NCBI RefSeq assembly: GCF_000423825.1
Contig: NZ_AUIS01000006.1
Coordinates: 124,001 to 188,000, forward strand
Direction: 5' to 3'
Length of the DNA: 64,000 bases
Origin: Thermithiobacillus tepidarius DSM 3134
GTDB taxonomy: Bacteria; Pseudomonadota; Gammaproteobacteria; Acidithiobacillales; Thermithiobacillaceae
The notes below the pieces were generated by a model. The model did no database searches and was not told the origin of the DNA. It was given only the letters and a program-made list of their open reading frames with translations. Both the position numbers and the translations under genes were made by a program. Positions 1 through 64,000 of the stretch are shown piece by piece; position 1 is the stretch's first letter, and the number at the start of each line of letters is the position of its first letter.

Positions 1-390
1 CTCGGGCGCATCCACGGCCGCCACGTATTCCTTGACCAGCTTGCCCCCGCCCCACTCCAGTTCCAGCAGGAAGCGCAGGGTGCCCTCCTGCAGCGGCCGG
101 CTGCTGCTGACCAGCACCATGGGGGTGGGGCCGGGCTTGATGCGGAGATTCAGGGCATCGAGGCTGGCGGTACGGGGAATGCCGACGATTTCGAAGGCGG
201 ACGGCGATGCCAGATGCACCTGCAGGTCCGCCATCTGGTCCGGATTGACGGACCGCAAGGGAATCTGGGCACGAAAGGGCTCGCCAGGCCTCGACAGTAC
301 GCTGATATCGCCCAGGCCGAGAGCCCAGCCAGCCATCGGAGCCATGGCGCCCAGGCCCAGCAGGGCTCCTCCCAACCACTTCTTACGCAT
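1..390 (-). CDS. fimV: FimV-like pilus/peptidoglycan-hub protein, N-terminal part only
   Basis: The reading frame runs off the left edge, so only the first 130 codons are visible. It begins with a signal peptide (MRKKWLGG, then a hydrophobic stretch ending in AGWA). The FimV N-terminal domain follows: LGLGDISVLSRPGEPF, then a beta-rich region with NPDQMADLQVHLASP and LRFLLELEWGGGKLVKEY. In Pseudomonas and Vibrio, FimV is an inner-membrane protein with periplasmic LysM and cytoplasmic TPR parts. It organises type IV pili and polar complexes; those later domains lie outside the window. The ATG is preceded by GGAGG at a suitable distance. The position next to asd is the usual gammaproteobacterial arrangement. 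Identification rests on the N-terminal domain and context. Confidence 0.85.
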   Translation of the reverse strand, partial: MRKKWLGGALLGLGAMAPMAGWALGLGDISVLSRPGEPFRAQIPLRSVNPDQMADLQVHLASPSAFEIVGIPRTASLDALNLRIKPGPTPMVLVSSSRPLQEGTLRFLLELEWGGGKLVKEYVAAVDAPE

Positions 391-476
391 GCCGCCTCCA
401 AATGATGGTGTGTTCCGAGGGCTTGGGATCGCCGCGCGGCGCCGAGACGAGGCCCTCCATCTTCTTATAGTTATCC

Positions 477-505
477 CATATAGTCGCTGGCCCGGCGCAA
501 CGCAA
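477..505 (-). promoter_or_regulatory. possible sigma-70 promoter for fimV
   Basis: On the minus strand TTGCGT (500-505) and TATATG (477-482) are separated by 17 bases. They lie about 90 bases upstream of the fimV start, inside the 148-base gap after asd. It is a sequence-pattern call only. Confidence 0.3.
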
Positions 506-538
506 GCAATGCCAAGGACGGAAATCGCGCAGGCTTGC

Positions 539-1561
539 TTACAAGTAGTCGCGGATCAGGATTTCGGCAATCTGGATGCTGTTCAAGGCCGCGCCCTTGC
601 GCACGTTGTCGGCCACCACCCAGAGATTGATGCCGCGCTCGTGGGAGACATCCTCGCGAATGCGGCCCACGTAGACGGGATCGGCATTGGCGGCCTCGAT
701 GGCCGTCGGATAGCCGCCCGGCTTGCGCTCGTCCATGACCTGCACGCCCGGCGCCGCGGCCAGGAGTTCGCGCACCTGCTCGGCCGTCAGCTTCTTTTGG
801 GTGACGATGTTGACCGCCTCGGAATGACCGTAGAAAACCGGCACGCGCACGCAGGTGGCGGTCAGATGGATGCCGGGATCCTCCATGATCTTCTGGGTCT
901 CCCAGGTCATCTTCATCTCTTCCTTGGTATAGCCGTTGTCCTGGAAGACATCGATCTGCGGCAGGCAGTTGAAGGCGATGCGCTTTGGGTAGACCTTTGC
1001 CTCCACGGGCTTTTGATTGAAGATCGCCACGGTCTGGCTGGCCAGCTCCTCAATGGCCGCCTTGCCGGTGCCGGAGACGGCCTGGTAGGTGGCGACCACC
1101 ACCCGCTCGATCCGGGCGGCGTCGTGGATAGGCTTCAACGCCAGCAGCATCTGGATGGTGGAGCAGTTGGGGTTGGCGATGATGCCGCGATTCGTGTACC
1201 GGGCGACGGCATGGGCGTTGACCTCGGGCACCACCAGCGGGATGTCGGGTTCATAGCGGAAGTGGGCAGTGTTGTCGATCACCACGCAGCCGGCGGCGGC
1301 CGCCTTGGGCGCGTACTCGGCGCTCACCGAGCCGCCGGCGGAGAAGAGTCCGATGTCCGCCTGGGACCAGTCGAAGTCGGCGGCGTTGCCGACGGTGTAA
1401 TGCTTGCCCTTGAACTGGATCTTGCTGCCGGCGGAGCGCTCGCTGCCCAACGGATACAGCTCGCCCACGGGGAAGTCGCGGGATTCGAGGATGGACAGCA
1501 TGGTTTCGCCGACGGCGCCGGTGGCGCCCAGGACGGCAACGTTGTATGCGGACTTCTTCAC
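539..1561 (-). CDS. asd: aspartate-semialdehyde dehydrogenase
   Basis: A 340-residue protein that reduces aspartyl phosphate to aspartate semialdehyde with NADPH, the branch point to lysine/diaminopimelate, threonine and methionine. The NADP-binding loop GATGAVG is at residues 12-18. The catalytic cysteine is C133 in the motif ANPNCSTIQ. Length is normal for the family. The start is GTG at 1561, supported by GAGGAG six bases upstream; the first in-frame ATG would remove the nucleotide-binding loop. It sits 63 bases downstream of leuB on the same strand and is probably co-transcribed with it. Cytoplasmic, expected to be essential. Confidence 0.97.
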   Translation of the reverse strand: MKKSAYNVAVLGATGAVGETMLSILESRDFPVGELYPLGSERSAGSKIQFKGKHYTVGNAADFDWSQADIGLFSAGGSVSAEYAPKAAAAGCVVIDNTAHFRYEPDIPLVVPEVNAHAVARYTNRGIIANPNCSTIQMLLALKPIHDAARIERVVVATYQAVSGTGKAAIEELASQTVAIFNQKPVEAKVYPKRIAFNCLPQIDVFQDNGYTKEEMKMTWETQKIMEDPGIHLTATCVRVPVFYGHSEAVNIVTQKKLTAEQVRELLAAAPGVQVMDERKPGGYPTAIEAANADPVYVGRIREDVSHERGINLWVVADNVRKGAALNSIQIAEILIRDYL

Positions 1562-1624
1562 GATATGCTCCTCAAAGCAAATGGATGCATGCTGCAGCGA
1601 GGCGGAAGCTCGACTCCCGTCCCA

Positions 1625-2767
<1,143 letters not shown>

Positions 2768-2823
2768 TCAAAACCAGCAAGCATAACCCAAATGCCCGCA
2801 AGCGAAAACAGCGGCGCCGCCGC

Positions 2824-3387
2824 TCAGGCCCGCTCGTCCAGGATCACGCGCACGTAGTATTTGGCGGCTCGGCCGGGATGGGGATTTTCCGGCAGTGCCT
2901 CGAAGGGATAGCCGCCCGGCCCGAGGCCGTGGAGGTCCGCTTCCACGATGGCCTGCTCCTCCGGACTGGCCGCCGCGCCCGCCGGCAGGTGGAAGCGGAT
3001 GCCGCGCGCGCGCGCTCGCCGGCGGGCCGAATCGATGTACATCTGCCGGGTGATCTCGCCGTGCATCACGCCCAGGAAGCGCAGCAGGGCGTCCGGATCG
3101 ACCGCCGCGCCGGCAAGCGGGCCGCCCGGGGCGAGCAGCTTGTGCAAAGTGCCGCGCGGCAGATCCGCCAGGAAGTCCGGATGGCGCAGCGCCTGCAGCA
3201 GCAACGAGCGCAAGCCCGCATCGTCCGGCAAGCCGCCAAAGCCATGGTAGTGGCGCAGGAACTGCGCCTCGGGCAGGGGCAGCTCATCCACCCGCTCCTC
3301 GGGCGGAATGCCCGCTTCCAGCACCAGCCCCTTGCGGGGGGAGGCGGATGCTTTGGCGGGCTTTTTCTTGAACCAGTCTTTGAACAT
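2824..3387 (-). CDS. uncharacterised protein
   Basis: I do not recognise this 187-residue product. It begins MFKDWFKKKPAKASASPRKG, a short basic start that looks cytoplasmic, with no signal peptide or membrane segment. The middle is rich in Leu, His and Asp. The C-terminus ends in AAKYYVRVILDERA. The frame stays open upstream to 3546, and an alternative start lies a few codons upstream (MRFLPHIRV). I chose 3387 because the protein then starts with a compact basic helix; neither start has a clear ribosome-binding site. It lies 107 bases upstream of leuB on the same strand. Confidence 0.55.
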   Translation of the reverse strand: MFKDWFKKKPAKASASPRKGLVLEAGIPPEERVDELPLPEAQFLRHYHGFGGLPDDAGLRSLLLQALRHPDFLADLPRGTLHKLLAPGGPLAGAAVDPDALLRFLGVMHGEITRQMYIDSARRRARARGIRFHLPAGAAASPEEQAIVEADLHGLGPGGYPFEALPENPHPGRAAKYYVRVILDERA

Positions 3388-3467
3388 GGCAGGCCGTGGG
3401 ACGCGGATATGCGGCAAAAACCTCATTTTATCGGCTTTCGCCCGCCGTGTCTGCCTGGCCGCGGGCA

Positions 3468-3487
3468 TCCGACCTTGGCTACATGCC
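3468..3487 (+). repeat. 20-base direct repeat, copy 1 (upstream of chaB)
   Basis: This site reads TCCGACCTTGGCTACATGCC. It matches 18 of 20 bases with a second copy at 3800-3819. The two copies flank chaB, 332 bases apart. The function is unknown; a shared regulator site is possible. Confidence 0.5.
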
Positions 3488-3544
3488 GCCGGCCGGCTCA
3501 AGGCATGAAATGAACCCATCCGATGCAATGGCCAGGAGGAGCAC

Positions 3545-3751
3545 ATGCCTTACCGCAGCACGACGGACCTGCCGGACCGGGTCAAAAGCCACCTGCCCGC
3601 CCACGCCCAGGAGATTTACATGAAGGCCTTCAACCACGCCTGGGAGGAATACGCCCACAAGGAAGACCGGGAGGCCACGGCCCATCGGGTCGCCTGGTCG
3701 GCGGTGGAGAAGGCGTACAGGAAGGCGGGGGAACGCTGGGTGCCAAAGTAG
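3545..3751 (+). CDS. chaB: ChaB family protein
   Basis: A 68-residue soluble protein of the ChaB family. The signature is PYRSTTDLPDRVKSHLPAHA followed by a helical EIYMKAFNHAWEEY and an Arg/Lys-rich end. E. coli ChaB is named as a cation-transport regulator because it lies beside chaA, but its biochemical role is not established. No cation antiporter gene adjoins it here. The ATG has a strong AGGAGG just upstream. It is a single gene with a copy of a 20-base direct repeat on each side. Confidence 0.85.
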   Translation: MPYRSTTDLPDRVKSHLPAHAQEIYMKAFNHAWEEYAHKEDREATAHRVAWSAVEKAYRKAGERWVPK

Positions 3752-3799
3752 GCGACGGACGCCGATCCGCTCATCGCCCCTGCCCCGCCCCCACCCAAC

Positions 3800-3819
3800 T
3801 CCGACCTTGGACACATGCC
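3800..3819 (+). repeat. 20-base direct repeat, copy 2 (downstream of chaB)
   Basis: This site reads TCCGACCTTGGACACATGCC and matches copy 1 (3468-3487) at 18 of 20 positions. It lies about 100 bases upstream of the predicted cspA promoter. Confidence 0.5.
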
Positions 3820-3901
3820 ACGGCCTGCGGACGGTAGTTAAATGGGCTCTGCACGGCATCGGCTGAAGGGAAATGGCTCTGATCCTGCGATACTGCGATG
3901 C

Positions 3902-3930
3902 TTGCTTTGTTTGAGGTCGTGTTCCATAAT
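3902..3930 (+). promoter_or_regulatory. likely promoter of the cold-shock gene
   Basis: TTGCTT (3902-3907) and CATAAT (3925-3930) are separated by 17 bases. Transcription would begin near 3937, giving a leader of about 140 bases before the ATG at 4079, in the range known for cspA-type genes. Confidence 0.45.
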
Positions 3931-4078
3931 GGCGATGCAGGATTTTCAGGCAATGATTTGGCTCGTTCGTTGTAACCCTTCTACAGGTACTTCAGTTCGT
4001 CAGCTCCTCTTCCTTGATTCTCGTGCAAGCGGGCTTTCGCCCTATTTTTCAACATTCTCATATTAGGGTGCTTTAAAC

Positions 4079-4285
4079 ATGGCAACTGGTACTGTCAAGT
4101 GGTTCAACGAATCCAAGGGCTTCGGCTTCATCACCCCCGATGACGGCGGTGAGGACCTGTTCGCGCATTTCTCCGCCATCCAGGCACAGGGCTTCAAAAC
4201 CCTCCGTGAAGGCCAGAAGGTATCCTTCGACGTCACCACGGGGCCCAAGGGCAAACAGGCTTCGAACATTCGCCCCCTGGACTGA
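4079..4285 (+). CDS. cspA: cold-shock protein of the CspA family
   Basis: A 68-residue single cold-shock domain that binds single-stranded RNA and DNA and melts RNA structure. RNP1 (KGFGFI, residues 13-18) and RNP2 (LFAHFS, residues 28-33) are both intact. The aromatic residues W8, F15, F17 and F31 that stack on nucleobases are present. It is a single gene with its own promoter, a long leader and a strong terminator. The gene symbol is used in the family sense; which Csp paralogue it is, and whether it is cold-induced, cannot be told from the sequence. Confidence 0.95.
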
Positions 4286-4307
4286 AGGCTCCAGGACGCG
4301 AAAACAG

Positions 4308-4332
4308 AAAGCCCGGCTACGCCGGGCTTTTT
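4308..4332 (+). terminator. Rho-independent terminator of cspA
   Basis: The inverted repeat AAAGCCCGGC / GCCGGGCTTT has a three-base loop (TAC) and is followed by further T residues. It starts 22 bases after the stop codon. Confidence 0.9.
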
Positions 4333-4538
4333 GCATTTCAGGACTGGCGCACGCCCTTTCAACCACCCCCAACCCGGTCGAGCCGGCACATTGTAAAAAT
4401 GCCCCGTCCGCCGCCCAGGTTGCGCGCACCGGCCGTTGCACCAGGCCGCCAGCCGCTCACCTCGCCATTCCCGAGCACGGTCCCGCCAGGCTGCGGCTGG
4501 TGCTGGAGAAGCCGGCACCGGCACGCTAGAATGCTTCC

Positions 4539-5117
4539 ATGCCAGACGATGCCCATTCCCCGCCCCGCCCCATCACCGGCCTGATCCTGGCCGGCGGCGC
4601 GGGTCGGCGGATGGGGGGGCAGGACAAGGGGTGGCTGCCATGGCATGGCATGCCGCTGGTTCACCATGCCGTGGCATGCCTGCAGGATCAGGTGACGGAA
4701 CTGCTGATCAGCGCCAACCGCCATCTGGGGGATTACGCCGCCCTCGGCTTTCCGGTGCTCGCCGACGAGACTCCCGACTACGGCGGTCCGCTCATGGGAC
4801 TGCGGCAAGGTCTGGCGGCGGCCCGGCAACCCTGGCTGCTGAGCGTGCCGGTGGACGCACCCCGGCTGCCCGATGACTTGGTGCCGCGCCTGTGGGCACA
4901 GCACGAGGCGGCGCCCCTGGTGCTGGCACGCACGCCGGGCGGGCCGCAGCCGGTGGTCTGCCTGTGCCGCCGGGACCTGCTGCCCCATCTGGAAAGCTAC
5001 CTGGCCGCCGGCGGCCGCCAGGTGCAGGGCTGGTACCGGGACCTGCCCCACGTCTGGGTCGACTTTGACGAGGACGCCTTCTTCAACTGTAATTATCCCG
5101 AGGATTTGCAAGCGTGA
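4539..5117 (+). CDS. mobA: molybdenum cofactor guanylyltransferase MobA
   Basis: A 192-residue nucleotidyltransferase that joins GMP to molybdenum-molybdopterin, giving the guanine dinucleotide form of the cofactor used by DMSO-reductase-family enzymes. The N-terminal GTP-binding signature LILAGGAGRRMGGQDKGW (residues 15-32) is intact. DETPDYGGPLMGLRQGL and SVPVDAPRLP follow, as in the family. It overlaps mobB by four bases (GTGA), so the two are translationally coupled. Cytoplasmic. Confidence 0.95.
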   Translation: MPDDAHSPPRPITGLILAGGAGRRMGGQDKGWLPWHGMPLVHHAVACLQDQVTELLISANRHLGDYAALGFPVLADETPDYGGPLMGLRQGLAAARQPWLLSVPVDAPRLPDDLVPRLWAQHEAAPLVLARTPGGPQPVVCLCRRDLLPHLESYLAAGGRQVQGWYRDLPHVWVDFDEDAFFNCNYPEDLQA

Positions 5118-5617
5118 TCGTACTGGGCATCGCCGGCTTCAGCGGCAGCGGCAAGACCACCCTGCTGACCCGGGTCATCCCCCTGCTGGTGCAGCGCGGC
5201 GTGCGCATCGCAGTGATCAAGCATGCCCATCATGATTTCGACGCGGACACGCCCGGCAAGGACAGCTACCGCCTGCGCCACGCGGGCGCGAGCCAGACGC
5301 TGGTGGCTTCGCACCGGCGCTGGGCGCTCTTCACCGAGTTGCCCGAGCCGCAGGAGCCGGCGCTCGAGGTGCTGCTGGCTCAGCTCGATCCGGCGCGCAG
5401 CGACCTCGTGTTGGTGGAGGGCATGCGCCACGGGGGACATGCGAAGCTTGAGGTGCACCGCCCCGCGCTGGGCCACCGCCTGCTGGCGGCAGAGGACGAC
5501 TGGATCGTCGCGGTGGCCAGCGACGCGCCGGTGGCCAGCGGGCGCCCGCGCCTGGATCTCAACGACATCCCCGCCGTGGCCGATTTCATTTACCGTTTTT
5601 GGGAAGGACAACGATGA
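5114..5617 (+). CDS. mobB: molybdopterin-guanine dinucleotide biosynthesis adaptor MobB
   Basis: A 167-residue P-loop GTPase that assists MobA. The Walker A motif GFSGSGKT is at residues 8-15, followed by the family segment VIKHAHHDFDADTPGKDSYR. The start is GTG at 5114, overlapping the mobA stop; no nearby ATG would keep the P-loop. Its own stop overlaps the moeA start by four bases (ATGA). MobB is not strictly required for cofactor synthesis in E. coli, but its coupling here suggests production in step with MobA and MoeA. Confidence 0.94.
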   Translation: MIVLGIAGFSGSGKTTLLTRVIPLLVQRGVRIAVIKHAHHDFDADTPGKDSYRLRHAGASQTLVASHRRWALFTELPEPQEPALEVLLAQLDPARSDLVLVEGMRHGGHAKLEVHRPALGHRLLAAEDDWIVAVASDAPVASGRPRLDLNDIPAVADFIYRFWEGQR

Positions 5618-6858
5618 GCAAAGCGCCGAGCTGCTGTGATGATTTCGATCCGCAAGCCCAGACCGTGGACAGCGCCCTGGCCCGCATCCTGGAGGCGCTG
5701 ACGCCCGTCGCGGGCCGCGAGCAGGTGCCGCTGCTGGGCGCCTACGACCGGGTGCTGGCCGCGGATCTGCTCTCGCCCGTGGACGTGCCGGCCTGGGCCA
5801 ACTCGGCCATGGACGGCTATGCCTTGCGCGCGGTCGACGGCGACGCCCCGCGCCGGGTGGTCGGCACGAGCTTGGCTGGTCACCCCTTCGCGGGCATGGT
5901 GGATGCCGGCGAATGCGTGCGCATCATGACCGGCGCGCCCATGCCCGCAGGCGCCGACACGGTGGTGATGCAGGAGCACGTGACCCGCGACGGCGATCAG
6001 GTCCGGCTGAGCGGCGCGCCCAAGGCGGGCGACAATGTCCGTCATGCGGGCGAGGACTTGCGCCATGGCAGCTTGGCGGTGCCCGCCGGCACCCTGCTGC
6101 GGCCGGCCACGGTCGGCGTGCTCGCCTCGCTCGGGATCGGCGAAATCAGCGTTTACCGCCGCCTGCGAGTGGCTTTCTTCTCCACCGGCGACGAACTGCA
6201 GCCGGTAGGCGCGCCGCTCGCCCCCGGCCAGATCTACGACAGCAACCGCTATACCCTGCACGGCATGCTGCGCCGCCTGGGTGCCCAACCGCTGGATCTG
6301 GGGCGCGTGCCGGATGACCCCGCCGCCCTGGAGCAGGCGCTGCGGGAGGCGAGCAGCATGGCGGACGTGGTGATCACGAGCGGCGGCGTGTCCGTGGGCG
6401 AGGCGGACTTCGTCAAGGACCTGCTGGAACGCCTGGGCCGGGTCAATTTCTGGAAAATCAACATGAAGCCGGGCCGGCCGCTGGCCTTCGGCGAGATCAA
6501 CGGCGCCACCTTCTTCGGGCTGCCGGGCAACCCGGTCTCGGTGATGGCCACCTTCTATCAATTCGTGCGCCCGGCCCTGCTCAAGCGCATGGGCATGGCG
6601 CAGGTGGAGCCGCTGCCGCTTTTGCGGGTGCGCTGCCTGGACACGCTGAAAAAGCGCCCCGGCCGCGTGGAGTTCCAGCGTGGCCGTCTGCAACGCGATG
6701 CGAACGGCGAATGGGTGGTGCGCAGCACCGGCAGCCAGGGCTCGCACGTGCTGAGCTCCATGAGCAGCGCCAACTGCTTCATCGTCCTGCCGCAGGAAAG
6801 CCCGGGAGTGGAAGCGGGCGGCGTGGTGGAAGTGCAGCTCTGGGAGGGGCTGGTGTAG
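5614..6858 (+). CDS. moeA: molybdopterin molybdenumtransferase MoeA
   Basis: A 414-residue enzyme that inserts molybdate into adenylylated molybdopterin. Family features include AWANSAMDGYALR near residue 65, RIMTGAPMPAGADTVV, the central MoCF domain with YDSNRYTL and TSGGVSVGEADFVK, and GLPGNPVSV. The frame is open 15 bases further upstream, but the ATG at 5614 overlaps the mobB stop (ATGA), which favours coupled re-initiation there. It ends the mobA-mobB-moeA operon. No genes for the earlier molybdopterin steps (moaA-E, mogA) are in the window. Confidence 0.96.
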   Translation: MSKAPSCCDDFDPQAQTVDSALARILEALTPVAGREQVPLLGAYDRVLAADLLSPVDVPAWANSAMDGYALRAVDGDAPRRVVGTSLAGHPFAGMVDAGECVRIMTGAPMPAGADTVVMQEHVTRDGDQVRLSGAPKAGDNVRHAGEDLRHGSLAVPAGTLLRPATVGVLASLGIGEISVYRRLRVAFFSTGDELQPVGAPLAPGQIYDSNRYTLHGMLRRLGAQPLDLGRVPDDPAALEQALREASSMADVVITSGGVSVGEADFVKDLLERLGRVNFWKINMKPGRPLAFGEINGATFFGLPGNPVSVMATFYQFVRPALLKRMGMAQVEPLPLLRVRCLDTLKKRPGRVEFQRGRLQRDANGEWVVRSTGSQGSHVLSSMSSANCFIVLPQESPGVEAGGVVEVQLWEGLV

Positions 6859-6933
6859 CGGCACGCCGCCAGCGCCCTGCACAGAACGACAACCGGCGCT
6901 CAGCGCGCCCCCTGTTTGAGCCAAAGGACCCGC

Positions 6934-7662
6934 ATGCAACTCATCGGCACTTTCGATCTCCGCAGCGAACCCAGCGCCACCCGGCAGACCCGCCTCTATT
7001 ACCTGGCGGAGGATCTGCAGCCCGGCCAGTATTTCGAAATCCAGACCGACGACGATCCCGGCATCATCATGGAAAGTGTGGCGCTGCAGCTGCGCCACAA
7101 AATCATCTGGGAGATCCTGTCGGCCGCGCCGGGCGACTGGCGGATCAAGGTGCAGCACCGCGACGATGCCGAAAGTCTGAGCCTCACCGATTTCCTGCGC
7201 CAGGCCCAGGAGCGCCTCGACCGCACCCTGGCCAAGGCCATGCACGCCTGCAACGAGGGCCGGGTGGAACTGGCCCCGCCCTTCGTGCGCGAATACGACC
7301 AGGGCTTTCGCCGCTTCATGCACCTGGAATCCCGCTTCCTGCCCCAGCAGATCCCCCTGCCCGACGATCCGCGCATCCGTGACGCCGTCAGCGGCATCCT
7401 GGCCGAATATCCCAGGCTCCTGGAGGACTTCCTGGCGGTCGAAGCCGCCTTCGAGGAGGATAGCCTGCCGGAAGCCTGGGAAGTCGCACCCTTTTTCAGC
7501 CTGCTCTCCGGCGCACTGGCCAAGCACGAGGCGCGCAAGGAAAAATTCCTGTATCCGGTGTGGGAATCCATGCTGAACCGGCCTGAGAACGCGGCACTCA
7601 AGGCGCAGCTGGTGGAGCGCTGCAAGGAGATCCTGGCCGGCGCGGAGGACGCCCGGCAGTAA
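6934..7662 (+). CDS. DUF2249 / hemerythrin-like two-domain protein
   Basis: A 242-residue cytoplasmic protein. Residues 1-75 fit the DUF2249 pattern: LQPGQYFEIQTDDDPG, then LRHKIIWEIL and APGDWRIKV. The C-terminal half is helical, with a partial hemerythrin-like pattern: H130 and E132 in FMHLESRF, and H198/E203 in KHEARKEKFLYP. Fewer metal ligands are visible than in a canonical hemerythrin, so iron binding is uncertain. DUF2249-hemerythrin proteins are often linked to nitric oxide or oxygen sensing and to respiratory maturation; here that is only an inference. AAGGA six bases upstream supports the ATG at 6934 over a TTG 18 bases earlier. Confidence 0.65.
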   Translation: MQLIGTFDLRSEPSATRQTRLYYLAEDLQPGQYFEIQTDDDPGIIMESVALQLRHKIIWEILSAAPGDWRIKVQHRDDAESLSLTDFLRQAQERLDRTLAKAMHACNEGRVELAPPFVREYDQGFRRFMHLESRFLPQQIPLPDDPRIRDAVSGILAEYPRLLEDFLAVEAAFEEDSLPEAWEVAPFFSLLSGALAKHEARKEKFLYPVWESMLNRPENAALKAQLVERCKEILAGAEDARQ

Positions 7663-7688
7663 CGCAGACGCCCCATGGGGGTGCCGCC

Positions 7689-8774
7689 ATGCATACGATC
7701 GATCCATCCGCCTACGCCACCATGGACCTCCTCCGCCTCGCGCGCGACATCAAGGCCTGGGCCCGGGAGCTCGGCTTCCAGGCCGCTGCCATCAGCGACA
7801 CGGAACTCGGGGAGGCGGAAGCCCGCCTGCTGGACTGGCTCGCCAAGGGCTATCACGGCGAAATGGATTACATGGCCCGGCACGGCGCCAAGCGCGCCCG
7901 GCCCGCCGAACTGCAACCGGGCACCCTGCGCGTCATCTCCGTGCGCATGAACTACCGCCCGCCCCATGCCCGGGACGGCTGGGAAGTGCTGGCGGACGGC
8001 AGCCGGGCCCACATCGCCCGCTATGCCCTCGGCCGCGACTACCACAAGGTGCTGCGCCGGCGCCTGCAGCAGCTTGCCGACCGCATCCAGGACGCCGTCG
8101 GGCCCTTCAGCTATCGCGTCTTCACCGACAGCGCGCCGGTGATGGAGGTGGAGCTGGCGCAGAAGGCGGGGCTCGGCTGGCGCGGCAAGCACACCCTGCT
8201 CTTGAGCCGCGAGGCCGGCTCCTGGTTCTTCCTCGGCGAGCTCTTCACGGACCTGCCGCTGCCCGTCGACCCGCCGGACGGGAGCTACTGCGGCTCCTGC
8301 CAAGCCTGCTTGGACATCTGTCCCACCCAGGCCATCGTGGCGCCCTTTGAGCTCGATGCCCGGCGCTGCATCTCCTATCTCACCATCGAGCACCCGGGCG
8401 CCATCCCGGAAGCCTTTCGCCCGCTCATCGGCAACCGGGTCTACGGCTGCGACGATTGTCAGCTCGCCTGCCCCTGGAACAAGTTCGCCCAGGACACGGG
8501 CGAGGCGGATTTCCGGGTGCGCCATGGCCTGGACGACGTCAGCCTTGTCGAGCTCTTCGCCTGGAGCGAGGAAGAATTCCACCGCAAGCTCGCCGGCAAC
8601 GCCATTCACCGCATCGGCTACGAGCGCTGGCTGCGCAACTTGGCGGTGGGGCTGGGCAATGCGCCCGCTGGTCCCGAGGTGATCGGCGCCCTGGCGGCGC
8701 GGGCTGCGCACCCTTCGGCGCTCGTGCGCGAGCACGTGGCCTGGGCGCTGGCGCGCCAGCGGCGCCGCACCTAG
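7689..8774 (+). CDS. queG: epoxyqueuosine reductase
   Basis: A 361-residue iron-sulfur and cobalamin enzyme for the last step of queuosine synthesis in tRNA, reducing epoxyqueuosine to queuosine. Two 4Fe-4S motifs are visible: CGSCQACLDICP, and CDDCQLACPWNK, which contributes the second cluster. The N-terminal domain shows GYHGEMDYMARH and RVISVRMNY, typical of QueG. The C-terminal HEAT-like tail LAARAAHPSALVREHVAWAL is present. It ends six bases from the convergent GTPase gene. Other queuosine genes are not in the window. Confidence 0.95.
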   Translation: MHTIDPSAYATMDLLRLARDIKAWARELGFQAAAISDTELGEAEARLLDWLAKGYHGEMDYMARHGAKRARPAELQPGTLRVISVRMNYRPPHARDGWEVLADGSRAHIARYALGRDYHKVLRRRLQQLADRIQDAVGPFSYRVFTDSAPVMEVELAQKAGLGWRGKHTLLLSREAGSWFFLGELFTDLPLPVDPPDGSYCGSCQACLDICPTQAIVAPFELDARRCISYLTIEHPGAIPEAFRPLIGNRVYGCDDCQLACPWNKFAQDTGEADFRVRHGLDDVSLVELFAWSEEEFHRKLAGNAIHRIGYERWLRNLAVGLGNAPAGPEVIGALAARAAHPSALVREHVAWALARQRRRT

Positions 8775-8780
8775 GCCCGC

Positions 8781-9383
8781 TCAGGCGCCGGCGGCGACCT
8801 GGAGCAGGCGGGGATCGACGGCCCGCAACAGGGTGAGAATCAGCCGTTTGACGTGAATGGGATTGCGCACGTCCACCGTTTCCGCGCGCAGGGGCTGGCC
8901 GTGCGCCCGGACGCAGTCCCGGATGCCCTGCACCTGATCGAAGCCATGGCCGTCGGACTTGTTGATGCCGACGATGGTCGGCACGGGGCCGACGAGCGCG
9001 TGGAAACGGTCGAGAAAAAAGCGCAAATCCGCTTGCGGGTCCGGGCGGGTGGCGTCCACCAGCAGCACCAATCCCGTGCAATGCTGGCTCAGGATCTCCC
9101 ACATGAAGGAAAAGCGCTCCTGGCCGGGTGCGGCGTAGAGGTCCACCTTGGCGCCCGAGTTCAGGACGAAGTAGCCGTAGTCCAGCGCCACCGTGGTGCT
9201 TTCCTTGAAATAGCGGATGTCCAACTCCGAGCTGCGGGCTTCGGTGCTGACCGGTGGAATGCTGCTGAAAGCCTTGATCGCGGTGGTCTTGCCCGCTCCC
9301 GGACTGCCGACCAGCAACAGCTTGGGACGCTTGCGTGGCGACTGCGGCGCTGCGAGCACAGCCTCGCCGGCCGAGAAATGCAT
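8781..9383 (-). CDS. small Ras-like GTPase (MglA/Sar1-type)
   Basis: A 200-residue single-domain GTPase. The P-loop GSPGAGKTT is at residues 26-34, the switch II element AAPGQERF at 84-91 and the base-recognition NKSD at 141-144. The PGQ form of switch II is like MglA and Arf-type proteins. Such prokaryotic GTPases usually act with a Roadblock/LC7-type activator to control polarity or motility. No Roadblock gene adjoins this one, so it is an orphan and its role is unknown. It is transcribed towards queG and is divergent from the macro-domain gene, with 124 bases between them. Confidence 0.8.
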   Translation of the reverse strand: MHFSAGEAVLAAPQSPRKRPKLLLVGSPGAGKTTAIKAFSSIPPVSTEARSSELDIRYFKESTTVALDYGYFVLNSGAKVDLYAAPGQERFSFMWEILSQHCTGLVLLVDATRPDPQADLRFFLDRFHALVGPVPTIVGINKSDGHGFDQVQGIRDCVRAHGQPLRAETVDVRNPIHVKRLILTLLRAVDPRLLQVAAGA

Positions 9384-9507
9384 GCGTTTACAACCCTTTC
9401 TTATTCAGCGTGGGATTCACGGACTATAGTTCTATAGTTCGCGCCGGCGGACTTGTCAAAATGAGCGGGTGCGCGGGAGATCCGCAGGCGACGAAGAGGA
9501 GCTTGGC

Positions 9508-10092
9508 ATGAGCACGCTCAGGGCGGAACACCACACCGACGCCGGCCAGGCCATCCAGGTCCGGCAGGGGGATCTGACCCGGGAAACGGTCGATGCCGTC
9601 GTCAACGCCGCCAATGCCCATCTGGCCCACGGTGGCGGGGTGGCGGCGGCGATCGTGCGGGCCGGCGGCCAGGCAATCCAGGACGAGAGCGACCGCTGGG
9701 TGGCGGAGAACGGGCCGGTGCCGACCGGCCAGGTGGCGGTCACCGGGGCCGGCGCCCTGCCCGCCCGCCATGTCATCCATGCGGTCGGCCCGATCTGGGA
9801 AGGCGGCGACGCCGATGAGGACACCCTGCTGCACTCGGCGGTCTGGCAAAGCCTCCTCAAGGCCCACGCGCTGCGGCTCGCCAGCATCGCCCTGCCGGCC
9901 ATCAGCAGCGGCATCTTCGGCTTCCCGAAGGCGCGCTGCGCGGCGATCCTGATCGGGACTGCCCTCGAGTTTTGCGAACGGAATCCGGACAGTCCCTTGC
10001 GCCAAATCCGCTTCGTGCTGCGCGATGCGGAAAGCGTCAGCCTCTTCGAAGCTCAGCTGCGCCGGCAAGGCAGCTCCAGGCCCGCCGAGTAG
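9508..10092 (+). CDS. macro-domain protein (putative ADP-ribose hydrolase)
   Basis: A 194-residue protein that is essentially one macro domain. The ADP-ribose-binding loop 1 NAANAHLAHGGGVAAAI is at residues 33-49, and loop 2 is in LPAISSGIFGFPK. YmdB/MacroD-type enzymes with these loops remove O-acetyl from ADP-ribose or ADP-ribose from proteins; the exact substrate here is not known. The ATG at 9508 has AGAGGA seven bases upstream; the frame extends further but has no better start. It is divergent from the small GTPase gene. Confidence 0.85.
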   Translation: MSTLRAEHHTDAGQAIQVRQGDLTRETVDAVVNAANAHLAHGGGVAAAIVRAGGQAIQDESDRWVAENGPVPTGQVAVTGAGALPARHVIHAVGPIWEGGDADEDTLLHSAVWQSLLKAHALRLASIALPAISSGIFGFPKARCAAILIGTALEFCERNPDSPLRQIRFVLRDAESVSLFEAQLRRQGSSRPAE

Positions 10093-10174
10093 TCTGCTCC
10101 ATCTTTCGGCCGCAGGCACAGGCATCGTCCTGGAAGAGCATGGACACTGGGACATGCAGAAACAGGAGGTTTTT

Positions 10175-10369
10175 ATGTCAGGGAAAGACCAGGAAGTGCG
10201 CCACGGCGAACTATCGGCCCCTGCCGCAGATGCCCGGACGGACGAGCCCGATCATCCCCGGGGCTGGGGCGCGTGCTCCGTTTCCGGCTGTCCATGCAGC
10301 GGCTTTGTGCAGACCTGGGGCTCGGAACTCTGCAACAACTGCGGCCACAAGTACACCGACCACTGGTAG
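10175..10369 (+). CDS. small Cys-rich (zinc-ribbon-like) protein
   Basis: A 64-residue protein with an excellent AGGAGG just before its ATG. The N-terminal half is acidic and probably disordered. The C-terminal half carries C34, C39 and C41, then a CNNCGHKY segment with H58 and a final H63, a likely zinc-binding site. I do not recognise the family. It follows the macro-domain gene by 82 bases on the same strand and may be co-transcribed with it. Confidence 0.65.
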   Translation: MSGKDQEVRHGELSAPAADARTDEPDHPRGWGACSVSGCPCSGFVQTWGSELCNNCGHKYTDHW

Positions 10370-10388
10370 GCACGGATGCCGCAGCGAC

Positions 10389-10871
10389 TCAGCCTCCCAA
10401 GCGCGCGAGCACGTCCGGATGCGCAAACCAGCGCAGCTTGCCCTCCTGGGGCTTGTCCGCCCTGACCTCCAGTCCCGCCACGGCGGCGGGCTTCATGGGC
10501 AGGACCACGCCGGCCATACGCGCCACCCAATGGCTCAGGTGCGGCTCATGGCCGACGATGAGCAGTTGCGCATCCTCGTCCAAGGCCGACCAGGCGCGCA
10601 CCAGGCCGCTGAAGTCGCCGGCCGGGATGAGTTCGTTCAAGTCCACGGTCACGTCGCCCAATGCTTCGGCGACGAGTTCGGCCGTTTGCCGGGCGCGCGG
10701 CAACGGGCTGGACCAAATGCGCAGGTGCTGGGCGCCCAGCAGGCAACGCGCCAAGCCCCGGGCCGCCGCCTTCACCTTCTGGCGCCCCTCGGCGGTGAGT
10801 TCGCGCTCGAAGTCCGAGGGCCGGCTGGCGGGGTCCTCCGCCTTGCCGTGGCGCATGAAGATGATTTCCAT
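10389..10871 (-). CDS. sixA: phosphohistidine phosphatase SixA
   Basis: A 160-residue histidine-phosphatase-superfamily protein. The catalytic RHG is at residues 7-9 and the second catalytic histidine is H108 in VGHEPH. SSPLPRARQTAE is the usual substrate-pocket segment. E. coli SixA dephosphorylates phosphohistidine on the nitrogen phosphotransferase protein NPr and was first linked to the ArcB phosphotransfer domain. The target here is unknown. The start overlaps the stop of the upstream membrane-protein gene by one base (TGATG), so the two are coupled. Confidence 0.9.
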   Translation of the reverse strand: MEIIFMRHGKAEDPASRPSDFERELTAEGRQKVKAAARGLARCLLGAQHLRIWSSPLPRARQTAELVAEALGDVTVDLNELIPAGDFSGLVRAWSALDEDAQLLIVGHEPHLSHWVARMAGVVLPMKPAAVAGLEVRADKPQEGKLRWFAHPDVLARLGG

Positions 10872-11269
10872 CAGGGTTTTCCTCCGCCTGCGGTGTCGTG
10901 ACGCGGCAAGCCCAGCCAGGGCGCACGCCACGACAGAGGCAAAACGCGCGCCAGGATCGCCACCAGCGCCAGCCCGATCAGCGCCGCCATCCATTCGTCG
11001 ATGACGAACTTAAGTCCCAACTGGCGCGACCAGGCACCCACCTCGGCGGCGGCCAGGGCGCCGCCCAAAAGCAGCATGACCGGCCGCCAGATGAAGGGAC
11101 CGGCCTCGGGCCGCCAGCGGGCCAGCGCCCCGAGCAGCACCACCGCCCAAACGCCATACTCCGCCATGCGCAGCCAGACCGGCGGCTGCGGCATGGCCAG
11201 CGCCAGATTGAGGACAACGATGACGAGATACACGAGCAAGGCCGCCACGCCCCATGGGCCGAACTTCAT
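10871..11269 (-). CDS. small inner-membrane protein, unknown
   Basis: A 132-residue hydrophobic protein with about four predicted membrane segments: residues 7-26, 36-49, 60-78 and 92-110. It has a short hydrophilic tail. I do not recognise its family. AAGGAG precedes the ATG. It is translationally coupled to sixA, and follows the PAP2 phosphatase by 57 bases on the same strand, so it may be read from the same transcript as the lipid operon. Confidence 0.7.
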   Translation of the reverse strand: MKFGPWGVAALLVYLVIVVLNLALAMPQPPVWLRMAEYGVWAVVLLGALARWRPEAGPFIWRPVMLLLGGALAAAEVGAWSRQLGLKFVIDEWMAALIGLALVAILARVLPLSWRAPWLGLPRHDTAGGGKP

Positions 11270-11326
11270 GCTGCTTCTCCTTCTATGCGGGCAAAGGCGG
11301 CTATTCTACACCGGGAAGCGGTCCCG

Positions 11327-11869
11327 TCAGTAGGGAAAGAGACTCAGCACGGCGTAGCTGCTGGCGCCCGCGATCAGCGCGCCGAGCGCCGCGCCCACCA
11401 CCACGTCCGATGGATAATGCAGGCCCAGCGCCACCCGCGACACGGCGATCAGCACCGCCAGCGGCCAGATGACGAGCGCCAGGGCCGGGAAGAAGATCTG
11501 CACCACCACCGCGGCGCTGAAAGCATTCATGGCATGGCCGGAGGGGAAGGACCAGTCGTCCAGGGGCGGCAGGGCGGTATGCAGATCGGCCATCACCTCG
11601 AACGGGCGCGGGCGCGAGGTGCGCCGCTTCACCAGCTTGAAAAGGGCGATGCAGACGCCGGTGGCGATGCTGGCGGCCAGCAGGCCGCGCCAGGCCGCCA
11701 GGCCCTGCCACCAGAGCACCACCATGACCAGCGTATACCAGGCCACGCCGTCGCCCAGGCGGCTGGCGAAAACCATGGTACTGCAAAACAGGCTGCGCTC
11801 CAGCCCGTGGTTGAGCCAACGCAGGATGCGGCACTCGTGCAGAATCACCCGTTCTCCCAAGGCACTCAT
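11327..11869 (-). CDS. PAP2-family membrane phosphatase
   Basis: A 180-residue integral membrane phosphatase with all three PAP2 motifs. Motif 1 is K81-x6-R88-P89, motif 2 is PSGH at 109-112 and motif 3 is S144-R145-x5-H151-x3-D155. The family removes phosphate from phosphatidic acid, phosphatidylglycerol phosphate or undecaprenyl pyrophosphate. The start overlaps the upstream glycosyltransferase stop by four bases. In this operon, phosphatidic acid phosphatase activity yielding diacylglycerol is the most economical reading, but undecaprenyl pyrophosphatase cannot be excluded. Confidence 0.88.
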   Translation of the reverse strand: MSALGERVILHECRILRWLNHGLERSLFCSTMVFASRLGDGVAWYTLVMVVLWWQGLAAWRGLLAASIATGVCIALFKLVKRRTSRPRPFEVMADLHTALPPLDDWSFPSGHAMNAFSAAVVVQIFFPALALVIWPLAVLIAVSRVALGLHYPSDVVVGAALGALIAGASSYAVLSLFPY

Positions 11870-13026
11870 TTCGACGCTCCTTGCATGGTGGCGAAAGCAT
11901 CCGGATCTTGCGTCAAGAGATGCAGGTACCGCTGTTCCAGACCATCAAACACGTGCTCCCAGCTCTGGCGCTCCGCCTGGCGGCGGGCGGCGAAGCCCAG
12001 GGCGCGGCGGCGCGACGGGTCCTGACAAAGCGCGGCCAAGGGTTCGGCCAGATCCGCCGACGGGGGCACCAGCAGGCCGTCCTGGCCGTGCGCCACCCGC
12101 TCGTTGACGCCGGGGCTGTCGAAAGCCACCACCGGCAGGCCGCTGGCCTGCGCTTCCAGCACCACGTTGCCGAAGGTCTCGCTGCAGGACGGAAAGGCGA
12201 AAATGTCGGCGCTGGCGTACCAGCGGCTCAGATCGGCGCCCCGCTGCACCCCCGCCAGCACCACGCCGGCGGGCGTGGCGGCCTGCAGGCGTGCCAGCAG
12301 CGGCCCGCCGCCCACCAGGGCCAAACGCAACTTGTCCCGCTGCGGTGCCGGCAGGCGTTCGCGCAGGCGCTGGAAAGCATCCAGCAGCACCGGCAGGTTT
12401 TTCTCGTAGGCGAGACGCCCCACATAAAGCAGCAGCGGGTCGTCAGGCCCCAGCCCCAGGCTGGCCCGCAGCGCCGCATCTCGGTGACGCGGATGGTAGA
12501 GCGCGCCGTCCACCCCGCGCGACCAGATCTCCACGCGCTGGAAGCCCTGGGACAGCAGGCGCGCGCGGGTGCTCTCGCTGGGCACGAGAGTGACCTCGGT
12601 GCGGTTGTGGAAGTGGCGCAGATAGGTGCGGGCCAGGGTTTCGAAGGAACCCAGTCGGTAGTGGCCCGCGTAGTGATCGAAATTGGTATGGAAACTGCTG
12701 GCGATGGACAGACCCAAACGCTCGGCGGCGCGCAGGGCGGCCCAGCCCAGGGGGCCCTCGGTGGCGATGTGCACGAGCTCCGTGGATGCCTGCGCCAGAA
12801 GACGGCGGAGGTGGCCCGCGCCGGCCAAGCCAATGCGCACCTCACGATAAAAGGGCAACGCCAAGCCGGGCACGAGCGTCGGCGCGGCCGCTTCGCCCGC
12901 CTGCCGGGGACGGATCACCTGGACGGCGTGGCCGCGCGCGCGGAATGCTTCCACCCAGCGCCCCAGCGTCATGGCAACGCCATTGACTTCCGGCGGAAAG
13001 GTTTCCGTCACCAGCGTCAGGCGCAT
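11866..13026 (-). CDS. GT4-family glycosyltransferase, putative lipid glycosyltransferase
   Basis: A 386-residue GT-B fold enzyme. The N-terminal acceptor domain begins MRLTLVTETFPPEVNGVAMT and contains SSFHTNFDHYAGHY, a motif shared with diacylglycerol and phosphatidylinositol glycosyltransferases such as SqdX, PimB and Agt. The C-terminal sugar-nucleotide domain has LLYVGRLAYEKN and the E-x7-E motif in SETFGNVVLEAQ. No membrane helix is obvious, so it is probably peripheral on the inner membrane. It overlaps the lipid kinase gene by 10 bases and the PAP2 gene by 4. The sugar donor and exact acceptor are unknown; a diacylglycerol acceptor is inferred from similarity and context. Confidence 0.88.
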   Translation of the reverse strand: MRLTLVTETFPPEVNGVAMTLGRWVEAFRARGHAVQVIRPRQAGEAAAPTLVPGLALPFYREVRIGLAGAGHLRRLLAQASTELVHIATEGPLGWAALRAAERLGLSIASSFHTNFDHYAGHYRLGSFETLARTYLRHFHNRTEVTLVPSESTRARLLSQGFQRVEIWSRGVDGALYHPRHRDAALRASLGLGPDDPLLLYVGRLAYEKNLPVLLDAFQRLRERLPAPQRDKLRLALVGGGPLLARLQAATPAGVVLAGVQRGADLSRWYASADIFAFPSCSETFGNVVLEAQASGLPVVAFDSPGVNERVAHGQDGLLVPPSADLAEPLAALCQDPSRRRALGFAARRQAERQSWEHVFDGLEQRYLHLLTQDPDAFATMQGASK

Positions 13027-13904
13027 TCCGCAGTACCCCCCTTTGCTTGTTCTTGCGGCAAAAATATAGTTATCGCATCAGGGCAGACAGCAATTCGACA
13101 GGGCGTGCGGCCCAGGAGTTCACCGTCCACCTGCACGTAGGCCGGCGGTTTGGCCTCTACTTCGAGCTCGGCGCAACGCAGGTAGGTGACCTCGGGATCC
13201 CGCAGGTGAACCCCCCGCATGATCTCCCATGCGTATTTCAACATTTTAAGCGGGCCTTGTCCCGAGAAGATACATACATCCAGCAAGGCGTCGTGGGTAT
13301 CAGCCCTAGGTGTGATGGAGAACGGCCCGCCGTAGAGGCGCGCATTGCCCGCCACCAAGGCTCCCGCCGACCAGCAGTGCCCGTCGGCGATCACGCGCAG
13401 CGCATGCCCCTTGTAGCCCGCCAGGGTGCGCAGGCCCACCAGCACGTAAGCCCAGCGGCCCAGACGGCGCTTCAAGCCGAGGCTGACCCGGGATACGACC
13501 TCGGCGTCAAAGCCGATGCCCGCCATCAGCATGAAGTAGCGGCCGTTGATGCGCCCCAGGCTCAGTGCCCGCGCGCGCCCCTGCTCCAGCAGCGCCAAGG
13601 CCGCCAGCGGATCGCCGGGCAGCGCCATCTCGCGGGCGAAGACATTGGTGGTGCCGGCCGGAATGATCAGCAGGGGCACGCCGCTGCCGGCCAACCCGTT
13701 GATCACCTCATTGACCGTGCCATCGCCGCCGACGACGATCACCGCGCGCACCCCGAGGGCGGCGGCCTCGCGGGCGAAGGCGGTGGCCGCGCCGCGACTG
13801 CCGGTCTGCCGGCAAAGGCATGTCTCCCGGGATTCGAGATGGCGCCGGACCTGCTCGCCCACCTGCCGGGCGTGCCGGCCGGCCACCGGGTTGACGATCA
13901 GCAT
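13017..13904 (-). CDS. diacylglycerol-kinase-family lipid kinase (YegS/DagK type)
   Basis: A 295-residue lipid kinase with the ATP-binding signature GGDGTVNEVINGL and the family segments LIVNPVAG at the N-terminus and IIPAGTTNVFAREM. A C-terminal beta domain ends in VDGELLGRTPCRIAV. The frame stays open to an ATG at 13952 (311 residues), but the predicted PhoB-dependent transcript would begin at about that ATG. So I place the start at 13904, where the protein begins MLIVNPVAG as many homologues do. A leaderless message from 13952 is the alternative. It is the first gene of a lipid-kinase / GT4 / PAP2 operon with a Pho box. Confidence 0.85.
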   Translation of the reverse strand: MLIVNPVAGRHARQVGEQVRRHLESRETCLCRQTGSRGAATAFAREAAALGVRAVIVVGGDGTVNEVINGLAGSGVPLLIIPAGTTNVFAREMALPGDPLAALALLEQGRARALSLGRINGRYFMLMAGIGFDAEVVSRVSLGLKRRLGRWAYVLVGLRTLAGYKGHALRVIADGHCWSAGALVAGNARLYGGPFSITPRADTHDALLDVCIFSGQGPLKMLKYAWEIMRGVHLRDPEVTYLRCAELEVEAKPPAYVQVDGELLGRTPCRIAVCPDAITIFLPQEQAKGGTAECA

Positions 13905-13958
13905 GACAAGCCCCGGGGTGGGATGAGGTTCAAGCCGCGCCGCAGTTTGCATGGGAAG

Positions 13959-13992
13959 ATGTTAGCGCCTGGACGCTACATTTTTATGACAG
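13959..13992 (-). promoter_or_regulatory. Pho box and -10 element driving the lipid operon
   Basis: On the minus strand CTGTCATAAAAATGTAGC (13975-13992) matches the PhoB box of two CTGTCAT-like 7-mers with a 4-base spacer. After 10 bases comes the -10 hexamer TAACAT (13959-13964). The box differs at one of 18 bases from that upstream of pstS, and has the same spacing to its -10. Transcription would start near 13952. Confidence 0.8.
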
Positions 13993-14054
13993 GCGCATGA
14001 AGAATAAGTGACAAGCGGACACCTGCGCATGGACCACATGCCTGCGCGGCCAGC

Positions 14055-15566
14055 TTACCAGCGCAGTGCGAAATGGGGTGCCAGCAGTTCCCGCTCGGCG
14101 GCCAGGTCGGCGGCCAGCAGGGGCATCTGCGCCTCCCAATTGGAAGGCAGGTGGAGCCGCAGGCTGCGTTTGTCCGACAGACGCAGGCCGGGCTGAAAGG
14201 GCAGCACCCGCTGCCCGCGATGAAAGAGGATGCCCAGGCGCAGCAACACCGCCAGACGCTGCACGACGACGGCATCGGCCGCCGACAGCTCGCTGAAAAC
14301 GTCGCTGTGCAGAGGCGGCAACGCCTTGCGCTGCAGGCGCGCCAGGGTCGCCAGCACTGCTTGTTCACGCCGCGAGAAGCCGGCCAGATCCGCGTGGCGC
14401 AGGATGTACTCGCTGTGGCGGTGAAACCCCGAATGGGCGATGTCCAGCCCGATATCGTGGGTCGCCGCCGCCCAGCGCAGCCAGTCCCAGTGCACCGGCT
14501 GCAGATCCCAGCGGTCGGCGGCATCGAAAAAGCCCCTCAGCGTGCCGACGATTTCCGCATTCCGGGCCGCATCGACGTGGAAACGCTTCTGCAGCGCCTG
14601 GACGCTGCTTTCGCGGGCATCCTCGTGATGGATGCGGCCGAGCAGGTCGTAAAGCACCCCTTCGCGCAGGGCGCCGTCGGCGATCTGCAGCTCCGCGAGC
14701 CCGAGCATCTGCATGAGACCATTCAGGATGCCGAAGCCGCCGGCCAGGACCGGCACGCGCTCCGCCTTCAGGCCCTTGAGCTCGGCCAAGCGCGCGAAGT
14801 GCCGGCTGCCCAGCAGCCGCTCCCGCAGCCAGTCCATTCCAGCCCGGGTGATGCACGGACCGAAGCCGTTCGCCTCCAACACCCGCCCGATGGCGCGCAC
14901 CGTGCCGGAAGCGCCGATCGCCTGCTCCCAGCCCACGGCCTGCAGGCGCAGCAGGTAAGGCTCGACCGTCACCCGCACGCGGTCCTCCAGACTGCTCAGG
15001 GACTTGGCGGTGACTTCCGCCTGCGGGAAGTAATGCCGGGTGGCGGTCACGCAGCCGAGATGAAAGCTCTCCGCCTCGATGGGGGTAAAGCCGCGGCCCG
15101 CCACGATCTCCGTGCTGCCGCCGCCGATGTCGATCACCAGGCGCCGCTCGGCGGGCATTACCGCCAGGCTGTGCGCCACCCCCAGGTAAATCAGCCGCGC
15201 TTCCTCGCGGCCGCTGATGATCTCGATGGGGAAGCCCAGAGCCTGCTCGGCCTTGTCGATGAAACCCTCGGCCCGGGAGGCGACGCGCAGGGTATTGGTG
15301 CCCACCACCCGCACCCGGGCCGGCGACAGACCGCACAAGCGCTGGCCGAAGCGGCTCAGGGCCGCCAGGGCTTGCTCCGCCACGGCGGCGTCGATGCGGC
15401 CGTCGCCGGTGAGCCCGGCCGCCAAGCGCACGCCCTCGCGCAGCCGATCCACCAGCCGCAATCCCGCCGGTCCTTCCACCGCCAGCACCATGTGGAAGGA
15501 ATTGGAGCCCAGATCGACGGCAGCGAGGGGCTCCGCGGACTCGGGGGCGCCCGGCGCGCTGCTCAA
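14055..15566 (-). CDS. ppx: exopolyphosphatase / guanosine pentaphosphatase (Ppx/GppA)
   Basis: A 503-residue enzyme of the ASKHA fold. The phosphate-1 loop is DLGSNSFHMV (from residue 18) and the phosphate-2 loop is VIDIGGGSTEI. A C-terminal HD-like helical domain contains AAATHDIGLDIAHSG, as in long Ppx proteins. It hydrolyses inorganic polyphosphate, and some members also hydrolyse pppGpp. The start appears to be TTG at 15566, overlapping the phoU stop (TTGA). No ATG or GTG lies between the phoU stop and the catalytic loop. It is the last gene of the pst-phoU run, so polyphosphate breakdown is probably co-regulated with phosphate uptake. Confidence 0.9.
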   Translation of the reverse strand: MSSAPGAPESAEPLAAVDLGSNSFHMVLAVEGPAGLRLVDRLREGVRLAAGLTGDGRIDAAVAEQALAALSRFGQRLCGLSPARVRVVGTNTLRVASRAEGFIDKAEQALGFPIEIISGREEARLIYLGVAHSLAVMPAERRLVIDIGGGSTEIVAGRGFTPIEAESFHLGCVTATRHYFPQAEVTAKSLSSLEDRVRVTVEPYLLRLQAVGWEQAIGASGTVRAIGRVLEANGFGPCITRAGMDWLRERLLGSRHFARLAELKGLKAERVPVLAGGFGILNGLMQMLGLAELQIADGALREGVLYDLLGRIHHEDARESSVQALQKRFHVDAARNAEIVGTLRGFFDAADRWDLQPVHWDWLRWAAATHDIGLDIAHSGFHRHSEYILRHADLAGFSRREQAVLATLARLQRKALPPLHSDVFSELSAADAVVVQRLAVLLRLGILFHRGQRVLPFQPGLRLSDKRSLRLHLPSNWEAQMPLLAADLAAERELLAPHFALRW

Positions 15567-16288
15567 CCCTCTTCCAGCGCCTCGTGGGTCAGGCGGTCCA
15601 GGGTCACGTGCCGCACATCCTTGCCCTTGACCAGATAGATCACGTACTCGGCCATGTTCTTGGCATGATCGCCGATGCGCTCCAGGGCCTTGACCACGAA
15701 GAGCACATCGATGGCCCGCCCGATGGTGCGCGGGTCCTCCATCATGAAGGTGACCAGGTGGCGCAGGGCGGAACGGAACTCCGCATCCAGCGCCGCGTCG
15801 CCTTTGGCCACCTCCACCGCCACCGCCACGTCCAGGCGGGCGAAGGCATCCAGGGCGTCGCGCACCATGCGCCGCGCCCGCTCGGCCATGATGCCGACCT
15901 CGCGGAGCAGATCCGGCGTGATGATGGCCTGGTTCTGCTCGCTGACGAGCAGGGTCATGCGGGCGATCTTCTCCGCCTCGTCGCCGATGCGCTCCAGATC
16001 CGTGATGGTCTTGATCACCGCCACGATCAGCCGCAGGTCGCTGGCCATGGGCTGGCGGCGCGCCACCACCATGGTGCATTCCTCGTCGATGCGCACCTCC
16101 AGCCCATTGACCCGATGGTCGTTGGCGATCACGGTGCCCGCCAGTTCCGTATCGCCCTCGCGCAGGGCCTGGGCCGCCATGGCGATCTGCTCTTCCACCA
16201 GGCCGCCCATCTCGAGCACCAGGCTGCGGATCCCCGCCAGCTCCGCGTCGTACCGCTGATACGTGTGTTCGCTCTCGCTGATAGTCAT
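15563..16288 (-). CDS. phoU: phosphate signalling regulator PhoU
   Basis: A 241-residue all-helical protein of two repeated three-helix bundles. The metal-binding repeats appear as ITDLERIGDEAEKIA in the first half and VKALERIGDHAKNMAEY in the second. PhoU binds PstB and PhoR and keeps the Pho response off when phosphate is plentiful; it also limits PstSCAB transport. It lies nine bases downstream of pstB and is coupled to ppx by a four-base overlap. Cytoplasmic. Confidence 0.97.
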   Translation of the reverse strand: MTISESEHTYQRYDAELAGIRSLVLEMGGLVEEQIAMAAQALREGDTELAGTVIANDHRVNGLEVRIDEECTMVVARRQPMASDLRLIVAVIKTITDLERIGDEAEKIARMTLLVSEQNQAIITPDLLREVGIMAERARRMVRDALDAFARLDVAVAVEVAKGDAALDAEFRSALRHLVTFMMEDPRTIGRAIDVLFVVKALERIGDHAKNMAEYVIYLVKGKDVRHVTLDRLTHEALEEG

Positions 16289-16297
16289 GGCGTCCCC

Positions 16298-17071
16298 CTA
16301 GCCGTAACGGCCGGTAATGTAATCTTCCGTCTGCTTCTTGCTTGGATTGGTGAAAATCGTGCCGGTTTCACCGAACTCCACCAATTCGCCCAGATACATG
16401 AAGGCAGTATAGTCCGAGACGCGCGCGGCCTGCTGCATGTTGTGGGTCACGATGATAATCGTGAACTTCTCGCGCAGCTCGCTCACCAGCTCCTCGATCT
16501 TGAGGGTGGCGATGGGGTCCAGAGCCGAGGTGGGCTCGTCCAGCAGAATCACTTCCGGCTGCACCGCGATGGCGCGGGCGATGCAAAGGCGCTGCTGCTG
16601 GCCGCCGGACAGGCTCAGGCCGCTGCGCTTCAGGATGTCCTTGACCTCGTCCCACAGGGCCGCCTGGCGCAGGGCCTGCTCCACGCGCTCGTCCATTTCC
16701 GCCTTGCGCAGCCGCTCGTAGAGCTTCACGCCGAAGGCGATATTGTCATAGATGGACATGGGAAACGGCGTGGGCTTCTGGAACACCATGCCGACGCGGG
16801 CCCGCAGGCGGTTGAGGTCCTGCCGCGGATCCAGAATGTTCTGGCCATCCAGCAGCACTTCGCCCGTGGCCTTCTGCCCCGGGTAAAGGGCATACATGCG
16901 GTTGAAGACGCGCAGCAGCGTCGACTTGCCACAGCCGGACGGCCCGATGAAGGCGGTGACCTTCTGCGCGGGAATGTCCAGGTTGATGTCCTTCAGCGCC
17001 TGGGACTTGCCATAGTGGAAGTCCAGATTGCGGATGCTGATCTTGGGGGTGTCCACAGCAGAAGCGTTCAT
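16298..17071 (-). CDS. pstB: phosphate ABC transporter ATP-binding protein PstB
   Basis: A 257-residue ABC ATPase. Walker [10 protein letters not shown] is at residues 43-51, the signature is [14 protein letters not shown], and Walker [14 protein letters not shown] is followed by the switch histidine in VTHNMQQ. The segment [20 protein letters not shown] is characteristic of PstB. It powers PstA/PstC import of phosphate and is part of the phosphate-sensing complex with PhoU and PhoR. The start codon immediately follows the pstA stop. Confidence 0.97.
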
Positions 17072-17911
17072 CTAAATCTTACCTTTGCTGATGATGAAGC
17101 GGGAAAGAATGCTGAGCAGCAGAACCACCATCGTGATGACCAGGGCCCCGGCCCAGGCCAGGGCGTGCCAGTCCTCATAGGGGCTCATGGCGAACTGAAA
17201 GATCACCACCGGGACGTTGGCCATGGGTGCAAAGAGATTCGTGCTCCAGAACTGGTTGTTGAGGGCGGTGAACAACAGGGGCGCGGTCTCGCCGCTGATG
17301 CGCGCCAGCGCCAGCAGCACGCCGGTGAGAATGCCGGACATGGCGGCGCGGTAAGTCACCTTGGTAACCACGAGCCAGTATGGCGCTCCCAAGGCCAGAG
17401 CCGCCTCGCGCATGGTGCTCGGCACCAGCCGCAGCATTTCGTCGGTGGTGCGCAGCACCACCGGAATCAGGATGATGGCCAGCGCCAGCCCGCCCGCCAG
17501 GCCGGAGAAATGGCCGAGCTGCTTGACCACCAGAGTGTAGACGAACAGGCCGATGATGATGGAGGGCGCGCTCAGCAGGATGTCGTTGATGAAGCGGATG
17601 ACGCCGCCGATGCGCTGCCGGCCGGCGAACTCGCCCAGGTAAGTGCCGGCCAGGATGCCGATGGGCGTACCCACCAGGACCGCCAGCCCGATCATGATCA
17701 GGCTGCCGACGAAGGCGTTGGCCAGACCACCCGGGCTGCCGGGCGGCGGCGTGATCTCGCTGATGAGCTGCCAGTTGATGGCCTCGATGCCGTAGTCGAA
17801 GGTGGTCCACAGAATCCAGACCAGCCAAAAAAGGCCAAACAGAGTGGTCAGCACCGAAATGGACAGGTTGAAGGCGTTGAAAAAGCGCCGCCGCAGATAA
17901 AGCCAGCTCAT
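17072..17911 (-). CDS. pstA: phosphate ABC transporter permease PstA
   Basis: A 279-residue inner-membrane permease with about six membrane segments. The cytoplasmic coupling-helix motif is REAALALGAPYWLVVTKVTYRAA, in the EAA-loop position. AISGETAPLLF-like sequence (ARISGETAPLLFTA) is typical of PstA. The long open frame runs much further upstream, but the ATG at 17911 has AGGAGA close by and gives the normal family length. It lies eight bases after the pstC stop. Confidence 0.96.
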   Translation of the reverse strand: MSWLYLRRRFFNAFNLSISVLTTLFGLFWLVWILWTTFDYGIEAINWQLISEITPPPGSPGGLANAFVGSLIMIGLAVLVGTPIGILAGTYLGEFAGRQRIGGVIRFINDILLSAPSIIIGLFVYTLVVKQLGHFSGLAGGLALAIILIPVVLRTTDEMLRLVPSTMREAALALGAPYWLVVTKVTYRAAMSGILTGVLLALARISGETAPLLFTALNNQFWSTNLFAPMANVPVVIFQFAMSPYEDWHALAWAGALVITMVVLLLSILSRFIISKGKI

Positions 17912-17919
17912 GGGATCTC

Positions 17920-18879
17920 CTAACTCTCCTCGCCCGCTCTCCGCCCCAGGCGCAGCAGCAATACTTTGGCAAGCGCCAACACAATGAAGGTGATCACGAA
18001 GAGGACGAAGCCCAAGGCGATCAGGGCGGACAGGTACATCTCCGAATCCGCCTCGGCAAACTCGTTGGCCAGGGTGGAGGCGATGGAGTTGCCGGGATTC
18101 AGCAGGGACAGGCTGAAGTCGTGCGCGTTGCCGATGACGAAGGTCACTGCCATGGTTTCGCCCAGCGCGCGCCCGAGGCCGAGAAAGATGCCGCCGACCA
18201 CGGCGGTGCGGGTGTAAGGCAGCACTACGCTCCACACCACCTCCCAGGTGGTGGCCCCGAGGCCGTAGGCGGATTCCTTGAGCATGGCCGGCGTGACCAG
18301 GAAAACGTCGCGCATGATGGCGGCGATGAAGGGGATGATCATGATGGCCAGAATGATGCCGGCGGTGAGCATGCCGATGCCGAAGGGCGGCCCCTGGAAC
18401 AGGATGCCGATACCCGGAATGGCGCCCAGACGCTCGTCCATCCATGGCTCCACGTGATCGGCGAAAAACGGTGCGAAGACAAAGAGGCCCCACATGCCGT
18501 AAATGATGCTGGGAATGGCTGCCAGCAGCTCGATGGCGGTGCCGATGGGCTGGCGCAGCCAGGTGGGCGCCAGTTCGGAAATGAACAGCGCAATGCCGAA
18601 GCTCACGGGCACGGCGATGAGCAGAGCGATGAGCGAGCTGACCAGCGTGCCGTAGATGGGGATCAGCGCACCGAAGTCCTGCGCGACGGGATCCCAGCTC
18701 TTGCTGACGAAGAAGTGCCAGCCGAATTGCTGCAGGGCATCCCAGCCCCCCCAGACCAGGGAAGCGGCAATGGCCAGCAACAGAATCAGTACGAAGTAAG
18801 CCGCGAAGCTCGTCATCCCGAGGAAAAACTTGTCCCCCACGGCTGCGCGGGATGAACCGGTGTTGCCTTCTGCTTGCAC
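17920..18879 (-). CDS. pstC: phosphate ABC transporter permease PstC
   Basis: A 319-residue inner-membrane permease, the partner of PstA in the phosphate channel. It shows [15 protein letters not shown], the EAA-like loop [16 protein letters not shown], and [16 protein letters not shown], all standard for PstC. The start is GTG at 18879, with GGAGG four bases upstream; frames further upstream lack a ribosome-binding site. It is separated from pstS by 112 bases containing a stable hairpin. Confidence 0.95.
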
Positions 18880-18930
18880 GCGACCTCCGAAACCGCAGAA
18901 TTTCTTATGAGCTATGAATGCAAACTGAAA

Positions 18931-18949
18931 CGGGGCCACAAGGGCCCCG
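18931..18949 (-). terminator. hairpin between pstS and pstC (partial terminator or mRNA stabiliser)
   Basis: A perfect 7-bp stem CGGGGCC/GGCCCCG with a 5-base loop lies 42 bases downstream of the pstS stop. It is followed on the minus strand by a weakly T-rich stretch. Such a site can make pstS more abundant than the permease genes. It is not a strong terminator by sequence. Confidence 0.5.
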
Positions 18950-18991
18950 CAAGTGTACCTCAAGTCTCCCGCAGGAGCCATGAGGCCGAGA

Positions 18992-20026
18992 TCAGATTTT
19001 CAGTTCGGCCTTCCAGTAGCCTTCGATCTGCTTGACCGTCGTCGCCGGGAAAGGCACGTAGTCCAGGCTCTTGGCGATCTGCTGGCCGTTGTTCAGGAAC
19101 CAGCGGGCAAAGTCGATGACCTCCTTGTTCTGCGCCGCCGGAGCATCCTTGCGCACCAGCAGCCAGGTGGTCGCGGTGATGGGCCAGCTGTCCTTGCCGG
19201 GCTGATCGGTCATGACCAGGAAGAAGTCGCGGGTCTTGGACCAGTCGGCGTTGGCGGCGGCCGCCTGGAAGGTGGTGTCATCCGGCCGCACCACGTTGCC
19301 CGCCTTGTTCTTCATCAGACCATAGGCAATCTTGTTCTGCAGGGCGTAGGCGTATTCCACGTAGCCGATGGCGCCCTTGATCTTCTGCACGTAGGCGGCC
19401 ACGCCGGCGTTGCCCTTGCCGCCCACCCCGGTCGGCCAGGACACGGCGGTGCCTTCGCCGACCTTGCTCTTCCACTCCGGGCTCACCTTGGACAGGTAGT
19501 TGGTGAAGTTGAAGGTGGTGCCGGAGCCGTCGGAGCGGTGCACCACGTTGATCCGCATGTCGGGCAAGGGCAGGCGGGGGTTCAGGGCCTTGAGGGCGGG
19601 ATCGTTCCATTGGGTGATCTTGCCCAGATAGATGTCGGCCAGCACCTGGCCATTGAACACCATGCTGCCGGGCGCGATGCCGGGCACGTTCATGACGGGC
19701 ACGATGCCGATGATCACGCCGGGGAACTGGGCCAGGTTGTTCTTGTCCAGCTCGGCCGGCTCCAGGGGCATGTCGGTCGCGCCGAACGCCACGGTTTTGG
19801 CTTTGATCTGCGCAATACCGCCGCCGGAACCGATGGACTGGTAGTTGACGCTGTTGCCCGTGTTGGCTTTGTAGGTCTCCGCCCACTTGGACAGCACCGG
19901 GTAAATGGCGCTGCTGCCGGCGCCGGTCACCTCGGCGGCCTGCGCCAGGGAAACTGTGGCACCCAGGGTCAGGGCCACCGCGCCCATGCTCAGCGTGCGA
20001 ACGATGTACTGCGTTGCTTTAGCCAT
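18992..20026 (-). CDS. pstS: periplasmic phosphate-binding protein PstS (copy 1, soluble)
   Basis: A 344-residue binding protein with a Sec signal peptide (to about residue 31, cleavage near [10 protein letters not shown]) and no lipobox cysteine. The mature protein starts [12 protein letters not shown]. The phosphate-binding elements [16 protein letters not shown] and [12 protein letters not shown] are visible. It delivers phosphate to PstCA. GGGAG precedes the ATG. It is preceded by a Pho box and followed by pstCAB-phoU, so it is the operon's main binding protein. It shares a near-identical 225-bp internal tract with the second pstS. Confidence 0.96.
19433..19657 (-). repeat. near-identical tract shared by the two pstS genes, copy 1
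   Basis: This 225-base segment matches 20887-21111 at 220 of 225 positions with no gaps. It consists of a 114-base perfect block, a 22-base block with five differences and an 89-base perfect block. The sequence just outside the tract is clearly diverged. It encodes the region around [12 protein letters not shown]. Confidence 0.9.
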
Positions 20027-20104
20027 GAAACATCTCCCTTGAAGAAGCAAGAATTTAAGTCGAAGGACGCTCCCTGAGCCGTTCGGGCTTCCTCCGGCAG
20101 GCGT

Positions 20105-20138
20105 ATCCTATCCAAAACTTGTTACATTTTTATGACAG
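20105..20138 (-). promoter_or_regulatory. Pho box and -10 element of the pstSCAB-phoU-ppx operon
   Basis: On the minus strand CTGTCATAAAAATGTAAC (20121-20138) is a clear PhoB box. After 10 bases comes TAGGAT (20105-20110). PhoB boxes replace the -35 element at this spacing in known Pho promoters. Transcription would begin near 20098, giving a leader of about 70 bases before pstS. Confidence 0.85.
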
Positions 20139-20300
20139 TTCAAAACTTTTTGCGCATCATCAGCGCCGCCTGCGCATGCGTCGCGCGCGCCGGGCGCGGC
20201 GCTGGGCGCAGGCGTTGGACAAATAAGGCATGGTCGGGATCTGGGGAGTCGGATCGGTGGAAGGCATGGGCGCGGTTCTCCTGGAGCGGTTTGCCGCACC

Positions 20301-20334
20301 ACCCTATTCCGAAGATGTGTCAGCCTGATGACGG
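20301..20334 (-). promoter_or_regulatory. possible second, degenerate Pho box upstream of pstS
   Basis: On the minus strand CCGTCATCAGGCTGACAC (20317-20334) has two 7-mers each one base off CTGTCAT/CTGTCAC, with a 4-base spacer. TAGGGT (20301-20306) follows after 10 bases, the same geometry as the stronger site. It would give a longer pstS leader. Confidence 0.4.
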
Positions 20335-20430
20335 GTCTATTAAAGTTTTGTGACGAAAGCCCGGCTGGGCGCAAGGCGGGAATGGCCCGCCACGGTGCGC
20401 TGGACCCGGGCGGGCGACGACCAAGGGGGA

Positions 20431-21474
20431 TTAGGCAGGCGACTGACCGGCTTTGAGCTCCGTCTTCCAGTAGTTTTCGATCAACTGCACCGCCGCGGGC
20501 GGCAGGGGCACGTAATCGAGCTGCGTCGCGATCGGCGCACCGTTGGCCAGGGACCAGCGGAAGAAGTCCAGCACGGCCCTCGTTTTTTCCGCGTTGCCCT
20601 GCCGGGGCACCAGAATCCAGGTGGCGGCCGTGATGGGCCAGCTGTCCTTGCCGGCCTGATCGGTCAGGATCAGATAGAAGTCGCGGGTCTTGGCCCAGTC
20701 GGCGTTGGCGGCGGCCGCCTGGAAGGTGGCCTGGCTGGGGGCGACCACCTGCCCCGCCTGATTTTGCATCTTGCCGTGCACCATCTTGTTCTGCAGGGCG
20801 TAGGCGTATTCCACGTAGCCGATGGAGCCGTTCAGGCGCTGCACGTAGGCGGCCACGCCCTCGTTGCCCTTGCCGCCGACGCCACCCGGCCAGGACACGG
20901 CGGTGCCTTCGCCGACCTTGCTCTTCCACTCCGGGCTCACCTTGGACAGGTAGTTGGTGAAGTTGAAGGTGGTGCCGGAGCCGTCGGAGCGGTGCACCAC
21001 ATTGATCCGCAGATCAGGCAACGGCAGGCGGGGGTTCAGGGCCTTGAGGGCGGGATCGTTCCATTGGGTGATCTTGCCCAGATAGATGTCGGCCAGCACC
21101 TGGCCATTGAAGGTGATGCCGCCGGGCTGGACGCCGGGCAGGTTGACCACCGGCACGATGCCGATGATGACCGCCGGGAACTGGGCCAGCTTGTCCTTGG
21201 CCAGCTCCTCGGGCGCGAGCGGCTTGTCCGTGGCGCCGAAGTCCACGGTGCCGGCCTTGACCTGCGCAATGCCGGCGCCGGAGCCGATGGATTGGTAGTT
21301 GACATTTGTCTTGGCTTGGGATTTGTACGCCTCGGTCCACTTGGACAGCACGGGGTAGATGGCGGTGGAGCCGGCGCCGTTGATCTGGGTGGCCCGCCCG
21401 CCGCAACCGACGAGACCTGCGCCGACGGCCAGCACACCGAAACCGTAAAGCAGGATTTGCTTCTTCTTATCCAT
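20431..21474 (-). CDS. phosphate-binding protein PstS (copy 2, predicted lipoprotein)
   Basis: A 347-residue PstS paralogue. It begins MDKKKQILLYGFGVL and has a lipobox L21-V-G-C24, so it should be anchored to a membrane by lipid, unlike the soluble copy. The binding elements SGAGIAQV, FGATDKPL and [12 protein letters not shown] are kept. AAGGAGAGG precedes the ATG. It starts 42 bases after the phoR stop and is probably read with phoBR. A tethered second binding protein could serve at different phosphate levels or share the same permease; that is inference. Confidence 0.93.
   Translation of the reverse strand: MDKKKQILLYGFGVLAVGAGLVGCGGRATQINGAGSTAIYPVLSKWTEAYKSQAKTNVNYQSIGSGAGIAQVKAGTVDFGATDKPLAPEELAKDKLAQFPAVIIGIVPVVNLPGVQPGGITFNGQVLADIYLGKITQWNDPALKALNPRLPLPDLRINVVHRSDGSGTTFNFTNYLSKVSPEWKSKVGEGTAVSWPGGVGGKGNEGVAAYVQRLNGSIGYVEYAYALQNKMVHGKMQNQAGQVVAPSQATFQAAAANADWAKTRDFYLILTDQAGKDSWPITAATWILVPRQGNAEKTRAVLDFFRWSLANGAPIATQLDYVPLPPAAVQLIENYWKTELKAGQSPA
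20887..21111 (-). repeat. near-identical tract shared by the two pstS genes, copy 2
   Basis: Partner of 19433-19657: 220 of 225 positions are identical without gaps. The identity includes synonymous codon positions, whereas the 5' parts of the genes and the bases directly flanking the tract differ. Confidence 0.9.
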
Positions 21475-21516
21475 GGTGCCTCTCCTTGCTGAGAAATGAA
21501 CAGAATGCGGCGTCGA

Positions 21517-22821
21517 TCAAGCCTGGCCCAGGCGCTGTGCCGGGAAATGCACGCTGAAGCGGCTGCCCCGACCTGGGGCACTTTCCAGCTCGAGCCGGCC
21601 ATCATAGCGCGCGGCCGCATGCTTGACGATGGACAGTCCCAACCCTGTGCCGCCGCTGGCGCGGGAGCGCCCTTTGTCCACCCGATAGAAACGCTCCGTC
21701 AACCGGTGCAGGTGCTCGGGCGGAATCCCCTCACCCGTATCCTCCACGATAAAAACCGCCTCTTCGCCCTGCCGCCGCCAGACCACGTGGATGCGCTCGC
21801 CGGCAGGTGTGTATTTGACCGCATTTTCGATCAGATTGCGCACGATGCTGGTAATGTCGAGGCTGTGCGCCTGCAGGCAGAGCGCCCGATCCAGATCCGT
21901 GCTGAGCCGCAGCTGCTTGCTCTGCACCTGCTCTTGCATGGCCGACAGAGTCTGCTCCACCAAGCCGGCCGGACAGACGGCCTCACCCGGCTGGGGGGGC
22001 GCACCGGCCTCCAAACGCGCCAGCGTCAGCAGATCATCGACCAGATCCTGCATGCGCGCCGTCTGCTGCGCCATCAATTGCAGGTAGCCCAGTGCTTCGT
22101 CGTTGCCGCAGCCTGGCGTGTCCTGCAGGGTTTCGATGAAGCCGCTGACCACCGTGAGCGGACTGCGCAGCTCGTGCGACACATTGGCCACGAAGTCCCG
22201 GCGCACCTGCTCGAGCTGCAGCAGACGACTGATGTCGCGAAAGACCATGAGGCTATGGCCGTTGGGCAGCATATAGCGGTTGCCTTCCAGGGTGCGTTCC
22301 GGCAAGGCCGGTGCCGGCAGCTGGATGGTGCCGGGCGCGCCTGCCTCGAAAAAGGCCAGGAAGCGGGGATTGCGCACCAGATAGCTCAGGGGCTGACCCC
22401 GGTCCGTCGGCCAGCGCAGGCCGAGCAAGCGGGCGCAGGCGCGGTTGGCCCACAGGATCTGGCCAGCGGGATCCAGCAGCAAGAGGACATCCGGCAGGAT
22501 GTCGATGGCCTCGCGGAACTGGGACATGGCCTCGTTCAACTGCTGGCGCTGCTGCTCTTCCCCTTTGCGCCAGCGATAGCCGAGGGAGAAGATCTCCTCC
22601 CATTGGCCGCTGGCGGGCGGCGGCAGGACGTTGTCCGGCGAGGCGAACCATTGGCGCAGCTTGTGCACTTGGCTGCGATGCCAGGCAACCCAGAAGACGA
22701 GCACCAACAGGGCAAGGATGGCCATGGCCCGGCAGATCGGATGCGCGCAGCCAAGCCATACGGGCGCAGCGCCCAGCCCCGCCAGCAGCGCCGGCGCCAG
22801 CCAGTTCCGCACGCTCAGCAT
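21517..22821 (-). CDS. phoR: phosphate-regulon sensor histidine kinase PhoR
   Basis: A 434-residue kinase. Two hydrophobic segments near the N-terminus (about residues 8-24 and 32-48) anchor it with almost no periplasmic part, as in other PhoR. A PAS domain (about 105-200) follows. The dimerisation domain has H216 in VSHELRSPL. The ATPase domain has NLIENAVKYTP, EDTGEGIP and GGTGLGLS. It phosphorylates PhoB when the PstSCAB-PhoU complex signals low phosphate. It lies 103 bases downstream of phoB, with a strong hairpin between them. Confidence 0.96.
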   Translation of the reverse strand: MLSVRNWLAPALLAGLGAAPVWLGCAHPICRAMAILALLVLVFWVAWHRSQVHKLRQWFASPDNVLPPPASGQWEEIFSLGYRWRKGEEQQRQQLNEAMSQFREAIDILPDVLLLLDPAGQILWANRACARLLGLRWPTDRGQPLSYLVRNPRFLAFFEAGAPGTIQLPAPALPERTLEGNRYMLPNGHSLMVFRDISRLLQLEQVRRDFVANVSHELRSPLTVVSGFIETLQDTPGCGNDEALGYLQLMAQQTARMQDLVDDLLTLARLEAGAPPQPGEAVCPAGLVEQTLSAMQEQVQSKQLRLSTDLDRALCLQAHSLDITSIVRNLIENAVKYTPAGERIHVVWRRQGEEAVFIVEDTGEGIPPEHLHRLTERFYRVDKGRSRASGGTGLGLSIVKHAAARYDGRLELESAPGRGSRFSVHFPAQRLGQA

Positions 22822-22879
22822 GGCCGCCGGTGATGCGCGGAGCGCAAAATGTGGGAACGGGCCAGAAAACGGTGCCGCT

Positions 22880-22905
22880 GGCGACCGGCCCCCGCGCCGG
22901 TCGCC
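22880..22905 (-). other. perfect 10-bp hairpin between phoB and phoR
   Basis: GGCGACCGGC and GCCGGTCGCC pair over 10 bp with a 6-base GC-rich loop. It lies 19 bases past the phoB stop on the minus strand. A run of four T appears only about 12 bases further on, so it may attenuate transcription into phoR or protect the phoB message rather than terminate fully. Confidence 0.6.
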
Positions 22906-22924
22906 TCACGCCTGAGCGGTGGGG

Positions 22925-23653
22925 TCATGGTGCGGAGGACAGCAACGGGGTCTCGGCCCGGAAGCGATAGCCCGAGCCGCGCACGGTTTCAATGTAGTTT
23001 TCGCAGCCAAAGGGCTCCAGCGCCTTGCGCAAACGCCGGATGTGCACATCCACGGTGCGCTCCTCGACATAAACCTGCTGGCCCCAGACCCGGTCCAGCA
23101 GGGCGTTGCGAGTAAAGACCCGCTCGGGATGGGACATGAGAAAGCGCAACAGCTTGAACTCGGTCGGTCCCAGATGCAGCTCCACGTTGCCGGCGAAGAC
23201 CCGATGCGATTGCAGCTCCAAGCGCAGGATGCCCACATTCAACGTGCGCTGATCCTGGCCCTTGTACGCGCGGCGCAGCACAGCCTTGACCCGCGCCACC
23301 ATTTCCTTGGGCGAAAAGGGCTTGCTGATGTAGTCGTCGGCGCCCGACTCCAGGCCGCGCACCCGGTCGCTCTCCTCGCCGCGGGCCGTGATGAGCATGA
23401 TCGGCAAGTGCTCGCTGTCCTCGTCCCGCCGCAAGGTCCTGCACCAAGCGAGCCCGCTCTCGCCGGGCAGCATCCAATCGAGGATGAGCAGCTGCGGGTG
23501 CCAACTCTTCAGGATGGGATCGGCCGCCTCCACGCTGTCCACGCACTGGACCACGTACCCTTGGCGCACCAGGGAAACCCGGATCAATTCCTGAATGCCC
23601 GGTTCGTCCTCCACCACCAGGATGCGAAAGGGCTGCTCCGTTTTTTCTTCCAT
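22925..23653 (-). CDS. phoB: phosphate-regulon response regulator PhoB
   Basis: A 242-residue OmpR-type regulator. The receiver domain has the acidic pair E15/D16 in VVEDEPG, the phospho-acceptor D59 in LILDWMLPG and the lysine in YISKPF. The C-terminal winged helix ends RLRKALEPFGCENYIETVRGSGYRF, the DNA-recognition region. The ATG at 23653 is preceded by AGGA; a GTG 27 bases upstream has no ribosome-binding site. It is the first gene of the minus-strand phosphate locus and the predicted activator of both Pho boxes described here. Confidence 0.96.
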   Translation of the reverse strand: MEEKTEQPFRILVVEDEPGIQELIRVSLVRQGYVVQCVDSVEAADPILKSWHPQLLILDWMLPGESGLAWCRTLRRDEDSEHLPIMLITARGEESDRVRGLESGADDYISKPFSPKEMVARVKAVLRRAYKGQDQRTLNVGILRLELQSHRVFAGNVELHLGPTEFKLLRFLMSHPERVFTRNALLDRVWGQQVYVEERTVDVHIRRLRKALEPFGCENYIETVRGSGYRFRAETPLLSSAP

Positions 23654-23705
23654 GGCCACGTCCTGCTTTAGGCTTTCCACACGATTTCAGAGACTTGCGC
23701 GGCTC

Positions 23706-23735
23706 ATATTAGCCTACCCTTCGGCCGACTGGCAA
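23706..23735 (-). promoter_or_regulatory. possible phoB promoter
   Basis: On the minus strand TTGCCA (23730-23735) and TAATAT (23706-23711) are separated by 18 bases. They lie about 52 bases upstream of the phoB start. I see no Pho box next to it, so autoregulation is not evident from sequence. Confidence 0.35.
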
Positions 23736-23775
23736 AGCTACTCTGCGCTTTCCCTTTTATATATACTTTTTGATC

Positions 23776-25458
23776 ATGAAACACGTGCTGTCCGAGCCAC
23801 GCATCTTCATCCCGCCCCAGCGCAGCGACTGGATACCCAGCCGCCTGCACATGCAGACCTTTCTGAACATGCGCCCCGGCGGCACGCCTCCCTACGCAGG
23901 CGACATGGACCGCTTCGCGGCGGCCGCGGCGGAAGCCAACCGCACGCGCCTGAAGGCCGCCCACCGCTTGGCGGTGGCGACGCATTTCCACAAGTGGTTC
24001 AGGGAGCGGCTCAACTACTGGTACGAATACGCCTGCGCCCAGGAAGCAAAGGGCCAGAACCAGGCGCGCTGGGACCTCATCCGCAGCGTGGAGGAATTGG
24101 CGACCGCCTTCAAGATCGTGGTCGCCCAGGGCGAGCAGGAGGAATCCCGGAACCGGCCGGGCATCCTGGCGACGGCCGTTCTGAACGCTCTGGAGATCCA
24201 CGTGCTGCTCATGCGCCTGCTGGTGGAGCGCTACCGGGAAGTGCCGCCGCGCCTGTGGAAGGAAAGCCACGCGCTTTTCAGCATTGCCCGCGAGCACGGG
24301 CTGGCCTTGCGCGCGCAGGGCTCCAGCAGCGGGGACACGGTTTGCATCCAGCAGATCTATACCCAGCTGTGCCTCATCGGCATCGTCGACGCCTACCGCC
24401 AAGCCCCCGGCCTGCTGCCCTGGATGGTCGCCTACCTGCACAAGTATGCCGCCGCCCTGTCCCTCACCCCTTACCGGGAGCGCCCCATCCCGGTGGGCGC
24501 GGACAGCCTGCCCGCCATCTTCCTGATCGATCCGGACGCCGAGCGCGGGCCGATCGCGCCCTGGCATATGTACAGCGAGCACGGCTGGCTGTCCGAGGAC
24601 CGGCTGCCGCACTGCCTGGTGCTGGACGCGGAGCCGCTGGAGGAACTGCTGCCGGAACACCTGCGCCTGCTCAACGAGGGCGAGGACCCGGCACTCATCC
24701 ACGAAACCCTGGCGCAACTGCCGGCCGCCCAGCGGCAGGAACTGGTGGAGCAGATCTGGTCCGCGCTGTTGCCGGATGTCCGGGAGGCGGCGCGCAAGGA
24801 CGTCTGGGGCATTCCGGTGCGCCTGTATCCGCAGATCCAGAACATCGTCCTGCGCCTGCGCCAGGGCGATGCCCCGCGATCCGACTACGCCCTGGCCGAT
24901 GCCGCCGACGCGCAACCGGCGGAGTTCCGCACCGCCACCCAGGCCGCCTGCAGCTGGCAACTGGTGGATGTGAGCAACACCGGCATGCGCATCGTCTGCG
25001 ATTATGCCACGGCCCCGGAAATCGAGGTGGGCCAGGTGGTGGGCATCGAGCCGGCCGACCCGGCCGACGTCGACTGGGATGCGGTGCTGAACGGGTTCGC
25101 CGGCGACCTCCCGCCCCTCACCCAGGTGACGGTCACCCAGGTGCGCTGGGTGCGCCAAAACCTGCGCGGCGGCATTCAGATGGGACTGCGCAAGCTGGGC
25201 AAGCAGGTGCGGGCGGCCGCCCTGGCGCTCGACGAGAGCCCCGTGGAAGGGGAAAGCATTCCCATCGTCCTGCTGCAGCAAGGCGGGCGGCACCACCTGC
25301 TGCTGCCCGGCACGGTCAACCCGCAGGGGGGCGCGACCGGCCTGCTCACGGAAACGGCAGACGGCGTGGCCGGTGCGCGACGCATCCGGCTCGGTCCGGT
25401 GGTCATCAAGACCCGCTATTTTCGGCAAATCGAGTTCACCTATCTGCCGCCGGCCTGA
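23776..25458 (+). CDS. large uncharacterised protein with a PilZ-like C-terminal region
   Basis: A 560-residue cytoplasmic protein, predicted mostly helical up to about residue 380. No signal peptide or membrane helix is seen. Near the C-terminus, DVSNTGMRIV (residues 398-407) and VRWVRQNLRGGIQMGLRKL (ending near 472) resemble the D-x-S-x-x-G and final strands of a PilZ domain, which binds cyclic di-GMP. The upstream R-x3-R part of a canonical PilZ site is not clear, so binding is uncertain. The gene is divergent from phoB; the gap is AT-rich (TATATATAC), and the ATG has no ribosome-binding site, so a leaderless message is possible. Confidence 0.7.
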   Translation: MKHVLSEPRIFIPPQRSDWIPSRLHMQTFLNMRPGGTPPYAGDMDRFAAAAAEANRTRLKAAHRLAVATHFHKWFRERLNYWYEYACAQEAKGQNQARWDLIRSVEELATAFKIVVAQGEQEESRNRPGILATAVLNALEIHVLLMRLLVERYREVPPRLWKESHALFSIAREHGLALRAQGSSSGDTVCIQQIYTQLCLIGIVDAYRQAPGLLPWMVAYLHKYAAALSLTPYRERPIPVGADSLPAIFLIDPDAERGPIAPWHMYSEHGWLSEDRLPHCLVLDAEPLEELLPEHLRLLNEGEDPALIHETLAQLPAAQRQELVEQIWSALLPDVREAARKDVWGIPVRLYPQIQNIVLRLRQGDAPRSDYALADAADAQPAEFRTATQAACSWQLVDVSNTGMRIVCDYATAPEIEVGQVVGIEPADPADVDWDAVLNGFAGDLPPLTQVTVTQVRWVRQNLRGGIQMGLRKLGKQVRAAALALDESPVEGESIPIVLLQQGGRHHLLLPGTVNPQGGATGLLTETADGVAGARRIRLGPVVIKTRYFRQIEFTYLPPA

Positions 25459-25478
25459 GCGCGGCAGGATCGCCGGCT

Positions 25479-25850
25479 CTAGAGCTGCTGCTCGCCGGCG
25501 GGCGGGGTCTGGCGTTGGATCGGCGCGTGCGGCTGCGCCGGTGCCTGGGTCTGGGTCTGCACTTGTGCCTTGATGCGGGCCTGCAAGGCGGCGTCCTTGG
25601 CACGCTGGGCGTAGTCCCGCGCACCGCTGTAGTTATGGATCTCCATCTCCACCTGCGCCTTGTTGAGCCAAGCTTCCGCCTGCCGGAAGGTATCCGGCGC
25701 CTTCTGCTCGGCGCCCGCGCGCTGAGCGGCAGCCAAGGCTGAACGCGCGTCGCTCATCTCCTGGACCGGCGCGCCGGCGCAGGCGGACAGGCCCAGGGCG
25801 ACGGTTACGACAACAAGGGCGGCGGAAAAGGCGGATCGCCAGGCTGACAT
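25479..25850 (-). CDS. DUF4398-type lipoprotein
   Basis: A 123-residue lipoprotein precursor with lipobox L21-S-A-C24. The mature part has MSDARSALAAAQRAGAEQKAPDTFRQAEAWLNKA-like content, the DUF4398 helical repeat of Ala-rich, TPR-like character. It ends in a Gln/Pro-rich low-complexity tail. Members are probably outer-membrane or periplasmic, with no defined activity. AGGAG lies nine bases upstream of the chosen ATG; the frame extends 11 codons further without a better start. It converges on the PilZ-like gene, with 20 bases between stops. Confidence 0.75.
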   Translation of the reverse strand: MSAWRSAFSAALVVVTVALGLSACAGAPVQEMSDARSALAAAQRAGAEQKAPDTFRQAEAWLNKAQVEMEIHNYSGARDYAQRAKDAALQARIKAQVQTQTQAPAQPHAPIQRQTPPAGEQQL

Positions 25851-25973
25851 AGGCCGAGACTCCTGAAATACGGTATCATCCATCTTTTGCGGCGGCTGCT
25901 GATCGTGATTATTATAAGCCGCCGTGGGCGGAATTGTAAGAAACGCTCCGGTTGCTTGCGAAAAGGACTATCC

Positions 25974-26333
25974 ATGCAGGTCAAGATCTATCATAACCCG
26001 CGCTGCTCGAAATCCCGGGAAGCGCTGCGGCTCATCCGCGAGCGGGGCATCGAGCCCACCGTGATCGAATACCAGAAAACCCCGCCGAGCGCCGAAGAGC
26101 TGGAGCGCCTCCTCACGCTGCTGGGCAAAGAGCCGCGGGAAATCATGCGCACCCAGGACGCCCTCTACCAGGAGGCCAGCCTGGATGACCCCGGCTTGGT
26201 GAGGGAAACGCTGGTGCGCGCCCTGGCCCAGCGGCCCGCCCTGCTCGAACGCCCGATCGTCGTCGTCGACGACCGGCAGGCGGTGCTGGCGCGTCCGCCG
26301 GAGAAAGTGCTGGACGTGCTGCCCGATGTCTGA
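25974..26333 (+). CDS. ArsC/Spx-family thioredoxin-fold protein (arsenate reductase-like)
   Basis: A 119-residue glutaredoxin-type arsenate-reductase homologue. The N-terminal active-site segment YHNPRCSKSREALRLI holds the catalytic cysteine C11, and LERPIVV near the C-terminus is the usual family strand. E. coli ArsC reduces arsenate with glutathione and glutaredoxin, but many housekeeping homologues (YfgD type) have no proven substrate. No other ars genes adjoin it. It overlaps the next membrane-protein gene by eight bases, as yfgD-like genes commonly do. Confidence 0.88.
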   Translation: MQVKIYHNPRCSKSREALRLIRERGIEPTVIEYQKTPPSAEELERLLTLLGKEPREIMRTQDALYQEASLDDPGLVRETLVRALAQRPALLERPIVVVDDRQAVLARPPEKVLDVLPDV

Positions 26334-26745
26334 GCCTGTCGCCGCCGGGCGGCCTGCGCCGCAGCTGAGCTCGCCCTCGCGCCTGGAGCACGCCGCCCAG
26401 GCGGCCGCCCTAGGCGGCTATCTTGGCCTGATCGCCCTCACCCTGGTCTGGGAGACCTGGTGGGCGCCCTCCCCCTATGCCCCGCCGGGCCTTTGGCTGA
26501 CCCTCAAAGCCGTGCCGCTGCTCTTTCCCCTGCGCGGCATGCTGCACGGTCGCCTATACACCTATGCCTGGGCCAGCATGCTGTCGCTGGCCTACCTGGC
26601 GGAGGGCGTGACGCTGGCTCTCGCCGATCCCTACCAGCGCGCGCCCGCCATCCTGGAGATCGTGCTGGCCGGCGCCTGGTTCACCGGCTGCAATCTATAC
26701 ACCCGCGTGAAGGCGCGCCGGCTCAGAAGCGCAGCACCGATCTGA
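26326..26745 (+). CDS. DUF2069 inner-membrane protein
   Basis: A 139-residue hydrophobic protein with about four membrane segments. The conserved DUF2069 pattern LKAVPLLFPLRGMLHGRLYTYAWASML is visible. Its function is unknown. It overlaps the arsC-like gene by eight bases and is coupled to it. Its 3' end overlaps the convergent hda gene by 23 bases. Confidence 0.85.
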   Translation: MSEPVAAGRPAPQLSSPSRLEHAAQAAALGGYLGLIALTLVWETWWAPSPYAPPGLWLTLKAVPLLFPLRGMLHGRLYTYAWASMLSLAYLAEGVTLALADPYQRAPAILEIVLAGAWFTGCNLYTRVKARRLRSAAPI

Positions 26746-27445
26746 CGAAGGGAATGGTCAGCCGGCGCGAGGCGGCCAGGGCGGCGCGGTCCAGTTGGTC
26801 CAGCATCCGGTTGAGGGACTGGATGTCGCGCGGACAGCGCTGCAGCAGGAATTCTCCCACCTCCCGGGGCAGCTCCAGACCACGAGCGCGGGCGCGCATC
26901 TGCAGAATCGCCAGCCGGTCCGCGTCCTGCAGGGACGGCAGTTGCAAGACCAGGCCCCAGTTGGCGCGGCTGCCCCAGTCCGGCAGCGCCCAGGCACTGG
27001 CACCCGGCGCCTGACGGCCAGCCATGAGCAGGCTGCCGCCCTGCAGCTGCAGGCGATTGTAGAGATGGAACAGCGCTTCCTCCCAGGCGCGGTCGCCAGT
27101 CACCGCCTCCATGCGGTCGAGGCAGAGCAGCCCGGCCCGTTCCAACCCCGCGAGCCACTGGTCCGGCGCACCGGCCGGCGTGCTCGCGCTCAACTCCAGC
27201 AGATCCAGATACGGCGCCCAGACCCGTTCGCTGGCTTGACGCGCGGCGGCCACCAGCAAGTGGGTCTTGCCGGTGCCTGCCGCGCCCCACAGGTAAAGAT
27301 TCTGGGCCGCTGCCGTGCCCGCCGCCAGATTGCTGACCGCGGCAAAAGCCTCCGCATGCTGTGGCGAACGATAGAAGCCCTCCAGACGCAGCTCGTCCGG
27401 AAACGCCAAGTCCAGAGCCAGTTGGTGGCACGCCTGAAAGGTCAT
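26723..27445 (-). CDS. hda: DnaA regulatory inactivator Hda
   Basis: A 240-residue AAA+ protein related to DnaA domain III. The N-terminal clamp-binding-like element QLALDLAF is at residues 8-15, the Walker A GAAGTGKTHLL follows near residue 55, and LLCLDRMEAV occupies the Walker B position. Hda with the DNA sliding clamp triggers ATP hydrolysis by DnaA to prevent over-initiation. The ATG at 27445 overlaps the upstream permease stop by four bases. The setting beside a PerM permease, pgsA and purMN is typical of gammaproteobacteria. Confidence 0.92.
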   Translation of the reverse strand: MTFQACHQLALDLAFPDELRLEGFYRSPQHAEAFAAVSNLAAGTAAAQNLYLWGAAGTGKTHLLVAAARQASERVWAPYLDLLELSASTPAGAPDQWLAGLERAGLLCLDRMEAVTGDRAWEEALFHLYNRLQLQGGSLLMAGRQAPGASAWALPDWGSRANWGLVLQLPSLQDADRLAILQMRARARGLELPREVGEFLLQRCPRDIQSLNRMLDQLDRAALAASRRLTIPFVRSVLRF

Positions 27446-28527
27446 CGCGGCCCTTCGCTGCCGCCAGCGCCGGCCTCCCCCGCCGCAGCCGGATCGCCGT
27501 AGAGGCGGCTGGCGCGATAACGGGCGATGACCGGCCGCCACCAGACGGTGAGCACCGCCGCCAGGGGCAAGGCCAGCAGCATGCCCGCCACCCCATAGAG
27601 CCGTTCGCCGGCCAGCACGGCAAAGATGACGCCAACCGGATGCACGCCGATGCGGTCGCCAACCAGCAAGGGCGTCAGCAGCGTCGCCTCCACCACCTGG
27701 GCGCCGGCGAACACGCCCAGGACCAGCAGGGGATGATAGAAGTCGTGAAACTGGATGGCGGCCATGAGCAGGGCGGCCCCGCCGCCCAGGATCAGGCCTA
27801 GGTAGGGAATGAAGCTGACCAGTCCTGCGAAGATGCCGATGGGCAGCGCCAGATTGAGGCCCATCAGGCTCAGGCCGATGGAATACATGGTCCCCAGTCC
27901 CAGCATGACCAGCAGCTGGCCGCGCAGGAACTCGCCCAGCACCCGGTCGGACTCGGCGAAGAGCGCGCGCAGCCGCGGGGCTTGGGCGCGCGGCAGCAGG
28001 GAATCGGCGAGCTCCATCAGGCGGTGCCAGTCCTTGAGAAAGTAAAAGGCGATCACCGGCACCAGCACCACGTTGAGCAGCCAGGAAAAGAGCGTCATGC
28101 CCGAGCTCCAGAGGCTGCCCAGGCCGGCCGCCAGCCACTGGCCGATGCGGCCGATCTGGCCTTGCAGCTCCCGCAGCAGGGTCGAGGAGGACACCGGCCG
28201 GCCCAGCAGCCCGTACAGCTCGGCGAAGCGGCTCTCCAGGGCGGCCTGATAACGCGGCCAGTTGGCGATGAAGACCTGGACCTGCTCGCCGATGACCGGA
28301 ACCAGCAGCATGACCGCGCCGGCCACGATGGCGACGAAGAGCCCGAAGACGATGCTCACCGCCAGCCAGCGCGGCAGGAAGCGGGCCAGCTTGTCCACCG
28401 GCGGCAGCAGCAGGTAGGCCAGCAGCGCCGCCACGACGAAGAGCGTCAGGATGGGCGCCAGCAGATAGACCAGCCAGGCCCCGAGGGCCAGCAGCGCCAG
28501 GTAGAGCAGCCGTTTCCAGTTCGTCAT
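27442..28527 (-). CDS. AI-2E / PerM family permease
   Basis: A 361-residue membrane protein with about eight helices, including two hydrophobic pairs at the N-terminus. The conserved family block LGLNLALPIGIFAGLVSFIPYLGLILGG-like sequence is near residue 230, and GDRIGVHPVGVIFAVL is close to the C-terminus. Members are variously proposed to export autoinducer-2 or ions, so the substrate here is unknown. It is coupled to pgsA upstream and hda downstream by four-base overlaps. Confidence 0.88.
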   Translation of the reverse strand: MTNWKRLLYLALLALGAWLVYLLAPILTLFVVAALLAYLLLPPVDKLARFLPRWLAVSIVFGLFVAIVAGAVMLLVPVIGEQVQVFIANWPRYQAALESRFAELYGLLGRPVSSSTLLRELQGQIGRIGQWLAAGLGSLWSSGMTLFSWLLNVVLVPVIAFYFLKDWHRLMELADSLLPRAQAPRLRALFAESDRVLGEFLRGQLLVMLGLGTMYSIGLSLMGLNLALPIGIFAGLVSFIPYLGLILGGGAALLMAAIQFHDFYHPLLVLGVFAGAQVVEATLLTPLLVGDRIGVHPVGVIFAVLAGERLYGVAGMLLALPLAAVLTVWWRPVIARYRASRLYGDPAAAGEAGAGGSEGPR

Positions 28528-29075
28528 TGCGGGCCTTCTTTGTGGTACAGGGCGGCGCGGCGGCTCCAGCGCCAGACGTAATCCAGGCCGGACAGCACCG
28601 TGCTGGCGAAGACCAGGACGAAGCCGGCCGTCAGCACCGGTCCCAGCGCCAGCCAGCGAGCCGCCTCCGCCAGGACCAGCACGATCAGGATGAACTGGGC
28701 GGCGGTGTTGAATTTGCTGAGATAGCTGGGCTTGACCTCGACCGGGCCGATGAGCTTGTGATAGGCCAGGGCGCCGCTGACGATGACCAGATCGCGCAGG
28801 AGGATGGCCGCGGTCAGCCAATAGGGCAGCCAGCCGAGCCAGGTCAGCAGGATGACCACGGCCGCCACCAGCAGCTTGTCCGCCAGCGGATCCAGGATGG
28901 CCCCCAGGCGAGTATGGAGATTAAAGCGGCGGGCGATGTAGCCGTCCAGGGCATCGCTGATGCTCGCCACCAGGAAAATGGCCACGGCCCAGGAGTAGTT
29001 CTGGCGCAGCAGCGCGTAGATCATGGCCGGCACGAGCAGGATGCGGAATATCGTTATTATATTGGGCAGATTCAT
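28524..29075 (-). CDS. pgsA: CDP-alcohol phosphatidyltransferase, probable phosphatidylglycerophosphate synthase
   Basis: A 183-residue membrane enzyme with the catalytic motif D-x2-DG-x2-AR-x8-G-x3-D-x3-D, seen in SDALDGYIARRF and GAILDPLADK. It begins MNLPNIITIFRILLVP, the usual PgsA start. It would transfer phosphatidyl from CDP-diacylglycerol to glycerol 3-phosphate, making the precursor of phosphatidylglycerol. A cardiolipin-synthase-like member of the family is the main alternative. It is divergent from purM. Confidence 0.9.
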   Translation of the reverse strand: MNLPNIITIFRILLVPAMIYALLRQNYSWAVAIFLVASISDALDGYIARRFNLHTRLGAILDPLADKLLVAAVVILLTWLGWLPYWLTAAILLRDLVIVSGALAYHKLIGPVEVKPSYLSKFNTAAQFILIVLVLAEAARWLALGPVLTAGFVLVFASTVLSGLDYVWRWSRRAALYHKEGPQ

Positions 29076-29188
29076 AGGCTTGACGCTAGGCCAGAGCCGC
29101 GCGCAAGTCAAGCCGCCGCGCGGGCGCGTTTTGACAGCAACCCTGCAGCCCCCTACCATTGGCGCAAGCATTCCTGAAGGAGCAATCC

Positions 29189-30229
29189 GTGGCCGAAGAC
29201 AAGACCTCCCTTTCCTATCGCGACGCCGGCGTGGACATCGATGCCGGCAATGCCCTGGTCGAGCGCATCAAGCCCATCGCCCGCCGCACCCGGCGTCCGG
29301 GCGTGCTGGGCGGCCTGGGCGGTTTCGGCGGCTTTTTCGAGCTGCCCACGGAGCGCTATCGCCAGCCCGTGCTGGTCTCCGGCACCGACGGCGTCGGCAC
29401 CAAGCTGCTGCTGGCCCAGCAGATGGACCGGCATGACAGCATCGGCATCGACTTGGTGGCCATGTGCGTCAACGACCTGCTCGTCACCGGCGCCGAGCCC
29501 CTCTATTTTCTGGATTACTTCGCCTGCGGCAAGCTGGACGTGGATGTCGCCGCCAGCGTCATCGACGGCATCGGCCGGGGCTGCGAGCAGGCCGGCTGCG
29601 CCCTGATCGGCGGCGAGACGGCGGAGATGCCCGGCATGTATCAGCCCGGCGAATATGATCTGGCCGGCTTCGCCGTGGGCGTGGTGGAAAAGGATGCCAT
29701 CATCGACGGCAGCCAGGTGCGGGCCGGCGACGTGGTCCTCGGCCTCGCCTCCAGCGGGCTGCACTCCAATGGCTATTCCCTAGCCCGCAAGGTGCTGGAG
29801 CGCAGCGGCCTGGGCCTGGACAGTCCCTTCGGTGACGGCACCCTGGGAATGACGCTGCTGACGCCCACCCGCATCTATGCCAAATCCCTGCAGTCCCTGC
29901 TCCAGAGCGTGCCGGTCAAGGCCATGGCCCACATCACCGGCGGCGGGCTGCCCGAGAACCTGCCGCGCGTCCTGCCCGACGGCTTGGCCGCCCGCATCCA
30001 GACCAAGGCATGGCCGCGCCCGGCAATCTTCGACTGGCTGCAGGCGGAAGGCCGCATCGACGATGCCGAGATGTACCGCACCTTCAACTGCGGCATCGGC
30101 ATGGCCCTGGTGGTGGCGGCCGAGCAGGCCGAGCCGGCCCTGGCCGTGCTGCAGAGCGCCGGCGAGACGGCCTTTCGGCTCGGCGAGATCGTGCCGCACC
30201 AGGGCAGCGCCGTGGAACTCGTGGCCTGA
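29189..30229 (+). CDS. purM: phosphoribosylformylglycinamidine cyclo-ligase
   Basis: A 346-residue enzyme for the fifth step of purine synthesis, closing the imidazole ring to give AIR with ATP. Typical segments are [41 protein letters not shown] and [13 protein letters not shown]. The start is GTG at 29189 with AAGGAG six bases before it; the longer frame has no ribosome-binding site. It is followed by purN after 15 bases. Confidence 0.97.
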
Positions 30230-30244
30230 CGGAGTCCGACGCCC

Positions 30245-30907
30245 TTGCGCATCGTCGCTCTGGTCTCCGGCCGCGGCAGCAACCTGCAGGCCATTCTGGA
30301 CGCCGTCGCCGACGGCGCAGTGCCGGCGGAACTGGCCGCCGTCGTCAGCAACGTCCCCGGCGCCTATGCCCTGGAGCGCGCCGCGCGCAGCGGCGTGCCC
30401 ACGGCCGTCCTGCGGCACCGCAATTTTCCCGACCGGGCGGCCTACGACGCCGCCCTGGCCGAACTGATCGACGGCTACCGGCCGGACCTGGTGGTGCTGG
30501 CCGGCTTCATGCGCCTGCTCACCCCGGCCTTCGTGGCCCGCTATCATGGCCGCCTGGTGAACATCCATCCCTCCCTGCTGCCCGCTTTTCCGGGCCTGCA
30601 TACCCACCGGCGGGCGCTGGAGCAGGGCGTGAAACTCCACGGCGCCACGGTGCACTTCGTGAGCGAGGACGTGGACGCCGGCCCCATCATCATCCAGGCC
30701 GCGGTGCCGGTGCTGGACGATGACACGCCGGAGAGCCTGGCCGAGCGGGTGCTGGCCCAGGAACATCGCATCTATCCGCAGGCCCTGGCTTGGATCGGCC
30801 AGGGCCTGGTGCGCCTGGAAGGCACCCGCGTCCGCTTCGCCCGTCCCCTGGAGGCGGATTGCGCGCTGATCTGGCCGCCGTCAACAATAGCCGCGCCCGT
30901 GCGTTAA
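30245..30907 (+). CDS. purN: phosphoribosylglycinamide formyltransferase
   Basis: A 220-residue enzyme that formylates GAR with 10-formyltetrahydrofolate in purine synthesis. SGRGSNLQA is the phosphate-binding loop. The catalytic Asn and His lie in NIHPSLLPAFPG, and the catalytic Asp lies in HFVSEDVDAGPII. Translation probably starts at TTG (30245), which directly precedes RIVALVSGRGSN; no ATG is near enough. It is in an operon with purM. The C-terminal tail is slightly extended. Confidence 0.96.
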   Translation: MRIVALVSGRGSNLQAILDAVADGAVPAELAAVVSNVPGAYALERAARSGVPTAVLRHRNFPDRAAYDAALAELIDGYRPDLVVLAGFMRLLTPAFVARYHGRLVNIHPSLLPAFPGLHTHRRALEQGVKLHGATVHFVSEDVDAGPIIIQAAVPVLDDDTPESLAERVLAQEHRIYPQALAWIGQGLVRLEGTRVRFARPLEADCALIWPPSTIAAPVR

Positions 30908-30939
30908 GCAAACAGCACTTTCAGCGAAAGGAGACAGAA

Positions 30940-31686
30940 ATGCCCGGACTGCGCCGATCCCCCTCCCTGCAGCGGCTTACCTTTATCGCCCTCGGCCTGG
31001 CGCTGGCCGGCCAGGCCGCCGCGGTCTCCCTGCCCCGCTCGGAAACGCTGACCTACCAGGTCACCTGGAACGGCATTCCGGCCGGCACCATCCAGCAAAC
31101 CCTGGAACGCCAGGGCGACGGCACCTACCGGCTGACGGCCAATGCCGAGACCAATCGCGTGGTCAACGTCTTCTACCGCCTGGACAGCGATCAGCAGTCC
31201 TTGTTCAAGGTCAACGACGAGCGCCTTCAGGTGCTGCGCTACGAGCACGTGAACCAGGGCAAGGAGCCATTCCCGCGCTCGGCCCGCTTCGACTGGAACG
31301 ACAAGGTGGCACACCTGGACAACGAGGACGGCCGCAAGGACGTGCCCATCAACGCCTATACCTATGACCCCAACACCCTGATCCAGCAGCTGCGCTTCTT
31401 CCCGGACAGCATCCGCCACCCCTTCGTGGTGGTGGACGGCAAGAACAGCAAGAAGCTGCAGATCAAGGACCTGGGCACGGCCAGCATCAGCACCCGGGCC
31501 GGGAATTTCGAGGCGCAATGCGTGCAGCAGGTGGACCTGCAGCAGAACGACCCCAACAAGAAGCGGGTGGCCAGCGTGTGCTACAGCAACGACGCCCGCC
31601 GCCTGCCGGTGGAGCTGCGCTATCACACCAAGTACGGCGACATCATCGCCCGCCTGAGTTCGGTGAAAAGCCAGCCCGGTGAGTAG
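30940..31686 (+). CDS. DUF3108 periplasmic protein
   Basis: A 248-residue exported protein. The signal peptide spans about residues 1-29 (cleavage near GQAAA-VSLP). The mature part is a predicted beta-rich DUF3108 domain with ETLTYQVTWNGIPAGT near its start. Homologues often follow purN in gammaproteobacteria, and the function is not known. AAAGGAG precedes the ATG at 30940. It overlaps the next gene by eight bases. Confidence 0.85.
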   Translation: MPGLRRSPSLQRLTFIALGLALAGQAAAVSLPRSETLTYQVTWNGIPAGTIQQTLERQGDGTYRLTANAETNRVVNVFYRLDSDQQSLFKVNDERLQVLRYEHVNQGKEPFPRSARFDWNDKVAHLDNEDGRKDVPINAYTYDPNTLIQQLRFFPDSIRHPFVVVDGKNSKKLQIKDLGTASISTRAGNFEAQCVQQVDLQQNDPNKKRVASVCYSNDARRLPVELRYHTKYGDIIARLSSVKSQPGE

Positions 31687-32431
31687 CGACAAGCCGGGCG
31701 CCGCTTTCGGCGCCGTCGTCATCGGCACCGAGATCCTGCGCGGCAAGCGCGAGGACCGGCACGTGGCCCACCTGCGCGCGGTGGCGGCGGCCCGCGGCTA
31801 CGAGCTGGCCTACGCCCTCGTCCTGGCGGACCAAGCTGAGCAGATCACCGGCCAGCTGCGCTGGGCCTATGCCCGCCCGGAACCGCTCTTCTGCTACGGC
31901 GGCCTGGGCGCCACGCCGGACGACCTGACCCGCGCCTGCGCCGCCGCGGCCGCGGACCTGCCGCTGGCCCGTCACCCGGAAGCGGCGCAACTGATCCGCA
32001 CGCGTTTCGGCGCAGGCGCCGAGCCGGTGCGCATCCGCATGGCGGACCTGCCCGCCGGGGCGGCGCTCATTCCCAACCCGGTCAACCAGATCCCCGGCTT
32101 CAGCCTGGGCAAGCATCATTTTTTCCCGGGCTTTCCGCAGATGGCCCAGCCCATGACCGAGTGGGTACTGGAGCAGCATTACCCGCCCCGCCCCGCCCGG
32201 ATCGAGGCGCGCCTCCTGCTGCCCGGCAGCCGCGAAGGCGATCTGGTGCCGCTGATGGAGGCCTTCGTGGCCGCGCATCCGGCGGTGGACTTCTCCAGCC
32301 TGCCCCACTTCGCGGACAGCGGACCGCAAATCGAGCTGGGCGTCGCAGGCGAGGCGGCGGCCGTGGCCGCGGCCGCGGCGGATCTCAAGCAACGCCTGAT
32401 CGGGGCAGGCGTGCCGTTTCGCGAGCTGTAG
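31679..32431 (+). CDS. CinA-like molybdopterin-binding-domain protein
   Basis: A 250-residue protein whose first half is a MoCF-type fold as in the N-terminus of CinA. It shows VIGTEILRGKREDRHVAHL, the CinA-style start, and GGLGATPDDLTR, the phosphate-binding loop in the place of GGLGPTxDD. The CinA amidase domain is absent. It may be a nucleotide-pyrophosphatase-like protein; the real substrate is unknown. The start is GTG at 31679, overlapping the DUF3108 stop. Confidence 0.8.
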   Translation: MSSDKPGAAFGAVVIGTEILRGKREDRHVAHLRAVAAARGYELAYALVLADQAEQITGQLRWAYARPEPLFCYGGLGATPDDLTRACAAAAADLPLARHPEAAQLIRTRFGAGAEPVRIRMADLPAGAALIPNPVNQIPGFSLGKHHFFPGFPQMAQPMTEWVLEQHYPPRPARIEARLLLPGSREGDLVPLMEAFVAAHPAVDFSSLPHFADSGPQIELGVAGEAAAVAAAAADLKQRLIGAGVPFREL

Positions 32432-32535
32432 CCCCCCGCACCTCGCCTTTCCCGGCATTTGTACTATTTCCTCGGCTAGGTCCCGTGCGGGCCGCAAGAC
32501 GATCCGATTTCAAGCAGTCAAGGTGTCAGCAGTCG

Positions 32536-32814
32536 ATGCAGAACGTCATTCAGCTCAAAGAAGGCCCCGATCAGCACATCCGGGCCGCCCTCCGCCGCTC
32601 CGGCCTCGCAGAACAGTGGCTGGCCGAATTGAAATACGCCACCTTCCTCATGTTCGAGCCGGGCGAAGTCCAGATCCACCTGCCCCAAAGCCGCCTCGAC
32701 CTGGCCAAGAACGCCGCCTTCCTGAAGGCGCTGGAACAGGCGCTGGACAACTACTTCGGCCGCTACACGCGGCTGGTGGTGACGGCGACGGTGGACAAGC
32801 GCAAGATGCACTGA
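32536..32814 (+). CDS. small protein resembling the C-terminal domain of DNA polymerase III tau
   Basis: A 92-residue soluble protein. The alternation LAELKYATFLMFEPGEVQIHLP, then a helix ending LEQALDNYFGRYTRLVVTATV, resembles the strand-helix-strand pattern of the tau domain that binds the polymerase alpha subunit. This is a pattern judgement, not a family assignment. No dnaX is near. The ATG at 32536 has only a weak purine-rich sequence upstream (AAGG). It stands alone, 105 bases after the CinA-like gene. Confidence 0.5.
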   Translation: MQNVIQLKEGPDQHIRAALRRSGLAEQWLAELKYATFLMFEPGEVQIHLPQSRLDLAKNAAFLKALEQALDNYFGRYTRLVVTATVDKRKMH

Positions 32815-32957
32815 GGACCAGAGGCCGTCATCGCGCACACCGGCGTTCGGCCCGCCGCCCTCACCTTCCCGCTCCCGCAGGGAGAAGCAGGGAGAAGGTA
32901 TTCGGGGCTGGCCTACGCATTGTCCCGGGTGCAGGTCAGGCGTTCCGCACCAGCCTC

Positions 32958-33392
32958 TCAAGCACAGCCCGGCTGCGGCAGCTCTCCCCGCTCGCGAAAG
33001 CGCAGGTAATCCCCCAGAATCCGCGCGTGATCGAAGACCAGGTCGTCCGGCCAGGCCCCGGCCGCGTACCACTGCACGGACTTGGCGTCGTCGGCGGCCT
33101 GGGCCTCGCCGCGCGCGCTGGCGATGAAGACGGCGCTGATGGTATGGCCGCGGGGGTCGCGGCGCGGATCGGAGTAGCAGTAGAGCAGCCGCTCCAGCTG
33201 CACCGCCAGCCCCGTTTCCTCGGCCGCTTCGCGGCAGGCGGCGTGCTCCAGGGTCTCGCCGTAGTCCACGAAGCCGCCGGGGATGGCGTGGCCATGCGGC
33301 TCGTAGTGGCGTTCGATGAGCAGCACCGGGCGCGCCGGATCGTCGGCCTTTTCGATGATGATGTCGACGCTGATTCTGGGCCCTTTTTCCAT
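32958..33392 (-). CDS. Nudix hydrolase
   Basis: A 144-residue Nudix protein. The full box G-x5-E-x7-REUxEExGU is present as GGFVDYGETLEHAACREAAEETGL-type sequence, starting near residue 39. The preceding HAIPGGFVDYGE resembles ADP-ribose- or NADH-directed members. The substrate is not known. It is divergent from acs, with 154 bases between the starts. Confidence 0.9.
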   Translation of the reverse strand: MEKGPRISVDIIIEKADDPARPVLLIERHYEPHGHAIPGGFVDYGETLEHAACREAAEETGLAVQLERLLYCYSDPRRDPRGHTISAVFIASARGEAQAADDAKSVQWYAAGAWPDDLVFDHARILGDYLRFRERGELPQPGCA

Positions 33393-33546
33393 GTCGCCTC
33401 CTGCTGAAATGTGGCGACCAGCATAACCGAAAACCGTCCGGCCGGGGGATCGGGCTTATGGGCGCGGCGTCCTGTCGAGGCTTGGCGAAAGCGCCCCGGC
33501 GCCTTAAGATGGACCCAAGCATAACCGCCAGCCCGAGGAGAGATTC

Positions 33547-35505
33547 ATGAGCGGCATTCAACTGGAATCCATTTTGACGGAGGCGCGCGTCTTCCCCGTG
33601 CACGAGGACTTCGCCCGGCAGGCCAACCTGAACAGCGAGCAGTACGCCGCCCTGTGCCGGCGCGCGGAGGAGGACCCGTCCGGCTTCTGGGGCGACCTGG
33701 CCCGCCAGGAGCTCGCCTGGGACAAGCCCTTCACGCAGGTGCTGGACGACAGCCGGGCGCCCTTCTACCGCTGGTTCGCCGACGGCGAGCTGAACGTCGC
33801 CGCCAACTGCCTGGACCGCCACCTGAGCAGCCCGACCCGCAACAAGGCCGCGCTGATCTGGGAAGGCGAGGATGGCGAGGTGCGGACCTTCACCTACGGC
33901 CAGTTGCACCGCGAAGTCAGCCGCTTCGCCAATGTGCTGAAGAAGCTCGGCATCACCACCGGCGACCGGGTGGCCATCTACATGCCCATGGTGCCGGAAG
34001 CAGCCGTCGCCATGCTGGCCTGCGCCCGCCTCGGCGCCATCCACAGCGTGGTCTTCGGCGGCTTTTCCGCCGAGGCCCTCAAGGACCGCATCGAGGACAC
34101 CCAGGCCAAGCTGCTGATCACCGCCGACGGCGGCTTCCGCGCCGGCCGGGTGGTGCACCTCAAGCAGCACGCCGACCAAGCCCTCATGCGCGACGGCCAT
34201 TCGGTGGACAAAGTGGTGGTGCTGCGCCGCACCGGCCAGGAGGTGGACATGCTGGACGGCCGCGACCTGTGGTGGCACGAGCTGATGCAGGACGCCGAGC
34301 CCCAATGCCCCGCCGTGTCCGTGAACGCCGAGCATCCCCTCTTCGTGCTTTACACCTCCGGCTCCACCGGCAAGCCCAAGGGCATCGTGCACAGCAGCGG
34401 CGGCTATCTGCTCTGGTCCGCGCTGACCATGCGCTGGGTCTTCGACATCAAGCCCGAGGACGTGTACTGGTGCACCGCCGACATCGGCTGGGTCACCGGC
34501 CACACCTACGCCCTCTATGGCCCGCTGGCGGTGGGCGCCACCGTGCTCCTGTTCGAGGGCGTGCCCACCTATCCGGACGCCGGCCGCTTCTGGGCCATGA
34601 TCGAGCGCCACGGCGTCAGCGTCTTCTACACCGCGCCCACCGCCGTCCGCGCCCTGATGAAGCTGGGCGAGGAGTGGCCGGGCAAGTACGATCTCAGCTC
34701 CCTGCGCCTGCTGGGCACCGTGGGCGAGCCCATCAACCCCGAGGCCTGGATGTGGTACTACCGGGTGATCGGCAAGGAGCGCTGCCCGGTGGTGGACACC
34801 TGGTGGCAGACGGAAACGGGCGGCCACCTGATCGCCCCGCTGCCCGGCGTGACGCCGCTCAAGCCGGGCTCTTGCACCCGTCCCCTGCCCGGCATCTTCC
34901 CCGACATCGTCGACGAGGAGGGCGATCCGGTGCAGGGCACGGAGGCGGGCGGCTATCTGGTGGTCAAGCGGCCGTGGCCGGGCATGCTGCGCACCGTCTG
35001 GGGCAACGACGCGCGCTACCTGGAAACCTACTGGGCCAAGTTCCAGAATCGCTACTACGTGGCCGGCGACAGCGCGCACCGCGACGCCGACGGCTATTAC
35101 TGGATCATGGGGCGCATCGACGACGTGCTGAACGTATCCGGCCATCGCCTGGGCACCATGGAGATCGAGTCCGCCCTGGTCTCCCACCCGGCCGTGGCCG
35201 AGGCGGCGGTGGTGGGCCGCCCGCACGAGATCAAGGGCGAGGCCATCACCGCCTTCGTCATCCTGCGCCAGTCCCACGTGCAGGATGACCGCGACCGCTT
35301 GACCGAAGCCCTGCGCCAGCACGTGAGCGAGGCCATCGGCCCCATCGCCAAGCCCGACGACATCCGCTTCACGGACAACCTGCCCAAGACCCGCTCGGGC
35401 AAGATCATGCGTCGGCTGTTGCGCGCCATTGCCCGCGGCGAGGAGATCACCCAGGACACCTCCACCCTGGAAAACGAGGAGACGGTGCGGCAGCTGGGCC
35501 GCTGA
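33547..35505 (+). CDS. acs: acetyl-CoA synthetase
   Basis: A 652-residue AMP-forming ligase that makes acetyl-CoA from acetate, ATP and CoA. The ATP loop [18 protein letters not shown] is near residue 263, [10 protein letters not shown] is the A5 motif, and the C-terminal [16 protein letters not shown] carries the catalytic lysine that is acetylated for control in homologues. Length is exactly typical. GAGGAGAG precedes the ATG. It is a single gene ended by a strong terminator. No acetylase or deacetylase gene is adjacent. Confidence 0.97.
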
Positions 35506-35522
35506 TCCCCGCCCCTCCATCC

Positions 35523-35554
35523 GCCCGTCGGCCGCCCGGGCCGACGGGCTTTTT
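35523..35554 (+). terminator. Rho-independent terminator of acs
   Basis: The stem GCCCGTCGG / CCGACGGGC (9 bp, about 9-base loop) is followed by five T residues. It begins 18 bases after the acs stop and separates acs from nuoA. Confidence 0.9.
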
Positions 35555-35657
35555 CACGTCCGCAGCCAGCCTCGACTAACCTTAGGCTGATTGTTCCCCC
35601 CGCCGCCCTGTTCAAGTATGAGCCCTCGGCAGTCTTCTCCTCGGACGGGAGGCGGAC

Positions 35658-36053
35658 ATGGAATCGAACGGTCTGTGGCCCCTGGTGCTGTACGCCGCCA
35701 TCGTGCTGGTCCTGGTGGCCGCCATGCTGAGCCTGTCCCACATGCTGGGTGCGCGCCATCCGGGCCCGCCGCCCCGGGCGACGGTGGAGCCCTTCGAATC
35801 CGGCGTCCTGCCGGTGGGCACGGCGCGCCTGCGCCTGTCCGCCAAGTTCTACCTGATCGCCATGTTCTTCGTGATCTTCGATCTGGAGGCGGTCTACCTC
35901 TTCGCCTGGGCCATCGCCGTGCGCGAGGCGGGCTGGGCCGGCTTCATCGAGGCTGCCGTCTTCGTCTTCATCCTGGTTGCCGCCCTCGTCTACCTGTGGC
36001 GCCTGGGCGCCCTGGACTGGGCGCCGCCGCGCAGCCGCACGCGCACCCGCTAG
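35658..36053 (+). CDS. nuoA: NADH-quinone oxidoreductase subunit A
   Basis: A 131-residue membrane subunit of complex I with three helices. The conserved [20 protein letters not shown]-like loop and [19 protein letters not shown] are present; the acidic residues in FDLEAVYLF are conserved in the quinone-side membrane arm. It is the first gene of the 13-gene nuo operon, with a GGAGG upstream. The 150 bases before it hold the acs terminator and a leader in which I could not identify a convincing promoter. Confidence 0.97.
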
Positions 36054-36068
36054 GCACAGGAGACCGAT

Positions 36069-36710
36069 ATGATCTGGTGGCTGAGCAATGCATCGGAATC
36101 TGCTCCCCGCCCGGCCGACGGCGATCTGGACGAGGACCTGCGCCGCAACGTGCTGCTGGCCAATCTGCAGGAACTGGTTTCCTGGGGCCGCAAGCACTCC
36201 CTCTGGCCCTTCAACTTCGGCCTGTCCTGCTGCTACGTGGAGATGGCCACCGCCTTCACCAGCCCCTATGACATCGCCCGCTTCGGCGCGGAAGTGATCC
36301 GCGCCACGCCGCGGCAGGCGGATCTCATCGTCATTTCCGGCACCGTCTTCATCAAGATGGCGCCGGTGATCCAGCGCCTCTACGAGCAGATGCTGGAGCC
36401 GCGCTGGGTGATCTCCATGGGCTCCTGCGCCAACTCCGGCGGCATGTACGACATCTACAGCGTGGTCCAGGGCGTGGACAAGTTCCTGCCGGTGGACGTC
36501 TACGTGCAGGGCTGCCCGCCGCGCCCGGACACCCTGCTGCAGGGCCTGATGCTGCTGCAGGACGCCATCGGCAAGGAGCGGCGCCCCTTGGGCTGGATGA
36601 TCGGCCCACAGGGCGTGGAACGCCTGCCGAAGCCGCCCGGGAGCGTGCGCGAGCAAAAACGCGCGCTCAACCAGCGGACCACCGTATTGCGCAGCCCGGA
36701 CGAGGTCTAG
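36069..36710 (+). CDS. nuoB: NADH-quinone oxidoreductase subunit B
   Basis: A 213-residue peripheral subunit holding the terminal iron-sulfur cluster N2 that passes electrons to quinone. The ligands are visible as the tandem cysteines in LSCCYVEM, the cysteine in [10 protein letters not shown] and that in [10 protein letters not shown]. It is 15 bases downstream of nuoA and followed by nuoCD after two bases. Confidence 0.98.
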
Positions 36711-36712
36711 CC

Positions 36713-38497
36713 ATGGCAATCCAGGAGCGCCAAGCGGCTGTGGCGGAGGCAGACGGCGCTCCGGACATCGCCGGCGAGCTCCACGCCCGCTTCGGGACGG
36801 CCGCTTTCACGGCCCAACCTACCCGCGACGCCATTCCCACCTTCTGGGTGGGCAAGGACCAGGTGCGCGCGGTGCTGCGCTATCTGAAGCGGGAGGCGCA
36901 GCCGCCCTACCAGGTGCTCTACGATCTCACCGCCATCGACGAGCGCATCCGCAGCCACCGCGAGGGCCAGCCGCCCAGCGATTTCACCGTTGTCTATCAT
37001 CTGCTGTCCTACGAACGCAACGCCGACATCCGCCTGAAGGTGGCGCTGCACGGCGAGGCGCCGGCCATCCCGACCGTGACCGACCTGTGGCCGGCGGCCA
37101 ACTGGTACGAGCTGGAAATCTGGGATATGTTCGGCATCCGCGTCGAGGGCCATCCGCACCTGCGCCGCATCCTGATGCCGCCGACCTGGGTGGGACACCC
37201 GCTGCGCAAGGACCACCCGGCGCGCGCCACCGAGATGGGGCCGTTCACGCTGTCGCCCGAGCGCTACGCGGCCGAGCAGGAGGCGCTGCGCTTCAAGCCC
37301 GAGGCATGGGGCATGCGGCGCGCCAGCGACGGCACCGATTTCATGTTCCTGAACCTGGGACCGAACCACCCCAGCGTGCACGGCGTCTTTCGCGTCATTC
37401 TGCAGCTCGACGGCGAGGAGATCATCGACGCGGTGCCGGACATCGGCTATCACCATCGCGGCGCAGAGAAGATGGGCGAGCGCCAGTCCTGGCACACCTA
37501 CATCCCCTACACCGACCGGATCGATTACCTGGGCGGGGTGATGAACAACCTGCCCTACGTGCTGGCGGTCGAACGGCTCGCCGGCATCGAGGTGCCCGAC
37601 CGGGTGAAGGTGATCCGCATCATGCTGGCGGAGTTCTTCCGCATCGGCAGCCACCTGCTCTTCTACGGCACCCTTGCCCAGGACGTGGGCGCCCTGTCGC
37701 CGGTCTTCTACATGTTCACCGACCGTGAGCGCGTCTACGACGTGGTCGAGGCCATCACCGGCTTTCGCATGCATCCGGCCTGGTACCGCATCGGCGGCGT
37801 GGCGGCGGACCTGCCGCGGGGTTGGGACCGGCTGGTGCGCGAATTCCTGGATTACCTGCCTGGGCGCCTGGACGAGTACGAGCGCATGGTCATGCAGAAC
37901 CGCATCTTCAAGAAACGCACCCAGGGCATCGGCGCCTATACCCTGGACGAAGCCATCGAGTGGGGCGTGACCGGCCCCAACCTGCGCGCCTGCGGCTTTG
38001 CCTGGGACTTCCGCAAGCGGCGCCCCTACTCGGGCTACGAGCATTTCGACTTCGAAATCCCCACCGCCGCGCACGGCGACTGCTACGACCGGGCGGTGGT
38101 GCGCATCGCCGAGATGCGCCAGAGCCTGCGCATCATCGAGCAGTGCCTGGAGCAGATGCCGGACGGCCCCCACAAGGCCGATCATCCGCTGACCACGCCG
38201 CCGCTCAAGGGCTACACCATGCACGACATCGAGACCCTCATCACGCACTTTCTGAACGTGAGCTGGGGGCCGGTGATTCCGCCGGGCGAGGCCAGCATCG
38301 GCATCGAGGCCACCAAGGGCAACAACAGCTACTATCTGATCAGCGACGGCAGCACCATGTCCTACCGCACCCGCATCCGCACGCCGTCCTTCCCGCACCT
38401 GCAGACCATCCCGCTCTTGAGCCGCGGGCTGATGGTGCCGGATCTCGTCGCCATTCTGGGCAGCCTGGATTTCGTGATGGCAGACGTGGACCGCTAG
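36713..38497 (+). CDS. nuoCD: fused NADH-quinone oxidoreductase subunits C and D
   Basis: A 594-residue fusion. Residues to about 190 are the NuoC part, with [20 protein letters not shown] and LRKDHPA. The remainder is NuoD, with [39 protein letters not shown] and MADVDR at the end. NuoD forms the quinone-binding cavity against NuoB. There is no stop or frameshift between the halves. The fusion is known in enterobacteria, Pseudomonas and relatives and is a useful clue to lineage. Confidence 0.97.
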
Positions 38498-38506
38498 GGG
38501 GCCAAA

Positions 38507-38971
38507 ATGCTGAGCGCCGAGGAGCGAGAGGAAATCGAGGCCGAACTGCAGCGCTACCCCGACCGGCAGGCGGTGTGCATCGATGCCCTGCTCATCGTGC
38601 AGCGGCATCGCGGCTGGGTATCCGACGAGGCGGTGCGCGACATCGCCGAGGCGCTGGCCATGTCGCCGGCGGAGGTGGACGCAGTGGCGACCTTCTACAA
38701 CCGGGTGTTCCGCCGCCCGGTCGGCCGGCACGTGATCTTTCTCTGCGACAGCGTGAGCTGCTGGATCATGGGCTACGGGCGCGTGCGCGCGCAACTGGCG
38801 GCGCGGCTCGGCATCGGCTTCGGCGAGACCAGCGCCGACGGGCGCTTCACGCTGCTGCCCGCCCCTTGTCTCGGCGCCTGCGATCACGCGCCGGCGATGA
38901 TGATCGACGACACGCTGCACGGGGACCTCGATCCCGAGCGGCTCGACGCCCTTCTGGACCGATACTCCTAG
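38507..38971 (+). CDS. nuoE: NADH-quinone oxidoreductase subunit E
   Basis: A 154-residue thioredoxin-like subunit of the NADH dehydrogenase module holding the 2Fe-2S cluster N1a. The four ligands are in CDSVSC (C-x4-C) and PCLGACDHAP (C-x3-C). The N-terminal helical part has VDAVATFYNRVFRRPVGRH. It lies nine bases after nuoCD and 10 before nuoF. Confidence 0.97.
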   Translation: MLSAEEREEIEAELQRYPDRQAVCIDALLIVQRHRGWVSDEAVRDIAEALAMSPAEVDAVATFYNRVFRRPVGRHVIFLCDSVSCWIMGYGRVRAQLAARLGIGFGETSADGRFTLLPAPCLGACDHAPAMMIDDTLHGDLDPERLDALLDRYS

Positions 38972-38981
38972 CGGAGCGCCC

Positions 38982-40277
38982 ATGGACACGCCGCTCACCC
39001 AGCACATCCGCCCGGACCGGGAGCCTTTGGACCTGCGGAGCTATGAGCAGGCCGGCGGCTACCAGGCCCTGCGCCAGGCGCTCACCCTGGCGCCACAGGC
39101 CATCACCCGCCTGGTCACCGAAGCCGGGCTGCGCGGCATGGGCGGCGCCGGCTTCCCCACCGGGCGCAAGTGGAGCGCCGTGCCCATGGGGCCGGACGCC
39201 CCGCGGCCCAAGTATCTCGTGGTCAACGCCGACGAGATGGAGCCCGGCACCTTCAAGGACCGCCTGCTGCTGGAAGGCGACCCGCATCAGATGGTCGAGG
39301 CCATCGTCGTGAGCGCCTACGCCATCCAGGCCGACGTGGCCTACATCTTCCTGCGCGGCGAGTATGTGCTGGCGGCGCAACGATTGCAGCGGGCCATCGC
39401 CGAAGCCTACGCCGGGGGCTACCTCGGCCGCGACATCCTCCATTCGGGCTACCATCTCGAGCTTTACCTGCACATCAGCGCCGGGCGCTACATCTGCGGC
39501 GAGGCCAGCGCCCTTTTGAATGCCCTGGAGGGGCGGCGCGCCATCCCGCGCGCCAAGGGGGTGCGCACGGCGGTGAGCGGCCTCTGGGGCAGGCCGACCA
39601 TCGTCAACAACGTGGAAACCCTGTGCAACGTGCCGCACATCGTGCTGCATGGGGCCGAGTGGTTCAAGGCCCTCGGGCGCGGCCAGGCGGGCGGCACCAA
39701 GATCTACGGCGTGAGCGGCAAGGTGCGGCGGCCCGGCACCTGGGAGCTGCCCATGGGCACGCCCATGCGCGAGATCCTGGAAGCGCACGCCGGCGGCCTG
39801 CGCGACGGCCTCGCCCTGCGCGGGGTGCTGCCGGGCGGCGCCTCCACCGAGTTCGTGCTGCCGGAGCAGCTGGACGTGGCCATGGACTTCGATTCCATGG
39901 CCACGGTGGGCAGCCGCCTAGGCACCGGCACCATGATCGTGCTCGATGACCAGACCTGCCCCGTGGGCCTGCTCGCCAACCTGGAGCACTTCTTCGCACG
40001 GGAGTCCTGCGGCTGGTGCACGCCCTGCCGCGACGGCCTGCCCTGGGTGCAGCAGACCCTGGCGGCCATCGACGCCGGCCGCGGCGCGCCCGAAGATCTG
40101 GAGCTCCTGGCCATGCACACCCGCTTCCTCGGTCCGGGCTACACCTTCTGCGGCCTGGCGCCGGGCGCCATGGAGCCGCTGCAAAGCGGACTGCGCCACT
40201 TCCGGGAGGATTTCGAGCGGCACATCCGCGAGCGACGCTGTCCCTGGGGGGCCGACCATGGCGACCATCTACATTGA
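38982..40277 (+). CDS. nuoF: NADH-quinone oxidoreductase subunit F
   Basis: A 431-residue NADH-binding subunit with FMN and cluster N3. The flavin/NADH site is GMGGAGFPTGRKW and NADEMEPGTFKDR. The N3 ligands are ESCGWCTPCRDG and the later cysteine in TFCGLAPGA. Its 3' end overlaps nuoG by 20 bases. Confidence 0.98.
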   Translation: MDTPLTQHIRPDREPLDLRSYEQAGGYQALRQALTLAPQAITRLVTEAGLRGMGGAGFPTGRKWSAVPMGPDAPRPKYLVVNADEMEPGTFKDRLLLEGDPHQMVEAIVVSAYAIQADVAYIFLRGEYVLAAQRLQRAIAEAYAGGYLGRDILHSGYHLELYLHISAGRYICGEASALLNALEGRRAIPRAKGVRTAVSGLWGRPTIVNNVETLCNVPHIVLHGAEWFKALGRGQAGGTKIYGVSGKVRRPGTWELPMGTPMREILEAHAGGLRDGLALRGVLPGGASTEFVLPEQLDVAMDFDSMATVGSRLGTGTMIVLDDQTCPVGLLANLEHFFARESCGWCTPCRDGLPWVQQTLAAIDAGRGAPEDLELLAMHTRFLGPGYTFCGLAPGAMEPLQSGLRHFREDFERHIRERRCPWGADHGDHLH

Positions 40278-42984
40278 CGGCCGGCCCTACGAGGCCGATC
40301 CGGCGGACAACCTGCTGCACGCTTGCCTGTCGCTCGGCTTCGACCTGCCCTACTTCTGTTGGCATCCGGCGCTGGGCTCGGTGGGCGCCTGCCGCCAGTG
40401 CGCGGTCAAGCAGTACCGGGATGAGCAGGACACCCGCGGGCGGATTGTCATGGCCTGCATGACCCCGGCCGCCGACGGCACGCGCATCGCCATCGACGAG
40501 CCCGAAGCCAAGGCCTTCCGCGCCGGCGTGATCGAGTGGCTGATGACCAATCATCCCCACGACTGCCCGGTCTGCGAGGAAGGCGGCGAGTGCCATCTGC
40601 AGGACATGACGGTCATGACCGGCCACGTCTACCGCCGCTACCGCTTCCGCAAGCGCACCTTCCGCAACCAGTACCTGGGCCCCTTCATCAATCACGAGAT
40701 GAACCGCTGCATCGCCTGCTACCGCTGCGTGCGCTTCTACGGCGATTATGCCGGCGGCCACGACCTGCAAGCCCTCGGCATGCATAATCACGTCTACTTC
40801 GGCCGCCAGGCTGACGGCGTGCTGGAAAACGAGTTCAGCGGCAATCTGGTGGAGGTCTGCCCGACCGGCGTCTTCACCGACAAGACCCTGGGCAAGCGCT
40901 ACGCCCGCAAGTGGGACCTGCGCGGCGCGCCGTCCGTGTGCGTGCACTGCGGCCTGGGCTGCAACACCCATCCCAACGAGCGCGGCAACGCCGTGCGGCG
41001 CATCCTCAACCGCTACAACGGCGAGGTCAACGGCTATTTTCTCTGCGACCGCGGACGCTTCGGCTACGGCTTCGTCAACGGCGACCGGCGCCTGCGCCAG
41101 TCCCGGCTGCGCCGGCCGGGAGAAACAGAGGCCCTGGCGGTGACCCGGGGAATGGCGGTGCAGCACGCCGCCCAGTTGATCGCCGGGCGCCGCGTCATCG
41201 GCATCGGCTCGCCGCGCGCCTCGCTGGAGGCCAATTTCGCCCTGTACCGCCTGGTGGGCGCGGAACATTTTTACAGCGGCCTCGCCGCCCGGGAGCAGCG
41301 CCTCCTGGCCCGCATGCTGGACATTCTGCGCCAGGGCCCGGCCCGCACGCCGTCCCTGCGCGACGCCGAGCAGGCCGATGCCGTCCTCGTGCTGGGCGAG
41401 GACCTTCTGAACACCGCCCCGCGCCTGGCCCTGAGCCTGCGTCAGGCGGTGCGCCATGCCGCCTGGGACATTGCCGACCATCTGCGCATCGACCGCTGGA
41501 ACGACGCGGTGGTGCGCAACGCCAGCAAGGACGCCAAGAGCCCGCTCTACATCGCCTGCTTCGCCGCCACCCGCCTCGACGACATCGCGACCGGCACCTA
41601 CCACGGCAGCCCGGACGAACTGGCGCGCTTCGGCCTGGCGGTGGCCCACGCCCTGGACCCGGCCGCCCCCGCCGTGCCGGATCTGCCGGACGCGGTGCAA
41701 CAGCTGGCCCGCCAAGTGGCCCAGGCCCTGCAATCCGCCCGGCGCCCGCTCATCATCGCCGGCCCGAGCAGCGGCAGCGAGGCGCTGATCCAGGCGGCGG
41801 CCAACGTGGCCTGGGCCCTGTGCCGGGACGGCTGCGATGCCGCGCTGTGCTTCACCGCGCCCGAGTGCAACAGCTTCGGGCTCGCGCTCATGGGCGGCCG
41901 CCCGCTCGACGCCGCCCTCCAAGCCCTGCGCACGGGGGAGGCGGACACGCTGATCGTGTTGGAGAACGACCTGTACCGGCGCATGGACCGGGACAGCGTG
42001 GATGCCGGCCTGGGCGCGGCACGCCACGTCATCGCCATCGATTGCCTGACGCACGGGACCACGGAAGATGCCGAACTGGTGCTGCCGGCCGGCACCTTCG
42101 CCGAGGCGGACGGCACGCTGGTGAGCAGCGAAGGACGCATGCAGCGCTTCTTCCAGGTCTTCACGCCGGTGCCGCCCGCCGGCGACGTGCAGGAGAGCTG
42201 GCGCTGGCTGCGCGACCTGGGGGCGGCCGCCGGAGATGCGCGGGCCGCGGCCTGGCAGAATCTGGACGACGTCATCGCCGCCTGCGCCGAGGCGCTGCCC
42301 CAGTTCGCCCCGATCACCCAGGTGGCGCCCTCGGCCCGCTTCCGAATCGCGGGCATGAAGCTCGAACGGGAGCCGCACCGCTACAGCGGCCGCACCGCAG
42401 TCCTGGCCGACCTCACCGTCCACGAGCCCAAGCCGCCGCAGGATCCCGACTCGCCGCTGTCCTTCACCATGGAAGGCTACTACGGGCCCGAGCCGGCACC
42501 CCTCATCCCCTTTTTCTGGGCGCCGGGCTGGAACTCCATCCAGTCCGTGAACAAGTTCCAGGACGAGGTAGGCGAGTCGCTGCGCGGCGGCGACCCCGGG
42601 CGGCGCCTGATCGAGCCGGCCGCCGACGCCGTCCCGCCCTACTTCGCCGACGTGCCGCCGGCATTCCGGCGCCGCCCGAGGGAATGGCTGCTGGTGCCGC
42701 TTTACCATCTCTTCGGCTCGGAGGAGCTGAGCGCACTCGCGCCGGCCGTGGCCGAGCGCGCGCCGGCGCCCTATCTGGCGCTGAACGCGGCGGATGCGGC
42801 CGCGCTCGGCATCGGCGACGGCGGCCTGGCGACCGTGCGGCTTGCCAGCGGCCCGCAACGCCTGCCGGTGCGCATCCGGCCCGAACTGCCCGCGGGCCTG
42901 GCCGGCCTGCCTCCGGGCCTGCCGGGCCTGGTCGGAATCACCCTGCCGGCTTGGGCCCGCATCGAGGGAGGTCAAGCGCCATGA
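40258..42984 (+). CDS. nuoG: NADH-quinone oxidoreductase subunit G
   Basis: A 908-residue iron-sulfur subunit of the peripheral arm. The N-terminal 2Fe-2S domain has [15 protein letters not shown]. The N5 motif is [14 protein letters not shown]. Cluster N4-region cysteines are in CIACYRC and [14 protein letters not shown] with the later FLCDRG gives the extra N7 cluster found in E. coli and some other bacteria. The rest is a molybdopterin-oxidoreductase-like domain that has lost its cofactor. The ATG at 40258 lies inside nuoF; the longer frame upstream is only the nuoF shadow. Confidence 0.97.
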
Positions 42985-43940
42985 GCGAAAACGTGCGCGC
43001 CCTGCTGAACATCGGCGGCATCCTGCTGGTGATCCTGACGCTGGCGGCGCTGCTCATCTGGGTGGAGCGCCGCCTGCTCGGCCTGTGGCAGGACCGCTAC
43101 GGCCCCAACCGCGTCGGCCCCTTCGGCCTCCTGCAGGTGGTGGCCGACATGATCAAGATCTTCACCAAGGAGGACTGGACGCCGCCCTTCGCCGACCGGG
43201 CGGTCTTCATCCTCGCCCCGGCGGTGGTGGTCGCCGTGACCCTGCTCGCCTTCGCCGTGCTGCCCTTCGCTCCGGGCGTCTGGATCGTCGACCTCAACAT
43301 CGGCCTGCTCTTCTTCCTGGCCATGGGCTCGTTGGCCGTCTACAGCGCCATGCTGGCCGGCTGGGCCTCCAACAACAAGTACGCGCTGCTGGGCAGCCTG
43401 CGCGCCTCGGCCCAGACGCTGACCTACGAGGTCTTCATGGGCCTGTCCATCATGGGCGTGGTCATGCTGGCCGGCTCCTTCAACCTGCGCGAGATCGTCG
43501 AGGCGCAGCGGCATCTGTGGTTCGCCGTGCCCCAGTTCCTGGGCCTGCTGCTCTTCATCATCGCCAGCGTCGCCGAGACCCACCGTCTGCCCTTCGACCT
43601 GCCCGAATCGGAGGCAGAACTGGTGGCGGGCTATCACACCGAATATTCGGGCTTGAAGTTCGGCATGTTCTTCGTCGGCGAATACCTTGGCATTCTCCTG
43701 AGTTCAGCCATGATCGTGGTGCTGTTCTTCGGCGGCTGGCAGGGACCGCTGCTGCCGCCCCTGCTCTGGTTCGCCCTCAAGACCGCCGTGTTCGTGGGGC
43801 TTTTCATCCTGCTGCGGGCCTCGCTGCCGCGCCCGCGCTACGATCAGCTCATGGCCTTCGGCTGGAAGCTGATGCTGCCCTTGGCGCTGCTCAACCTCGT
43901 GGTGACGGGCGGGCTGGTGCTCGCGCGCGGGACGCCCTAG
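42981..43940 (+). CDS. nuoH: NADH-quinone oxidoreductase subunit H
   Basis: A 319-residue membrane subunit with about eight helices that links the quinone site to the proton channels. Conserved features are [32 protein letters not shown], and the acidic loop [21 protein letters not shown]. It overlaps nuoG by four bases (ATGA), preceded by GGGAGG. Confidence 0.98.
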
Positions 43941-43950
43941 GAGGTCGCCG

Positions 43951-44466
43951 ATGTGGAGTCAATTGCGCACCATGTGGGACATCTTCCTGCACCTCTTCCG
44001 CAAGCGCGTGACGGTGCAGTATCCCGAGGAAAAGCCCTACCTGCCGCCGCGCTGGCGCGGCCGCATCATCCTCTCCCGCGATCCCGACGGCGAGGAGCGC
44101 TGCGTGGCCTGCTATCTCTGCGCGGTGGCCTGTCCGGTGGACTGCATCGCCCTGCAGAAAGCCGAGCGCGAGGACGGCCGCTGGTATCCCGAGTTCTTCC
44201 GCATCAATTTCTCGCGCTGCATCTTCTGCGGCTTCTGCGAGGAAGCCTGTCCTACCTACGCCATCCAGCTCACCCCGGACTACGAGATGTGCGAGTACGA
44301 TCGCCGCAATCTGGTCTACGAGAAGGAGGACCTGCTCATCAACGGCCCCGGCAAGTACCCCGACTACAGCTTCTACCGGGTCTCGGGGCTGGCCATCCGG
44401 GGCAAGGACAAGGGCGAGGCCGAAAACGAGGCGCCGCCCGTGGACGTGCACAGCCTGCTGCCGTGA
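43951..44466 (+). CDS. nuoI: NADH-quinone oxidoreductase subunit I
   Basis: A 171-residue ferredoxin-like subunit with two 4Fe-4S clusters, N6a and N6b. The motifs [12 protein letters not shown] and [12 protein letters not shown] are complete. It passes electrons to NuoB. The C-terminus is a little extended compared with the motif region. It follows nuoH after 10 bases. Confidence 0.98.
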
Positions 44467-44483
44467 ACCCCGGAGAGGACACC

Positions 44484-45008
44484 ATGGACATCGCCTTCTA
44501 TCTTGCCGCGCTGGTTGCCATCCTGGCCACGGTGATGATGATCACCCGCCTGGACGCCGTGCACGCTCTCCTTTACCTGATCGTCTCGCTGCTGGCGGTG
44601 GCGCTCATTTTCTACATCCTCGGCGCTCCCTTCGCCGCAGCCCTGGAGGTGATCATCTACGCGGGCGCCATCGTGGTGCTCTTCGTCTTCGTGGTGATGA
44701 TGCTCAACCTGGGCCGCGCCGCCACCGAGCAGGAACGGCGCTGGCTGCGGCCCGGCATCTGGGCGGGTCCGGCGCTGCTGTCCTTCATCCTGCTCGATGA
44801 GTTGCTGTACCTGCTGCTGCAGGAGCACGGCGGGCTGACGGGCACGCGGGTGGTGGAGGCCCGGGAGGTGGGCATCCTGCTCTACGGCCCCTATCTGCTG
44901 GCCGTCGAGCTCGCCTCGCTGCTGCTCACCGCCGGCCTGGTGGCCGCCTACCACCTGGGCCGACGCGACGAGCCGGACCAGCGCATGGACCAGGAGGCGC
45001 GCCGATGA
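44484..45008 (+). CDS. nuoJ: NADH-quinone oxidoreductase subunit J
   Basis: A 174-residue membrane subunit with five helices. The family block [20 protein letters not shown], containing the central pi-bulge helix region, is present. GGAGAGGA precedes the ATG at 44484. It overlaps nuoK by four bases. Confidence 0.96.
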
Positions 45009-45313
45009 GCGCCGTCCCCCTGGAGCACGGTCTCCTGCTCGCCGCCCTGCTTTTCGTCCTCGGCCTGGCGGCCGTGCTGGTGCGCCGCAATCTCATCTTC
45101 ATCCTCATGGGCCTCGAGGTCATGTTCAATGCCGCCGGGCTTGCCTTCGTGGTGGCCGGCTCGCGCTGGGGCCAGGCCGACGGCCAGATCATGTTCATCC
45201 TGGTGATCACCCTGGCGGCGGCGGAGGCGGCGGTCGGCCTGGCCCTGATCCTGCAGTTGGACCACCGCTTCCGGACGCTGGACGCCGACAGCGCCAGCCG
45301 GATGCGAGGTTGA
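45005..45313 (+). CDS. nuoK: NADH-quinone oxidoreductase subunit K
   Basis: A 102-residue membrane subunit with three helices and the conserved glutamates in [13 protein letters not shown] and [13 protein letters not shown] that carry protons. It is coupled to nuoJ by the overlap ATGA, and nuoL begins two bases after its stop. Confidence 0.97.
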
Positions 45314-45314
45314 G

Positions 45315-47200
<1,886 letters not shown>

Positions 47201-47204
<4 letters not shown>

Positions 47205-48709
47205 CCCTGCTCTGGCTGCTCCTGGTCCCCCTCGCCGCCGGCCTGCTGGCCTGGCGCGCGGAGCGCTGGCATCCCGCATGGCCGGGCTGGATCGCGCTCA
47301 TGGCCCTGCTCGTCGACCTGGCCCTGGGGCTGTCCCTGTGGACGGCGCACGCCGCGCCGTTGCGCAGCCCGCTACAGAGCCCCTGGCTCCTGGAGCTCAG
47401 CGCGCCGTGGATTCCGCGCTTCGGCATCGGCTTTCACCTCGGCCTCGACGGCCTGAGCCTTGTGATGGTGCTGCTCACTCTCTTTCTGGGCCTGATGGCG
47501 GTGGCCGCCTCCTGGCGCGAGATCCGCTCGCGCAGCGGCTTTTACTACTTCAACGTGCTGTGGACCCTGGCCGGGGTGCTGGGCGTCTTCCTGGCCCTGG
47601 ACCTCTTCCTTTTCTTCGTTTTCTGGGAAGTGATGCTGGTCCCCATGTACTTCGTGATCGCCCTCTGGGGCCACGAGAACCGCCTCAACGCCGCCATCAA
47701 ATTCTTCATCTTCACCCAAGCGAGCGGCCTGCTGATGCTGGTCGCCATCCTAGCGCTGGTGCTGGCGCACCAGCGCGCCACCGGCGTGCTCAGCTTCGAC
47801 TACTTCGTGCTCCTGGGCACGCCCCTGGGCGCGCAGACGGCCATGTGGATCATGCTGGGTTTCTTCGTCGCCTTCGCCGTCAAGCTGCCGGCCGTGCCCT
47901 TCCACACTTGGCTGCCGGACGCCCACACCGAGGCACCCACCGGCGGCAGCGTCCTCCTGGCCGGCATCCTCCTGAAGACCGGCGCCTACGGCCTGTTGCG
48001 CTTCGCGGTGCCGCTCACCCCCGGCGCGGCCCTCGACTTCGCGCCGCTCGGCATGGCGCTGGGCGTCGCCGGCATCGTCTACGGCGCCGTGCTGGCCTTC
48101 GCCCAGACCGATTTCAAGCGGCTGGTGGCCTACACCAGCGTCAGCCACATGGGCTTCGTGCTGCTGGGCGTCTTCGCCTGGAACACGCTGGCCCTGCAGG
48201 GCACGGTGATGGAGATGATCGCTCACGGCATCAGCACCGGCGCGCTTTTCATGGTGGCCGGCGCCCTGCAGGCGCGCCTGCACACCCGCGACATGCGCCG
48301 CATGGGCGGGCTCTGGGCGCAGGCGCCGCGCATGGCCGCCCTGGCCCAATTCTTCGCCATCGCCTCCCTGGGCCTGCCCGGGCTCGGTAACTTCGTGGCC
48401 GAATTCCTGGTGCTGCTGGGCGCCTTCCGGGCGGACGCCACCTTCGCCGTGCTGGCGGCCCTGGGCCTCATCGCCGCCGCCGTCTACGCCCTGATCCTGG
48501 TGCAGCGGGTCTTCCACGGCCCACTGCGGGCGCAAACGGCGCTGGCGGACTTTTCGGCGCGGGAAATGGCCGCCCTGCTGGCCATGGCCGTCGCGCTCGT
48601 CTGGCTCGGCGTCTATCCGCAGCCGGTGCTGGACGCGGCGGCACCGGCTCTGGCCGGCCTGCAGCACGCCGCCAGCGGCCATCTGTCGCTCGTAGGAGCC
48701 GCGCCATGA
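47201..48709 (+). CDS. nuoM: NADH-quinone oxidoreductase subunit M
   Basis: A 502-residue antiporter-like proton-pumping subunit. Key segments are [20 protein letters not shown] with the conserved glutamate, [20 protein letters not shown] with the channel lysine, and [13 protein letters not shown]. It is coupled to nuoL and nuoN by four-base overlaps. Confidence 0.97.
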
Positions 48710-50169
48710 GCGCCGCGGCCCTGCTGGCGCTCCTGCCCATCCTGGTGCTGGCCGCCGCGGTGGTCGGCGTCATGCTGCTGGTGGCCTTCTACCGCCGCCA
48801 TCACTTGGCCACCGGCGCCTCCCTGGCCGGCCTCGGGCTCGCCCTGGCGGCCCTGCCGCTCGCCGCGCGCGCAGGCCCGCAGCAGGTCACGCCGCTCTTG
48901 GTCATCGATCCCTACGCGCTCTTCTACATGGGGCTCGTCTTCGCCGCGAGCCTGGCGGTGGCGGTCCTGTCCTACGCTTATCTGGAGGGCCGCGCCGGCC
49001 ACGCCGGCGAGTTCTACCACGGCGAGTTCTACATCCTCCTGCTGCTCGCCACCCTCGGCGCGGCCGTGCTGGTGGCGAGCAGCCACTTCGCCGCCTTTTT
49101 CCTCGGACTGGAGCTGCTCAGCGTGTCCCTCTTCGCCCTGATCGCCTACGCCGTCAACGAAGAGCGCCCCTTGGAGGCCGGCATCAAGTACCTGATCCTG
49201 GCCAGCGTGTCCTCCGCCTTTCTGCTCTTCGGCATCGCGCTGCTCTACGCCGCGCTGGGCACCCTGGGCTTCGCCGCCATGGCCCCGCTGCTGGCCACCG
49301 ACCAGGTCCTGCGCGATGTCTACGTGCTCGCCGGCCTGGCCCTGATCACGGTGGGCGTGGGCTTCAAGCTGTCCCTGGTGCCCTTCCACATGTGGACGCC
49401 GGACGTCTACGAGGGCGCGCCGGCGCCGGTGACCGCCTTCGTGGCCACGGTGTCCAAGGGCGCGGTGCTGGCCTTCCTGCTGCGCTACTTCGTCGAGGCG
49501 GATGCCTACCGGCTGGCCGGTCTCGGGCTGGTGCTGAGCTTCGTGGCCGTCGCCTCCATGCTGGCCGGCAACCTGCTCGCCCTGCTGCAGGACAATGTCA
49601 AGCGCCTCCTGGCCTACTCCTCCATCGCCCACATGGGCTACGCGCTGGTGGCCTTCCTGGTGGGCGGCGAGCTGGCGGTGGAGGCGGTGAGCTATTATCT
49701 GGTGGCCTACTTCGTGATGACCCTGGGCGCCTTCGCCGTCGTCACCTTGCTCTCCGCCCCGGCCCAGGGCCGCGAGCTGGACGATCTGGCGGACTACCGC
49801 GGGCTTTTCTGGCAGCGACCCTGGCTGGCCGGCGCCTTCACGGCCATGCTGCTGTCGCTGGCCGGCATTCCGCTGACAGTGGGCTTCATCGGCAAGTTCT
49901 ACGCCTTCGCCGCCGGCGTCGAGGCGGCCCGCTGGGGCCTGCTGGCCACCCTGGTCACCGGCAGCGCCATCGGCCTTTTCTATTACCTGCGGGTGATCGT
50001 GGTCATGTACCAGGTGCCGCCCGCCGCCGCGCCGGCCGCCCACGACATCCGCCTGTCGCAGGCGGGCAGCCTGGTGCTGGCCGTGCTGGCGCTGCTGCTC
50101 GTGTGGCTGGGCGTCTACCCGGCGCCGCTCATGGAACTGATCCGGACCACGGCGCTGCGCCTGGCCTAG
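48706..50169 (+). CDS. nuoN: NADH-quinone oxidoreductase subunit N
   Basis: A 487-residue antiporter-like subunit, the third proton pump of complex I and the last gene of the operon. Characteristic segments are [38 protein letters not shown] and [16 protein letters not shown]. It converges on corA with a four-base overlap of the stops, so there is no room for a separate terminator between them. Confidence 0.97.
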
Positions 50170-51245
50170 CGCCGGCCGAAGCCGCCGAGCCAGCGCTTGC
50201 GCCGGAAGAAGAGCAGCATGCCGCCGGCGATCCCGGCCATGACGAGCAGGGTCGCCGGGAAGGCCCATGGGTAGTCGAGTATCGGCATGTCCTTGAAGTT
50301 CATGCCGAAGACGCCGGTGATGAAGGTCAGCGGAATGAAAATGGTGGCGATCACGGTGAGGATCTTCATGACCTCGTTGGTCCGGTTGTTGATGCTGGAC
50401 AGGTAGATGTCCAGCATGCCGGACAGCATGTCGCGGAAGGTCTCCACGGTATCGATGATCTCGATGACGTGGTCGTAGACATCGCGCAGATAGACCTGGG
50501 TGGCCTTCTGGAAGAAGGGGTTGTCCCCGCGCCGCAGCTCGTTGAGCAGCTCCCGCAGCGGCCACGCGGTCTTGCGCAGCAGGATGGCGTCGCGCTTGAG
50601 CCGCTGGATGGCCGGCACGCTCTGCGGATGACCGTGCAGCACCAGGCGGCTCTCCACCTCCTCGATGCGGTTGCCGAAGCGCTCCAGCACGACGAAGTAA
50701 TGGTCCACCACCACGTCGATCAGGGCGTAGGCCAGGTAATCGGCGCCCAGGCTGCGAAAGCGGCCCTTGCTGTTCAGCAGGCGCGTCCTCACCGGCTCGA
50801 GGACGGCGCTCTCGTGCTCCTGGAAGGTGATGACGAAGTGGCGGCCGAGCACCAGGCTGATCTGCGCACTGGCAAGCCGCTCCTTGTCGTCGTGGTAGTC
50901 GAGGGCGCGCAGCACCAGGAAGAGGTAATTGTCGTAGTCCTCCACCTTGGGACGCTGCACCGTGTTCTGGATGTCCTCCAGCACCAGCGGGTGCAGGCCG
51001 CAATGCGTGCCGATCGCCTCCAGGGTCGCCGTGTCGTCCACGCCCTGCACGTCGATCCAGGTGACGGCCGCGCTGTCGTCGGCGAAGCAGTCCGCCAGGC
51101 GCTCCACGGCGCGCTCCTCGACGCCGTCGGCCGTATAGCGGAGCAGCCGGATCACGGCGGGCACTGCCGGCTGCTCCACCGCGCGGCGCAGGGTGCCCGG
51201 CGGCAACCCGGCTCGCGCCGCCCGGTTCTTCATCGGGTAAGCCAT
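50166..51245 (-). CDS. corA: CorA-family magnesium/cobalt transporter
   Basis: A 359-residue protein with a large cytoplasmic N-terminal domain and two C-terminal membrane helices. The selectivity signature GMN is in [10 protein letters not shown], at the end of the first helix. The helical stalk contains [24 protein letters not shown]. It forms a pentameric channel for magnesium or cobalt; zinc-exporting relatives (ZntB) share the fold but not this loop. It is followed in the same direction as the copper genes upstream, 39 bases from the chaperone gene. Confidence 0.95.
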
Positions 51246-51284
51246 CGGCAGACGGTGCTTCCGGAAAGAAAGGGATGCCGGCCG

Positions 51285-51491
51285 CTACTGGACTTCGTAG
51301 CCTTCTTCTTCGATGGCCTTGGCCAGCGCGTCGCGCTCCACTTGGCCGGCGTCGTAATTCACCTTGACTTCGCCGCCCGGCAGGTCCACGAAGACCGCGT
51401 TCACGCCGGGCATGGGCTCGAGCGCGCCCTTGATGCTGCGCACGCAGTGTTGGCAGCTCATGCCTTTCACCTTGAAAGTGACTTCGTCCAT
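51285..51491 (-). CDS. copZ: copper chaperone (HMA domain, CopZ type)
   Basis: A 68-residue heavy-metal-associated domain. The copper-binding CxxC is in [13 protein letters not shown] at residues 13-16, on the beta-alpha-beta-beta-alpha-beta fold. It should carry Cu(I) to the ATPase encoded just upstream. It overlaps the 3' end of copA by 25 bases, so it is made from the same message. The symbol is by family and context. Confidence 0.9.
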
Positions 51492-53911
51492 GCATCGCTC
51501 TCCTGTGCTTGGGTGGGATGATTCTCGACCGGGGTGGGCAGCACGGGCGCGGCGGCCGGGCGCCAGCGGCGCAGCAGCAGCGAGTTGCTGACCACCGACA
51601 CGGAACTCATGGCCATGGCGGCGCCGGCGATGATGGGGCTCAGATAGCCCAGCGCCGCCAGCGGGATGCCCAGTACATTGTAGATGAAAGCAAAGAAGAG
51701 GTTCTGGCGGATCTTCGCCAGGGTCGCCCGCGACAGGCTGATGGCGTCCACCACCGTCGAGAGCTCGGGCCGCATCAGGGTGACGTCGGCGGCGGCCATG
51801 GCCACATCGGTGCCGCTGCCGATGGCGATGCCCACGTCCGCCGCCGCCAGGGCCGGCGCATCGTTGATGCCGTCGCCCACCATGCCCACCACCTGTCCCT
51901 CGGCGCGCAGGGAGCTCACCCGGCCGCTCTTGTCGCCGGGCAGCATCTCGGCGAAATAGCCGTCCAGCTGCAGCTCGTCGGCAATGGCCGCGGCGGTGCG
52001 CACGTTGTCGCCGGTGAACATGAGCACGCGGACGCCCAGCTCCCGCAGCCGCGCCACCGTCGGCGCGGCGCTCGGGCGCAGCGGATCGGCGATGGCCAGG
52101 AAGCCGAGCAGCACGCCGTCGCGCAGCACGCCGACCACGGTCCGCGCCCGCGCCTCCCACTGCTCCAGGGTGGCGCGCTGCGCCTCGGGCACCGGCACCA
52201 GCCGGCTGGAGCCGACCTGCACGCGCCGGCCCATGACCTCCGCCTCGATGCCTTGGCCGGTGAGCGCCTCGAAATGGGTCAGCGGCTGCAGCCCCAGGCC
52301 CCGCGCCCGGGCCGTCTCCAGAATGGCCCGGCCCAGCGGATGCTCGGAGCCCTGCTCGGCGCTGGCGGCCCACTGCAGCAATTCGTCCTCATCCGCCGCC
52401 TGCACCGGCAGCAGATCCACCACCGCCGGCCGCCCTTCGGTCAGGGTGCCGGTCTTGTCGAAGACCAGCGTCTGGATCTGGCTGGCCCGCTCCAGGGCCT
52501 CGGCGTTCTTGATCAGGATACCCGACTGCGCGCCGCGGCCGCTGCCGACCATGATGGCCGTGGGCGTGGCCAGGCCCAGGGCGCAGGGACAGGCGATCAC
52601 CAGCACCGCCACCGCGTTCACCAGCGCCGGCGTCAGCCCCGCCACCGCGTACCAGCCGGCGAAGGTCAGCAGCGCGACGCCCACCACCACCGGCACGAAG
52701 ATGCCGGAAATCCGGTCGGCCAAGCGCTGCACCGGCGCCTTGGAGCCCTGCGCCGCCCGCACCAGGCGCACGATGGCCGCCAGCGCCGTGTGCTCGCCCA
52801 CGCCGGTGGCGCGCACGACCAGCCGGCCGTTCTGGTTGCCGGTGGCGGCGTAGACCTTGTCGCCAGGCGCCTTGGCCACCGGCAGGCTCTCGCCGGTGAG
52901 CATGGACTCGTCCACCCGCGCGCGGCCCTCGACGATCTCGCCGTCCACCGCCACCTGCTCGCCGGGGCGCACCACGAAGAGATCGCCCTCGCGCAACTGC
53001 GCCACCGGCACCGTCACCTCGCGGCCATCCTCCAGGCGGGTGGCCGTGCTCGGCTGCAGGGCCAGGAGCTGGCGGATGGCTGCGGAAGTCTGCTGCTTGG
53101 CGCGCGCCTCCATGATCTTGCCCAGCAGGATCAGGGTAATGATCGCCACGCTGGCCTCGAAGTACAGGTGTCCGCCGGTGCCCAGCAGCAGCACCGCGAG
53201 GCTGTAGAAATACGCCATGCTGGTGCCCAGCGCCACCAGCACGTCCATGTTGGCGCTGCCGCCGCGCAGGGCGTGGTAGGCGCCGCGATAGAAGCGCCAG
53301 CCGATCCAGAACTGCACCGGGGTGGCCAGGGCCAGCTGCAGCCAACCCGGCATCAGCTCGTGCATGCCGAAGAGCATGCCCAGCATCTGCAGCAGGAAAG
53401 GCAGGGTCAGGAGCGCGCTGATGCCCAGGCGCCACGTCTCGCGGCGCAGGGCGGCGGCCTGCCGCGCCTCCTCCTGGGCCTGGCTGTCGCCCTCCAGCAC
53501 CGTGGCCGTGTAGCCGGCGGCCGTCACCGCCCGCAGCATGTCATCCACGCCCACCGCGCCGGGCACGTAGGTCACGAAGGCCTGCTCGGTGGCCAGGTTC
53601 ACCTGGGCGGACTGCACCCCCGGCAAACGCCGGAGCGCGCGCTCCACCCGGCCGGCGCAGGTGGCGCAGGTCATGCCGCCGATGGCCAGCTGCGCGCTGG
53701 CGCTCGGCACGCCGTAGCCGGCCTTCTCCACGGCCGCCACCAGCGCCTCCAGCCCGACCTGGGCGCTGTCGAAACGCAGGCTGGCGCGCTCGGTGGCGGC
53801 ATTCACCGTCGCCTGCACACCGGGCAGCTTGTTCAACTGCCGCTCCACCCGCAACGCGCAGGCGCTGCAGGTCATGCCCTCGATGGGCAGTTCCAGTTCT
53901 TTGTCGCTCAT
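51467..53911 (-). CDS. copA: copper-exporting P-type ATPase CopA
   Basis: An 814-residue P1B-type ATPase exporting Cu(I). Two N-terminal metal domains have [11 protein letters not shown] and [11 protein letters not shown]. The membrane metal site is CPC in [12 protein letters not shown]. The phosphorylation motif is DKTGTLTEG, the nucleotide-binding SEHPLG holds the signature HP pair, and [11 protein letters not shown] is the hinge. The family-specific residues of the last helices ([14 protein letters not shown] and [14 protein letters not shown]) fit the copper subgroup. GGAGG precedes the ATG. No CueR-type regulator or operator is visible nearby. Confidence 0.96.
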
Positions 53912-53986
53912 CAGCGCCTCCTCCTCGCCCGAAGGCTCAGCTGCGCCGAGGTCGCGTGTCGCACAGACGGCATCTCCGCCCCAGCA

Positions 53987-54015
53987 TTAGTAAATACTTA
54001 ACATTAACATATAGA
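53987..54015 (+). promoter_or_regulatory. possible promoter of tal
   Basis: TTAGTA (53987-53992) and TATAGA (54010-54015) are 17 bases apart within an unusually AT-rich stretch of the copA-tal gap. The -35 is a weak match. The leader would be about 100 bases. Confidence 0.3.
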
Positions 54016-54120
54016 CCCACCCTCCCCCCAAAAATTCGGGCACAGCCGCCCCAAGGCCGGAGGAACTTGTATCCCTGCACTCCGGGTCTACACGAGAGTG
54101 AGACTAGCATGGAGGCCCTC

Positions 54121-55209
54121 ATGGCAAGCAATCCCCTGCAGTCCCTGAAAGCCCTCGGCCAGAGCGTCTGGCTCGACAACCTGCCGCGCCGCCTGCTGAT
54201 CGACGGCAGCCTGCAGCGCCTGATCACGGAGGACGGCCTCTCCGGCATCACCTCCAACCCTTCCATCTTCCAAAAGGCCATCAGCGAAAGCGAGCACTAC
54301 CAGGAGGACATCCTCCGCCTGCGCAACGCCGCGCCCGACTCGGAAAGCCGCTACGAAGCCCTGGTGGTGCCCGACGTTCAGGCGGCCTGCGACCTGCTGC
54401 GACCCGTCTTTGACGCCACTCACGGCGACGACGGCTACGTCAGCCTGGAGCTCAACCCGCAGCTGGCCCACGATCTGGAAAGCACCCTGAATGCCGCCGA
54501 ACGCCTGCGCCGCGACGTGGGCCGGGACAACCTGCTGCTCAAGGTCCCGGCCACGCCGACCGGCATCCAGGCCTTTGAGGAACTGATCGCCCGGGGCTTC
54601 AAGATCAACGTCACCCTCATGTTCTCGCTGCACCACGTGCGCGACGTCTTCGCCGCCTACGTGCGCGGCATGCGCCGCTGGGTCGGCGCCCGGTGCGATC
54701 CGCGCGAGGTGAAGGCCGTGGCCAGCCTCTTCCTGAGCCGGGTGGATACCCTGGTCGACCAGCAGCTGAGCGCCATCGGCAGCGCCGAAGCCCTGGCCCT
54801 GCGCGGCCGCACGGCGGTGGCCACGGCCAAGGCGGCCTACCAGCACTTCCTCCATGTCTTCCACGGCCCCGATTTCGCCGACCTCCTCATCGCCGGCGCG
54901 CGCCCCCAGTACCTGCTGTGGGCCAGCACCGGCACCAAGCACCCCGATTACAGCGACCTCCTCTACGTGGAGCCCCTGATCGGGCCGCAGACCATCAACA
55001 CCATGCCCGAGGCCACCCTGGCCGCCTTCCGCGACCACGGTCGCGCGGCGCCGACCCTGACCGAGGACGTGGCGGAAGCGGAGCAGACACTGGCGCGCCT
55101 CGCCGCTTTGGGCATCGACCTGGAAGGCAGCGTGGCCGAGCAGCTGCAGCAGGAAGGCATGCGGCTTTTCGAGGCATCTTTTGCTAGATTACTGGAACTG
55201 GTGTCCTGA
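54121..55209 (+). CDS. tal: transaldolase
   Basis: A 362-residue enzyme of the pentose phosphate pathway that moves a dihydroxyacetone unit between sugar phosphates. The Schiff-base lysine is in LLKVPATPTG. GITSNPSIFQKAI near the N-terminus and LWASTGTKHP near the C-terminus are the standard long-form transaldolase motifs. The start at 54121 has GGAGG at five bases; an ATG at 54109 and a longer frame have weaker signals. It is followed by a CBS protein after 18 bases. Confidence 0.94.
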   Translation: MASNPLQSLKALGQSVWLDNLPRRLLIDGSLQRLITEDGLSGITSNPSIFQKAISESEHYQEDILRLRNAAPDSESRYEALVVPDVQAACDLLRPVFDATHGDDGYVSLELNPQLAHDLESTLNAAERLRRDVGRDNLLLKVPATPTGIQAFEELIARGFKINVTLMFSLHHVRDVFAAYVRGMRRWVGARCDPREVKAVASLFLSRVDTLVDQQLSAIGSAEALALRGRTAVATAKAAYQHFLHVFHGPDFADLLIAGARPQYLLWASTGTKHPDYSDLLYVEPLIGPQTINTMPEATLAAFRDHGRAAPTLTEDVAEAEQTLARLAALGIDLEGSVAEQLQQEGMRLFEASFARLLELVS

Positions 55210-55227
55210 TCGAAAGGCAAGCACAAG

Positions 55228-55692
55228 GTGACCTGCAAATATGTCATGCAGAGCCCGGCGCCCAGCGTCGGCGCGGAAACCCCCATCGCGGCGGCGCTGG
55301 CCCGGCTGCAGGCGGAGAGCATCCCGGCCCTGGCGGTCCTCGACGGGGCGGGCCAGATGCTGGGACTCTTCAGCTGGCGCTGCACCTCCTGTCATCTGCT
55401 GCCGCGGGTGGCTCAACTGGAGGACATGGAAGCCCCGGTGCAGGAGTTGGACTTCTGGGAAACGGGCCTGGAGGACGCTCGCCAGCGCTTGGCCGGACTG
55501 GCCCGGCAGCCGGTCAGCGCGGTCATGCAGCAGGACTTCGTGGCGCTGCAGGAAGACAGCCCGGTGATGGAAGCCCTGCTCAAGCTGTGCCGCGGCCAGC
55601 CGGCCCTGCCGGTGCTCGATGCCGGCGGCCGCCTCGCCGGCATGATCTACCCGGCGTCCCTGCTGGCCCATCTGCATCCGCCTCGTCCGTAG
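55228..55692 (+). CDS. CBS-domain protein
   Basis: A 154-residue protein with two CBS motifs. The first is VMQSPAPSVGAETPIAAAL to VLDGAGQMLGLFSW, and the second is VMQQDFVALQEDSPVMEAL to VLDAGGRLAGMIY. CBS pairs bind adenosine nucleotides and usually regulate a partner. The linker in the first half contains an unusual CTSC pair (near residue 52), which might bind metal or sense redox state. The start is GTG at 55228. It lies between tal and the ion permease gene, and may regulate that permease. Confidence 0.75.
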   Translation: MTCKYVMQSPAPSVGAETPIAAALARLQAESIPALAVLDGAGQMLGLFSWRCTSCHLLPRVAQLEDMEAPVQELDFWETGLEDARQRLAGLARQPVSAVMQQDFVALQEDSPVMEALLKLCRGQPALPVLDAGGRLAGMIYPASLLAHLHPPRP

Positions 55693-55745
55693 CGGAGATT
55701 CCACCCTTGGCGAGACGGCCTCCACAACGATAACAATCCCAGCCC

Positions 55746-57089
55746 ATGCCACACGATCCCACTTCGGCGCTCGCCCCGGCCCTGTTCGGCTGGAACCCCG
55801 CCGTCGTCGCCCTGACGCTCTTCATCGGCAGCTATCTCCTCATCATGAGCGAGCGCGTCAACCGCGCCATCGTCGCTCTGCTGGGCGCCTCCCTCATGAT
55901 CCTCACCGGCATCCTCAATCAGGAGGCCGCCGTGGCCGGCGTGGACTTCAACACCATCGGCCTGCTGCTGGGCATGATGGTGATCGTCGGCATCACCCAG
56001 AAAAGCGGCGTTTTCCAGTACGTGGCCATCTGGTCGGCCAAGCGGGTCAGGGCCCACCCCTGGGGCGTGCTGCTCATGCTGTCCGGGGTGACGGCGCTCT
56101 TTTCCGCGCTGCTGGACAACGTCACCACCGTGCTGCTCATTGCCCCGGTCACCCTGCTCATCGCCGAAGAGCTGCAGATCCACCCCTACCCCCTGCTCTT
56201 CTCGGAGATCTTCGCCTCCAACATCGGCGGCACGGCCACCCTGATCGGCGATCCGCCCAACATCATGATCGGCTCCGCCGCCGGGCTCACCTTCAACGAC
56301 TTCCTGCTGCACCTCGCCCCCATCAGCCTAGTCATCCTGCTGGCGATGCTGGTGCCCATCCACTTCATCTGGGGCCGCCGGCTCCAGGCCAGCCCCGAGC
56401 GCCGGGCCCGCGTCATGGCCTTCCGCGAGCGGGAGGCGATCCAGGATGTCCGCCTGCTCAAGCAGGCCGGCTTCGTTCTGGCCCTGGTGATCCTGGGCTT
56501 CCTGGCCCATGGCCTGCTGGGCCTGGAGCCGGCCACCATCGCCGTCTTCGGGGCAGCCCTGCTGCTTTTGCTCAGCAACTGGGGCAAGCGCGGGGAGGAG
56601 CAGTCGGAGGCGGTGCAGCACGCCTTCTCGCAGGCGGAATGGGTCACCCTCTTCTTTTTCGTCGGGCTTTTCATCCTGGTGGCCGGCGTGGAGCGCACCG
56701 GCATGCTGGATCTGCTGGCCCAGAAGACCCTGAGTCTCACCGGCGGCGAGCTGGGTGCCACCGCCTTCACCATCCTGTGGGTCTCGGCCCTGGCCTCCGC
56801 CTTCATCGACAACATCCCCTTCGTCGCCACCATGATCCCGCTGATCAAGGGCATGGGCGGCGTCTTCACCCCCGCTCAGCTCGAGGTGCTGTGGTGGTCC
56901 CTGGCTCTGGGCGCCTGCCTGGGTGGCAACGGTACCCTGATCGGCGCCAGCGCCAACTTGGTGGTGGCCGGCATGGCCGAGCGGGTGGGCTACGGCTTCC
57001 GCTTCCTGGACTTCCTGAAGGCGGCCTTCCCGCTCATGCTGCTGTCCATCGGCATCGCCACGATTTATGTGTATCTGCGCTACTTGTGA
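55746..57089 (+). CDS. ArsB/NhaD-superfamily ion permease
   Basis: A 447-residue membrane protein with about 11-12 helices of the ion-transporter superfamily. The paired conserved segments ALLDNVTTVLLIAPVT and FIDNIPFVATMIPLIKG each carry the N/D signature of the inverted repeats. SNIGGTATLIGDPPNIMIG and LGGNGTLIGASANLVV form the substrate hairpins. Relatives carry arsenite, sodium/proton, citrate or other anions; I cannot tell the substrate here. The preceding CBS gene ends 53 bases upstream. Confidence 0.88.
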   Translation: MPHDPTSALAPALFGWNPAVVALTLFIGSYLLIMSERVNRAIVALLGASLMILTGILNQEAAVAGVDFNTIGLLLGMMVIVGITQKSGVFQYVAIWSAKRVRAHPWGVLLMLSGVTALFSALLDNVTTVLLIAPVTLLIAEELQIHPYPLLFSEIFASNIGGTATLIGDPPNIMIGSAAGLTFNDFLLHLAPISLVILLAMLVPIHFIWGRRLQASPERRARVMAFREREAIQDVRLLKQAGFVLALVILGFLAHGLLGLEPATIAVFGAALLLLLSNWGKRGEEQSEAVQHAFSQAEWVTLFFFVGLFILVAGVERTGMLDLLAQKTLSLTGGELGATAFTILWVSALASAFIDNIPFVATMIPLIKGMGGVFTPAQLEVLWWSLALGACLGGNGTLIGASANLVVAGMAERVGYGFRFLDFLKAAFPLMLLSIGIATIYVYLRYL

Positions 57090-57120
57090 GCGCCGCCCGC
57101 AACAGGTGAGTGCAGCCGGG

Positions 57121-57156
57121 TTGGGTTAGCCGGGAAAATCATGTATTTTGTATAAG
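57121..57156 (+). promoter_or_regulatory. possible promoter of the winged-helix / DUF5985 operon
   Basis: TTGGGT (57121-57126) is followed after 17 bases by TATTTT (57144-57149), and TATAAG (57151-57156) is adjacent. The region is the only AT-rich part of the 161-base gap. The leader would be about 90 bases. Confidence 0.35.
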
Positions 57157-57250
57157 CACCCGGCCCTGGCCTTTCCGCCGCTGTCCGGAAATCGCCGCGG
57201 CAGCGCTCCGGAGGGAGCCACAACAAATCCAGTGCCCTCAGGGAAATCAA

Positions 57251-57646
57251 GTGACCTACGAAGATATCCCCCAGGAAATCAAAGATTTTATCGTCAAGCA
57301 CATCAACTCGGTAGAACAGCTCGAGATCCTGCTGCTCCTCCAGGGAAGCCCGGCACGGGAATGGAGCGCCCGCGACGTGGCCCAGGAGTTGCGCAGCGAC
57401 ACCCACTCGGTGGCAGCACGCATGGCCGATCTGCACGCCCGCGGTTTCCTGCATAGCCAGGAAACGCCGGTTCCAACATACCGGTTCAACCCCGCCAATG
57501 CGCAGGAGGCGCAGCTCGTGGCCAAGCTGGCCAGCGTCTACGCCCAGCGGCGCATGGCGGTGATCAACCTCATCTTCTCCAAGCCCATCGACAAGATCCG
57601 CGTCTTCGCCGATGCCTTCAATCTCAGAAAGGACAAATCCGAATGA
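57251..57646 (+). CDS. predicted winged-helix-like regulatory protein
   Basis: A 131-residue soluble protein. Residues about 15-75 (SVEQLEILLLLQGSPAREWSA, then DVAQELRSDTHSVAARMADLHARGFL) look like a winged helix-turn-helix with its recognition helix. The C-terminus has AQRRMAVINLIFSKPIDKIRVFADAFNLR, which resembles an amphipathic segment. I do not know its target. The start is GTG at 57251 with AGGGAAA upstream. It overlaps the next small membrane gene by four bases, so they are coupled. Confidence 0.65.
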   Translation: MTYEDIPQEIKDFIVKHINSVEQLEILLLLQGSPAREWSARDVAQELRSDTHSVAARMADLHARGFLHSQETPVPTYRFNPANAQEAQLVAKLASVYAQRRMAVINLIFSKPIDKIRVFADAFNLRKDKSE

Positions 57647-57906
57647 GCATAGCCGAACTCGTCTATGTCCTGTCCGCGGCGACCAGCCTCGCCTGCGCGG
57701 TGCTGCTCCTGCGCGGCTTTCTGCAAAGCCGCGTGCGTCTGCTGCTGTGGAGCGGCTTGTGCTTTCTGGGGCTGGCCGCCAACAACGCCCTCATCTATGT
57801 CGACCTGGTTATCATTCCCGACGTGGACCTGTCCGTCTGGCGCATCTCGGCCGCCTTGGTGGGCATGATGCTGCTCCTGTACGGCTTGATCTGGGATACC
57901 GAGTGA
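57643..57906 (+). CDS. DUF5985-type small membrane protein 1
   Basis: An 87-residue protein with three membrane segments: about residues 5-24, 31-52 and 63-82. The core RVRLLLWSGLCFLGLAANNALIY and VDLSVWRISAALVG is the conserved pattern of this family of unknown function. It is coupled to the upstream regulator-like gene (overlap ATGA) and followed after 42 bases by a second member. Confidence 0.75.
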   Translation: MSIAELVYVLSAATSLACAVLLLRGFLQSRVRLLLWSGLCFLGLAANNALIYVDLVIIPDVDLSVWRISAALVGMMLLLYGLIWDTE

Positions 57907-57948
57907 CATCACCGGTAGCCGCGCTTTACGCAACACAGAGGTAACCGC

Positions 57949-58224
57949 ATGTATGGTTTGATGACCGGTGCAATCGCCATGGCCAGCCTGATCGCCGGCC
58001 TTTTCTTCCTGCGCTTTTGGAAGAAGACCCGCGACCGCCTTTTCCTCTTCTTCGCGCTGGCCTTCTGGCTCCTGGCGGTCAACCGCGTCGGGCTGGCCTT
58101 CGTGGACGAGGCGCTGGAAGCCTACACCTTCCTGTACCTGCTGCGCCTGCTCGCCTTTCTGCTGATCCTCTTCGCCATCCTGGACAAAAACCGCGCCGCC
58201 CGCCAACCCAAGGGCAACGACTAA
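57949..58224 (+). CDS. DUF5985-type small membrane protein 2
   Basis: A 91-residue paralogue of the preceding protein with three membrane segments. It shares the pattern R-D-R-LFLFFALAFWLLAVNRV, replacing RLLLWSGLCFLGLAANN, and has FLYLLRLLAFLLILFAILDKNR at its end. AGAGGT precedes the ATG. The pair could form a hetero-oligomer in the inner membrane. Its stop overlaps the convergent channel gene by four bases. Confidence 0.75.
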   Translation: MYGLMTGAIAMASLIAGLFFLRFWKKTRDRLFLFFALAFWLLAVNRVGLAFVDEALEAYTFLYLLRLLAFLLILFAILDKNRAARQPKGND

Positions 58225-58964
58225 CTGCCATCGCCGGTCGCGGCCTCGACTTCGTCGGGGTCCCGGCGCCCGTGCAGGATGGCCATGAACAAGACCGCCA
58301 ACAGGGCGCCCAGCACGGGCGCCGCCAGATAGATCCACACCTGCTCCAGACTGCCGCTCACCAGGGCCGGCCCCAGGGAGCGGGCCGGGTTCATGGAAGC
58401 GTCGCTGACCGGCTTGGCGAAAAGCCCGCACAAGGCGACCGTTCCCCCCGCCGCCAGGGCCGCGTTGGGCCCGACCACCTTGAGACGGGTGGCCACGTTC
58501 AGGATCACGGTGATCAGCAGGCAGCTCAGCGCCAGCTCCATGAGGAAGGCCGAGGTCGTGCCGTAATGCGGCCGCGTGGCGCCCAGATGGTCCACGTTGC
58601 CGAAGAGGGCGAGCAGGAACAGCGCTGCCAGCACGGCGCCCCCCACCTGGGCCAACCAATAAAAAGGCCCAAAAACAAAAAAAGGCACCCGGCGCCAGGG
58701 AAAGTCCCGGCGCAAGGCAAAGGCGAAAGTCACCGCCGGATTGATGTGGGCGCCGGACAAGTTGCCGAAGGCATAGATCACCGCCATGACCAGCAGGCCG
58801 CTGGCGGCGGAGCGCGCCGCCAGGGTGACGGCATCGTGGCTCACGGCGGCGATGACGGCACCGCCCGCGTCCACGAAAGTGAGCGCAAAGGTGCCCAGCA
58901 GCTCGGCAAAGAGGCTGCGCAGCACCCCTGGCAGATCCTGCTGCGTCAGCAATACATCCTTCAT
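58221..58964 (-). CDS. MIP-family channel (aquaporin/glycerol facilitator)
   Basis: A 247-residue channel with six helices. The two pore loops SGAHINPAVTF and SDASMNPARSLGP carry the NPA boxes, and AELLGTFALTF is the usual helix 1. The NPAR after the second NPA fixes the selectivity arginine. The second-half residues ALVSGSLEQVWIYLAAPVLGA are closer to aquaporin-type than to GlpF, but solute choice cannot be set from sequence alone. GGGAGGGAAC precedes the ATG. Confidence 0.9.
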   Translation of the reverse strand: MKDVLLTQQDLPGVLRSLFAELLGTFALTFVDAGGAVIAAVSHDAVTLAARSAASGLLVMAVIYAFGNLSGAHINPAVTFAFALRRDFPWRRVPFFVFGPFYWLAQVGGAVLAALFLLALFGNVDHLGATRPHYGTTSAFLMELALSCLLITVILNVATRLKVVGPNAALAAGGTVALCGLFAKPVSDASMNPARSLGPALVSGSLEQVWIYLAAPVLGALLAVLFMAILHGRRDPDEVEAATGDGS

Positions 58965-58990
58965 GTTCCCTCCCGCTTTTTGTCTGTTCG

Positions 58991-59653
58991 TCAGCGATGC
59001 CGGGTCACCCCCACCTGCCGGCACATGTCCAACACCGGGCATTGCGAGCAGCGCGGCAGGCTGCCGGTGCAGATGTGCTTGCCGAAGGGCACCAGCAAGC
59101 GGTTGATCTCCACCCAATGCGCCGGCGGCAGCTTCGCCTCCAAGGCGACCATGGTCTGCTCCGGCGTGCGCGCCGCCACGTAGCCCCAGCGGTTGGTCAC
59201 CCGATGCACGTGGACGTCGACGCCGATGCGCGGCTCCCGGCAGGCGATGCCGAGCACCAGATTGGCGCACTTGGGTCCCACGCCATGAAAGCTCAGCATC
59301 AAGGCCCCGTCGCACGGCAGCCGGTCCCCATGCGCCGCGGCCAGTTGCCGCGCGATGTCCTGGATCTGCCGGGCTTTGGCTTCGTGAAAAGTGCTGTCGG
59401 CGATGGCGGCATCCAGCTCGGCGGGCGGCAGTCGCGCCATCCGCGTCGGCGTGCGGGCCAGAGCGAAAAGCCGGCGCGCGCAGCGCAAGGTGGTGTCGTC
59501 GCGGGTGCGGATGGACAGGATGCAGGCGACCAGCACTTCGAAAGGCGCCGCGAAGCCTTCCGCCGCCAGCTCGAAGAGCGCCGCCTGCGGGAACGGCCGC
59601 ACCGCCTCCCGGATGCGGGCCATCGCCAGATCGATGTCGAAGGGATGCTTCAC
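58991..59653 (-). CDS. endonuclease III-like DNA glycosylase
   Basis: A 220-residue HhH-GPD base-excision protein. The helix-hairpin-helix loop FHGVGPKCANLVLG holds the catalytic lysine, and GVDVHVHRV holds the catalytic aspartate. The C-terminal 4Fe-4S loop has C-x6-C-x2-C-x5-C spacing in CTGSLPRCSQCPVLDMC. It differs from standard Nth (VDTHIFRV in the aspartate motif), so it may be a paralogue of Nth. The start is GTG at 59653. It lies 26 bases before the channel gene on the same strand. Confidence 0.85.
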   Translation of the reverse strand: MKHPFDIDLAMARIREAVRPFPQAALFELAAEGFAAPFEVLVACILSIRTRDDTTLRCARRLFALARTPTRMARLPPAELDAAIADSTFHEAKARQIQDIARQLAAAHGDRLPCDGALMLSFHGVGPKCANLVLGIACREPRIGVDVHVHRVTNRWGYVAARTPEQTMVALEAKLPPAHWVEINRLLVPFGKHICTGSLPRCSQCPVLDMCRQVGVTRHR

Positions 59654-59758
59654 ACTGCCCCCGTCATTGCCAGTTACCGGATTGATGCTAAGGCGGGCAG
59701 GACGGCGGCCAAATCAGACCAAAAGGAATGTCGGGGAGAGCGAAGTGCGGCGGGGCGC

Positions 59759-60244
59759 TTACAGCCGCAGGCAATGCCGGATCGCGGCGATGATGGCCGG
59801 CGGCGGCAGCGCGGCATCTACCACCAGCGCATCGGGCGGCTCCTCCAGGGCGGCCAGTTGGCTGGCCAGCAGATCGGGGCCCAGGAAGTGTCCCCGGCGC
59901 TGCGCCAGCCGGCGGCGGATCAGCTCGGGGTCCGCCTTCAGGTAAACCAGGCGCACGGCGGCCCGATCGACGCGCAATCGCTCACGGTAACTGTGCTTCA
60001 AGGCGGAGCAGGCCAGGACCATGTCCTCGCCCGCCGCCACGCTGCGCGCCACCAGCCGTTGCAGGGCCGCCAGCCAGGGCTGCCGGTCCTCGTCATTCAG
60101 CGGGATGCCCCGGGCCATTTTTTCGACGTTGGCCCGCGGGTGGAAGTCGTCGGCATCGCAATAGCGCCAGCCCAGCGTATCGGCGAGCAGCCGGCCGACG
60201 GTGCTTTTGCCGGATCCCGCCACGCCCATGAGAATGATGACCAT
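59759..60244 (-). CDS. gntK: gluconokinase
   Basis: A 161-residue P-loop kinase that phosphorylates gluconate to 6-phosphogluconate. Walker A GVAGSGKSTVG is at residues 7-17. DADDFHPRANVEKMARGIPLND is the family's substrate-binding signature, and CSALKHSYRERLR and RRGHFLGPDLLASQ are conserved. No gluconate permease or dehydratase gene is adjacent. It follows the GNAT gene by 34 bases in the same direction. Confidence 0.92.
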   Translation of the reverse strand: MVIILMGVAGSGKSTVGRLLADTLGWRYCDADDFHPRANVEKMARGIPLNDEDRQPWLAALQRLVARSVAAGEDMVLACSALKHSYRERLRVDRAAVRLVYLKADPELIRRRLAQRRGHFLGPDLLASQLAALEEPPDALVVDAALPPPAIIAAIRHCLRL

Positions 60245-60278
60245 CGCCCCTCCCGGCCCGTTGCCACGGGCAAGGCAG

Positions 60279-60701
60279 CTACGCCGCGCCCTCCCGGCGC
60301 AGGAACAGGAGCTCTCCCGCAACGGCGCGAAACCCCCACTGGGCATAGAAGGCGGCCATCTCGGGCCGGCAGTAGAGCTCCACATGCCGCACGCCGGCCA
60401 CTGCCGGATGCGCCAGGACCGCCGCCATGAGCCGCCTGCCCAAGCCCTGTCCCCGGCAGGCCGGGGCCACGATGACGTCCAGGACCAGCGCCTTGCACAC
60501 CCGATCGGTGAGCACGCGCGCAAAGGCGGCCAAGCGACCGGAGTCGGCCTCGGCCAACGCCACGATCACATCGGAATGGCGCAACAGCGTGCGCACCTCG
60601 TCCAGCGTGCGCCCGGCCGACCACCATTCCGACTGGTACAACGCATGGAGTTCGCGAGTCTGCGCCTCGCTCAGCGCCTCCTGCCGGACTATCGCGACCA
60701 C
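60279..60701 (-). CDS. GNAT-family N-acetyltransferase
   Basis: A 140-residue GNAT protein. The acetyl-CoA site is DVIVAPACRGQGLGRRLM, the R/Q-x-x-G-x-G/A motif. The C-terminal FYAQWGFRAV is the usual final strand. The substrate is unknown. The start is uncertain; GTG at 60701 is the first plausible start after the dnaQ stop, giving a normal length. It runs in the same direction as dnaQ, with about 16 bases between them. Confidence 0.8.
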   Translation of the reverse strand: MVAIVRQEALSEAQTRELHALYQSEWWSAGRTLDEVRTLLRHSDVIVALAEADSGRLAAFARVLTDRVCKALVLDVIVAPACRGQGLGRRLMAAVLAHPAVAGVRHVELYCRPEMAAFYAQWGFRAVAGELLFLRREGAA

Positions 60702-60717
60702 GCGGCGCCCCGGCAGC

Positions 60718-61458
60718 TCACTGCGGCGCGTCGGGCGCGGCCATCTGCAGCCACACGCATTGCCCCTTGCTCTCCTTGTCCAGGCCCTGCAGATAGGCTT
60801 CGTGGGCCGCCAGCTCCTCGGCACTGGGACGGATGACCCGCAGCGGCGGCCGCTGATTGCGCGCCCGATCGGGGCCAGCGGCCCGCAGCGCGCCGCCGCG
60901 CGCCTCGCCGGGCTGCTGTTCGGCCTCCAGCAGCATGCTGACCTGGCCGCCGGTCATGGCCAGATACACGGCGGCCAGGATCTCGGCATCCAGGAGCGCG
61001 CCGTGCTTGTCGCGGCGGCTGTTGTCCACGCTGTAGCGCCGGCACAGGCTGTCCAGATCGTTCTTCTGGCCCGGATGGCGGCTGCGCGCGAACTGCAGGG
61101 TGTCGAAGATGTCGCAGGCACTGGTCAACGGCGGCTGGCCGAGCAGCTCCAGCTCCCGATTGAGAAAACCCACGTCGAAGGGGGCATTATGGATGATCAG
61201 CTGCGCCCCCGCCACAAAGTCCAGAAATTCGCCGGCGATGTCCGCGAAGCGCGGCTTGTCCCGCAGCATTTCGTTGGTGATGCCGTGGACCTGGGTCGCG
61301 CCCGCGTCGATCTCCCGCTCAGGGTTCAGGTAGTGGTGGAAAGTGCGCTCGCTCAGGCGGCGGTTGACCACCTCCACGCAACCGATTTCAATGATGCGGT
61401 GTCCCTTGCCGACCTCCAGGCCAGTCGTTTCCGTATCCAGCACCACCTGTCTCATCAT
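60718..61458 (-). CDS. dnaQ: DNA polymerase III epsilon subunit (proofreading exonuclease)
   Basis: A 246-residue DnaQ-type 3'-5' exonuclease. Exo I is VLDTETTGL (D8/E10 in this numbering), Exo II is [14 protein letters not shown] and Exo III is [18 protein letters not shown] with the catalytic His and Asp. The C-terminal tail with [10 protein letters not shown] is the alpha-binding part. It overlaps rnhA by four bases, the classic gammaproteobacterial rnhA-dnaQ pair (there divergent in E. coli, here co-directional). Two adjacent ATG codons make the start ambiguous by one residue. Confidence 0.95.
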
Positions 61459-61952
61459 CGCGATCCCTGTGTTTCCGAACTCCGCCGCTGGGCCGCATCG
61501 ATCGCCCGGTTGGCGAGCTGATCGACCCGCTCGTTCTCGTCGTGGCCGTTGTGGCCCTTGACCCAATGCCACTCCACGTGATGCTGCCGCGCCAGCTCGT
61601 CCAGGCGCTCCCACAGCTCCTGGTTCTTGACCGGCTTGTTGTCGGCCGTGCGCCAGCCGCGCCGCTTCCAGTTGTGGATCCACTGGGTGATGCCGTTGCG
61701 CACGTATTGGCTGTCGGTGGTCACCCGCACCCGGCAGGCGCGATTCAGGGACTCCAGCGCCTTGATGGGCGCCATCAGCTCCATGCGGTTGTTGGTGGTC
61801 ATGGGCTCGAAGCCGGCCAGCTCCTTCTCCCGGCCACCCCAGCGCAGCAGCGCCGCCCAGGCACCGGGCCCCGGGTTGCCCCGGCACGCCCCGTCCGTAA
61901 AGACCTCAACCACGTTGTGCGACGCGGCGGCCGCCTGTTCCTTGTTCTTCAT
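61455..61952 (-). CDS. rnhA: ribonuclease HI
   Basis: A 165-residue nuclease that cuts RNA in RNA-DNA hybrids. The catalytic acidic residues are in [16 protein letters not shown] (Asp), NNRMELMA (Glu), VTTDSQYV (Asp) and [10 protein letters not shown] (Asp). The basic protrusion [16 protein letters not shown] is present. The start at 61952 lies inside the upstream methyltransferase gene; an ATG six bases earlier is also possible. It is coupled to dnaQ. Confidence 0.95.
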
Positions 61953-62736
61953 CCTCATCCTGCCAGACCCGACAAAAACCCTTGACCGCTCCCCGCTGCA
62001 ATCCCTCGGTGGCCGGCATGGCCGGCGCATAGCGGCGCCACAGCAAAGCCGGCGGAATCCAGCCCGGCTCCCGCCTTTGCGCCAGGAGCATATACGCATT
62101 CGCCCCGGTGGGCCACCAGCGGTCGCCCATGAATTCCAGCCACTGCCGATGCGACTGCCAGCGCAGGGGCAGCAGCGGCAGGCGGTACTGGAAAAAGCGC
62201 CCCGCCCGCACCTCGAAATCCTGCTCGGATAAGAGGCGCCGCACCTGGCCCGCGGGCAGGAAGGGCTGCCGCCAGGGCCAGCGGGCATTGTGCCGCCACA
62301 ATTGCCAGCGGCGCATCAGGCTGAACAGGCTGTGGGGATTGAAGGCCAGCACCAGCAGGTAGCCCTCCGGCTGCAGCACGCGATAGCACTCGCTCAGCAC
62401 CCGGCTGGGATCGTCGCTGCGCTCCAGGACATAAGGCAGCAGCACCAGATCGAAGGAGTCCGCCGCAAAGGGCAACGCACCGGGGTCCGCCGCCGCCCGC
62501 ACGCACGGCACCTGCATGGCGGCCAGCGCACTCCAGGCGGGGTCGCTCACGAACCAGGGAGCCGCCACGGGCAAGGTGTCCTCCCACAGACCCGGCATGC
62601 CGAGCTGCAGGACCCGGCGCGGGCGCAGCCGCTCCAACCAGGGCACCAGCGCACGCCGGGTGGCCGCGCTGAGGCCCAGGCCGGTCGGCGTTTGCCACCA
62701 CCCGGAAACTATCCTAATGTTATCCGGTTCATTCAT
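61906..62736 (-). CDS. class I SAM-dependent methyltransferase (YafS-like)
   Basis: A 276-residue methyltransferase. The SAM-binding first strand is weak ([15 protein letters not shown]), while the post-I part [43 protein letters not shown] is standard for the superfamily. The position between gloB and rnhA matches yafS in E. coli, whose substrate is unknown. It overlaps rnhA by 47 bases and is divergent from gloB, with 30 bases between the starts. Confidence 0.85.
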
Positions 62737-62766
62737 ATGACCCGATCTCAAGCCCCCGGAGGGACC

Positions 62767-63525
62767 ATGCTGTCAGTCCATCTCGTGCCGGCATTCCAGG
62801 ATAATTACATATTTTGCGCGTCCGATGGAGCACACGGGATTTTCATCGTCGATCCGGGCGATCCGGCACCCGTGATCGCCTTTCTGGAGGAAAGGCAGGT
62901 GCGGCCCACCGCCATCCTGTGCACCCACCATCATGGCGACCACGTGGGGGGCAACGAGACGCTGGCGAGCCGCTATCAAATTCCAGTGTATGGCCCCAGC
63001 CAACGCATTCCCGCACTGACCCGCGCGCTTCAGGCAGGCACACACGAAGTCGAAGGCGCGGCAATGCAGGTCATCGCCGTGCCGGGGCATACCCGAGATC
63101 ATATAGCCTACTTTTTCGAAAACAGCCTCTTTTGCGGCGACACGCTCTTCGCCGCCGGCTGCGGCCGCCTCTTCGAAGGCACGCCGGCGCAGATGTACCA
63201 CAGCCTGCAGCGGCTGGCTGCCCTGCCCACTCATACGCAGGTATTTTGCGCCCACGAGTACACCCTGGGCAATCTGGCCTTCGCCGCGGCCGTGGAGCCG
63301 GACAACGCGGCCATCCAGGCCCGCCGGCAGGAAACCAGCGCCCGGCGGGCACGCCACCTGCCCAGCATCCCGTCCCGTCTCGACCTGGAGCTGGCCACCA
63401 ACCCCTTCCTGCGCACCCGCATCCCTGCCGTCCAGAACGCCGCTCATCGCTTCGATCCCAATTGCGACCCCAATGATCCCATTGCCGTCTTTGCCGCACT
63501 GCGGCGATGGAAGGACGAGTTCTGA
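62767..63525 (+). CDS. gloB: hydroxyacylglutathione hydrolase (glyoxalase II)
   Basis: A 252-residue metallo-beta-lactamase-fold enzyme that hydrolyses S-lactoylglutathione to lactate and glutathione, ending methylglyoxal detoxification. The binuclear metal ligands are in THHHGDHVGGN, PGHTRDHIAYF, CGDTLFAAGCGRLFEGT and CAHEYTLGNL. GGAGGGACC precedes the ATG. It is the first gene on this strand after the rnhA block. Confidence 0.96.
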   Translation: MLSVHLVPAFQDNYIFCASDGAHGIFIVDPGDPAPVIAFLEERQVRPTAILCTHHHGDHVGGNETLASRYQIPVYGPSQRIPALTRALQAGTHEVEGAAMQVIAVPGHTRDHIAYFFENSLFCGDTLFAAGCGRLFEGTPAQMYHSLQRLAALPTHTQVFCAHEYTLGNLAFAAAVEPDNAAIQARRQETSARRARHLPSIPSRLDLELATNPFLRTRIPAVQNAAHRFDPNCDPNDPIAVFAALRRWKDEF

Positions 63526-63649
63526 GCACATAACCAGCAGCATGTGAGTCGTCCGCCCTATCGGCCCTCTCCTGCCCGCTCCCGGCGGGAGCGGGTATGC
63601 CGGGCGGCTGCGGCGCCGCGCCAGGCCTGGCGGGTTGATATCCTGATTC

Positions 63650-63717
63650 GTAGGAGCGAGCTTGCTCGCGACCCGCTGTATCGACCAGCGAGCAATCGCG
63701 GGCAAGCCCGCTCCTAC
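63650..63717 (+). repeat. REP-type inverted repeat
   Basis: Two 22-base arms face each other: GTAGGAGCGAGCTTGCTCGCGA (63650-63671, shown as two blocks GTAGGAGCGAG and CTTGCTCGCGA) and its partner at 63696-63717. They pair at 20 of 22 positions across a 24-base gap. Each arm is itself a near-palindrome (GCGAGC..GCTCGC, GCGGGC..GCCCGC). The sequence closely resembles Pseudomonas REP elements and lies between gloB and a converging gene. It could terminate or stabilise transcripts. Confidence 0.8.
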
Positions 63718-63810
63718 AAGCCAAGATGACGGTCCGCCAGGATTTGGCACGGTCCGCGCCTACCCGAACCCGCCGGGCTGCACGCCGCGGCTCGACCGCC
63801 CCTCAGCTCG

Positions 63811-64000
63811 TCACGCCGCACCGCCCTTTTCCGGCAAACACAAGAAGCGGTAGCGCCGCCCCCAGCGGTCCTCCACCAGACTCCGCACGCCCTCCGCATC
63901 CACGGCGGCGAGGGCATCCAGGGATTCCTCCGCCGGCACCAGCCGGCCGAGATAGATCCATTGGCGCGCCAAGCGCGTCATGCGCACCTCCACGTCCTCC
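63811..64000 (-). CDS. C-terminal end of an unidentified protein (possibly M16 peptidase-like)
   Basis: The frame enters from beyond the right edge and stops at 63811, giving about 62 residues. The pattern ARQWIYLGRLVPAEESLDAL and AAVDAEGVRSLVEDR resembles the C-terminal domain of M16-family zinc peptidases or their inactive partners, where Y-G-R, P-x-E-E and V-D-x-x-x-V occur. This is too short for a firm assignment. It is co-directional with none of the listed neighbours and converges on gloB. Confidence 0.45.
   Translation of the reverse strand, partial: EDVEVRMTRLARQWIYLGRLVPAEESLDALAAVDAEGVRSLVEDRWGRRYRFLCLPEKGGAA

Follow-up and report, generated by a model that had tools for sequence, protein, structure and literature searches.

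A putative PhoB-controlled membrane-lipid remodelling operon in a PlcP-less proteobacterium

Introduction

By what route do bacteria without the phospholipase PlcP obtain the diacylglycerol needed for phosphate-sparing glycolipids? In PMC4796936, lipid remodelling in heterotrophs is tied to PlcP, and phosphatases are left to cyanobacteria. The question is raised by Thermithiobacillus tepidarius, a member of the order of Acidithiobacillus with a genome that is 100% complete, in which a 64,000-nucleotide stretch (the whole of the DNA analysed, hereafter the window) carries genes for a lipid kinase, a GT4 glycosyltransferase and a PAP2 phosphatase behind the phosphate-response genes. We posit, with moderate confidence, that this trio is a PhoB-controlled membrane-lipid remodelling operon, related to the PlcP-Agt pathway but lacking PlcP.

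Genomic context of the operon

The trio follows the minus-strand genes phoB-phoR-pstS1-pstS2-pstC-pstA-pstB-phoU-ppx (Table 1), and several relatives have a GT4 gene directly behind ppx. A sequence-only reading of the window had placed the trio beside this locus, had put the gene overlaps at 10 and 4 bases, and had noted an SSFHTN motif in the GT4; the gene order, the motif and the overlaps (13017-13026 between kinase and GT4, 11866-11869 between GT4 and PAP2) are all borne out, the start of the kinase being uncertain between ATGs at 13952 and 13904. Pfam domains are DAGK_cat and YegS_C in the kinase, Glyco_transf_4 and Glycos_transf_1 in the GT4, and PAP2 in the phosphatase. The catalytic motifs of all three genes are intact: the kinase has GGDGT and a C-terminal DGE, the GT4 has E283-x7-E291 and TEGPLG, and the phosphatase has KRRTSRPRP, PSGH and SRVALGLHYPSD. 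The operon is real and functional-looking. It may have five genes, since the overlapping genes for a small membrane protein and a SixA-like phosphohistidine phosphatase keep their order behind GT4-PAP2 in G001, a genome of the same family. The window also holds two tandem pstS paralogues (18992-21474), and in the space between the two lie two distinct Pho-box clusters; the relatives inspected have one pstS in their pst operon.

Table 1. Features of the operon and of the adjoining phosphate locus (positions in the window).
Feature	Position	Strand	Evidence
Pho box, four 7-bp half-sites, 11-bp spacing	13975..14014	-	window scan and shuffles
DagK/YegS-family lipid kinase	13017..13952 (start maybe 13904)	-	PF00781, PF19279; TIGR00147 above cut-off
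GT4 glycosyltransferase, Agt kind, probable UDP-sugar:diacylglycerol glycosyltransferase	11866..13026	-	Pfam, neighbourhoods, tree, motifs, fold
PAP2 lipid phosphatase, GT4-linked subfamily	11327..11869	-	PF01569; subfamily profile 257 bits
Small membrane protein, no known family; possible fourth operon gene	10871..11269	-	same place in G001
SixA-like histidine phosphatase; possible fifth gene	10389..10877	-	TIGR00249 above cut-off; conserved in G001
ppx, exopolyphosphatase (start approximate)	14055..15560	-	NCBIfam-type profile and relatives' loci
phoU	15563..16288	-	TIGR02135 above cut-off
pstB, pstA, pstC, two tandem pstS (18992-20050; 20431-21474)	16298..21474	-	gene calls, relatives' loci
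phoR 21517-22821; phoB 22925-23680	21517..23680	-	PhoB: TIGR02154 above cut-off
Two Pho-box clusters between pstS genes	20110..20345	-	window scan

Pho control

The 102 bp that separate ppx from the kinase gene hold the Pho box TTGTCAC-TTAT-TCTTCAT-GCGC-CTGTCAT-AAAA-ATGTAGC, with the 11-bp period of PhoB sites, and the three-repeat score of this gap is reached in 0.07% of shuffles. Across the 64-kb window, to which this ranking applies, four 18-mers match at 11/14 or better with at least 4/7 in both halves, one of them here and three between pstS1 and pstS2. One of the inter-pstS sites, at 20121-20138, reads CTGTCATAAAAATGTAAC, nearly the same as the operon's CTGTCATAAAAATGTAGC, and CTGTCATAAAAATGTA of the operon's box has a letter-for-letter match in one of the inter-pstS clusters. 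The box claimed directly before the operon is thus present and among the best in 64 kb, but it runs past 13992, where the sequence-only reading had ended the locus, to 14014.

Beyond the host, the GT4 gene of G001 is preceded by a Pho-box-like TCGTCATAAAACTGTCTT where ppx ends (L119:8803). Among 97 GT4 loci, matches of at least 10/14 lie upstream in 46%, against 7% of shuffles, and matches at 11/14 in 19%, against 1%; judged by the former excess in upstream sites, Pho control extends to a large part of the GT4 family. In the two loci with a comparable trio (see below), the site ahead of PAP2 in L221 is no better than shuffles (10/14, in 27% of them), the one ahead of its PlcP reaches 11/14 (1.8% of shuffles), and the L219 trio has no convincing Pho box upstream. 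Taken together, the window scan and the 97-locus survey support Pho control, which we consider very likely for this operon; the literature searched on the Acidithiobacillus Pho regulon yielded no title on it.

The GT4 glycosyltransferase

Within 1.5 kb of the GT4 gene in 80 named loci of the family lay the phosphatidylserine decarboxylase Psd (31 loci), the lysophospholipid transporter LplT (22), the PlcP-like metallophosphoesterase (14), the small diacylglycerol kinase DgkA (9) and PAP2 (8), and the neighbours are mostly lipid genes, including that for UDP-glucose dehydrogenase (Ugd). Measured against proteobacterial GT4s that adjoin PlcP or occur in Pseudomonas, the window's enzyme falls into the Agt group (41-50% identity), and in the tree the PlcP-linked GT4s form a group related to it. 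In the proven pathway of P. aeruginosa, adjacent PlcP and Agt1 act with a separate Agt2 that makes glucuronosyl-diacylglycerol (PMC8528852). One Pseudomonas GT4 (L182) adjoins PlcP, just as agt1 and plcP are paired in the proven case (PMC8528852), and shares TEGPLG and other conserved positions with the window's enzyme. Since the latter matches the separate GT4 of a P. alcaligenes genome (L046, 335 bits) better than the PlcP-paired L182 of that genome (149 bits), it appears closer to the Agt2-like kind, L046 being equated with Agt2 from its gene place.

The predicted structure is a confident GT-B fold (pLDDT 91.8) that resembles BshA, PimB', MshA, PimA and sucrose-phosphate synthase alike, and names neither acceptor nor donor sugar. 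For the donor, glucuronate is our favoured guess, because Ugd is encoded in the host genome and lies directly behind GT4-PAP2 in two species of Lampropedia (GT4-PAP2-UDP-glucose dehydrogenase runs at L103:9734-11182 and L109:9887-11260). For the acceptor, diacylglycerol is likely, and the glycolipid role assigned by the sequence-only reading gains comparative support from the lipid-gene neighbours and Pho boxes. A phospholipid such as phosphatidylglycerol would instead be the acceptor if the enzyme resembled N-acetylglucosaminyl-PG synthase, whose model (GlcN_PG_synth, NF053787) is its best NCBIfam match, and the operon would then modify phospholipids rather than replace them. We regard this as improbable: the score of 170.7 bits is far under the curated cut-off of 480, so that membership of that family is rejected, the Pseudomonas relatives L046 and L182 also match this model best (136.5 and 66.7 bits), so that the match reflects a wider group, and Pho control speaks against a phosphorus-containing product.

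Evolutionarily, the GT4s of the Planctomycete loci L039, L040 and L041 are closer to the window's enzyme (61-65% identity) than are those of Acidithiobacillus relatives (53-59%), which makes horizontal transfer likely. Two further arrangements recur. In L056, L062, L101 and some 28 further loci, most of them beta-proteobacterial, a Psd gene faces the GT4, in 22 cases behind LplT, which makes GT4-Psd(-LplT) a very common phospholipid-glycolipid gene neighbourhood. A second GT4 type, perhaps for a second sugar transfer, stands beside the first or beside PAP2 (L121:10062-11300, L094:8466-9716, L221:10656-12035).

Absence of PlcP

A profile built from nine GT4-linked PlcP-like proteins found no match in the complete host genome, which extends the absence noted by the sequence-only reading from the window to the whole genome; nor does the genome hold a phospholipase C of PF04185. 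That the operon is an ordinary PlcP-Agt pathway whose PlcP was simply missed is very improbable. The GT4 does belong to the PlcP-linked group, but the same search recovers PlcP at E<1e-110 in 29/29 genomes of the order outside the host's family, and we consider this explanation refuted at the sequence level, barring an unrelated phospholipase C. The same-family genome G001 gave a weak, unconvincing match of 31 bits.

Within the order, the GT4 is partnered by a PAP2 in the host and G001 alone. The profile also found no PlcP in three more genomes that carry the GT4-PAP2 pair, those of L087, L103 and L109. Across the proteobacterial GT4 genomes, PlcP is absent from 5/13 with PAP2-GT4 and from 0/67 others (p = 5e-5, uncorrected for kinship), PAP2 and PlcP occurring together in the remaining 8/13. 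Collapsed to lineages, the contrast is 3/11 versus 0/about 10 and is not significant, so that replacement of PlcP by PAP2 is suggested rather than proven. A GT4 with neither a clear PlcP nor this PAP2 subfamily occurs outside Proteobacteria, in several Planctomycetes and one Opitutales genome.

A GT4-linked PAP2 subfamily

The phosphatase has the KX6RP, PSGH and SRX5HX3D motifs and the fold of the PAP2 superfamily. When 369 species of the class were searched with the PAP2 profile, which avoids the bias of loci selected for their GT4, 68 had a match at E<1e-20, about 50 of them above 150 bits. Of 43 members inspected, 40 adjoin a GT4 gene, 38 on the same strand, with a chance adjacency of roughly 1.6% per locus; the exceptions are L258, L262 and L274. 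Because PAP2-linked GT4s are scattered across the GT4 tree, the pairing appears to be old or to have arisen repeatedly. The subfamily is also found in clusters that hold PlcP, such as GT4-PlcP-PAP2-GT4 (L094, L228, L257).

On balance, we favour a PAP2 that would supply diacylglycerol. The suggestion that it could do so in place of PlcP finds comparative backing in its position where PlcP would stand, but PAP2 is less likely to be a substitute only: as some genomes have both it and PlcP, it probably serves as an additional source of diacylglycerol, drawing on new phosphatidate with or without PlcP. Two points count against this model. Known PAP2 lipid phosphatases face the periplasm, and the GT4 and the kinase are expected in the cytosol, so that lipids must cross the bilayer; moreover, PAP2 enzymes in general act on several lipids.

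We think it unlikely that the phosphatase acts instead on lipid A or undecaprenyl diphosphate, in phosphate salvage or envelope synthesis, and that the GT4 makes its glycolipid with diacylglycerol from ordinary turnover. Structural likeness leans this way: by sequence profile, a PGP phosphatase (54.0 bits) and LpxE (53.5 bits) come closest among solved structures, LpxE ranks first by fold, and the confident PAP2 model (pLDDT 95.5) is about equally like LpxE and B. subtilis PGP phosphatase. The best NCBIfam match is the undecaprenyl-diphosphatase SepP, at 66 bits far under its cut-off of 250; with PRK11837 (36 vs 229 bits) and PgpB (29 vs 261 bits) also well below theirs, membership of these undecaprenyl-diphosphatase and PgpB families is rejected. 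The tie of the subfamily to GT4 genes across many lineages, and its presence in several that lack PlcP, fit a diacylglycerol supplier better.

The lipid kinase

The kinase has the hallmarks of the YegS/DagK family (GGDGT ATP loop, DAGK_cat and YegS_C domains); it reaches no equivalog cut-off and is a putative diacylglycerol kinase. Within the order it is private to the host genome, none lying between ppx and GT4 in G001 and Acidithiobacillus relatives, and we read it as a lineage-specific insertion between the Pho box and the GT4 gene. A second YegS-like copy in the host genome (contig C17) belongs to another branch, together with that of G001. The nearest relative in 369 genomes of the class (36-39% identity) belongs to L221, a PAP2-GT4-DagK cluster facing PlcP-GT4 and close to phoBR. 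In the Gallionellales locus L219, DgkA-GT4-PAP2 repeats the window's order with an unrelated kinase, and Rhodocyclaceae, Zoogloeaceae and G045 likewise have DgkA together with GT4 and PlcP. A kinase beside an opposing phosphatase, which the sequence-only reading called unusual, is therefore not a one-off, as diacylglycerol kinases of two unrelated families recur there. Outside Proteobacteria, kinase and GT4 are associated in an Opitutia GT4-GT4-DagK-PlcP cluster (L059:718-4852).

The strongest pointer to conversion of diacylglycerol to phosphatidate as the activity required is that two unrelated kinases occupy this slot, and we lean towards a kinase that would return diacylglycerol in this way. 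Its absence from the ppx-GT4 interval of the relatives, together with moderate tree support (94/86), would also suit a passenger that entered the locus recently, downstream of the Pho box, and is unrelated to the role of GT4 and PAP2. We doubt this, given the cluster around its nearest relative beside phoBR and PlcP, the occurrence of DgkA in that slot in L219 and in the vicinity of other GT4s, the 10-base overlap of the kinase gene with the GT4 gene, and the Pho-dependent DagK already reported in Pseudomonas (PMC5082522).

Proposed pathway

The predicted induction, substrates, products and direction of flux would be as follows. Under phosphate shortage, PhoB would switch on the operon through the Pho box; PAP2 would dephosphorylate phosphatidate, releasing phosphate and diacylglycerol, and the GT4 would transfer glucuronate or glucose from the UDP-sugar onto the diacylglycerol, giving a phosphorus-free glycolipid. 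The DagK-type kinase would turn surplus diacylglycerol into phosphatidate, limiting toxic lipid, and would restore phospholipid synthesis once phosphate returns. In species with PlcP, PlcP would dismantle old phospholipid while PAP2 diverts new phosphatidate.

More tentatively, the PAP2 subfamily may be an overlooked, widespread third component of phosphate-starvation lipid remodelling in proteobacteria, a phosphatidate phosphatase dedicated to the GT4 that channels new phosphatidate into glycolipid, stands beside PlcP in many species and replaces it in several lineages; DagK or DgkA would then complete a reversible phosphatidate-diacylglycerol cycle. The bacterial lipid-remodelling literature searched did not mention the subfamily together with PlcP. 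Its frequency in the sampled class and its near-constant place beside a GT4 make a second, de novo route testable, and if that route exists, the gene markers for predicting lipid remodelling, which now rest on PlcP, would widen.

Comparison with known systems

PAP2 or a diacylglycerol kinase is also linked to a diacylglycerol-producing enzyme in the mcr-1-hpap2 and mcr-3-dgkA cassettes and in eptA-dgkA, where the main enzyme is a phosphoethanolamine transferase and the context colistin resistance, whereas the window operon has a glycosyltransferase (PMC7559476). Pseudomonas putida BIRD-1, with Pho-dependent PlcP, DagK, OlsAB and TuaD, resembles the host in having a lipid kinase and UDP-glucose dehydrogenase in the phosphate response, but the excerpts of PMC5082522 do not describe them as one operon with GT4 and PAP2. 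Closer in chemistry is the phosphatidate-phosphatase route to glycolipids suggested for cyanobacteria in PMC4796936, citing Nakamura et al. 2007, in which a phosphatase likewise yields diacylglycerol from phosphatidate; the window differs in being a proteobacterial Pho-box operon whose phosphatase gene overlaps the glycosyltransferase gene. The PlcP-Agt pathway (P. aeruginosa PlcP, Agt1 and Agt2, PMC8528852; marine bacteria, PMC4796936) shares with the window a GT4 of the same group, a Pho box at the promoter and the expected phosphorus-free glycolipid. Since the host genome has no PlcP-type metallophosphoesterase, the operon, which carries a PAP2 phosphatase and a putative diacylglycerol kinase, counts as a variant of this pathway and not as a member.
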